Shown: positions 1 through 31,273 of the stretch, in pieces
Numbering within the stretch: the stretch's first letter is position 1
Layout of the letters: each line of letters begins with the position of its first letter
The notes under the pieces: model-generated
Database searches by the model: none
Told to the model about the DNA's origin: nothing
Seen by the model: the letters and a program-made list of their open reading frames with translations, nothing else
Translations under genes and position numbers: made by a program
NCBI GenBank assembly: GCA_947461015.1
Contig: CANHIR010000001.1
Span: forward strand, 1 to 31,273
Direction: 5' to 3'
Length of the DNA: 31,273 nucleotides
Source: Bacteroidota bacterium
Lineage (GTDB): Bacteria; Bacteroidota; Bacteroidia; Chitinophagales; Chitinophagaceae

Positions 1-957
1 ATTGCTATGATGATGGCAGGTATGTGGGTAGCCAATTTAAATTATTGGGGTTGTAACCAATACATTACGCAAAGAGCATTGGGCTCGGATTTAAAAACAG
101 CAAGGTCGGGTATCTTTTTTGCAGCCATCTTAAAATTATTTATGCCTCTGTTGGTCGTGATACCAGGGATAGCGGCTTATGTTTTATATAAAAATCAAGA
201 GTCATTACATACGCTTATTCCATTTCAACAAGCAACAATGGAAGCACTAAAATCAAAACCCGACAATGCTTATTCATCTGTGATTGGATTTTTACCTATC
301 GGCTTAAAAGGCTTGTCTATGGCGGCTTTGACGGCAGCGATTGTTGCTTCTTTGGCAGGCAAAGCAAATAGCATTTCTACCATATTTTCTTTAGATATTT
401 ATAAAAAATATTTAAATAAAAAGTCTTCGGACCGCAATATTGTGAACACGGGAAGAATTGTAATTTTGGTTTCATTCATTATTGCTATTCTTATTAACTG
501 GAACGACAGCTTGGGCATTGGTGGAAAAGGCGGATTTGAATTCATTCAAAAATATACTGGTTATATTTCACCCGTTATTTTTCCTGTTTTCTTATTGGGC
601 TTCTTCTGGAAAAAAACAACTTCCAAAGCGGCTATCTCAGGAATCGTTTTAGGATTACTACTTTCCATTTTATTTGATAAGTTTTTACCAAGTATGCTTG
701 GCAATGAAACTATTTTATATTCAGCACTACCTAATGGAAAGGGTGGGTTTGAAATTCCTTATTTGATTCAAATGGGGTGGGTATTCTTATTTACAAGTAT
801 TATAATGATTGTTATTAGTCTGATAGATGTAAAAGGACAAACGCATGCCAATGATTTACAAGAAGACACTACAAAGTATAAACTTACCAATACACATATC
901 GCTATGATTATTGCTATACTAGTTGTGGTAGCTGGATTATATATCAAATTCTGGTAA
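1..957 (+). CDS. Sodium:solute symporter (SSS/SGLT family), C-terminal part
   Basis: Inner-membrane sodium-coupled uptake carrier; the solute cannot be told from sequence. The frame is open from the first base (I-A-M-M-M...), so the gene begins outside the window and only about 317 C-terminal residues are seen. The conserved SGLT-type stretch NLNYWGCNQYITQRALG is near the visible start, followed by many hydrophobic segments and a final membrane helix near the C-terminus. The stop is 10 bases before an exported D-aminoacylase gene on the same strand, so the two are probably co-transcribed. That suggests it imports a product of the deacylase, such as an amino acid or a sugar-linked fragment; this is inference. 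The family assignment is firm. Confidence 0.9.
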   Translation: MAMMMAGMWVANLNYWGCNQYITQRALGSDLKTARSGIFFAAILKLFMPLLVVIPGIAAYVLYKNQESLHTLIPFQQATMEALKSKPDNAYSSVIGFLPIGLKGLSMAALTAAIVASLAGKANSISTIFSLDIYKKYLNKKSSDRNIVNTGRIVILVSFIIAILINWNDSLGIGGKGGFEFIQKYTGYISPVIFPVFLLGFFWKKTTSKAAISGIVLGLLLSILFDKFLPSMLGNETILYSALPNGKGGFEIPYLIQMGWVFLFTSIIMIVISLIDVKGQTHANDLQEDTTKYKLTNTHIAMIIAILVVVAGLYIKFW

Positions 958-967
958 AAAAAATAGT

Positions 968-2512
968 ATGAGAAAATTTATTTGTATACAATTAACCGCT
1001 GCAATTTTATTATTACATGGTAGTTTATTTGCACAACAAAAAGTAGTTAATCGTAAAAATAGTGCTACCACACTTATTTCAAATGTAAAAATAATAGATG
1101 GTACTGGGGCGCTGGCAAAATTCGGTGCGGTAAGAATTTTGGGTGATCAAATTATGGAAGTGGGAGATTTAAAGACAATTAAAAATGAAACCATCATCAA
1201 TGGAAAAGGATTGGTGTTGGCACCTGGTTTTATTGATGCGCACAGTCATCACTTGGGAGATTTGCAAAAAAAATCGGCAGGCTTATCTACTGCCAATCAA
1301 GGAATCACGACTATTGTGATTGGCCAAGACGGCGGAAGTTATCCAATGGATAGTTTGGAAAAAGACATGAAGCAAATCCCGGTGGTAGCCAATGTTGCTA
1401 GCTATACTGGACATTCAAGTTTGCGAGAGGAAGTGATGGGAGAAAATGATGTGTTGAGAAAAGCTACTCAGGCAGAGGTAGATAAAATGAAAAATATATT
1501 GGCTAGTGAATTGTCAAAAGGCGCATTGGGTTTATCTACAGGATTGGAGTATGAACAAGCATTTTACTCAAGTAGAGATGAAGTATTACAACTTGCACAA
1601 GTGGCAGCCAATGCAAACACAAGGTATATAAGTCATATAAGAAGCGAGGATGTAACCATGGCAGACGCATTGGATGAGATTATACAAATTGGAAAAATTA
1701 CTAAAATGCCAGTGCAAATATCTCATATTAAGCTTGCTAAAAAATCCGATTGGAATACAGCACCTGCAATATTAGCACAATTAGAAAAAGCAAGGGCTGA
1801 AGGCGTTCAAATCACTGCGGATGTATATCCCTATACTTTTTGGAATTCAACTTTACGCGTTTTATTTCCTGCGCGTGATTATACTAATATGGCAAGCGCG
1901 CAATTAGCCGTAACACAGTTATTTGATCCTACAGCCTCTTATATTGTACAATATGCACCTCAGCCAAGTTATGTTGGTAAAACAGTTGCTGCCATAGCAA
2001 AAGAAAGAAACGAATCGGAAGCACAAACATTAGTGAGTCTGGTTGCAATTGCAGCCGATTTTAAAGATAAAAATCCGGGTTATAAAGGAAGCATTGAAGC
2101 CATTGCTGCAAAATCTATGAGCGAATCAGACGTATCAAAATTCATGCAATGGCCTTTTACAGTAATTTGCTCTGATGGCAATGGTGGCGGACATCCTAGA
2201 GGATACGGATCCTTTACACGTATATTGGGTAAGTATGTAAGAGAAGACAAAATAATGAGTTTAGAAACGGCCATTTATAAAATGACAGGACAAACAGCAA
2301 GTTATTTAGGCATTAAAGACAGGGGCATTATTGAAGCAGGGAAAAAAGCAGATTTAGTTTTGTTGAATCCAGAAACAGTAATAGATCATGCAGTGATTGG
2401 CAATAGCAATGCATTATCAACGGGTATAGCAATGGTTTGGGTAAACGGCCAACTTATTTATAAAAACCAAAAAGCAACGGGCTTAAAACCGGGTGTGCTT
2501 ATAAAGCGATAG
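968..2512 (+). CDS. Exported D-aminoacylase / N-acyl-D-amino-acid deacylase (amidohydrolase)
   Basis: Metal-dependent hydrolase expected to remove an acyl group from N-acyl-D-amino acids. Residues 1-22 form a signal peptide (ends LFAQ), so it acts in the periplasm or outside. Amidohydrolase metal sites are visible: D90-A-H92-S-H94, H223 in YISHIRSED, H253 in QISHIKLA, and D403 in SDGNGGGHP. The family's bridging cysteine (Cys96 of the Alcaligenes enzyme, normally in a GNCG context) appears replaced by D121 in IGQDGG. The C-terminal GKKADLVLLNP is typical of the composite beta-sandwich. 514 residues is normal for the family. It sits 10 bases after the symporter and about 100 bases before the DgcN/DgcA-like pair. 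The family is firm; the exact acyl-amino-acid substrate is unknown. Confidence 0.9.
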   Translation: MRKFICIQLTAAILLLHGSLFAQQKVVNRKNSATTLISNVKIIDGTGALAKFGAVRILGDQIMEVGDLKTIKNETIINGKGLVLAPGFIDAHSHHLGDLQKKSAGLSTANQGITTIVIGQDGGSYPMDSLEKDMKQIPVVANVASYTGHSSLREEVMGENDVLRKATQAEVDKMKNILASELSKGALGLSTGLEYEQAFYSSRDEVLQLAQVAANANTRYISHIRSEDVTMADALDEIIQIGKITKMPVQISHIKLAKKSDWNTAPAILAQLEKARAEGVQITADVYPYTFWNSTLRVLFPARDYTNMASAQLAVTQLFDPTASYIVQYAPQPSYVGKTVAAIAKERNESEAQTLVSLVAIAADFKDKNPGYKGSIEAIAAKSMSESDVSKFMQWPFTVICSDGNGGGHPRGYGSFTRILGKYVREDKIMSLETAIYKMTGQTASYLGIKDRGIIEAGKKADLVLLNPETVIDHAVIGNSNALSTGIAMVWVNGQLIYKNQKATGLKPGVLIKR

Positions 2513-2557
2513 TGTTGATCATGGAACGTAAATAACTTACATGTAGCGTTAATAAAT

Positions 2558-2565
2558 TAATTTTA
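2558..2565 (+). promoter_or_regulatory. Probable -7 promoter element (TAATTTTA) for the DUF1611-epimerase genes
   Basis: The box fits the Bacteroidota consensus TAnnTTTG except for the last base. It lies 48 bases before the start codon at 2613, in the only sizeable gap (100 bases) between the D-aminoacylase and the DgcN-like gene. I see no clear -33 TTG at the right spacing. It would give the downstream genes a promoter of their own. Confidence 0.4.
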
Positions 2566-2612
2566 GCACCATATATTTAGATTTTTAAAAACATAATTAC
2601 AAATAAAGGTCA

Positions 2613-3674
2613 ATGGATAATATAAACAACAATGCTATCGTACTTACCAATGGACTATTAACCTCATCGGATGCGAAAACGGCGCATGGACTTATTAGGG
2701 GAACAGAGCGTTTTAAAATTATAGGTATTGTTGACTGTGCGGAAACTGCAGGAAAAGATGCGGGTGAATTATTAGATGGAACAAATAGAAACATACCTGT
2801 GTTTGAAAATTTTGAAACAGCCATTGCATCTGTAAATGACATTCATTATTTAATTATTGGTGTAGCAACAGTAGGCGGAAAGTTGCCAGGTAATATGTTA
2901 GAAGTAGTTATTAAAGCAATCAATGCAGGTGTTTCCATCGTAAATGGATTACATGAATATTTAAATGAAAAGCCCGAAGTTGTTGCTTTGGCAAATTCAA
3001 AAGGGGTTACCTTAATTGATATTAGAAAACCAAAATTAAGGGAGGACTTGCATTTTTGGACTGGCGAAATATTTAAAGTAACAGCGCCCATCATAGCCGT
3101 AATTGGTATGGATTGTGCAATGGGTAAACGCACCACTGCTAGAATGTTAAGGCAAGCATGCGAAGCCAATGGCATAAAAGGCCAAATGATTTATACGGGT
3201 CAAACGGGGTGGTTGCAAGGAGGCAAATATGGTTTTGTATTTGATTCCACTTTAAATGATTTTGTTTCGGGAGAATTGGAAAACGCCATTGTAAGCTGTT
3301 GGAAAGAAACCAGCGCGGACATTATTTTTTTAGAAGGCCAATCCTCCCTTCGCAATCCAAGTGGGCCTTGTGGCATTGAACTATTAATTTCGGGCAATGC
3401 AAAACAGGTGGTTTTATTATTTGCGCCCAAAAGAAAATACTTTGACAATGATGCACATTGGGGCGAAATTCCATCGGTGGAATCCGAGATTGAAATTATT
3501 GAAAAGCTAGGATCAAAAGTAATTGCAGTGGCAGTGAATACGGAGGATTGCACCAATGAGGAAGCTTTTGCTTATCAAAAGGAGTATGAACAAAAATTAA
3601 ATATTCCCGTATTGCTTCCCATTCAAGAAGGCGTAGATAAATTAATTCCAACCTTAAAGGGTTTGATAAAATAG
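2613..3674 (+). CDS. dgcN: DUF1611 P-loop protein, probable D-glutamate N-acetyltransferase (DgcN-like)
   Basis: 353-residue cytoplasmic protein with a Rossmann-like N-terminal domain (about 1-150) and a P-loop C-terminal domain (about 152-353). The Walker A motif is G165-MDCAMGKRT; further family signatures are YTGQTGWLQGGKYG and LEGQSSLRNPSGP. DUF1611 proteins were long unassigned. Members called DgcN have been reported to N-acetylate D-glutamate, working with an enolase-superfamily racemase (DgcA) that turns N-acetyl-D-Glu into N-acetyl-L-Glu. Here the stop is 6 bases before exactly such an enolase-superfamily gene, which supports that assignment. An older alternative is muropeptide (L-Ala-D-Glu) recycling. 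The family is firm; the reaction is transferred by homology and context. Confidence 0.8.
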   Translation: MDNINNNAIVLTNGLLTSSDAKTAHGLIRGTERFKIIGIVDCAETAGKDAGELLDGTNRNIPVFENFETAIASVNDIHYLIIGVATVGGKLPGNMLEVVIKAINAGVSIVNGLHEYLNEKPEVVALANSKGVTLIDIRKPKLREDLHFWTGEIFKVTAPIIAVIGMDCAMGKRTTARMLRQACEANGIKGQMIYTGQTGWLQGGKYGFVFDSTLNDFVSGELENAIVSCWKETSADIIFLEGQSSLRNPSGPCGIELLISGNAKQVVLLFAPKRKYFDNDAHWGEIPSVESEIEIIEKLGSKVIAVAVNTEDCTNEEAFAYQKEYEQKLNIPVLLPIQEGVDKLIPTLKGLIK

Positions 3675-3680
3675 TTCATT

Positions 3681-4751
3681 ATGAAAATTGTTGCTATTAG
3701 GTCCTATTTAAAGAACATGGCATTAACCAAGCCATATACGATTGCTTATAATACTTTCACAGATGTAAGCTTGGCTTTTTTTGAAGTGGAATTAGAAAAT
3801 GGCATGATAGGCTATGGTTCAGGTTCACCCGCCGAAGAGGTAGTAGGTGAAACCACACAGCAAACCGCAGCCAATTTAAAAACCGAATTCGTACAAAATT
3901 TTGTAGGCAGGGATATAAGACATTTCCAACAAATTATTTTTGAAAGTATAGGGCATTTCCCTCATCTACCTGGAACACAAGCAGCCATTGATATTGCGTT
4001 GCATGATGCTTTTGGTAAATTTATTGGTATTTCGGTTGCAGAATTTTATGGACAAAAAATGAATGGCTTGCCAACTTCGGTAACCATTGGCATTAAAAAT
4101 GTTTCCGAAACTTTGTTGGAAGCCAAAGGATATCAGGATTTAGGTTTTAAAATATTGAAAGTAAAAACAGGGTTGAATGTAGAGGAGGATATTGAAAGAG
4201 TTGTAAAATTAAAAGAACAATTTGGTAATCAATTTAAAATAAGAGTAGATGCGAATCAAGGGTATACAATCAATGATTTGAAAAAATTTATAGCCGCTAC
4301 AAAGCATCAGGGATTAGAATTAATTGAACAACCAATGCCAGTAGGAACGGAAAAAGAATTATTCTCCTTGCCTTTGGCGGAAAGAAAATTATTAGCAGCC
4401 GACGAATCTTTAAAAAATCCGAAAGCTGCTTTGCAGCTAGCATCAAACGAGCAACCTTTTGGTATTTATAATATTAAATTAATGAAATGTGGAGGTTTGG
4501 TTGGCGCATTAGGGATTGCCAATATTGCAAACAATGCGAATATTGATTTATTCTGGGGTTGTAATGATGAAAGCATAATAAGTATTACGGCTGCATTACA
4601 TGTTGCATATGCCTGTCCCAATACCAAATACATTGATTTAGACGGAAGCTTGGACTTGGCGGAGGATTTGGTAAAAGGGGGTTTTGAAATAGTAAATGGA
4701 GCTTTGCATATTAACAATGCACCAGGCTTTGGATTTAGTAAGCTTACTTAA
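3681..4751 (+). CDS. dgcA: Dipeptide epimerase / N-acetyl-D-glutamate racemase (enolase superfamily, DgcA-like)
   Basis: Muconate-lactonizing-type enolase-superfamily enzyme, 356 residues, cytoplasmic. All catalytic positions are visible: K160 and K162 in KVK, metal ligands D190 (RVDANQGY), E216 (LIEQP) and D241 (AADES), and the second catalytic lysine K266 (NIKLMKCGG). The D319-x-D321 pair (IDLDG) is the mark of L-Ala-D/L-Glu epimerases, which bind the substrate ammonium or amide group. It begins 6 bases after the DUF1611 gene, so the pair is almost certainly one transcript. Two roles are consistent with this: epimerising L-Ala-D-Glu from murein, or racemising N-acetyl-D-Glu made by the DgcN-like partner. 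The partner favours the second. The enzyme class is firm, the substrate less so. Confidence 0.85.
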   Translation: MKIVAIRSYLKNMALTKPYTIAYNTFTDVSLAFFEVELENGMIGYGSGSPAEEVVGETTQQTAANLKTEFVQNFVGRDIRHFQQIIFESIGHFPHLPGTQAAIDIALHDAFGKFIGISVAEFYGQKMNGLPTSVTIGIKNVSETLLEAKGYQDLGFKILKVKTGLNVEEDIERVVKLKEQFGNQFKIRVDANQGYTINDLKKFIAATKHQGLELIEQPMPVGTEKELFSLPLAERKLLAADESLKNPKAALQLASNEQPFGIYNIKLMKCGGLVGALGIANIANNANIDLFWGCNDESIISITAALHVAYACPNTKYIDLDGSLDLAEDLVKGGFEIVNGALHINNAPGFGFSKLT

Positions 4752-4798
4752 TTTTTCCAAGCTTAGGTTTTACGATTCCTTATTTTTAATATAATCAA

Positions 4799-6187
4799 AT
4801 GAACACATTAGAAACACTGAAGCCGAAAGTTGGATTGCGTGCTGCTACTTTTTTAGTAGTGAGTGTAATAATAGGTTCGGGTGTTTTTAAAAAAATTGCG
4901 CCAATGGCGCAGGAGTTGGGCAGTCCCTGGTTAATTATATTGTGCTGGATTTTAGCAGGACTCATTAGTTTAGCGGGTGCTTTATCCACCGCGGAAATGG
5001 TGAGTATGTTCCCCAATTCAGGAGGGGAGTATTTTTATTTTCAAAAAGTATATGGAAAGTTCTTTTCCTTTTTATATGGCTGGGCAAGTTTTACGGTAAT
5101 TAAGACAGCAGCCATCTCGGCACTCGCTTACATTTTTGCAGAATCATTGAATAGTTTATATCCATTGCCTGTGATGGGTTCTAATGCAACTTTTTTAGGC
5201 ATTGCTTTATTTCAAAATTTATCCATTAAAATGCTTGCATCAGCATTGATTATTTTATTAACCTTATTAAATTATAGAGGTGTTCAATTTGCAGAAAAGT
5301 TAAGTAGCTTTTTAACTTATTTAATGTTAATAGGCATTATATTTTTTATAGTTATTGGATTTACTTCGGGCAAAGGGAATGTAAATAACATTTCACAAAA
5401 TAGCAGTATTGTAGGACATTTAGCGCCACAAGGCTGGAACCTAATAAAAGCGTTATTTGTAGCAAGTTTGGGTGCGTTCTGGGGTTATGAAGGCTGGAAT
5501 AACATTGCTTATATAGGCGAAGAAGTAAAAAATCCAAAAAGAAATTTACCATTGTCTTTAGGCGTGGGTACCATTATTGTAATTGTTGCTTATGTGTTAT
5601 TAAACACTTTGTTTGTATATATTTTGCCCGTAGATTTTTTTATTGGATTAAATGCAGGTGGCAATAAAATTGCTGCAGTAGAAGTAGCAGGACAAATTAG
5701 TGGTAAGATTGGCATGACTTTAATTGCTTGTTTAATTCTAGTCACTACTTTAAATTCAACCAACAGCAGTATTCTAATGTCGGCCCGCATATTGTATGCA
5801 ATGGCAAGGGATAAAATGTTTTTTAATAAAGCTGCTTCAGTTCATAAAAAATACAATACACCCGATATTGCATTGTTTATTCAAGCGTTTTGGGCCATTA
5901 TGTTGGTATTTTCTGGCACTTTTGATCAGTTGACGGACATGTTGGTTTTTGCCTCTTTTTTATTTTATGGAAGTACCGCTTTAGGCGTAATTATATTACG
6001 CATTAAACACCCCGAAATTGAAAGAAAGTATAAGGTAATTGGCTATCCTTTTGTACCTGTCATTTTTTGCGTGTTTTGTGTAAGCTTGTTTATTAGTACT
6101 ATTATTCTTCAACCCTATTCGGCTATTTGGGGATTAAGCTTAATGGCTACAGGGTTGCCAGTTTATTTTTGGTTAACTAAAAAATAA
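4799..6187 (+). CDS. APC-family amino acid permease
   Basis: 462-residue inner-membrane carrier with about 12 hydrophobic helices. The first helix carries the substrate- and ion-binding signature VVSVIIGSGVFKK (the IGSG break), followed by the conserved ALSTAEMVSMFPNSGGEYFY stretch, as in LAT-like and serine/threonine exchangers of the APC superfamily. A later conserved region reads SLGAFWGYEGWNN. It follows the DgcA-like gene by 47 bases on the same strand, so it may be the import route for a free amino acid or small peptide feeding that pair, such as D-glutamate or its product. Substrate specificity is inference. The gene is convergent with the phosphodiesterase gene, only 19 bases away. 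Confidence 0.87.
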   Translation: MNTLETLKPKVGLRAATFLVVSVIIGSGVFKKIAPMAQELGSPWLIILCWILAGLISLAGALSTAEMVSMFPNSGGEYFYFQKVYGKFFSFLYGWASFTVIKTAAISALAYIFAESLNSLYPLPVMGSNATFLGIALFQNLSIKMLASALIILLTLLNYRGVQFAEKLSSFLTYLMLIGIIFFIVIGFTSGKGNVNNISQNSSIVGHLAPQGWNLIKALFVASLGAFWGYEGWNNIAYIGEEVKNPKRNLPLSLGVGTIIVIVAYVLLNTLFVYILPVDFFIGLNAGGNKIAAVEVAGQISGKIGMTLIACLILVTTLNSTNSSILMSARILYAMARDKMFFNKAASVHKKYNTPDIALFIQAFWAIMLVFSGTFDQLTDMLVFASFLFYGSTALGVIILRIKHPEIERKYKVIGYPFVPVIFCVFCVSLFISTIILQPYSAIWGLSLMATGLPVYFWLTKK

Positions 6188-6206
6188 ACAAGCGTAGTTA
6201 GTATCA

Positions 6207-7172
6207 TTATTTAATCAACATAGGAACAGCTTGTTGAGGATATACGATCCTAAGTCCTAAGTTATTTGCTTCTGTAATTTGCTTTTTTATATTTAGTTCA
6301 CAATTTTCACAAGGTTTAATATGCGTAACCGCAATTTGTACATTTTTTAAAGCACCGCCACTTAGGACATTTAATTTTTGTAACTCCATCATTAAAAGTT
6401 TAGGGGTCAAATGTCCAAAGAGGGCTTTTTCGGGGATGCTATTATCAAAAGATACTTCTATAAAAATACTTTTTAGTTGCTTATTTATAATTAAAGGGGT
6501 GATTGCTTTCCAAAGTGTAAATAGTTTATCTGAATTTTCTACAGTATCTGCGCCAGTATCGCCTAAGTATAATAAATAATCCTTGTTATTACGCACCAAA
6601 AAAGCACTACTCTCATATGGGTTTACGTGGCTTAATGAAAAAGGAGTAACTTTTAAATTGGTATTGAGTATTTCAATTTCTTTACCCGCTTCTAGTCTTT
6701 CATAACTATACTTGTTTAATATGGGCTTATCTCCCTCACTAGCAAAGTTGGCCCAGCTTTTCCAAGTAAAATAATTATTCTTTAGTACATCAATCACCGA
6801 AGGAAATGCATAAATCGGTTTGGCAATATCATTGGGGGCATTCATAATAAGTCCAGACAAGTGATCTAAATGTCCATGTGAGATAAAGTAGGCTTTAATA
6901 TATTTTTTTTGAAATTCATCGACACTTTTTGCATTCGTTACATGTTTTAATATCACTTTTTCTAAACCAGCATAAATGCTGCCTGCGTCTAGACAAATAA
7001 AATTATTACTACCCGCTGCTGCAATCAAATAAGCCGAAAGGTTAGCTTCATCTAAACCACCCTTCACTCCCAATGGGATTACTTTAAATCCTATATCCGT
7101 GCCGTGGTCTTGTGCTTTGACAAATCCAAATTGAAGAAAAAGGAATATCGTGCAAATATGTTTAAACTTCAT
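6207..7172 (-). CDS. Exported class II 3',5'-cyclic-nucleotide phosphodiesterase (metallo-beta-lactamase fold)
   Basis: 321 residues with a signal peptide (about 1-20, ends FVKAQ). The zinc-binding motif ISHGHLDHLSG supplies H99, H101, D103 and H104; further ligands are H182 (SLSHVNP), D205 (LGDTGAD) and H285 (VTHIKP). This arrangement, with the GHLTP stretch around H254, is that of PDEase_II, the family of yeast PDE1 and the periplasmic CpdP of Vibrio. The expected reaction is hydrolysis of cAMP or cGMP outside the cytoplasm. It is divergent from the L,D-transpeptidase gene across about 50 bases of AT-rich DNA. Another small phosphodiester substrate is possible, but the family match is clear. 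Confidence 0.82.
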   Translation of the reverse strand: MKFKHICTIFLFLQFGFVKAQDHGTDIGFKVIPLGVKGGLDEANLSAYLIAAAGSNNFICLDAGSIYAGLEKVILKHVTNAKSVDEFQKKYIKAYFISHGHLDHLSGLIMNAPNDIAKPIYAFPSVIDVLKNNYFTWKSWANFASEGDKPILNKYSYERLEAGKEIEILNTNLKVTPFSLSHVNPYESSAFLVRNNKDYLLYLGDTGADTVENSDKLFTLWKAITPLIINKQLKSIFIEVSFDNSIPEKALFGHLTPKLLMMELQKLNVLSGGALKNVQIAVTHIKPCENCELNIKKQITEANNLGLRIVYPQQAVPMLIK

Positions 7173-7222
7173 TTTAAAAAATAATATATAATAAAAATAA
7201 TTTATTTATCTTTATTAAGCGT

Positions 7223-8425
7223 ATGAAAATAATTTATACAATATTACTATTAGTTTTTGTAAGTATACAAACGTATGCGCAAGCAGATGGGAATGCTTCT
7301 AATACTTTATTTGTTGGTCATCCTGAAAGGGTAACTGCACTAGATAGTTTGTTTACCAATGCTCAAAGTTTAGGATTAAATAAATTAGATTATCAAGAAG
7401 CATATGCCAAGGCCATACAATCGGGTACCCATGCCGATTCCTTATTGCTTAAGGTGGCTATCCGTTTTTTTACCCATGTAGCAAATGGAAATACAACGCC
7501 TAAGTTACAGTATGAAGGAGCCCATTTTAACAAAAATGAATATGACATTCCCGAATTGGTTAAAACATATGCCCGGGGTAATAATTTAGGAGGCTTGGCA
7601 AGATATTTCACTTTGAATGCAAAAGAAGTTGGTATTATACTTGACACCTTGCAATATTATATGGACGCCAATCATTTTGATAAGGATAAAGTACAGTTAT
7701 TAGAAAAAGCAGCAAATGAATTTAGATGGATTAGTTCAATTAGGAGTAACAACAAAATAATTTTAGTAAATATACCGGCAGCACATTTAAATGCGTATGA
7801 TAGTAATAAATTAAAAATTAACATGCGTGTAATTGTTGGTAAGTCATGGACTAAAACCAATACCCTCTCTTCATTGGTAACAAGAATAGTGCTTAATCCA
7901 TATTGGCATGTCCCAGGCAGTATTATTAGAAAAGAAATGATTCCTAAGTTTAAAAATGATAAAGCGTACTTTTCAAAACATGGTTATACGGTGCTTGATG
8001 CTGCTGGAAAATCGGTTGACTTAAGCACGGCAGATGCAAGCGCTTATTCCGAAAGTAATTTTCCATTTTCTATTCGTCAACATACAGGCGCATACAACTC
8101 TTTAGGGTTATTAAAAATTGAGTTTAATAGTCCTTCTGCTATTTACTTGCATGATTCGCCAGAGAAAAAATTATTTAAAAATGAAAGTAGATTTTACAGC
8201 CATGGTTGTGTTAGATTAGAAAAGCCTATTGAATTAGGAAAGTGGATATTGCAAGAAAATAGAAAAGAAATTGACAGCTTTGATTTTGTAAATCCTGGAA
8301 AATATTCAAAACCGCAATACATAAATGTTACTTCCCCAACACAAGTAGTTATTTGGTATAGCTTGGTGGATTTTGATAGCAATGGAAAATTAAAATTCTA
8401 CAAAAATATTTATAATAAAAAGTAG
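7223..8425 (+). CDS. Exported L,D-transpeptidase (YcbB/LdtD-like, short form)
   Basis: 400 residues; signal peptide about 1-20 (ends QTYAQ). The YkuD catalytic domain occupies roughly 177-340, with the catalytic motif SHGCVRLEKP (H327, C329) and the YcbB hallmark that puts IYLHDSP just before it. The N-terminal region (about 25-170) resembles the scaffold domain of YcbB enzymes. YcbB of E. coli has about 615 residues with a peptidoglycan-binding segment; I see none here, so this is a reduced version. Predicted role: forming 3-3 crosslinks in murein or exchanging terminal D-amino acids in the periplasm. That fits the D-amino-acid genes upstream, though a functional link is inference. A TATCTTTA box at 7207-7214 lies just ahead of the start. 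Confidence 0.85.
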   Translation: MKIIYTILLLVFVSIQTYAQADGNASNTLFVGHPERVTALDSLFTNAQSLGLNKLDYQEAYAKAIQSGTHADSLLLKVAIRFFTHVANGNTTPKLQYEGAHFNKNEYDIPELVKTYARGNNLGGLARYFTLNAKEVGIILDTLQYYMDANHFDKDKVQLLEKAANEFRWISSIRSNNKIILVNIPAAHLNAYDSNKLKINMRVIVGKSWTKTNTLSSLVTRIVLNPYWHVPGSIIRKEMIPKFKNDKAYFSKHGYTVLDAAGKSVDLSTADASAYSESNFPFSIRQHTGAYNSLGLLKIEFNSPSAIYLHDSPEKKLFKNESRFYSHGCVRLEKPIELGKWILQENRKEIDSFDFVNPGKYSKPQYINVTSPTQVVIWYSLVDFDSNGKLKFYKNIYNKK

Positions 8426-8442
8426 TTTATTGCTTTTTATTA
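8413..8442 (+). terminator. Possible bidirectional hairpin between convergent genes
   Basis: TAATAAAAAG (8413-8422) pairs perfectly with CTTTTTATTA (8433-8442) around a 10-base loop, and a T-rich run follows. It spans the stop codons of both convergent genes (8423-8425 plus, 8427-8429 minus). The stem is almost all A-T, so stability is low; its placement is the main argument. Confidence 0.4.
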
Positions 8443-8654
8443 TTTTTAAGATAAAGCGTATAAAATTGCGTAATGAATTTTACATCCTTCGTTTCGCTGG
8501 TTATGGAATGATCATTCATGAGCATAGCCACTTTTTCATAAACTACATTTTGATCGGAAAGCCAGGTTTGAACTTGATCATGAAACGGGAAATCAATTAA
8601 CGCATTTTCACATTCACTTTCAAGCATTTTTATTTTATAAGATAGGCTTGACAT
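8427..8654 (-). CDS. Small protein of unknown function, coupled to XRE regulator
   Basis: 75 residues, charged, no signal peptide and no membrane segment; I do not recognise a domain. Its ATG (8654-8652) shares one base with the stop of the upstream XRE-type regulator gene (TAATG), so translation is probably coupled and the two proteins are made together. Such pairings often mean a partner or an antagonist of the regulator, but nothing in the sequence proves this. The gene ends two bases from the convergent L,D-transpeptidase stop. Reality of the gene is supported by the exact overlap and by its filling the space. Confidence 0.6.
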   Translation of the reverse strand: MSSLSYKIKMLESECENALIDFPFHDQVQTWLSDQNVVYEKVAMLMNDHSITSETKDVKFITQFYTLYLKNNKKQ

Positions 8655-8884
8655 TATTTATCAAGTGCATTTAATATTTCGCTACTGCTAATGTCTAATG
8701 CAATTGCAATTTTGTGTATTTGAAAAAGACTGGTATTTATTTTTCCTAATTCTATTCGGCTTAACTGTGTATAATCCATATCAGCTTTGAATGCCAAATT
8801 TTCTAATGTAAGATGGTTTTCAATTCTTAATTTTCGTACTCTTTCTCCTATTAGCTTTACCACGGTATCTTTGTTGTAAGACAT
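8654..8884 (-). CDS. Small XRE-family helix-turn-helix regulator
   Basis: 76-residue protein consisting almost only of a Cro/C1-type DNA-binding domain (about 10-72): GERVRKLRIENHLTLENLAF is helices 1-2 and DYTQLSRIELGK the recognition region with the conserved Q-L-S-R-I-E. It is the first gene of a two-gene unit with the overlapping 75-residue protein. There is no sensor domain, so it resembles autoregulators and toxin-antitoxin or restriction-modification controllers, but no toxin or methylase is adjacent. Target genes are unknown. Confidence 0.82.
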   Translation of the reverse strand: MSYNKDTVVKLIGERVRKLRIENHLTLENLAFKADMDYTQLSRIELGKINTSLFQIHKIAIALDISSSEILNALDK

Positions 8885-8917
8885 GCTGCAATTTGGAATA
8901 TTATATTCGCCTATTCA

Positions 8918-9043
8918 ATGGCAAATATGCCATCATTGTTTACGGCCTTTCAGCCATTTAGTGATTGTGCAATTAAAAAAGCAGAAGAGAGTAGAAACTT
9001 AGACGAAAAGAGTAAATTCTCTGGAGTAGTTTTAAATCAGTAG
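8918..9043 (+). CDS. Possible 41-residue open frame, uncertain
   Basis: A short open frame in the 210-base gap between the XRE gene and the VOC gene. The product starts MANMPSLFTAF and is hydrophilic, with no membrane segment or known motif. No clear ribosome binding site or promoter precedes it. It may be chance or a remnant; it is listed because nothing else accounts for this stretch. Confidence 0.2.
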   Translation: MANMPSLFTAFQPFSDCAIKKAEESRNLDEKSKFSGVVLNQ

Positions 9044-9071
9044 TAAGGTAGGCTATTTATTAAATAAATTT

Positions 9072-9079
9072 TACATTTG
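9072..9079 (+). promoter_or_regulatory. -7 promoter element (TACATTTG) for the VOC gene
   Basis: Exact match to the Bacteroidota consensus TAnnTTTG, 16 bases before the ATG at 9095. No convincing -33 TTG element is visible at the usual spacing. Confidence 0.55.
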
Positions 9080-9094
9080 GCCTAAATATAACAT

Positions 9095-9928
9095 ATGTCT
9101 AAACATTTATATCCTTGTTTGTGGTTTAATGGAAATATAGCAGCAGCGACGCAATTTTACTGTGACTTGTTTGAAAATTCAACCATTCAAGCAAACAATG
9201 AAATTGTAACCAAATTTGAAATTGAAGGCACTGCAATTAAATTACTTAATGGAGGTGCGATTTTCACTAAAAATGCTTCTATTTCTTTATTTGTAAAATG
9301 TACCTCAAAGCAAGAGGTTGAAAAACTGTGGCATGCTTTTATGGATGGAGGAAAAGCCATGATGCAATTGGGCGAATATCCATGGTCACCTTATTATGCA
9401 TGGGTAGAAGATAAGTATGGGATGTCCTGGCAATTAATTTTAGGTGAGTTGCAAGAAGGCGAACAAAAAATTACGCCAAGTATGTTGTTTACCAATAATG
9501 TTTTTGGAAGAGCGCAAGAGGCCATGCAATGGTATACGCATGTTTTTAAAACTTCAAAAAATGTTTATATAGATCAATACAAAGACGCAGATCCAAATTT
9601 AGATGGCAAATTAAAATTTGGAAGTTTTGAAATTCAAGAAGCGCAAATGGTGGCAATGGATGGACCAGGCAAGCATCTTTTTCAATTTAACGAAGGCATT
9701 TCTTTCGTTGTAGAATGTAAAGATCAATCTGAAGTAGATTATTATTGGGATATGTTAAGTGAAGGCGGTTATGAGGGACAATGTGGTTGGTTAAAAGATA
9801 AATTTGGCGTTTCTTGGCAAATTATTCCCATTGAATTAAATACACTTATGAGCAAACGCGATACAGCAGAAAAAGCCAGAAACGCATTCATGAAGATGAC
9901 AAAAATAATTATAAAAGATTTATATTAA
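9095..9928 (+). CDS. Double PhnB-like VOC-superfamily protein
   Basis: 277 residues containing two tandem VOC / PhnB-type modules (PF06983 style, often misnamed 3-demethylubiquinone methyltransferase): about 5-118, opening with PCLWFNGNIAAATQFYCDLF, and about 128-251, opening with SMLFTNNVFGRAQEAMQWY. Each ends in the family's DKYGMSWQ / DKFGVSWQIIP signature. The protein is cytoplasmic. VOC proteins bind metals or small molecules (glyoxalase, antibiotic resistance, dioxygenase), but this subgroup has no settled reaction. It is monocistronic by spacing, with its own promoter box. Confidence 0.83.
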   Translation: MSKHLYPCLWFNGNIAAATQFYCDLFENSTIQANNEIVTKFEIEGTAIKLLNGGAIFTKNASISLFVKCTSKQEVEKLWHAFMDGGKAMMQLGEYPWSPYYAWVEDKYGMSWQLILGELQEGEQKITPSMLFTNNVFGRAQEAMQWYTHVFKTSKNVYIDQYKDADPNLDGKLKFGSFEIQEAQMVAMDGPGKHLFQFNEGISFVVECKDQSEVDYYWDMLSEGGYEGQCGWLKDKFGVSWQIIPIELNTLMSKRDTAEKARNAFMKMTKIIIKDLY

Positions 9929-10011
9929 TGTATATTAATCTACTTCATAGATACTTATAAAATACCTTTTACTTTAAAACAGTTTTAACATTTCTAAAAA
10001 TTTGAGTGGTG

Positions 10012-10019
10012 TATCTTTG
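10012..10019 (+). promoter_or_regulatory. -7 promoter element (TATCTTTG) for the YkuD-type gene
   Basis: Exact match to TAnnTTTG, 21 bases before the ATG at 10033. It lies inside the longest open frame, which could start at GTG 10006; transcription from this box would begin after that GTG. This settles the start at 10033. Confidence 0.6.
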
Positions 10020-10032
10020 CACCCCTTATTTT

Positions 10033-10704
10033 ATGTTAAAACAATTATTCATCCTTATTTGCTGCCTGCTGTTTACTGCTCATACAAAGAGTAGTGGCCA
10101 TATAATGCTAAAAAGTAATTCAGCAAATACAGTAGAAGCATTAACTACTCACCTTGATATTAATAAGGAAGCATTAAAACTGGCACTTCATGGATACACA
10201 AAATTAAAGGAACAAGGACGTATTGAAAATATAAGGTATCTAACCATTATAGATTTTAGCAAGCCAAGTAATGCAAACCGATTTTATGTAATTGATATGT
10301 TTAACGAAGCGTTGGTTATTCAAACATTGGTGGCGCATGGAAAAAACTCTGGTGCTTTATTTGCAAATACATTTTCAAATAAGGATGCCTCTTTTAAAAG
10401 TAGCTTAGGCTTTTACATTACCGGTAATACCTATATTGGTAAACATGGTACTTCACTTGAACTAAAAGGTTTGGAAAAAGGCATCAATGATCATGCAATG
10501 CAAAGGGCAATTGTTTTGCATGGTGCGGAATATGTAAGTAAAGACATAGCCAATCAACAAGGATATATTGGCAGAAGTCTTGGATGTCCTGCGGTACCCA
10601 ATGAAAAAATTGGGAGCATTATAAATGCGATACATGGGGCATCTTGTATGTTTGTTTATGCACCCAATAAAGCCTATTTGCAAAAATCTTTAATGATAAA
10701 TTAA
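10033..10704 (+). CDS. Exported murein L,D-transpeptidase catalytic-domain protein (YkuD_2 type)
   Basis: 223 residues from the ATG at 10033, chosen because a hydrophobic signal sequence (LKQLFILICCLLFTAH) follows and a promoter box sits just upstream. The C-terminal part (about 65-210) matches the YkuD_2 group: TIIDFSKPSNANRFYVID, then H163 in VLHGAEYV and catalytic C185 in GRSLGCPAVP. These proteins are predicted cysteine L,D-transpeptidases or carboxypeptidases in the periplasm; activity has been studied less than for the YkuD/YcbB types. It is the second such protein in the window, about 1.6 kb after the YcbB-like one. A strong hairpin follows the stop. Confidence 0.82.
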   Translation: MLKQLFILICCLLFTAHTKSSGHIMLKSNSANTVEALTTHLDINKEALKLALHGYTKLKEQGRIENIRYLTIIDFSKPSNANRFYVIDMFNEALVIQTLVAHGKNSGALFANTFSNKDASFKSSLGFYITGNTYIGKHGTSLELKGLEKGINDHAMQRAIVLHGAEYVSKDIANQQGYIGRSLGCPAVPNEKIGSIINAIHGASCMFVYAPNKAYLQKSLMIN

Positions 10705-10737
10705 AAAAGGGCCTATGCAAAGCATAAACCCTTTTTT
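10703..10737 (+). terminator. Bidirectional intrinsic terminator
   Basis: AAAAAAGGG (10703-10711) pairs with CCCTTTTTT (10729-10737); inside, after a small internal loop, ATGC pairs with GCAT around an AAA loop. The run of T on both strands suits termination of both the plus-strand YkuD-type gene and the convergent NTF2-like gene. Confidence 0.8.
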
Positions 10738-10766
10738 AATAGGTTCGATTTCTAAATATCCAAAAT

Positions 10767-11684
10767 CTATTTCTTATCTAAACCTCTTGAAAATTGCGTG
10801 ATTTCGGAAATCTTGCCATTTAAGTCAAAATAAAAATTTTCAAGTAATTCTTTTTCCCAAACTGTTCCGTTTTTTAACACACGTTTTTCAGTTGCATTTA
10901 CCAAAACACCAGAAGCAGGGTCAGTATCAGTTAATTTTATTGGAATCATGCTTAATGGCCTCCAATCCAATGAAGTATATTCTCCAAAAACTGCTGGCAA
11001 CATCGCCTTCGTTAAATACATGATATTGCCATCAAAATCATGAATTTTAACTGAATCGGCCATTAATGAAGCACAAGTAGCAACATCCATTTTATTATAA
11101 GCACTCATGAATTTTTCCATAGCTGCAATTTCACCTCTATTTGAAAATTGAAATGTTGTACCATCTAACTTTTTATTACCTGGCGCAAAAAATTTGCCCC
11201 CAGTTGTTTGTCCAAATTCATTGGTAGTTGGAATTTGAGTATACTGTATAAAGGAAGCAATTTTACCTTTAGGAGTAACTTCAAATAATTCAATCACAGA
11301 TAATTTCTGAGTAGATCCATTTTTATAAATCCTATCCTCGTCTGCTAGAACAAATACTGTTTCATTTTCACGTCCTTGTACTTTTACTGGAAAGGCAGCC
11401 TGTGGCACTTCGTTTAATGATTTCATTGTATTATGCCAATCTCTGATCATTGATTGAAGACTTCCAGGATTTGCATCATCCACATATTGTGCAACATCCG
11501 AACCGTCATTTAAATTATATGCCTTAATGTTGTTAAGCACAATATCAACCGACTTGTCCGAACCTAGTTGAAATTTCTTACCTGCATTCTTGCTGCTAAC
11601 CAAAATTTTTCCTGCAGCTGGGGCTTGTGCCATTAAGTTTGAAGCTGTCGCGATAATAGCGATCAATAATACTAGTTTTTTCAT
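10767..11684 (-). CDS. Exported protein with two NTF2/SnoaL-like domains, function unknown
   Basis: 305 residues with a signal peptide (MKKLVLLIAIIATASNLMAQ). The mature part looks like two alpha+beta NTF2-like (SnoaL) repeats: about 48-155 and about 180-303. Each runs from a helix (DDANPGSLQSMIRDWHNTM; EKFMSAYNKMDVATCASLM) into strands ending with an aromatic-rich sheet (IELFEVTPKGKIASFIQYTQI; ENFYFDLNGKISEITQFSRG). NTF2-like folds serve as ligand-binding cups or enzymes; no catalytic residues are evident. Its upstream region carries palindrome A (11749-11773) and a TATTTTCA box, shared with three other small exported-protein genes in this window. The domain call rests on pattern reading and is moderately sure. 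Confidence 0.7.
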   Translation of the reverse strand: MKKLVLLIAIIATASNLMAQAPAAGKILVSSKNAGKKFQLGSDKSVDIVLNNIKAYNLNDGSDVAQYVDDANPGSLQSMIRDWHNTMKSLNEVPQAAFPVKVQGRENETVFVLADEDRIYKNGSTQKLSVIELFEVTPKGKIASFIQYTQIPTTNEFGQTTGGKFFAPGNKKLDGTTFQFSNRGEIAAMEKFMSAYNKMDVATCASLMADSVKIHDFDGNIMYLTKAMLPAVFGEYTSLDWRPLSMIPIKLTDTDPASGVLVNATEKRVLKNGTVWEKELLENFYFDLNGKISEITQFSRGLDKK

Positions 11685-11748
11685 TTTATTAATTTTGATT
11701 GAAAATATTTACAATTGGCAATCCTTGTTAGTTAAATGCATTAAATTA

Positions 11749-11773
11749 TGTTCCTTTATCGTTTATTGGAACA
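11749..11773 (-). promoter_or_regulatory. Inverted-repeat operator A (TGTTCC-N13-GGAACA)
   Basis: Perfect 6-base arms TGTTCC (11749-11754) and GGAACA (11768-11773) with a 13-base spacer. Read toward the NTF2-like gene it extends to TGTTCCA-N12-GGAACAT. A -7-like box TATTTTCA (11707-11700) begins 41 bases after the proximal arm, and the ATG (11684) follows. Same motif and spacing as at 12301, 15067 and 16243. Probable activator site, since no -33 element is consistently present. Confidence 0.75.
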
Positions 11774-11789
11774 TTTTTAAATTTAAAAC

Positions 11790-12221
11790 CTATTGATGAA
11801 CCCTTTCCCATATTAAGGAGAAGCTTTTGTCTTCCCTTGGACTAAGGGTAAGCGTTTTTCTGTCTTCGCTCAAGGAATAATCCCTAATCCAAACGGGTGG
11901 AATAGAGTCGTTGATAAAAGGCAATAAAGTATAGTAGTCTCTATAATGAGCAACATATTGCTCTTTGGTGTTTAATTCATATTTCCCACTATAACCTGTT
12001 ACTACACTATCTTTTTTACTCAAAATCACACACATTTGTCCGTCAGCACTATACATAATTACTCCTTTGTCAAATATATGCTGCCCCTTGGTAGTTAAAT
12101 GCCAGGTACCCACAAGTTCATTGGCGGGTTGGTTGGTTGGTTTGATTTCCTTGTTTTTGCAATGGGTTATCAAGCTGCTGGCAAGGAGTAGGAAAAATAA
12201 TGTATGGAATGTCTTTTTCAT
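11790..12221 (-). CDS. Lipocalin-like lipoprotein
   Basis: 143 residues from the ATG at 12221. A longer frame could begin at 12254, but the likely promoter box at 12252-12259 would exclude it, and the signal peptide only makes sense from 12221. The lipobox region SLITHC places the lipidated cysteine at C21, so it is a membrane-anchored envelope protein. The mature part opens with LVGTWHL (about 37-42), then VIMYSADGQMCVIL, the pattern of the Lipocalin_5 type beta-barrel family, and ends in a strand SFSLIWERV. Ligand unknown. Regulated by palindrome B (12301-12325), shared with three other small exported genes. Domain assignment moderately sure. Confidence 0.78.
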   Translation of the reverse strand: MKKTFHTLFFLLLASSLITHCKNKEIKPTNQPANELVGTWHLTTKGQHIFDKGVIMYSADGQMCVILSKKDSVVTGYSGKYELNTKEQYVAHYRDYYTLLPFINDSIPPVWIRDYSLSEDRKTLTLSPREDKSFSLIWERVHQ

Positions 12222-12251
12222 TTTGTGTGCTAGGCCTTTAGTTCTAGTTAG

Positions 12252-12259
12252 CAAACATA
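12252..12259 (-). promoter_or_regulatory. -7 promoter element (TATGTTTG) for the lipocalin-like gene
   Basis: Exact TAnnTTTG match on the minus strand, 31 bases before the ATG at 12221 and separated by 41 bases from palindrome B. It is the best -7 box of the four palindrome-controlled promoters and anchors the spacing rule for the others. Confidence 0.65.
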
Positions 12260-12300
12260 AATAGTTGCTTTTTTAATTGATAGGCAGAGGAAATTGAATA

Positions 12301-12325
12301 TGTTCCATTTTTTCATTTTGGAACA
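12301..12325 (-). promoter_or_regulatory. Inverted-repeat operator B (TGTTCC-N13-GGAACA)
   Basis: Arms TGTTCC (12301-12306) and GGAACA (12320-12325), 13-base spacer. Read toward the lipocalin-like gene, the -7 box TATGTTTG begins after 41 bases. It also lies in the divergent gap before the PhyH gene at 12493, but no box is found at the same spacing on that side, so control of PhyH is doubtful. Confidence 0.75.
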
Positions 12326-12492
12326 TTTATGGTAAAGGTTATGCCCAATAGGCTTGGGTTTAATTTTTAATCATGTAAATAGATTGGGGTAAGGAAGTTC
12401 AACAATGTGTAGGTATAATGGGAGACAATTTGATTTGGGAAAAAGAAAAGAGCCAATAATTGTTTATATTTATTCTACTTAATTAAATAATT

Positions 12493-13332
12493 ATGACTAC
12501 CAATCATTTCACACCTAATCAAGTTGAACAGTATCATAAGGAAGGTTATATCATTATAAAGAATTTTTGTAGTAAAGAAGAAATAGAAAAAATGTATGGC
12601 ATTGCAATTCATGACGATGCAATGTCAAAAAACGCCTTGGATTTAAACGACCAAACTGGTAAAAAAACGAAACTATCACTTTGGTTCACTCCGGGCAATG
12701 ATATTTTTGGATATTTGACAAGAAGTGAGCGAATGGTGAATAGAGTAGCTCAGTTATTGGATAGTGTATCCCCAGTGTGTCACTTTCATTCAAAACTAAT
12801 GCAAAAAGAACCCAAGGTGGGTGGCGCTTGGGAATGGCATCAGGATTATGGCTATTGGTATAAAAATCAGTTCATGTTTCCAGATCAATTGTTAAGTGTT
12901 ATGGTTGCATTAACGCCTGCCAATAAGCAAAACGGGTGTATTCAAGTAATTAAGGGTTCACATAAATTAGGAAGGGTAAATCATGGATTTGCCGGAGAGC
13001 AAGTTGGAGCAGACATGACCATGGTAGAAAATGCATTAAAAACAATGGAACTCGTATATGTTGAAATTGAGGCTGGAGATGCATTGTTCTTTCATAGTAA
13101 TATTTTACATCGTTCAGCAGCCAATGAATCTGATAAAGCAAGATGGTCTATTATATCCTGTTATAGCGCTCAAAGTAACTTAGCTTATAACGAAACTTCT
13201 ACTGCATGGCAACAACCTATTCAGGTAGTTCCAGATAAAGCTATTATGGAATGGGAGTTGGAAAGCTTAGGCAATGCCGATTTCTTAAAAAAAGAAAATG
13301 ACCCTGCATTAAAAAAAACAGGCTGGGAATAA
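12493..13332 (+). CDS. PhyH-family Fe(II)/2-oxoglutarate dioxygenase
   Basis: 279 residues, cytoplasmic, phytanoyl-CoA dioxygenase family. Iron ligands: H116 and D118 in WEWHQDYGYWY and H206 in FHSNILHRSAAN; an arginine (R217, in KARWSII) is placed to hold 2-oxoglutarate. The double-stranded beta-helix core covers about 95-235. The family hydroxylates varied small molecules, so the substrate cannot be named. It stands alone between a divergent lipoprotein gene and a convergent methyltransferase gene (6-base gap between stops). A second, clearly different PhyH protein is encoded at 19269. Confidence 0.85.
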   Translation: MTTNHFTPNQVEQYHKEGYIIIKNFCSKEEIEKMYGIAIHDDAMSKNALDLNDQTGKKTKLSLWFTPGNDIFGYLTRSERMVNRVAQLLDSVSPVCHFHSKLMQKEPKVGGAWEWHQDYGYWYKNQFMFPDQLLSVMVALTPANKQNGCIQVIKGSHKLGRVNHGFAGEQVGADMTMVENALKTMELVYVEIEAGDALFFHSNILHRSAANESDKARWSIISCYSAQSNLAYNETSTAWQQPIQVVPDKAIMEWELESLGNADFLKKENDPALKKTGWE

Positions 13333-13338
13333 TGAGTA

Positions 13339-13899
13339 TTAATGACTGTGTTGTGTAAAGTCTTTACATACATATACGAATGCAGGTGGCACATTTAATA
13401 AAGTAAATTTAAGATTCACTTTTTTGAAAAAATGCTTTAGTAATTTCCTGTCTTTAAGAGAATACTGAAATTGAATAAATAAGTTGCCAGGCTTTAGTGC
13501 GGTATTCACATGCGAAAGGATAGATTCTTTAAATGTTCTATTAAAATTCGCCAATGGCAAGCAAGAGATCACATAATCCACTTCATGCTTGTTTACATAT
13601 TTCATGATATCTTCCACACTGTCGTTTATTAAAACCAATCTTGGGTCGTTAATGGTTTTTAATTTTTCCATAAAAACAGGGTTAATTTCAAAGGAGTAAA
13701 GAATACTATCTGGCCCCATTTTTTTTAAAATCATTCTGGTCACACTTCCGTTGCCTGCACCAAATTCAACAATAACTTTTTTACCAGAAAAATCAACTGG
13801 GTCTGTTAATTTTTTTGCCAAGAATTTGCTACTACTGCATACAGCGCCAACCTGTGAAATATTCTTAGAAGCTTCTTTTATAAATGTAAATATGGACAT
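13339..13899 (-). CDS. SAM-dependent methyltransferase, phospholipid N-methyltransferase-like
   Basis: 186 residues. The SAM-binding motif I is VIVEFGAGNGSVT (42-54), followed by an acidic loop (FEINPVF) and a motif resembling the rRNA-dimethylase/PmtA group (VISCLPLANF in the place of NLPY/LPLS). Bacteroidota proteins of this size are usually annotated as phospholipid methyltransferase or rRNA adenine dimethylase-like. PmtA-type activity would convert phosphatidylethanolamine toward phosphatidylcholine at the membrane face. The ATG follows the stop of the TVP38-like gene after a single base, so they are one transcript; a membrane-lipid role agrees with that partner. Exact substrate uncertain. 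Confidence 0.75.
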   Translation of the reverse strand: MSIFTFIKEASKNISQVGAVCSSSKFLAKKLTDPVDFSGKKVIVEFGAGNGSVTRMILKKMGPDSILYSFEINPVFMEKLKTINDPRLVLINDSVEDIMKYVNKHEVDYVISCLPLANFNRTFKESILSHVNTALKPGNLFIQFQYSLKDRKLLKHFFKKVNLKFTLLNVPPAFVYVCKDFTQHSH

Positions 13900-13900
13900 G

Positions 13901-14476
13901 TTATTTTAATAAGTTTATTAAACTAGATCCTGAAAAAACATAAATGCTACAAATAATGAGTTCTCCCAAAAATACCGCCAAAATAAATCTAAAAAAATTC
14001 ATTTTACTGGCTCCGGCAGCGTAACAGACAGCATCGGTTGGTACCAAAGGTATAAAAGACCATAAAAACACAAGTAATAGTCCATTTTTGGACTCCATTT
14101 TTTGCTTTAGTTTTTCATGAGGATATATTTTTTCAATAGCGTTTCCTAGATTTAAAAGGTTTGAAAAATAGTAAATTAAGGTTGCAGAACCTATGATGCC
14201 TAATAAGGAAATGCTTAAAACAAGCCATTCTTGATTTGGAAAAATTATACCTCCAGCAATAACAAATGGCGTACTTGGAATTAAGGTAAATCCTCTTACA
14301 ATGGATATGATTAAATATGCGCCAATCATAAAAGAGTTATAACTTTTTAAAAAAGTAGCAATCTGTCCAGCATTAAATTGATCCATGTGGGTAAAGTAGT
14401 AAAAAAGACAAGCAATCATTAAGCATAGCCAAACTGCAAGCATGGCCCTCCTAAAATTGTTTGTTTTTGATAGCAT
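13901..14476 (-). CDS. TVP38/TMEM64 (DedA-superfamily) membrane protein
   Basis: 191 residues with a VTT/SNARE-associated domain (PF09335 style). The first re-entrant region reads TLIPSTPFVIAGGIIF and the second SFIPLVPTDAVCYAAGASKM, the two proline-rich loops typical of the family; about five hydrophobic segments surround them. Members include proteins implicated in lipid scrambling and membrane homeostasis. The gene lies 72 bases after the Sm_multidrug_ex gene and one base before the methyltransferase gene, all on the minus strand, suggesting a small membrane-maintenance operon. Transport substrate not known. Confidence 0.83.
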   Translation of the reverse strand: MLSKTNNFRRAMLAVWLCLMIACLFYYFTHMDQFNAGQIATFLKSYNSFMIGAYLIISIVRGFTLIPSTPFVIAGGIIFPNQEWLVLSISLLGIIGSATLIYYFSNLLNLGNAIEKIYPHEKLKQKMESKNGLLLVFLWSFIPLVPTDAVCYAAGASKMNFFRFILAVFLGELIICSIYVFSGSSLINLLK

Positions 14477-14548
14477 AGTTCAATTATGAGCGATGAAAAT
14501 ATAAAAATTATTTAATATAACCATTTATTAAATAACCATAAAGCAACA

Positions 14549-14977
14549 TTAAAATAACTGCAAGCCGAAATGACCAATGGTTGTAAATACGGTGCAACGA
14601 ATAAGCACGCCTAGGCAGCACCAAAAAACCATTTTATTGGTGGGCACATTAAACCCAACCCCAACGCCAATACTAATAGGTGCACCAACTGTAATGGTGC
14701 CAACTAGTCCTAATCCAATGACACCGTATTTTTCCCAAATTTTCAAGATAAATCCAGGTTCTTTCTTTGTATGCTCGGCAGAAGGTTTGCGGAATTTGCT
14801 TAACCAATTTTTAATTTTGTCACCAAGGTAAGCTACAACAAATACGCCCAATAGACCTCCAATTGCACTTGCGCCAAAAATCACAAATGGGTTTAATTTA
14901 AAGGCAAATCCGGCAGGTATGGCTGCATAAATTTCGAATGTTGCAAGCGCAGCTACGGTGAGTATTTTGTATATCAT
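14549..14977 (-). CDS. Small multi-drug export (Sm_multidrug_ex) family membrane protein
   Basis: 142 residues with about four membrane helices. The segments FEIYAAIPAGFAFKLNPF and VGTITVGAPISIGVGVGF are characteristic of PF06695. A basic, charged loop (about 55-75) separates the two halves. The family name comes from early reports of small drug exporters; the true function of most members is unknown. It is the first gene of the minus-strand membrane group that continues with TVP38 and the methyltransferase. Palindrome C at 15067 lies 90 bases upstream but points toward the plus-strand lipoprotein gene. Confidence 0.8.
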   Translation of the reverse strand: MIYKILTVAALATFEIYAAIPAGFAFKLNPFVIFGASAIGGLLGVFVVAYLGDKIKNWLSKFRKPSAEHTKKEPGFILKIWEKYGVIGLGLVGTITVGAPISIGVGVGFNVPTNKMVFWCCLGVLIRCTVFTTIGHFGLQLF

Positions 14978-15066
14978 ATTTGGAAATTGTATTATGGTTA
15001 CTAAGATAACAAATTACAGGTAGCCAACATTATTTAACTCTTTTTGTCATCCATTTAATATGATTT

Positions 15067-15091
15067 TGTTCCAGAATTGGGTTTCGGAACA
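15067..15091 (+). promoter_or_regulatory. Inverted-repeat operator C (TGTTCC-N13-GGAACA)
   Basis: Arms TGTTCC (15067-15072) and GGAACA (15086-15091), 13-base spacer. A -7-like box TATTTTAG (15134-15141) starts after 42 bases, then the lipoprotein ATG at 15166. The only plus-strand copy of the four, yet arranged identically relative to its gene. Confidence 0.75.
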
Positions 15092-15165
15092 TTTTACGCC
15101 ACCTTTCAGGGTAATAAAATAGCAAACTGAACCTATTTTAGATGCTTAAACAAAATAAATAAACA

Positions 15166-15702
15166 ATGAAAAAAGCATTATTTAGTGCAATGATCGCCAC
15201 TGCCTTGTTTGCATGTGGAAATGCTGGAGACAAAACTTCAACTTCAACAGCAAGCGCTGCTTCACCTACTAGTTATCCAGCAAATGCCGTAGGGTATACT
15301 TTAGATAACAGTGAAAATATAAATACAGTAAAAAAAGCTATTAATGCAGGGATAAGTTCAGACTCTACAGTTTTCATGGAAATTTATGCAGATACTGCAG
15401 CTATTTATGATAATATGCATAAGCAAACTATTTTTGAAAACATGAAAATGGCTGCATTTTTTAAGTCAAAAGGCGTTACAATGAGCCTTGACAAAATAAA
15501 TGCGATTTGGGAGACAGTTGGCAATAAGCCAGATGATATAGGCATTACTAATTATGTAAATGTATACTTTGATGCATCACTTACAAGTGCAACTAAAAAA
15601 GTAACCACTAGATTTAATGCAGTATTTGCATTTAAAAATGGCAAAATTGTTAGAGAGTGGGATACCTATGATTCAGCACCACTAATGGAAGTTTTAAAAT
15701 AA
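15166..15702 (+). CDS. NTF2-like lipoprotein, function unknown
   Basis: 178 residues. Lipobox TALFAC puts the lipidated cysteine at C17, followed by a Ser/Thr/Ala-rich linker (about 22-40). The rest (about 48-175) reads as one NTF2/SnoaL-like domain: helix NTVKKAINAGISSDSTVFME, then strands ending RFNAVFAFKNGKIVREWDTYD, the usual last strands of SnoaL-like proteins. No catalytic signature. It is controlled by palindrome C and followed by a strong terminator, so it is monocistronic. It shares fold type and regulation with the double NTF2-like protein at 10767. Domain call moderately sure. Confidence 0.75.
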   Translation: MKKALFSAMIATALFACGNAGDKTSTSTASAASPTSYPANAVGYTLDNSENINTVKKAINAGISSDSTVFMEIYADTAAIYDNMHKQTIFENMKMAAFFKSKGVTMSLDKINAIWETVGNKPDDIGITNYVNVYFDASLTSATKKVTTRFNAVFAFKNGKIVREWDTYDSAPLMEVLK

Positions 15703-15728
15703 TTTATATCTAAGTTTGGTTTAATTAT

Positions 15729-15758
15729 AAAAAGGCCCCTAAGATTAGGGGCCTTTTT
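15729..15758 (+). terminator. Bidirectional intrinsic terminator
   Basis: Perfect 12-base stem AAAAAGGCCCCT (15729-15740) with AGGGGCCTTTTT (15747-15758) around a 6-base loop, with T tracts on both strands. It separates the convergent NTF2-like lipoprotein gene and the 127-residue exported-protein gene. Confidence 0.9.
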
Positions 15759-15783
15759 ATGATCGAATAGATGGGTATAAAAA

Positions 15784-16167
15784 TTAATCTTCGTTATAGA
15801 ACCTTCTGTACAATTGACCAGTAATAAAGACTGCATTATTGTCTTTATTTTTAGTACTCCATGCCTTAAATTTTGGATGTTCATGAATTACTTTATAAAC
15901 TTCCTCGGAGGTCCAATGTCCAATAGTACAGTTTTTATAAGTAGATGTAGTATCAGAAGGACTAATTTTCATGTAGCTATAATAGTTATTTGGGTAGCCA
16001 ATTTCGGTCATAATTGCATTTATTTCCTTTAAACTCGCAATGTAAGTTTTTTCCATGGCAGCATTTTTTACGTCGTAAAAATGAACGGTCGTTAATGATT
16101 TTTGTGCCGAAACGGATAAGCTAAATGCCAAAACGGCAAACATAGATAAAATTGATTTTCTTTTCAT
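15784..16167 (-). CDS. Small exported protein of unknown function (possible alpha-beta barrel)
   Basis: 127 residues with a signal peptide (about 1-22, ends SVSAQ). The mature part starts LTTVHFYDVKNAAMEKTYIASLKEI..., with an N-terminal strand, a long helix and a later VYKVIHEHPKF segment. This is the rhythm of small dimeric alpha-beta barrel proteins, but I cannot place it in a named family. It is expressed from a promoter with palindrome D (16243-16267) and a TATTTTGC box, like three other small exported-protein genes nearby. Convergent with the NTF2-like lipoprotein across a shared terminator. Confidence 0.7.
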   Translation of the reverse strand: MKRKSILSMFAVLAFSLSVSAQKSLTTVHFYDVKNAAMEKTYIASLKEINAIMTEIGYPNNYYSYMKISPSDTTSTYKNCTIGHWTSEEVYKVIHEHPKFKAWSTKNKDNNAVFITGQLYRRFYNED

Positions 16168-16242
16168 AGCGGTATTTTTGATTTGGTAATGAGCAAAATA
16201 AATGAAAGAAGCTCATATTTTGCCTAATTGAGATAATATTTA

Positions 16243-16267
16243 TGTTCCTAATGTTGATATTGGAACA
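16243..16267 (-). promoter_or_regulatory. Inverted-repeat operator D (TGTTCC-N13-GGAACA)
   Basis: Arms TGTTCC (16243-16248) and GGAACA (16262-16267), 13-base spacer. Read toward the 127-residue exported-protein gene, a -7-like box TATTTTGC begins after 42 bases (16200 downward), then the ATG at 16167. The distal edge is 5 bases from the stop of the polysaccharide deacetylase gene, on the same strand. Confidence 0.75.
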
Positions 16268-16272
16268 ATTTG

Positions 16273-17205
16273 TTAAATTAAAATTGTCAACTGCGCTCCT
16301 CCGGCTATTTTATAAGCCTTCCCGTCTATTTTTAAATACACATCCATTGAACTTGCATTTTTGACAATTTTTTTATCTACGGAAAATTGTAAGTTTTTGT
16401 AAGCCTTAATGTAGTCAACTAAATCAATTTGTGTAGTGTAAAGTATTTCCTTATTATTTGAAACCTGCTTAAAAAATTGTTCAATTGCATTCCATCTATT
16501 TCCTTCGCCTTCATTTTCCCAACTATGTCCCCAAACATCTAACAAGGCTAAAGTGTCTGACTTAATAAAGTTGGATACTAAATCATTGAATATTTTAAGC
16601 TCCTGTTTATCATTTTCAGGATTGTTGGGTTTAAAATAAGCTTTCCCAAATTGATGAATGCTTGCATCCCAAATTAAAAAGTTTTTTGGAATCGAAAAAT
16701 TGTATGAATCATTTACCGTTCTTGCATATTCAATACCTAAGCCACTTATAGCATCTACTACTGAATTATCATAGCTTCCAAAAGGATAAGCCATGCCCCT
16801 TATGGTATTTCCAGTGAGTCTTTCTAATTCTTTTCTGTCTTCCACAACTTCATAGACGATATCTATTTTAGACATACCCGTAAGTCCCGGATGATTTGCG
16901 GTATGAACCGATACTTCATGGCCTTTGAACAAAGTTTTAATTTCGTTTTTTGTTAGGTATCCCTTGGTATCCAATTTATTTGAATTCAAATGAAAAGTGC
17001 CTTTAAGTCCATACTCATTCATTAATTTCACCATCTTACGATCGGCTTCGGGCCCATCGTCGTAGCTTAAAATTAAAGCCTTCGATTTTCCTTCTGGAAA
17101 AAGCATTTCAATCCTAATACTACTGGTAGGTTTTGTATTATTGGATTGTGCAAATAGGGCGCTTGTGAATAAAAGAAAGTAAAAAGGCAATAATATTATT
17201 TTCAT
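16273..17205 (-). CDS. Exported polysaccharide deacetylase (NodB/CE4 family)
   Basis: 310 residues from the ATG at 17205, preferred over 17226 because the signal peptide (ends SALFAQ, about 1-20) starts there. CE4 motifs are in order: SYDDGPE (D49, D50), the metal-binding H101-TANH105-PG, and AYPFGSYD (139-146). Later WGHSWEN supplies the expected tryptophan/histidine region. Predicted to deacetylate N-acetylated or O-acetylated glycans in the envelope or outside; the substrate is not evident. The C-terminal approximately 60 residues form a small beta-rich extension. It lies upstream of the palindrome-D gene on the same strand but has no such motif itself. Confidence 0.87.
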   Translation of the reverse strand: MKIILLPFYFLLFTSALFAQSNNTKPTSSIRIEMLFPEGKSKALILSYDDGPEADRKMVKLMNEYGLKGTFHLNSNKLDTKGYLTKNEIKTLFKGHEVSVHTANHPGLTGMSKIDIVYEVVEDRKELERLTGNTIRGMAYPFGSYDNSVVDAISGLGIEYARTVNDSYNFSIPKNFLIWDASIHQFGKAYFKPNNPENDKQELKIFNDLVSNFIKSDTLALLDVWGHSWENEGEGNRWNAIEQFFKQVSNNKEILYTTQIDLVDYIKAYKNLQFSVDKKIVKNASSMDVYLKIDGKAYKIAGGAQLTILI

Positions 17206-17321
17206 AGTATAAATTTCAGCGTCCATGATTTAAGAATCCTAAATATAATACTTGTTTATATCATTAAATGAATATTATATAAATTGTATCTTGTATAAAC
17301 AATAAGCAACATCATTCAACC

Positions 17322-18239
17322 ATGAAAAAATTACTAAACTTTTTCTTTTTAATAATAGCAAATCATTTGGTGGCACAAATGCCTATTCCTGTAGCAGGAA
17401 AAATTGATAGAATTGAAAATTTTAAATCAAAATTGGTAGCCGCTAGAACTATTGATATTTGGTTGCCCGAAGGTTATACAAAAAATAAAAAATATGCCGT
17501 CTTGTATATGCAAGATGGGCAAGGCTTGTATGATACAAATACCACTTGGAATCATCAAAGTTGGGAGGTAGACGATGTGCTTACTTCATTAGTTAATAAT
17601 AATACAATAAAGGAGGCGATTGTTGTGGGCATTTGGAATGGCCAAACCTCAAGACACGTGGAATATTTTCCTCAAAAACCTTATGATGGCTTAACGCCCA
17701 TTGAAAAAGATACGGTCACTGCACAATTACAAAGGGCTTCAAGAACCAAAGAATTTTTTCAGCCAATATCAGATAAATACTTACAATTTTTAGTAACTGA
17801 GTTAAAACCATTTATTGATTCAGCATATTCAACACACCCAAACAAAGCCAATACTTTTATTGCGGGAAGTAGTATGGGAGGTTTGATCTCTATGTATGCA
17901 ATTTGCGAATACCCCAATGTTTTTGGAGGTGCCATTTGTATGAGTACGCATTGGCCAGGAACATTTACAACTGATAACAACCCAATGCCCAATGCATTTG
18001 CAAAATATATGCGTGAACGTTTACCCAATCCAAAAAACCATAAAATGTATTTTGATTATGGGGATCAAACATTAGATGCCATGTATCCACCCCTTCAAAA
18101 AAATATTGACATGGTTATAAAGGCCAAAGGCTTTACCAATAAAAATTGGATGACTAAATTCTCCCCTGGTGACAATCACAGTGAAGTTTCCTGGAATAAG
18201 CGATTGCCAATCGCAATTCAATTCTTATTTGGAAAGTAG
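17322..18239 (+). CDS. Exported alpha/beta-hydrolase esterase (esterase D / Fes-like, PF00756)
   Basis: 305 residues with a signal peptide (about 1-19, ends HLVAQ). Nucleophile S184 is in FIAGSSMGGLISMYA; an acidic residue follows in FDYGDQTLD (D248 or D252) and the histidine is H286 in GDNHSEVSW. The N-terminal ARTIDIWLPEGY and VLYMQDGQGLYD are standard for this family, which includes enterobactin esterases, feruloyl esterases and acetyl xylan esterases. It is divergent from the polysaccharide deacetylase; both are exported hydrolases, so a joint role in glycan or ester breakdown is possible but unproved. Substrate unknown. Confidence 0.85.
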   Translation: MKKLLNFFFLIIANHLVAQMPIPVAGKIDRIENFKSKLVAARTIDIWLPEGYTKNKKYAVLYMQDGQGLYDTNTTWNHQSWEVDDVLTSLVNNNTIKEAIVVGIWNGQTSRHVEYFPQKPYDGLTPIEKDTVTAQLQRASRTKEFFQPISDKYLQFLVTELKPFIDSAYSTHPNKANTFIAGSSMGGLISMYAICEYPNVFGGAICMSTHWPGTFTTDNNPMPNAFAKYMRERLPNPKNHKMYFDYGDQTLDAMYPPLQKNIDMVIKAKGFTNKNWMTKFSPGDNHSEVSWNKRLPIAIQFLFGK

Positions 18240-18281
18240 TTTTATTCAAAAGAAATATAGGATCATATATACATGAGGCTA

Positions 18282-18297
18282 CTTAAATTAATTTAAG
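18282..18297. repeat. 16-base perfect palindrome at the end of the AraC gene
   Basis: CTTAAATTAATTTAAG reads the same on both strands and overlaps the AraC stop codon between two convergent genes. Without a loop and with only A-T core pairs it is a weak terminator candidate at best. Confidence 0.25.
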
Positions 18298-19141
18298 CCA
18301 TTGCCATTTTTCTATATTTACTAGGACGCATATGCTTCTTTTTAATAAATACACGATTAAAATAAGTAAGTGTCTCAAAGCCATTGGCATAAGCTATTTC
18401 GGCTATCTGCTTATCGGTTTCCATTAATTGATTGCAAACATTGGCAATGCGAATATCATTCACATAATCAGAAAATGTTTTACCCGTTGCGCGTTTAAAA
18501 AATTTACAAAACGCTGTTGGAGATAAATGTATTAAAGCCGCTGCTTTATGAATACTTAAAGGCTCTTGGGCATGTTTTTGAATATATTGACAAACCTTAT
18601 TTATTCTTTTTTCATTTTCACTTCCTTTAAGTGGTTGATAATATACAGAGGCTAAGGATTCCTGTTTTAAAGTAGATAATTCATTAAGAATTTGTAAAAG
18701 GCTAGTTATTTTTTCAATTCCATTTTTTGTAGGCAATATTTTTAACTGTTCTTTTACGATTGCAATATTTTTTCCTTTAATACTAATGCCGCAATTTGCA
18801 ACACTCAATAATTTATGAATAGATGATAATTCATCAAGTCCAATAAAGCGCTCAATAAATGCTGTTGAAAATTGAACAACAATGGCTTCGGACTTTCCTT
18901 TCAAATCACTGTCACTTACCCAAGTATGCGGTAAGCCGGGGCCAATAAGCACAAGGTCGCCACTTTCATAAAACGCATGGTGATCACCTATGATTCTTTT
19001 ACCTTTTCCTTTTACAATTAGGGTAAGTTCATACTCGGGGTGATAATGCCAGAAAAAATCAAATTTGGCCTTTTGTATTGTAAAAGCAACAAAGGAGGCT
19101 TGACCTTTAATTTTATCTATATTTTCTAACAATGGTTTCAT
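18293..19141 (-). CDS. AraC-family regulator with cupin sensor domain
   Basis: 282 residues. The N-terminal cupin (about 20-95) has WHYHPEYEL (H32, H34, E38) and a GDLVLIGPGLPHTW turn, a typical sugar-sensing fold. The C-terminal double helix-turn-helix (about 180-280) ends with the classical AraC signature IAEIAYANGFETLTYFNRVFIKKKHMRPSKYR. Divergent from, and 127 bases away from, a PhyH-GH13-GH13 operon, so it probably responds to a glucan-derived sugar and controls that operon; this is inference from context. A minus-strand promoter box TATATTTG (19171-19178) precedes the start. Confidence 0.9.
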   Translation of the reverse strand: MKPLLENIDKIKGQASFVAFTIQKAKFDFFWHYHPEYELTLIVKGKGKRIIGDHHAFYESGDLVLIGPGLPHTWVSDSDLKGKSEAIVVQFSTAFIERFIGLDELSSIHKLLSVANCGISIKGKNIAIVKEQLKILPTKNGIEKITSLLQILNELSTLKQESLASVYYQPLKGSENEKRINKVCQYIQKHAQEPLSIHKAAALIHLSPTAFCKFFKRATGKTFSDYVNDIRIANVCNQLMETDKQIAEIAYANGFETLTYFNRVFIKKKHMRPSKYRKMAMA

Positions 19142-19170
19142 ATACCACTATTTAAGCTGTTTTAATGCTC

Positions 19171-19178
19171 AAATATAA
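19171..19178 (-). promoter_or_regulatory. -7 promoter element (TATATTTG) for the AraC gene
   Basis: Exact TAnnTTTG match on the minus strand, 29 bases before the ATG at 19141. No -33 TTG at about 19 bases; a TTGAC lies closer, which is atypical. Confidence 0.5.
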
Positions 19179-19268
19179 AGTCTTTTGTCAATATAGTGCT
19201 ATAAATAGAATATCTAGTATTATTCAATACAAGCTCAACTCAATAATTTTAACCATAATTTTATTTTT

Positions 19269-20099
19269 ATGGAAAAAATACCAGCCTACGTAATGGATGC
19301 ACTAGCAAAACCCTATGTGCTAACACAAGAACAAATTGACTTTTATCAAAAAAATCGTTTTATCAAATTAAAGCAGGTGTTCGACAAAGAAACCATTGCT
19401 TTTTTTAATGAGGCCATTGGAAAGCGTGTAGACATAATGAATAAAGAAAACACTCCATTGGAGGAGCGAAGTACCTATGGAAAAGCTTTTTTGCAATTGT
19501 TTAATTTATGGAAGGAAGATGATGTGGTAAAGGAGTTTGTTTTAAGCAAACGACTAGCTCAAATTGCAACGGATTTAATGCAAACAAATGGTGCACGTAT
19601 TTATCATGATCAAGCTTTGTTTAAGGAAGGTGGTGGTGGGATCACTCCTTGGCATGCTGACCAATATTATTGGCCATTGGAAACAGATAAAACAGTAACG
19701 GCCTGGATTCCTTTGCAGGCAACACCTTTGGAGCTTGGTCCATTGGAATTTAGTGCGGGAAGTCACCAAATAGTGGAAGGCCGTGATTTAGAAATTGGAG
19801 ACGAAAGTGAAAATGTTATTCAACAAAAATTAAAGGTTACTAATTTTGAACATGTCATTGAAGCCTTTGATTTAGGAGAGGTGAGTTTTCATAGCGGATG
19901 GATATTTCACCGAGCAGGCGCCAATACCACCAATGAGATGAGAAAAGTAATGACGGTGATTTATATGGACAAGGATATGATTTTAAAAAATCCTGAAAAC
20001 AAAAATCAAATAAATGATTGGAATACTTGGTGCCCTGGTGCCACAATTGGCGAAGTTATCAATACAGCTTTGAACCCCATTGTTTATCAAAAAGGATAA
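19269..20099 (+). CDS. PhyH-family Fe(II)/2-oxoglutarate dioxygenase in glucosidase operon
   Basis: 276 residues, cytoplasmic. Iron ligands are H129 and D131 in TPWHADQYYWPL and H214 in SFHSGWIFHRAG; R225 is suited to hold 2-oxoglutarate. The intervening TAWIPLQATPLELGPLEFSAGSH is the standard PhyH core. It is distinct from the PhyH at 12493 (different N-terminus and core residues). The stop is 25 bases before a GH13 glucosidase gene, so it is the first gene of a probable three-gene operon, divergent from an AraC regulator. A dioxygenase heading an alpha-glucan operon is unexpected; it may hydroxylate a small molecule taken up with the sugar, but the substrate is unknown. Confidence 0.85.
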   Translation: MEKIPAYVMDALAKPYVLTQEQIDFYQKNRFIKLKQVFDKETIAFFNEAIGKRVDIMNKENTPLEERSTYGKAFLQLFNLWKEDDVVKEFVLSKRLAQIATDLMQTNGARIYHDQALFKEGGGGITPWHADQYYWPLETDKTVTAWIPLQATPLELGPLEFSAGSHQIVEGRDLEIGDESENVIQQKLKVTNFEHVIEAFDLGEVSFHSGWIFHRAGANTTNEMRKVMTVIYMDKDMILKNPENKNQINDWNTWCPGATIGEVINTALNPIVYQKG

Positions 20100-20124
20100 C
20101 TTGTAAATAATAAACAGTAAGGGC

Positions 20125-21807
20125 ATGCAATTTGAAATTAATAGAAAATGGTGGAAAGAAAAAGTGGTTTACCAATTGTATCCCCGAAGTTTTAAGGATA
20201 CGAATGGGGATGGCATTGGGGATATTAATGGCATCATTCAACAATTGGATTATATAAAAAATTTGGGGGTAGATGTGGTATGGATTAATCCCATTTTTGA
20301 ATCGCCCAATGAAGATATGGGCTATGATATAGCTGATTATAAGGCCATCATGAAGGAGTTTGGAACCATGGCCGATTTCGAATTCATGTTAAAGGGTTTG
20401 CATGACAGAGGTATTAAATTAATTATGGATTTGGTGGTGAATCATACCAGTGATGAACACCCATGGTTTAAGGAAAGTAGAAAATCCAGAGACAATCCAT
20501 ACCGCAATTATTATCATTGGTGGGATGCGGAAAAGGGAACACCTCCCTATAGGTGGAGTATTTTTGATAAGGAAAACAATGCATGGAAATATGATGCTAC
20601 CACCAATAGCTACTACTTTCATATTTTTAGTGAAAAGCAACCCGATTTAAATTGGGAAAATCCCGAGGTTAGGAATGCGATTTATGATATCATGAAATTT
20701 TGGTTGGACAAAGGCATTGATGGTTTTAGGTTGGATGTGATTGCTTGTATTTCAAAAGACATCAATTTTCCTGAAATGCCTAAGGACATGCATGTAAGCA
20801 AATGGTTCCCCTATTATGCGCAGGGTCCTTATTTACATGATTATTTACAGGAAATGAATAGAGAAGTATTTTCCAAATATGACTGTATGAATGTGGGGGA
20901 GATGAGTTTTGTAACTACAGACGATGCATTGCTATTTGTGGACGAAGACCGAAATGAGTTACAAACCTTTTATCATTTTGATCATACTGGTGTTGGCATA
21001 AGCCAAGAAAATTTCATGTATGCCGATGCATCTAATTGGGATTTAGTAGCATGGAAAAAAATATTTTATAATTGGGATAAAGTGTTTGCTGAAAAAGGAT
21101 GGGGCACTATGTATTTGGGCAACCATGATATGAGTCGCATGGTAAGCCGTTATGGGAATGATAGTGAAACATTTAGGGAGGTATCTGCAAAAATGCTGCA
21201 CACTTTTATACTAAGCATGCGCGCCACTCCCTATATATACAATGGGGATGAAATTGGGATGGTGAATACCAATCACACGGATATAGAAGCTTATAAGGAT
21301 GTGTACACCATTAACTATTACAACCAGTTAAAACAAAAAGGGGAAGATCATAAAGGCTTTTTACTATCACACGCTAAAATAAGCAGGGACAATGGCCGAA
21401 CACCCATGCAATGGGATGATACTAACCAATCTGGTTTCAGCAATACTACACCATGGCTAGCAGTGCATAAAAATTATACAAGCTTAAATGTTGCAGCGCA
21501 AGAAAAGGATCCAGGTTCTGTGTTAAATTATTTTAAGCACATGGTACAATTAAGAAAAGAGCATTTAACGCTTGTTTATGGCGCATTTGAATTAGTGGAC
21601 GAAAGTAACGAGCAGCTATTTGCTTACACAAGAACATTAGAAAATGAGCAATTTTTGATTGTTTTAAATTTTTCAGATACACCAGCGCAATTAAATACAA
21701 CTATTCAAATAAACAAAGAAAATATATTAATTAGCAATTACGAACAACCTTGTAAAAATAATAACTACGAGCCTTATGCAGCCGTCATTTATAAAACAAG
21801 AAAATAA
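20125..21807 (+). CDS. GH13 alpha-glucosidase, probably oligo-1,6-glucosidase type
   Basis: 560 residues, no signal peptide, cytoplasmic. GH13 regions: DLVVNHTS (D102-H107), nucleophile D204 in GFRLDVI, acid/base E259 in NVGEM, and D335 in LGNHDMSR. The N-terminal WWKEKVVYQLYPRSFKDTNGDGIGD is characteristic of the oligosaccharide-hydrolysing subfamilies. The residue after the nucleophile is valine (V205), which in this subfamily goes with alpha-1,6 (isomaltose-type) preference, whereas alanine or threonine go with maltases. It is in the middle of an operon, 25 bases after PhyH and 18 before a secreted GH13, suggesting it finishes oligosaccharides made outside. Confidence 0.9.
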   Translation: MQFEINRKWWKEKVVYQLYPRSFKDTNGDGIGDINGIIQQLDYIKNLGVDVVWINPIFESPNEDMGYDIADYKAIMKEFGTMADFEFMLKGLHDRGIKLIMDLVVNHTSDEHPWFKESRKSRDNPYRNYYHWWDAEKGTPPYRWSIFDKENNAWKYDATTNSYYFHIFSEKQPDLNWENPEVRNAIYDIMKFWLDKGIDGFRLDVIACISKDINFPEMPKDMHVSKWFPYYAQGPYLHDYLQEMNREVFSKYDCMNVGEMSFVTTDDALLFVDEDRNELQTFYHFDHTGVGISQENFMYADASNWDLVAWKKIFYNWDKVFAEKGWGTMYLGNHDMSRMVSRYGNDSETFREVSAKMLHTFILSMRATPYIYNGDEIGMVNTNHTDIEAYKDVYTINYYNQLKQKGEDHKGFLLSHAKISRDNGRTPMQWDDTNQSGFSNTTPWLAVHKNYTSLNVAAQEKDPGSVLNYFKHMVQLRKEHLTLVYGAFELVDESNEQLFAYTRTLENEQFLIVLNFSDTPAQLNTTIQINKENILISNYEQPCKNNNYEPYAAVIYKTRK

Positions 21808-21825
21808 AATATTAAAAAAATAATT

Positions 21826-23364
21826 ATGAAATATCTATTTATTACATGTACACTATTTTTAAGTACCACCATTTTTGCTCAAAAAAACAATAACACCATA
21901 AAAGGTGAAGTAATGTACCATGTTTTTCAACGTAGCTTTTATGATAGCGATGGCAATAAACATGGTGACTTAAATGGCTTAAAACAAAAATTACCTTATT
22001 TACAAGACTTAGGGGTTACCTCAATTTTGTTATTGCCTTTATACGAAGCAGATTGTTATCACAACTATTTTGCAAATAATTTCGAAAATATAGATACCAC
22101 TTTTGGTAGCATGGAAGATTATATTGGACTTGTAAAAGAAATTCATAAGCGCGGTATGAAAGTATACATGGATATGGAAACCCAATATGTTACCGAAAAA
22201 CATTTGTGGTGGAAAGACGCAGTAGGTAATTTAAATTCAAAATACAGTGACTATATTTTATTTGAGGACTCGGCGCATAAAACACCTGCTAGTATTATTT
22301 TTGATTTAAGAAAATTAGATAATTATAATGGAACCTCTATAAAAATTACAACTGTTAATTTAAAAAGTAAAAAGGTACTGGATTACAATAAAAAATTATT
22401 CTCTTATTTTGTGGATCCCAATAAGGACGGCAAATTTGATGATGGTGTGGACGGCTTTAGGCAGGACCATGCCATGGATCATTTGGATGGCAAGCCCACA
22501 CTCACTAATTTATTTACAACATTTTGGTCTCCCTTATTTACGCATTTAAAAAAACAAAATCCAGCACTTAAAAATGTTGCAGAGCAAGCGGAGTGGAAAG
22601 ATTATGGCTATGCATATTTTAAAAATGCAGCTGTAGACAGGATGTTTGGGTTTGGTTTACAACAAGCAATCGTATCCTTTGACAAAGAAAATTTAATAAA
22701 AAATGCCGATTCTATTTTAGCGAACTGCCCCAAAGGCAAGGAACAAATTATATTTATTGAAAACCATGATATAGATAGGTATGCATCTATAGAGCCCAAT
22801 AAGGGAAAGCAAAAATTAGCGGCTTCTTTAATGTTATTGATTGGCGGGGTTCCTTCTATTTTTTATGGACAAGAAATTGGCATGATGGGGAAAAATGGCA
22901 ATTGGGGTGGAACCGATGGCAATGATATACCGCGCCGCACTGCCTTTAAATGGACTAAGTCCTATGATGAAAAAGGCATGGCTACCTGGTATAAAAATGT
23001 TGTTGCAGGTTGGAACAACACCAACTTATCTGTGAATGATGAAGTTTCTTTGGAGGTACAATTAAAGGATAATAGTTCATTGTTTAATTATTATAAATCA
23101 ATGATCAAATTAAAACAAAGCCATCCTGCTTTGGCAATAGGCAATTATGCAAATGCTGTAAATAATAATCGTAAAGTGTATAGTTTTCTAAGAAGCTATA
23201 AGAACAATAAAGTACTTGTAGTAGTAAACTTATCAAATGAAGTTCAAACTGCAGGTTTTGTGCAGGATTATAGCAAATCCACTTCAATATTTGGCAACGG
23301 CAGTTTCACAAATAATAGTATACAACTAAATCCATATGAGGTTTCAGTGCTTGAAATAAAATAA
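21826..23364 (+). CDS. Exported GH13 alpha-amylase-family protein with divergent region I
   Basis: 512 residues with a signal peptide (about 1-19, ends TIFAQ), so periplasmic or secreted. The TIM barrel begins EVMYHVFQRSFYDSDGNKHGDLNG, with a calcium-type loop. Nucleophile D214 in VDGFRQDHAMD, acid/base E253 in NVAEQAEW and D315 in ENHDIDR are present. Region I, usually DxVxNH, reads MDMETQYV (116-121), so the conserved Asn-His is replaced by Gln-Tyr. A second EF-hand-like stretch, DPNKDGKFDDG, sits before region II. A C-terminal beta domain follows after about 430. It follows the cytoplasmic glucosidase by 18 bases, same operon. Probably an alpha-glucan hydrolase or transglycosylase of an unusual subfamily. 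Confidence 0.85.
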   Translation: MKYLFITCTLFLSTTIFAQKNNNTIKGEVMYHVFQRSFYDSDGNKHGDLNGLKQKLPYLQDLGVTSILLLPLYEADCYHNYFANNFENIDTTFGSMEDYIGLVKEIHKRGMKVYMDMETQYVTEKHLWWKDAVGNLNSKYSDYILFEDSAHKTPASIIFDLRKLDNYNGTSIKITTVNLKSKKVLDYNKKLFSYFVDPNKDGKFDDGVDGFRQDHAMDHLDGKPTLTNLFTTFWSPLFTHLKKQNPALKNVAEQAEWKDYGYAYFKNAAVDRMFGFGLQQAIVSFDKENLIKNADSILANCPKGKEQIIFIENHDIDRYASIEPNKGKQKLAASLMLLIGGVPSIFYGQEIGMMGKNGNWGGTDGNDIPRRTAFKWTKSYDEKGMATWYKNVVAGWNNTNLSVNDEVSLEVQLKDNSSLFNYYKSMIKLKQSHPALAIGNYANAVNNNRKVYSFLRSYKNNKVLVVVNLSNEVQTAGFVQDYSKSTSIFGNGSFTNNSIQLNPYEVSVLEIK

Positions 23365-23390
23365 TAGCTATTAATTGTAAAGGAACTAGG

Positions 23391-23957
23391 TTAATCGATT
23401 CGCTTTACTTTTTTTGCAGGGACACCCGCAACTAGTGTATTGCTAGGCACATCTTTGGTTACCACGGAGCCTGCTGCAACAATGGCGTTTTCGCCCACGG
23501 TAACACCAGGTAAAATAGTAGCGCCTGCGCCAATCCATGCGTTTCTTTTAATTACAATAGGTTTACACAACAATGATTTTCTGTTATGGGGATTCGTTGG
23601 ATGATTCTCTGTAATTAAATTTACTTTGGGTCCAATGAGTACATCGTCTTCTATGGTAATGCCACCTAAATCTAAAAAGGAACATGCGTGGTTGATAAAA
23701 ACGTTCTTGCCAATGGTGGTATGTTTTCCAAAATTGATATAAAAGGGCGGGAAAATGCCAGTGCTATTGTCAATAGGACTTCCAATAATCTCGCTTACAA
23801 TTTTTCTTACTTCATTTACATCTCCCGTATTGTTTAAAACCGCATTTAATTTTAAGGTATTGGCTACGATAGCCATAAACGCTCCATACTGCGGATGATC
23901 CTGTCTTACTTCTTCACCAGCTTTCATCAGTTCAAAAATGTTTTGTGTATTTGACAT
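23391..23957 (-). CDS. Hexapeptide-repeat sugar O-acetyltransferase (maltose/galactoside acetyltransferase type)
   Basis: 188 residues with left-handed beta-helix hexapeptide repeats from about 75 to 180 (for example INFGKHTTIGKNVFINHACSF and WIGAGATILPGVTVGENAIV) and the closing VAGVPAKKVKRI. The catalytic histidine is H119 in LITENHPTNP, and an N-terminal helical cap precedes the repeats. It would transfer acetyl from acetyl-CoA to a sugar hydroxyl in the cytoplasm. It is convergent with the GH13 operon (26 bases apart), so its link to glucan use is only positional. Length is standard for the Maa/LacA group. Confidence 0.88.
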   Translation of the reverse strand: MSNTQNIFELMKAGEEVRQDHPQYGAFMAIVANTLKLNAVLNNTGDVNEVRKIVSEIIGSPIDNSTGIFPPFYINFGKHTTIGKNVFINHACSFLDLGGITIEDDVLIGPKVNLITENHPTNPHNRKSLLCKPIVIKRNAWIGAGATILPGVTVGENAIVAAGSVVTKDVPSNTLVAGVPAKKVKRID

Positions 23958-24046
23958 AGGGCAAATTTAAATATTATATCATATTAAATACATTTTGCAA
24001 CATTTTTTAAAAGATATTGTTATGTAATAGGACTAAAAATAAGTTA

Positions 24047-25537
24047 ATGTCAAAAGAGGCTACAATTATATTTCCCAATCAATTATACAAAGATAATTGT
24101 GCCGTTCATTTAAAAAGACCTGTCTATTTAGTGGAAGAGTGGCATTATTTTAACCAATACCCATTTCACAAAGAAAAATTGGTGTTGCATAGGGCTAGCA
24201 TGAAATTTTATGAACACTATTTAAAAGAACAGGGATTTTTGGTTCACTATATTGAAGCTACCCAGTCACAAAATAAATGTGAATTGCTAATCCAACATTT
24301 TCATGACAATGGTTTTACAAAAATACATATAGTGGATCCAGTTGATGATTGGATTTTACAAAAAATTAAATCTAGTTGTGCATTCAATGGCATAGCGCTA
24401 ATTATTTATGACAATCCCAATTTTTTAAATACCATTCAACAGGTAGATACTTTCTTTACTAAAAGGAAAACCTATTTTCAAACGGATTTTTATACGGCAC
24501 AAAGAAAGTCAAGAAATATTTTAATGGAAAAGGATGGAAAGCCAATAGGAGGAAAATGGACCTATGATGCAGAAAATAGGGCTAAATTTCCTAAAAAAGA
24601 GCTACCCCCTAAATTACCCACAGCGCCCTACCATAAATTTTTAGAGGAAGCAAAAGCCTATATACAGGAACAGTATCCAAATAATTATGGAGTAGTAAAT
24701 GAAAATCATTTATTTGCCATCAATTTTAACGATAGTGAAAAGTGGCTTGAAATATTTTTGGAAGAACGCTTTGAAAAATTTGGAATTTATGAAGATGCGA
24801 TTGTGGCAAAAGAATATGTTTTGAATCACTCTGTTCTTTCACCTATGTTAAATATTGGTTTACTAACCCCGCAACAAATTATTGACCGTACTTTATCCTA
24901 TGCAAATAAAAAAAATATTCCATTAAATTCATTAGAAGGGTTTATTAGACAAATAGTTGGGTGGCGAGAATTTATTAGAATAGTATATGAGCGAGAAGGG
25001 TCAAAACAACGAACTACAAATTACTGGAAGTTTACGAGAAAAATACCAATAAGCTTTTGGAACGGAACTACTGGTATTGCCCCAATAGATATCACCATAA
25101 AAAAGGTGTTGGAAACAGGCTATTGCCATCATATTGAAAGGCTAATGGTACTTGGCAATTTTATGCTTTTGTGCGAGTTTGACCCCAATGAAGTGTATAA
25201 ATGGTTCATGGAAATGTTTATTGATGCATACGACTGGGTAATGGTACCAAACGTATATGGCATGACACAGTTTGCAGACGGCGGCTTAATGACCACAAAG
25301 CCATATATAAGTGGCAGTAATTATTTAATGAAAATGAGTGATTATGAAAAGGGAGCCTGGCAAGAAATTTGGGATGGTTTATTTTGGCGTTTTATGCATG
25401 AACATAGAACCTTTTTCTTAAGTAATCCAAGAATTGGAATGCTTGTTCATACTTTCGATAAAATGAATCCAGATAAACAAGCACTGCATTTGCAAAATGC
25501 GAATAAGTTTTTAAATGAATTAGATAAGCAAAATTAA
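24047..25537 (+). CDS. PhrB-like cryptochrome/photolyase lacking the iron-sulfur cysteines
   Basis: 496 residues from the ATG at 24047; the frame extends upstream only to a TTG at 24017. The N-terminal Rossmann domain (ATIIFPNQLYKDN..., about 5-130) is the deoxyribodipyrimidine photolyase-related type. The alpha-helical FAD domain holds GGKWTYDAENR (168-178), the H361-H362 pair in YCHHIERLMV and VPNVYGMTQFADGG. These match bacterial (6-4) photolyases of the FeS-BCP group such as Agrobacterium PhrB. However, the four [4Fe-4S] cysteines of PhrB have no counterpart: the first site reads GIAP (343-346), the CxxC reads YEKGA (433-437), and the loop holding the fourth is deleted. It is followed, 2 bases on, by a second photolyase-like gene. 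Repair versus signalling role undetermined. Confidence 0.85.
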   Translation: MSKEATIIFPNQLYKDNCAVHLKRPVYLVEEWHYFNQYPFHKEKLVLHRASMKFYEHYLKEQGFLVHYIEATQSQNKCELLIQHFHDNGFTKIHIVDPVDDWILQKIKSSCAFNGIALIIYDNPNFLNTIQQVDTFFTKRKTYFQTDFYTAQRKSRNILMEKDGKPIGGKWTYDAENRAKFPKKELPPKLPTAPYHKFLEEAKAYIQEQYPNNYGVVNENHLFAINFNDSEKWLEIFLEERFEKFGIYEDAIVAKEYVLNHSVLSPMLNIGLLTPQQIIDRTLSYANKKNIPLNSLEGFIRQIVGWREFIRIVYEREGSKQRTTNYWKFTRKIPISFWNGTTGIAPIDITIKKVLETGYCHHIERLMVLGNFMLLCEFDPNEVYKWFMEMFIDAYDWVMVPNVYGMTQFADGGLMTTKPYISGSNYLMKMSDYEKGAWQEIWDGLFWRFMHEHRTFFLSNPRIGMLVHTFDKMNPDKQALHLQNANKFLNELDKQN

Positions 25538-25539
25538 TC

Positions 25540-26661
25540 ATGCAAAAGTTTAAAAATATATTTCCTACCAATTATCAAGCAATAATTAATAAAATAAATG
25601 TAATTCATCCTGGGAGATATGCAAAAACAAGAAATTTTCTAAATGGCGATATTACTTATCTATCTCCTTACATTTCAAGAGGAGTAATTTCGACAAAGCA
25701 AATCATGAACATAATTTTAAAAAACGGGTTTACTTTTTTAGAATGCGAAAAATTAATTCAAGAACTGTGTTGGCGTGAATATTATCAGCGTGTATGGCAG
25801 GTTAAAAAAGAATTAATATGGGAAGATTTAAAACAAGCGCAACCAGATTTCATACATACTAAAATGCCAGTTTCATTATTGCATTGCACTACGGGTATTG
25901 AAGTAATTGATGAACAACTGAATCATTTATATGAAATAGGTTATGTACATAATCATATCAGAATGTATATTGCCTCTATGGCTTGTAATGTTGGGAAAGC
26001 GCACTGGAAAATACCCGCTAAATGGTTTTACTATCATCTATTAGACGGAGACATAGCAAGTAACAATTGCAGTTGGCAATGGGTAGCCGCATCTTTTTCT
26101 TCAAAAAAATATTACTGCAATCAAGAGAATATAAATAAGTACACCAACACCAATCAAAGGGATACTTTTTTAGATAAAACCTATGATGAAATTGCAAGCA
26201 TTCAAGTACCTGATGCTTTAACAGCTACCACCCTGTTGCAATTAAATACAAATTTACCCATCACAAAACTTCCAATACTAGATGTAACCAAGCCTACACT
26301 TATCTATAATTCCTATAATCTGGATCCAAACTGGCGTGCAAATGAAAATGTGAATAGGGTATTGTTATTGGAGCCGACTCATTTTGCTAACCATCCGGTA
26401 AGTGAAAAGGTATTAGATTTTGTATTGGCCCTTTCCAAAAATATTCCAGACATACAAGTTTTTACAGGAGAAATCACATCCATCTTGGCGCTATATAATG
26501 AAAGCAACATTTTAATAAACGACGCCATCATTTCAAAAGAACATCCAGCATTTGCATATTATCCGGGGATTAAAGACCAACGGGATTGGATGTTCCCAAA
26601 TGTTACGGGCTATTACTCTTCCTTTTTTAATTTTTGGAAAAAATGTATACAGTCTTTGTAA
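25540..26661 (+). CDS. Photolyase-family FAD protein with reversed domain order
   Basis: 373 residues. The photolyase FAD-binding domain is at the N-terminus (about 20-205): GRYAKTRNFLNGDITYLSPY, ELCWREYYQRVW, NHIRMYIASMACNVG and WFYYHLLDGDIASNNCSWQW are standard. The usual N-terminal alpha/beta antenna-binding domain is missing from the front. Instead residues about 250-370 look like a version of it: LIYNSYNLDPNWRANENVNRVLLLEP, then SEKVLDFVLALSKNIPDIQVFTGE. So the domains appear swapped relative to classical photolyases. Two bases separate it from the FeS-less PhrB-like gene; they are co-transcribed and perhaps act together. DNA repair, RNA binding or light sensing are all possible. The FAD domain is firm; the C-terminal assignment is moderate. 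Confidence 0.8.
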   Translation: MQKFKNIFPTNYQAIINKINVIHPGRYAKTRNFLNGDITYLSPYISRGVISTKQIMNIILKNGFTFLECEKLIQELCWREYYQRVWQVKKELIWEDLKQAQPDFIHTKMPVSLLHCTTGIEVIDEQLNHLYEIGYVHNHIRMYIASMACNVGKAHWKIPAKWFYYHLLDGDIASNNCSWQWVAASFSSKKYYCNQENINKYTNTNQRDTFLDKTYDEIASIQVPDALTATTLLQLNTNLPITKLPILDVTKPTLIYNSYNLDPNWRANENVNRVLLLEPTHFANHPVSEKVLDFVLALSKNIPDIQVFTGEITSILALYNESNILINDAIISKEHPAFAYYPGIKDQRDWMFPNVTGYYSSFFNFWKKCIQSL

Positions 26662-26668
26662 CTATTGC

Positions 26669-27058
26669 CTAACTGATAAATTTATATTCATTGGCTTTAG
26701 AAGGCATTGAACAAGTTGCTTGCTTTCCAAAAATTTTGTATCTGTTGTTGGCTACTAAATCATAGATCCAGTTTCTTAAAAATTTTGGGAAAATTAAACC
26801 TAACATCGCAATCCTTGGCCAACCTGATAATAGTTTGACAATTTCAACAATGGCATCTGATTTATAAAAAATCATTTCGTCTTTAATAAATACAACCGAT
26901 TGGCAATCTTGTTTGACATTGTGCTGTTTCATTAGCTTTTCACCTACACTCGTTTGTTGTGCTGCAAAGTGCAAATTATTATTTTTATCATGCTTTATTA
27001 AAAACAAAACTGTTTTGTTACACAAATTACATATTCCATCAAATAGTACAATATTCAT
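26669..27058 (-). CDS. DCC-family thiol-disulfide oxidoreductase (DUF393)
   Basis: 129 residues from the ATG at 27058 (an upstream TTG at 27088 is unlikely). The N-terminal motif FDGICNLCN gives D7-G-x-C10-x-x-C13, the DCC signature. The remainder has GWPRIAMLGLIFPKFLRNWIYDLVANNRYKIFG, typical of the family's C-terminal half. Members are predicted thioredoxin-like redox proteins; their physiological partners are mostly unknown. It appears to be the last gene of a minus-strand trio with two tiny membrane proteins (27109-27384), 50 bases upstream. Convergent with the photolyase pair, 7 bases apart; the vicinity of photolyase and DCC genes is seen in other bacteria and may reflect light or oxidative stress. 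Confidence 0.88.
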   Translation of the reverse strand: MNIVLFDGICNLCNKTVLFLIKHDKNNNLHFAAQQTSVGEKLMKQHNVKQDCQSVVFIKDEMIFYKSDAIVEIVKLLSGWPRIAMLGLIFPKFLRNWIYDLVANNRYKIFGKQATCSMPSKANEYKFIS

Positions 27059-27108
27059 ATAAAGTCGTATTAAATTTTTTATGAACAAGCATTTTAAAGA
27101 GCGCCTAG

Positions 27109-27207
27109 TTACTTATTTAATTTGTCCATTTGTTTTAATGCAAGTACAAATGCAATACCAAATAGTATCGTTATAAAGCCTGCAAAAAAGGGCAGTAATT
27201 GTATCAT
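27109..27207 (-). CDS. 32-residue single-span membrane peptide
   Basis: A tiny frame, too short for usual gene finders. The product starts MIQLLPFFAGFITILFG, one clear membrane helix, and ends with a short charged tail (KQMDKLNK). Its ATG directly abuts the TAA of the 58-residue gene upstream, which strongly suggests a real coupled gene. It resembles small accessory subunits of membrane complexes in general layout only; I cannot name a family. Confidence 0.55.
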   Translation of the reverse strand: MIQLLPFFAGFITILFGIAFVLALKQMDKLNK

Positions 27208-27384
27208 TTAATCTTTATTGATTAATTTAAGCAAAATAGCAAACCCGAGAATAGAAGGCACCCAGATACCAATAAATATGCCTGCCTCTTTTTCTCCAGA
27301 AAACCATAATATTTCTGAAAATACTAAGGATAAAAATGCGGCAACTAACATTAAGATATCAACGGGAGTAAATTTTTTAAACAT
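27208..27384 (-). CDS. 58-residue small membrane protein
   Basis: Product starts MFKKFTPVDILMLVAAFLSL and has two hydrophobic segments (about 8-27 and 37-54) joined by a short loop with SGEKEAG. It ends KLINKD. Followed with no gap by a 32-residue membrane peptide, then the DCC oxidoreductase, all on the minus strand. The topology and the tight packing argue that it is a genuine gene. Family and function not recognised. Confidence 0.6.
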   Translation of the reverse strand: MFKKFTPVDILMLVAAFLSLVFSEILWFSGEKEAGIFIGIWVPSILGFAILLKLINKD

Positions 27385-27490
27385 AATTTAATATTTGGAT
27401 GTAACCTAGTCTATTAATGTTAAACTTCCTTTTTCATTTTAGTGGATTAAAGATTTTTACCCTATCGACTCAAAAAAATTCCTATTCTGT

Positions 27491-27536
27491 GTATCATAAA
27501 ATTACAATTACCAGTATCTATTAAACAGTATGATAC
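27491..27536. promoter_or_regulatory. Inverted repeat upstream of the desaturase promoter
   Basis: GTATCATA (27491-27498) and TATGATAC (27529-27536) are exact reverse complements separated by 30 bases. The nearer arm lies 18 bases before the -7 box at 27555, that is, over the -33 region. It could be a regulator site for the desaturase gene, but there is only this one copy. Confidence 0.35.
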
Positions 27537-27554
27537 CATATAGAGATAGTAGTC

Positions 27555-27562
27555 TAATTTTG
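27555..27562 (+). promoter_or_regulatory. -7 promoter element (TAATTTTG) for the desaturase gene
   Basis: Exact TAnnTTTG match 18 bases before the ATG at 27581. A very short leader is implied. It lies in the 196-base gap that also holds the GTATCATA inverted repeat. Confidence 0.6.
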
Positions 27563-27580
27563 AAAATATAACATTTATGA

Positions 27581-28315
27581 ATGGCCATTTTGACTTTTCT
27601 TTTATTACATTGGTACCTATCTCTTTTTGGACAAACCTTCTATCTGCATCGCTACTCCGCACATAAAATGTTTACCATGTCTCCTTTCTGGGAAAAATTT
27701 TGGTATGTATTTACTTGGGTGACCCAAGGAACCTCTTATTTAAATGCGCGTGCTTATGCCATTTTGCATAGAATGCACCATGCTTATAGCGATACAGAAA
27801 AGGATCCACATACGCCTCATTTTTTCAAGGAAGCATTTACCATGATGATGCATACAAGGAATGTTTACAATGGGGTACTCACTGGCACATTGCAGGTGGA
27901 GCCTAAATTTGATAAAAACTTTCCTGTTTATCCTGTTATTGATAAAATTGCAGACCATACTGCTACCAGATTATTATTTGCAGGCTTGTATATTAGTTTT
28001 TATTTTCTTTTTGCAAGCAGTTGGTGGATGTTCTTATTATTACCCATTCACTTTTTAATGGGACCAATACAAGGAGCAATCGTAAACTGGGCGGGACACA
28101 AATACGGCTATCGAAATTTTCCAGAAGAAAAAGATCAATCTAGGAACACCTTAATTTTTGATTTTTTAATGTTGGGTGAATTGTTTCAAAATAACCATCA
28201 TCATGCAGGAGCAAGACCCAATTTTGCTGCAAAATGGTGGGAAATTGACCCAGTGTATCCCATTATCAAATTTTTCGATAAATTGGGTATGATTAAGCTT
28301 ATCATTCCTAGGTAG
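27581..28315 (+). CDS. Membrane fatty-acid (acyl-CoA) desaturase
   Basis: 244 residues, membrane-bound, with the three histidine boxes of the delta-9 type: HRYSAH (23-28), HRMHH (63-67) and NNHHH (204-208), and an extra H173 in WAGHKYG. These hold the di-iron centre that inserts a cis double bond into a fatty acyl chain using oxygen. Hydrophobic segments flank the boxes at about 5-22, 130-165. The length fits short bacterial desaturases that start just before the first box. Likely involved in membrane fluidity. A possible regulatory repeat and a good -7 box lie upstream. Next gene (72 bases on) is an aldehyde dehydrogenase. Confidence 0.9.
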   Translation: MAILTFLLLHWYLSLFGQTFYLHRYSAHKMFTMSPFWEKFWYVFTWVTQGTSYLNARAYAILHRMHHAYSDTEKDPHTPHFFKEAFTMMMHTRNVYNGVLTGTLQVEPKFDKNFPVYPVIDKIADHTATRLLFAGLYISFYFLFASSWWMFLLLPIHFLMGPIQGAIVNWAGHKYGYRNFPEEKDQSRNTLIFDFLMLGELFQNNHHHAGARPNFAAKWWEIDPVYPIIKFFDKLGMIKLIIPR

Positions 28316-28387
28316 TTAAAAGCCACTTGTGTAACATAATCAATTGGCAGATTGAAAGAAAGCATTTCACTTTTAAATTGTAATAAT

Positions 28388-30013
28388 ATGAATTTCCAAG
28401 AAAAACTAGACCATTTAATCGTTGACCAAAAACAAATACCAGCTGAATTTGCACTACCAGCGTTGGTAGATCAAAAAACATATTTATCCAATGGCGAAAT
28501 GATTCATTGGGATGGTCCAACCCATGAAGTATTTTCGCCCATCTGTATTCAAACACCCAATGAAATAGAGCGCATCAAAATTGGCTCTTATCCAGTTTGT
28601 ACTGAGAAGGAAGCTAAAATTGCTTTAGATGCTGCATGTGCAGCCTATAACGACGGTCGTGGCGAGTGGCCAACCATGCCTGTTTCGGAAAGAATAAAAT
28701 GCGTTGAAAATTTTATTACTAAAATGCTTGAACAAAAAGAAATCGTAGTAAAATTATTAATGTGGGAAATAGGTAAAACCTATGCAGACTCAGAGAAAGA
28801 ATTTGATAGAACGGTTGAATATATTTATGCAACCATTGATGCCTTAAAAGACATAGATAGAGATTCATCCCGTTTTACAATTGAACAAGGGATCGTAGCA
28901 CAAATTAGACGTTCTCCATTAGGGGTAGTTTTGTGTATGGGGCCATTTAATTATCCTTTAAATGAAACTTTCACCACGTTGATTCCTGCTATCATCATGG
29001 GGAATACTTTATTATTTAAGGCACCTAAGCATGGGACTTTGTTACATTACCCAATGCTTGAAGCCTTTAAAACATGCTTTCCTAAAGGGGTAGTGAATAC
29101 CATTTATGGAAGGGGCAATGTGATTATTCCTGCTTTAATGGAATCAGGAAAAATAAATGTACTTACTTTAATAGGCTCTAGTAAGGTAGCCAATCAGTTA
29201 AAAAAATTACATCCAAAAGTAAATCGTCTTAGAGCAATATTAGGACTGGATGCTAAAAATGCAGCCATTGTATCCAAGGATGCAGATATTGCTTTGGCTG
29301 CCAAAGAAACAGTTTTAGGAGCACTTTCTTTTAATGGGCAAAGATGCACCGCTTTAAAAACAATATTTGTTCATCATACCATTGCAGACAAATTTATACA
29401 ATTATTAAACGAGCAAATTGGTCAATTGAAATTTGGATTGCCATGGGAAAAAGGCGTTACGCTAACTCCATTGCCAGAACCCGGGAAACCAGCCTATTTA
29501 AATGATTTGATGGAAGATGCTAAATTACACGGTGCGAAAGTGATGAATGAACATGGCGGAACCATTAAGGCCTCTTTCTTTTTTCCTGCTGTATTATTTC
29601 CTGTAAATAATAAAATGAAAATATACAGTGAAGAGCAGTTTGGCCCTATTATCCCAATTATTCCTTTTGATGATATCGAAGAACCTATTCAATATATTAT
29701 TTCATCTACCCATGGCCAACAAGTAAGTTTGTTTTCAAAAAATAAATCAGAACTCGCAAGTTTGATTGATCCATTGGTAAACCAAGTGAGCCGTGTAAAT
29801 ATTAATTGTCAATGTCAAAGAGGACCGGATAGTTTTCCATTTACTGGCCGCAAGGACAGTGCAGAAGGTACTTTGTCTGTTGTGGATGCTTTACGATCAT
29901 TCTCCATTAGATCACTAGTAGCTGCTAAATTAACGGAAGAAAATAAAGATATTATCAATGATATTGTGGCTTCGCATGATTCTAATTTCTTGAGCACGAA
30001 ATTTATATTTTAA
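28388..30013 (+). CDS. Aldehyde dehydrogenase, GapN-like (NADP-dependent glyceraldehyde-3-phosphate dehydrogenase type)
   Basis: 541 residues from the ATG at 28388 (a TTG at 28352 is a poorer start). Catalytic cysteine C320 is in SFNGQRCTALK, the oxyanion asparagine N188 in GPFNYPLNE and cofactor lysine K211 in LFKAPKHG. The ending NINCQCQRGPDSFPFTGRKDSAEGTLS is like non-phosphorylating GAPDH (GapN), which oxidises glyceraldehyde-3-phosphate directly to 3-phosphoglycerate with NADP. The region where ALDHs have ELGGK reads LGLDAKN, so the usual general-base glutamate is not in its place; D288 may substitute, or this may be normal for the subgroup. Longer than typical GapN (about 475) by an N-terminal extension. 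The family is firm; the substrate is by resemblance. Confidence 0.82.
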   Translation: MNFQEKLDHLIVDQKQIPAEFALPALVDQKTYLSNGEMIHWDGPTHEVFSPICIQTPNEIERIKIGSYPVCTEKEAKIALDAACAAYNDGRGEWPTMPVSERIKCVENFITKMLEQKEIVVKLLMWEIGKTYADSEKEFDRTVEYIYATIDALKDIDRDSSRFTIEQGIVAQIRRSPLGVVLCMGPFNYPLNETFTTLIPAIIMGNTLLFKAPKHGTLLHYPMLEAFKTCFPKGVVNTIYGRGNVIIPALMESGKINVLTLIGSSKVANQLKKLHPKVNRLRAILGLDAKNAAIVSKDADIALAAKETVLGALSFNGQRCTALKTIFVHHTIADKFIQLLNEQIGQLKFGLPWEKGVTLTPLPEPGKPAYLNDLMEDAKLHGAKVMNEHGGTIKASFFFPAVLFPVNNKMKIYSEEQFGPIIPIIPFDDIEEPIQYIISSTHGQQVSLFSKNKSELASLIDPLVNQVSRVNINCQCQRGPDSFPFTGRKDSAEGTLSVVDALRSFSIRSLVAAKLTEENKDIINDIVASHDSNFLSTKFIF

Positions 30014-30110
30014 GCGAACCTAAGTAGCGATGGGCAACAAAAAATAATTTATTTATTGATAAATTGCAGTAAGCACAATAGCATATAAAAATGTAAATTT
30101 TTATTGGATG

Positions 30111-30632
30111 TTAATGAACTTTTAATTCTTCAATTTTCATTTTTAATTTCTCAAATGAAAATCGGTCTGAGTTATTTTTTCCAACATACCTAAATACTTC
30201 TTCTCCATTTTCATTTAATAAAATAAGTGCTGGATAATGTACCACCTGTCCATGAAATGCATAGCCATTTGGGATGTTGAATTGGTCTGCTAATTTTGCA
30301 TCCAAGTCCTGATAAATAGGTAATGCTGTTGTATTTTTTGAGGTTAATTTTTTTGCCCATTCCTTTATTTCTTGTTCGTTATCTGGTTTAATAAATACTT
30401 GTACCACATTTGATAAACTCGTTGCTTTTTCAAAGTATTCACTAGTGTGCCTTATACAATAGGGACATTCAGTTTTTAACAAAAAATGAAGTGCTACAAA
30501 CTTTCCTTTTGACTTGCTCAAACTAAAACTACTTTTATCTGTTACAGATTTTAAAGTAAAGTCTTGCATAATTTGAGCTTGTGTATTTACTGAAAATAAT
30601 ATTATTGCGAGTACTGTTTTTAAATATTTCAT
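30111..30632 (-). CDS. Exported thioredoxin-like protein with CPYC motif (AhpC/TSA-redoxin type)
   Basis: 173 residues with a signal peptide (about 1-19, ends VNTQA). The redoxin fold runs IMQDFTLKSVTDKSSFSLSK, then KFVALHFLLKTECPYCIRHTSEYF with the CPYC active site. A cis-proline equivalent is found in VVHYPALILLNENG. Predicted periplasmic thiol reductase or peroxiredoxin-like protein. The sequence FLLKTECPYC (rather than FWATWCGPC) suggests a redoxin branch that may lack classical TlpA roles. Convergent with the aldehyde dehydrogenase; the gap contains only an A-T hairpin (30085-30104). Confidence 0.82.
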   Translation of the reverse strand: MKYLKTVLAIILFSVNTQAQIMQDFTLKSVTDKSSFSLSKSKGKFVALHFLLKTECPYCIRHTSEYFEKATSLSNVVQVFIKPDNEQEIKEWAKKLTSKNTTALPIYQDLDAKLADQFNIPNGYAFHGQVVHYPALILLNENGEEVFRYVGKNNSDRFSFEKLKMKIEELKVH

Positions 30633-30695
30633 GATCTTTTTTGCAAATTTATCGTTATTTCAACAATGATAAAAATTATGTACTAATTTAGACCT

Positions 30696-31055
30696 ATGCG
30701 TGGGGAATTAAATTTAAATACTGGCGATTATGTTTTTAGTACGGTTGTAAATATGGATAAGATTGATTTAAATGAAATTATTGGCAGCTTTAAAGAGCAA
30801 GAAGGCATAACAATTATCATTTCTAAAGCTTATGCCCATAAATTAGGTTTAACCTACACCACAATAATGTCTTGGATAACATTACAAGTGCACTCCTCTT
30901 TAGAAGCTGTAGGTTTAACAGCAGCCTTTTCAAAAGTATTAGCCGATCAAAACATGAGTTGCAATGTGGTTGCAGGGTATTATCATGACCACATTTTTGT
31001 TCCTAAGGAAGATGCTGAAAAAGCAATGCAATTGCTTAGTGCTATGAAGTCGTAA
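30696..31055 (+). CDS. ACT-domain protein
   Basis: 119 residues, cytoplasmic. Two ACT-like halves: GDYVFSTVVNMDKIDLNEIIGSFKEQEGITIII (about 10-42) and WITLQVHSSLEAVGLTAAFSKVLADQNMSCNVVAGYYHDHIFVP (about 60-103). The second stretch, with the SSLEAVGLTAA signature and HDHIFV, is typical of stand-alone ACT_7-type proteins, probably amino-acid-binding regulators. No partner enzyme is adjacent, so its ligand and target are unknown. Divergent from the CPYC protein gene across 63 bases. Confidence 0.82.
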   Translation: MRGELNLNTGDYVFSTVVNMDKIDLNEIIGSFKEQEGITIIISKAYAHKLGLTYTTIMSWITLQVHSSLEAVGLTAAFSKVLADQNMSCNVVAGYYHDHIFVPKEDAEKAMQLLSAMKS

Positions 31056-31060
31056 AAGGG

Positions 31061-31273
31061 CTATTCATTTTCCTTAATCACATTTTTCTGATACGCCCTG
31101 TGAAATTGACCGATATAGGCATATTTTACCCCCTCATAATGTTGGTTGGCAATACTAGGCAATCCTAATGGCTGTATGCTGATGCTTTCAAATAAATCCT
31201 TGTATTTGTGCACCCATCCTTGAATGTCATTGGTTGCTTCTAAGTCCATTAAGGCCTCTTCGCAGTGCTTGTC
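31061..31273 (-). CDS. C-terminal end of an unidentified protein (truncated by window)
   Basis: The frame is open to the last base of the window (DKHCEEALMDLEATN... in frame upstream of the methionine at 31249), so the gene starts beyond it. The visible 70 residues end GVKYAYIGQFHRAYQKNVIKENE. No domain recognised; no membrane segment. It ends 5 bases from the convergent ACT-domain gene. Confidence 0.6.
   Translation of the reverse strand, partial: DKHCEEALMDLEATNDIQGWVHKYKDLFESISIQPLGLPSIANQHYEGVKYAYIGQFHRAYQKNVIKENE

Follow-up and report, generated by a model that had tools for sequence, protein, structure and literature searches.

A TGTTCC-N13-GGAACA operator before genes for small exported proteins of freshwater Bacteroidota and a membrane AraC-type protein as its candidate regulator

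AraC-type proteins often bind direct repeats, and AraC-family dimers such as RhaS/RhaR act on inverted repeats. Activators of the ToxR/CadC/TcpP type have a winged-helix DNA-binding domain and one transmembrane (TM) helix. Membrane-bound one-component AraC-type regulators occur in Saccharophagus degradans 2-40 (PMC2386152, excerpt); two of those tabulated have 2 TM regions and adjoin carbohydrate-degradation genes, and the excerpt gives no operator. Based on sequence comparisons, we conclude that a set of inverted repeats in a Chitinophagaceae genome are very probably the operators of one regulon, read by a membrane one-component protein of the AraC type that would activate genes for small exported proteins.

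Operators and target genes in the window

We analysed a 31,273-nucleotide stretch of DNA (the window). The earlier note had described four perfect TGTTCC-N13-GGAACA repeats in it, and all four were recovered with 0 mismatches, each followed by a TATnTT box:

11749..11773, minus strand: operator TGTTCC-N13-GGAACA, 64 bp 5' of the ATG of the 305-aa gene
11700..11707, minus strand: -7-like box TATTTTCA, start 41 bases past the operator
10767..11684, minus strand: 305-aa exported protein, weak SnoaL_2 match (E 0.0074, below cut-off)
12301..12325, minus strand: operator TGTTCC-N13-GGAACA, 79 bp 5' of the 143-aa gene
12252..12259, minus strand: -7-like box TATGTTTG, start 41 bases past the operator
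11790..12221, minus strand: 143-aa protein with a lipoprotein-like N-terminus, lipocalin-like (PF13924, E 1.5e-4, below cut-off)
15067..15091, plus strand: operator TGTTCC-N13-GGAACA, 74 bp 5' of the 178-aa gene
15134..15141, plus strand: -7-like box TATTTTAG, start 42 bases past the operator
15166..15702, plus strand: 178-aa protein with a lipoprotein-like N-terminus, SnoaL-like (PF07366, E 3.8e-5, below cut-off)
16243..16267, minus strand: operator TGTTCC-N13-GGAACA, 75 bp 5' of the 127-aa gene
16193..16200, minus strand: -7-like box TATTTTGC, start 42 bases past the operator
15784..16167, minus strand: 127-aa exported protein, no family assigned

A recount toward each gene returned the same offsets of 41, 41, 42 and 42 bases, and the distance from box to ATG varies as previously claimed (23, 38, 32 and 33 bases, in the order listed). 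At up to 2 mismatches the window holds 7 matches, 4 of them perfect, against 0.97 expected, and none of 100 shuffles attained 7; perfect arms at any other spacing from 3 to 39 were absent from the window. The operator at 15067..15091 also lies 89 bp 5' of a divergent 142-aa gene, and TA..TT at +40 to +42 is absent upstream of that gene. SnoaL-type Pfam matches of the window proteins are below cut-off where there are any. A low-confidence model of the 127-aa protein (pLDDT 67.6) resembles dimeric ferredoxin-like and antibiotic-monooxygenase folds, with no match at E ≤ 0.001. A light response, considered on account of photolyase-like genes in the window, was set aside, as no perfect site precedes those genes.

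Sites across genomes and their promoter geometry

A scan of the source genome (1.70 Mb in 180 contigs, 71% complete), which the earlier note had proposed as a check, supports the regulon. All 6 exact sites are intergenic and promoter-placed, 64 to 79 bp 5' of the start codon of a gene for a small exported protein, rather than random or within genes, and a reversed control pattern had 0 matches; the regulon thus has at least six members in this genome. One-mismatch matches (n = 9) were rejected as extra members: 8 of the 9 fall within open reading frames (ORFs) and none is placed before a gene. Related genomes, as well as loci titled Cytophagaceae and Flavobacterium, also preserve the arms and the spacing.

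The geometry of the window sites recurs widely. TA..TT occurs 38 to 46 bases past the site in 58 of 77 target promoters, and all 58 boxes lie at 40 to 42, compared with a mean of 10.1 and a maximum of 19 in 500 shuffles. As reported earlier for the window, the 77 promoters have no consistent -33 element. With no such element and with the site 40 to 42 bases from the box, on the upstream side of the core promoter, the arrangement would suit an activator, and we therefore take this placement to suggest activation.

Across 746,166 bases of 58 loci carrying an ortholog of the regulator proposed below, the arms were spaced by N13 45 times and by N14 17 times, with no other spacing from N5 to N25 and no match to the reversed control, so that a spacing of 14 may be allowed besides 13. 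In a genus scan of spacings N9 to N17, genome G098 proved to be repeat-rich. The oriented form TGTTCCA-N12-GGAACAT put forward in the earlier note fits the four window sites and fails as a general rule, since the flanks of 43 one-directional N13 sites are nearly symmetric: 24 have an A just after the distal arm and 23 have the mirror equivalent, a T just before the proximal arm, and a T just past the proximal arm is found at 26 compared with 20 for the mirror position. We collected 108 distinct sites, 100 of them with an assigned gene start; 40 of these 100 sit between divergent starts, 12 of them flanked on each side by a TA..TT box. Across the relatives, the genes preceded by a site fall into 12 sequence clusters (at least 2 members each) and 17 singletons. 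Many of these targets look SnoaL/NTF2-like or lipocalin-like, and some clusters and singletons are probably bystanders at divergent promoters.

Candidate regulator and rival explanations

The most likely candidate for the missing regulator is a 395-aa membrane AraC-type protein with a C-terminal HTH_18 domain. Its gene (C39:7151-8338) is on a contig of the source genome other than the window's and adjoins one of the sites; the neighboring gene encodes a SnoaL-type protein (PF07366, E 8.9e-27, above cut-off). Seven TM helices are predicted within residues 4 to 253, followed by a double helix-turn-helix (HTH) at 316 to 392 that belongs to the AraC/XylS family (PF12833 [HTH_18], E 4e-13; PF00165 [HTH_AraC], E 1.8e-9; both above cut-off) and also matches AraC-type domains in PDB profiles and, once at E ≤ 0.001, in Foldseek. 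The predicted structure, with seven long helices before the HTH (mean pLDDT, 72.5), points to a membrane one-component architecture, and Pfam at E ≤ 0.01 returned the HTH domains only, and neither a histidine kinase nor a receiver. By hydropathy, the source-genome and Aquirufa proteins have about seven segments and, at the threshold used, the Flavobacterium protein just five. Nine NCBIfam AraC equivalogs matched weakly within residues 260 to 393, all far below cut-off. Only 1 of 394 other genomes in a phylum sample had a match at E ≤ 1e-30, a relative with 32% identity (at most four candidates per genome were scored), which roughly indicates a narrow distribution of the ortholog.

Motif and regulator co-occur. 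We required an ortholog to be at least 50% identical to the regulator over its N-terminal 312 residues; G002 was counted on a 103-residue end fragment only. Among 101 congeneric genomes, the motif occurs in 26 of 27 with an ortholog (100 matches) versus 24 of 74 without (28 matches), and at least 3 sites occur in 20 of 27 versus 0 of 74 (Fisher 1.3e-15, ignoring relatedness). At least 2 of the 100 matches are due to chance, lying inside ORFs (G004:C1 and G015:C14; inspection was partial). An N13 site is missing from a single ortholog genome, G112, whose regulator gene contains an in-frame TAG; on the same contig as matched by length and position (L122), the regulator operator carries 2 mismatches and an intact N14 site lies at the neighboring SnoaL-like gene. 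Conversely, G009 has a promoter-placed site, but the closest regulator relative found there is 27% identical. The site-bearing gene of G009 runs to the contig end, and its neighbor may be missing.

The 58 ortholog loci overlap with the 101 genomes (for example, L122/G112 and L105/G022), so the two sets of counts are not independent. A perfect site is present in 42 of the 58, with titles including Chitinophagaceae, Cytophagaceae, Flavobacterium, and others; 12 have none within the sequence available around the locus, one of which (L097) belongs to a genome, G105, with 5 N13 matches. Perfect sites occur at 23 of 28 ortholog loci versus 1 of 23 paralog loci (≤35% identity), and 27 of the 58 loci have a site (at most 1 mismatch) at a small ORF that converges on the regulator gene. 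Aquirufa antheringensis 30S-ANTBAC carries the regulator with an N14 site. Orthologous upstream regions, a further check raised by the earlier note, gave a concordant picture for two window targets: where the regulator is present, their homologs carry the site in 5 of 8 promoters (one at 1 mismatch), whereas in regulator-less genomes it was absent from all 15 assessable promoters (best, 3 mismatches). For the 305-aa homologs, this amounts to 3 of 4 with the regulator (own included) versus 0 of 8 rows without. The site is absent at the 127-aa homolog in G081 and G072, which have the regulator, and directly before the 305-aa homolog in G105.

Three Flavobacterium-titled loci have sites 91 to 92 bases before the regulator gene. 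Of 22 distinct regulator promoters, 15 have a clear box 34 to 37 bases before the ATG, at +8, +19 to +21, +55, or +76 from the site; in the other 7 no such box was recognised. Autoregulation by the fixed +41 geometry was thus not found in these 22 promoters, and the sites at other distances indicate that the regulator is probably autoregulated.

Some sites in the regulator's own promoter end only 8 or 19 to 21 bases short of the -7-like box, where they would reach into or abut the -33 region, as expected of a repressor operator. We nevertheless think repression unlikely, given that target sites end 40 to 42 bases before the box, where it would need looping or another mechanism. It is also quite unlikely, in our judgment, that a genuine regulon operator is read by some other protein co-inherited with the membrane AraC-type one, such as a response regulator or the soluble cupin-AraC protein encoded at 18293-19141, 2 kb from the last window site. 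Co-occurrence profiles cannot separate co-inherited genes, but linkage to the membrane AraC gene extends across Chitinophagaceae-, Cytophagaceae-, and Flavobacterium-titled loci and includes sites before that gene itself. Moreover, the soluble cupin-AraC gene has no site of its own, and no other regulator recurred beside sites in 20 neighborhoods whose protein N-termini were read. Against the membrane AraC-type reading we counted the frequent binding of AraC-type proteins to direct repeats and the difficulty of placing two double-HTH heads on one 25-base palindrome.

Twelve fixed bases can arise by chance, as the matches in ortholog-less genomes illustrate; in six of eight such motif-bearing genomes among 40 relatives, the inspected site is intragenic (one of the two sites of G021 was inspected). 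Chance or a dispersed repeat is nonetheless exceedingly improbable as an explanation of the motif, being contradicted by the empty reversed control, the fixed spacing and promoter geometry, the placement before genes, and the linkage to orthologs rather than paralogs. The central and flanking bases are weakly conserved, which argues against a copied repeat.

Promoter placement, conservation, and the recurring -7 geometry support the earlier note's proposal of an envelope regulon with an activator-placed operator. Most likely, the membrane AraC-type regulator sits in the inner membrane as a dimer and responds to a small molecule or the membrane state. It would directly bind TGTTCC-N13/14-GGAACA, with the centre of the site some 65 bases upstream of the transcription start, and would recruit RNA polymerase to promoters with a -7 box and no -33 element, turning on genes for small exported proteins and for lipoproteins (SnoaL/NTF2-like, DUF4440, lipocalin-like, and others). 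More tentatively, and with considerable doubt on our part, the regulator could act as a seven-helix receptor fused to an AraC-type head, sense small, perhaps aromatic or polyketide-like freshwater molecules and switch on exported proteins that handle small molecules, the module and its operators having passed between orders of freshwater Bacteroidota.

Comparison with known systems

In the partial set of literature available, mostly outside subscription journals, we found no description of the motif or regulator and no operator for a multi-helix membrane AraC-type regulator. The present case pairs such a regulator with a likely DNA site and provides a proposed regulator, operator, and target list for small exported, mostly unannotated proteins of freshwater bacteria. 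Direct tests are possible in the named strain A. antheringensis 30S-ANTBAC.

The proposed regulator shares with those of S. degradans an AraC-type HTH in a membrane one-component protein and neighbors that are likely targets (PMC2386152, excerpt), and differs in its seven predicted helices, defined operator, and small-protein targets. In the same phylum, the hybrid two-component systems of Bacteroides likewise place an AraC-type (HTH_18) domain in a membrane protein (PMC11253607, excerpt); unlike them, the regulator here lacks both a histidine kinase and a receiver. The pairing of inverted half-sites ahead of the core promoter recalls RhaS/RhaR, although the arms here are shorter and the N-terminal part is predicted to be membrane-embedded rather than a cupin. 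As a transcription activator that would bind DNA while anchored in the membrane, the proposed regulator resembles ToxR, CadC, and TcpP, from which it differs by its AraC-type HTH and seven predicted helices.

Proposed operator sites in the window and its genome

The four repeats proposed in the earlier note are present in the window at 11749-11773, 12301-12325, 15067-15091, and 16243-16267, each with both arms of TGTTCC-N13-GGAACA perfect and 13 bases between them, and a TATnTT box starts 41, 41, 42, and 42 bases past the repeat when read toward the gene. Matches with up to two mismatches numbered 7 in the window, against 0.97 expected, and none of 100 shuffles reached 7. The suggested genome scan (1,701,433 bases in 180 contigs, 71% complete) recovered six perfect sites, all intergenic and placed before genes; the reversed pattern gave no matches.

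Perfect sites in the window's genome: location, distance from site to ATG, protein
Window, 64 bp, 305 aa (double NTF2-like, gene at 10767-11684)
Window, 79 bp, 143 aa
Window, 74 bp, 178 aa
Window, 75 bp, 127 aa (gene at 15784-16167)
C39:8979-9003 (another contig), 73 bp, 186 aa
C47:5434-5458 (another contig), 72 bp, 167 aa

Allowing one mismatch added eight N13 matches and one with a spacing of 14 (N14), eight of the nine lying inside ORFs and the other being intergenic, more than 130 bp from any ORF start. The boundary between real sites and chance matches is sharp in this genome. Separately, window positions 24017-26661 hold two adjoining photolyase/cryptochrome-like genes (by eye), followed by a small DCC-type gene on the opposite strand.

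A membrane AraC-type protein as candidate regulator

On C39, the site-bearing gene encodes a 186-aa SnoaL protein (PF07366, E 8.9e-27) and is convergent, 6 bases apart, with a gene (C39:7151-8338) for a 395-aa protein whose AraC-type HTH (residues 316-392; PF12833, E 4e-13) follows a hydrophobic N-terminal region. Seven long helices are predicted between residues 4 and 253 in the structure model (mean pLDDT, 72.5), and hydropathy peaks are consistent with this count in both this protein and its Aquirufa counterpart; the Flavobacterium protein gave five segments at the same threshold. The single Foldseek match at E ≤ 0.001 was to a DNA-binding domain of the AraC type, and receptor-like matches to the helical part were without significance. 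The protein was found again adjoining the motif in other genomes and is most likely the regulon's regulator.

Among 101 congeneric genomes, 27 encode an ortholog (≥50% identity to the N-terminal 312 residues), G002 being counted on a 103-residue fragment. The motif occurred in 26 of these (100 hits, not all real sites, as at least those at G004:C1 and G015:C14 fall inside ORFs) and in 24 of the 74 others (28 hits; at most 2 per genome). Three or more sites were present in 20 of 27 ortholog genomes versus none of 74 (Fisher, 1.3e-15; Mann-Whitney, 2e-14; relatedness ignored). For eight genomes lacking the ortholog (G001, G003, G005, G009, G010, G011, G013, and G021), the inspected site was inside an ORF in six (one of G021's two was inspected); that of G001 is at a contig edge and that of G009 precedes a gene reaching the contig's end. 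Only one ortholog genome, G112, lacks an N13 site, and its regulator gene is interrupted by an in-frame stop; at this locus (G112:C40, fetched as L122) the operator at the regulator has 2 mismatches and an N14 site is intact at the neighboring SnoaL-like gene. This is a decaying copy of the module, with the SnoaL-like ORF shortened as well.

Searching named genomes with five aligned orthologs as the query yielded 58 loci, mostly metagenome bins, with titles including Chitinophagaceae, Sediminibacterium, Cytophagaceae, Aquirufa antheringensis, and Flavobacterium. Arms and spacing are conserved in these related loci, a check that had been asked for: across 746,166 bases only spacings of 13 (45 sites) and 14 (17; 16 distinct) occurred, with none at any other from 5 to 25 and none throughout for the reversed control. 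Perfect sites lay within 42 of the 58 loci, 12 had no site within the locus sequence analyzed, and in 27 a small ORF convergent to the regulator had a site with no more than one mismatch. By class, a perfect site was found in 23 of 28 ortholog loci versus 1 of 23 paralog loci (≤35% identity). That one is C47 of the window's genome, where the paralog (L027:3477-4664; 28% identity) lies directly behind the site-bearing gene, near genes that by eye resemble carotenoid synthesis genes and a MerR-type regulator.

In genomes without the ortholog, the site was absent from all 15 assessable promoters of genes homologous to those for the 127-aa and 305-aa proteins of the window, the closest match having 3 mismatches; these promoters comprised 7 for the 127-aa protein (G006 cut, G001 start uncertain) and 8 rows for the 305-aa protein, whose homologs are weak controls because they are distant (31 to 41% identity). 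With the ortholog present, 5 of 8 promoters had the site (127-aa, the window's own genome and, with one mismatch, G044; 305-aa, the window's own genome, G049, and G064), and those of G081, G072, and G105 had none. A broken G077 copy was left out.

Promoter geometry and site sequence

For 77 promoters of small ORFs with an ATG 60 to 95 bases past the site, TA..TT started 38 to 46 bases after the site in 58, every one at 40 to 42 (shuffles scored over 38 to 46: mean, 10.1; maximum, 19 in 500), and T occupied +45 and +46 in 72 each. No −33 element was prominent in these 77, which extends the same observation in the earlier note. A box near −7 would place the site center ∼65 bases upstream of the start, a position suited to an activator. 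The regulator's own promoters showed a clear box 34 to 37 bases before the ATG in 15 of 22 distinct cases, offset from the site by +8, +19 to 21, +55, or +76. Autoregulation, whether positive or negative, is therefore likely.

At 29 sites, with arms fixed by construction, the preferred bases were A two and three bases outside the arms, T at position 11, A at position 15, and either G or C in the center; complementarity of the inner base pairs was no higher than expected. The proposal that sites are oriented fails as a general rule. A gene start could be assigned to 100 distinct sites, of which 40 sit between divergent starts, 12 of them with a box on both sides. Six loci titled Cytophagaceae, Spirosoma, or Aquirufa (L118, L124, L127, L129, L130, and L134) have a single N14 site between a divergent SnoaL-like gene and a gene for a protein resembling the double NTF2-like window protein. 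A tandem array on G098:C5 (318-base period) repeatedly holds TGTTCC-N16-GGAACA and inflates simple repeat counts.

Targets and comparison with known regulators

The target census covered 108 distinct sites in fetched loci, a biased sample since all were picked by motif or regulator; 1 was inside an ORF of >100 aa, 100 preceded an ORF start by 25 to 130 bases, and 8 had no assigned start.

Largest target clusters (distinct sites)
SnoaL-like group, 26
Second SnoaL-like group, 25
Regulator itself, 23
DUF4440 group, 10
Double NTF2-like protein, 10
263-aa lipoprotein, no Pfam match, 9
Third SnoaL-like group, 5
Lipocalin-like lipoproteins, 4

The earlier note described the four window targets as small exported proteins, and a crude N-terminal test called members of the largest clusters exported, the regulator excepted. 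The low-confidence model of the 127-aa protein (pLDDT, 67.6) had no structure match at E ≤ 0.001; its best matches were dimeric ferredoxin-like, including antibiotic monooxygenases and a polyketide cyclase. Judging by the target folds, our guess is that the targets may handle small hydrophobic or aromatic molecules. One further cluster comprises large proteins, L028:6530-9781 (regulator-propeller, Y_Y_Y, and SpoIIE domains) and a 1,058-aa gene product in L111, both with the operator upstream.

We conclude with high confidence that the regulon first proposed from the window is real, and we infer that the membrane AraC-type protein, as its most likely regulator, activates the targets by binding the sites directly. 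Membrane-bound AraC-type one-component regulators are themselves a known kind (PMC2386152); in the literature searched, none of the seven-helix form was found together with a defined operator and such a target set.
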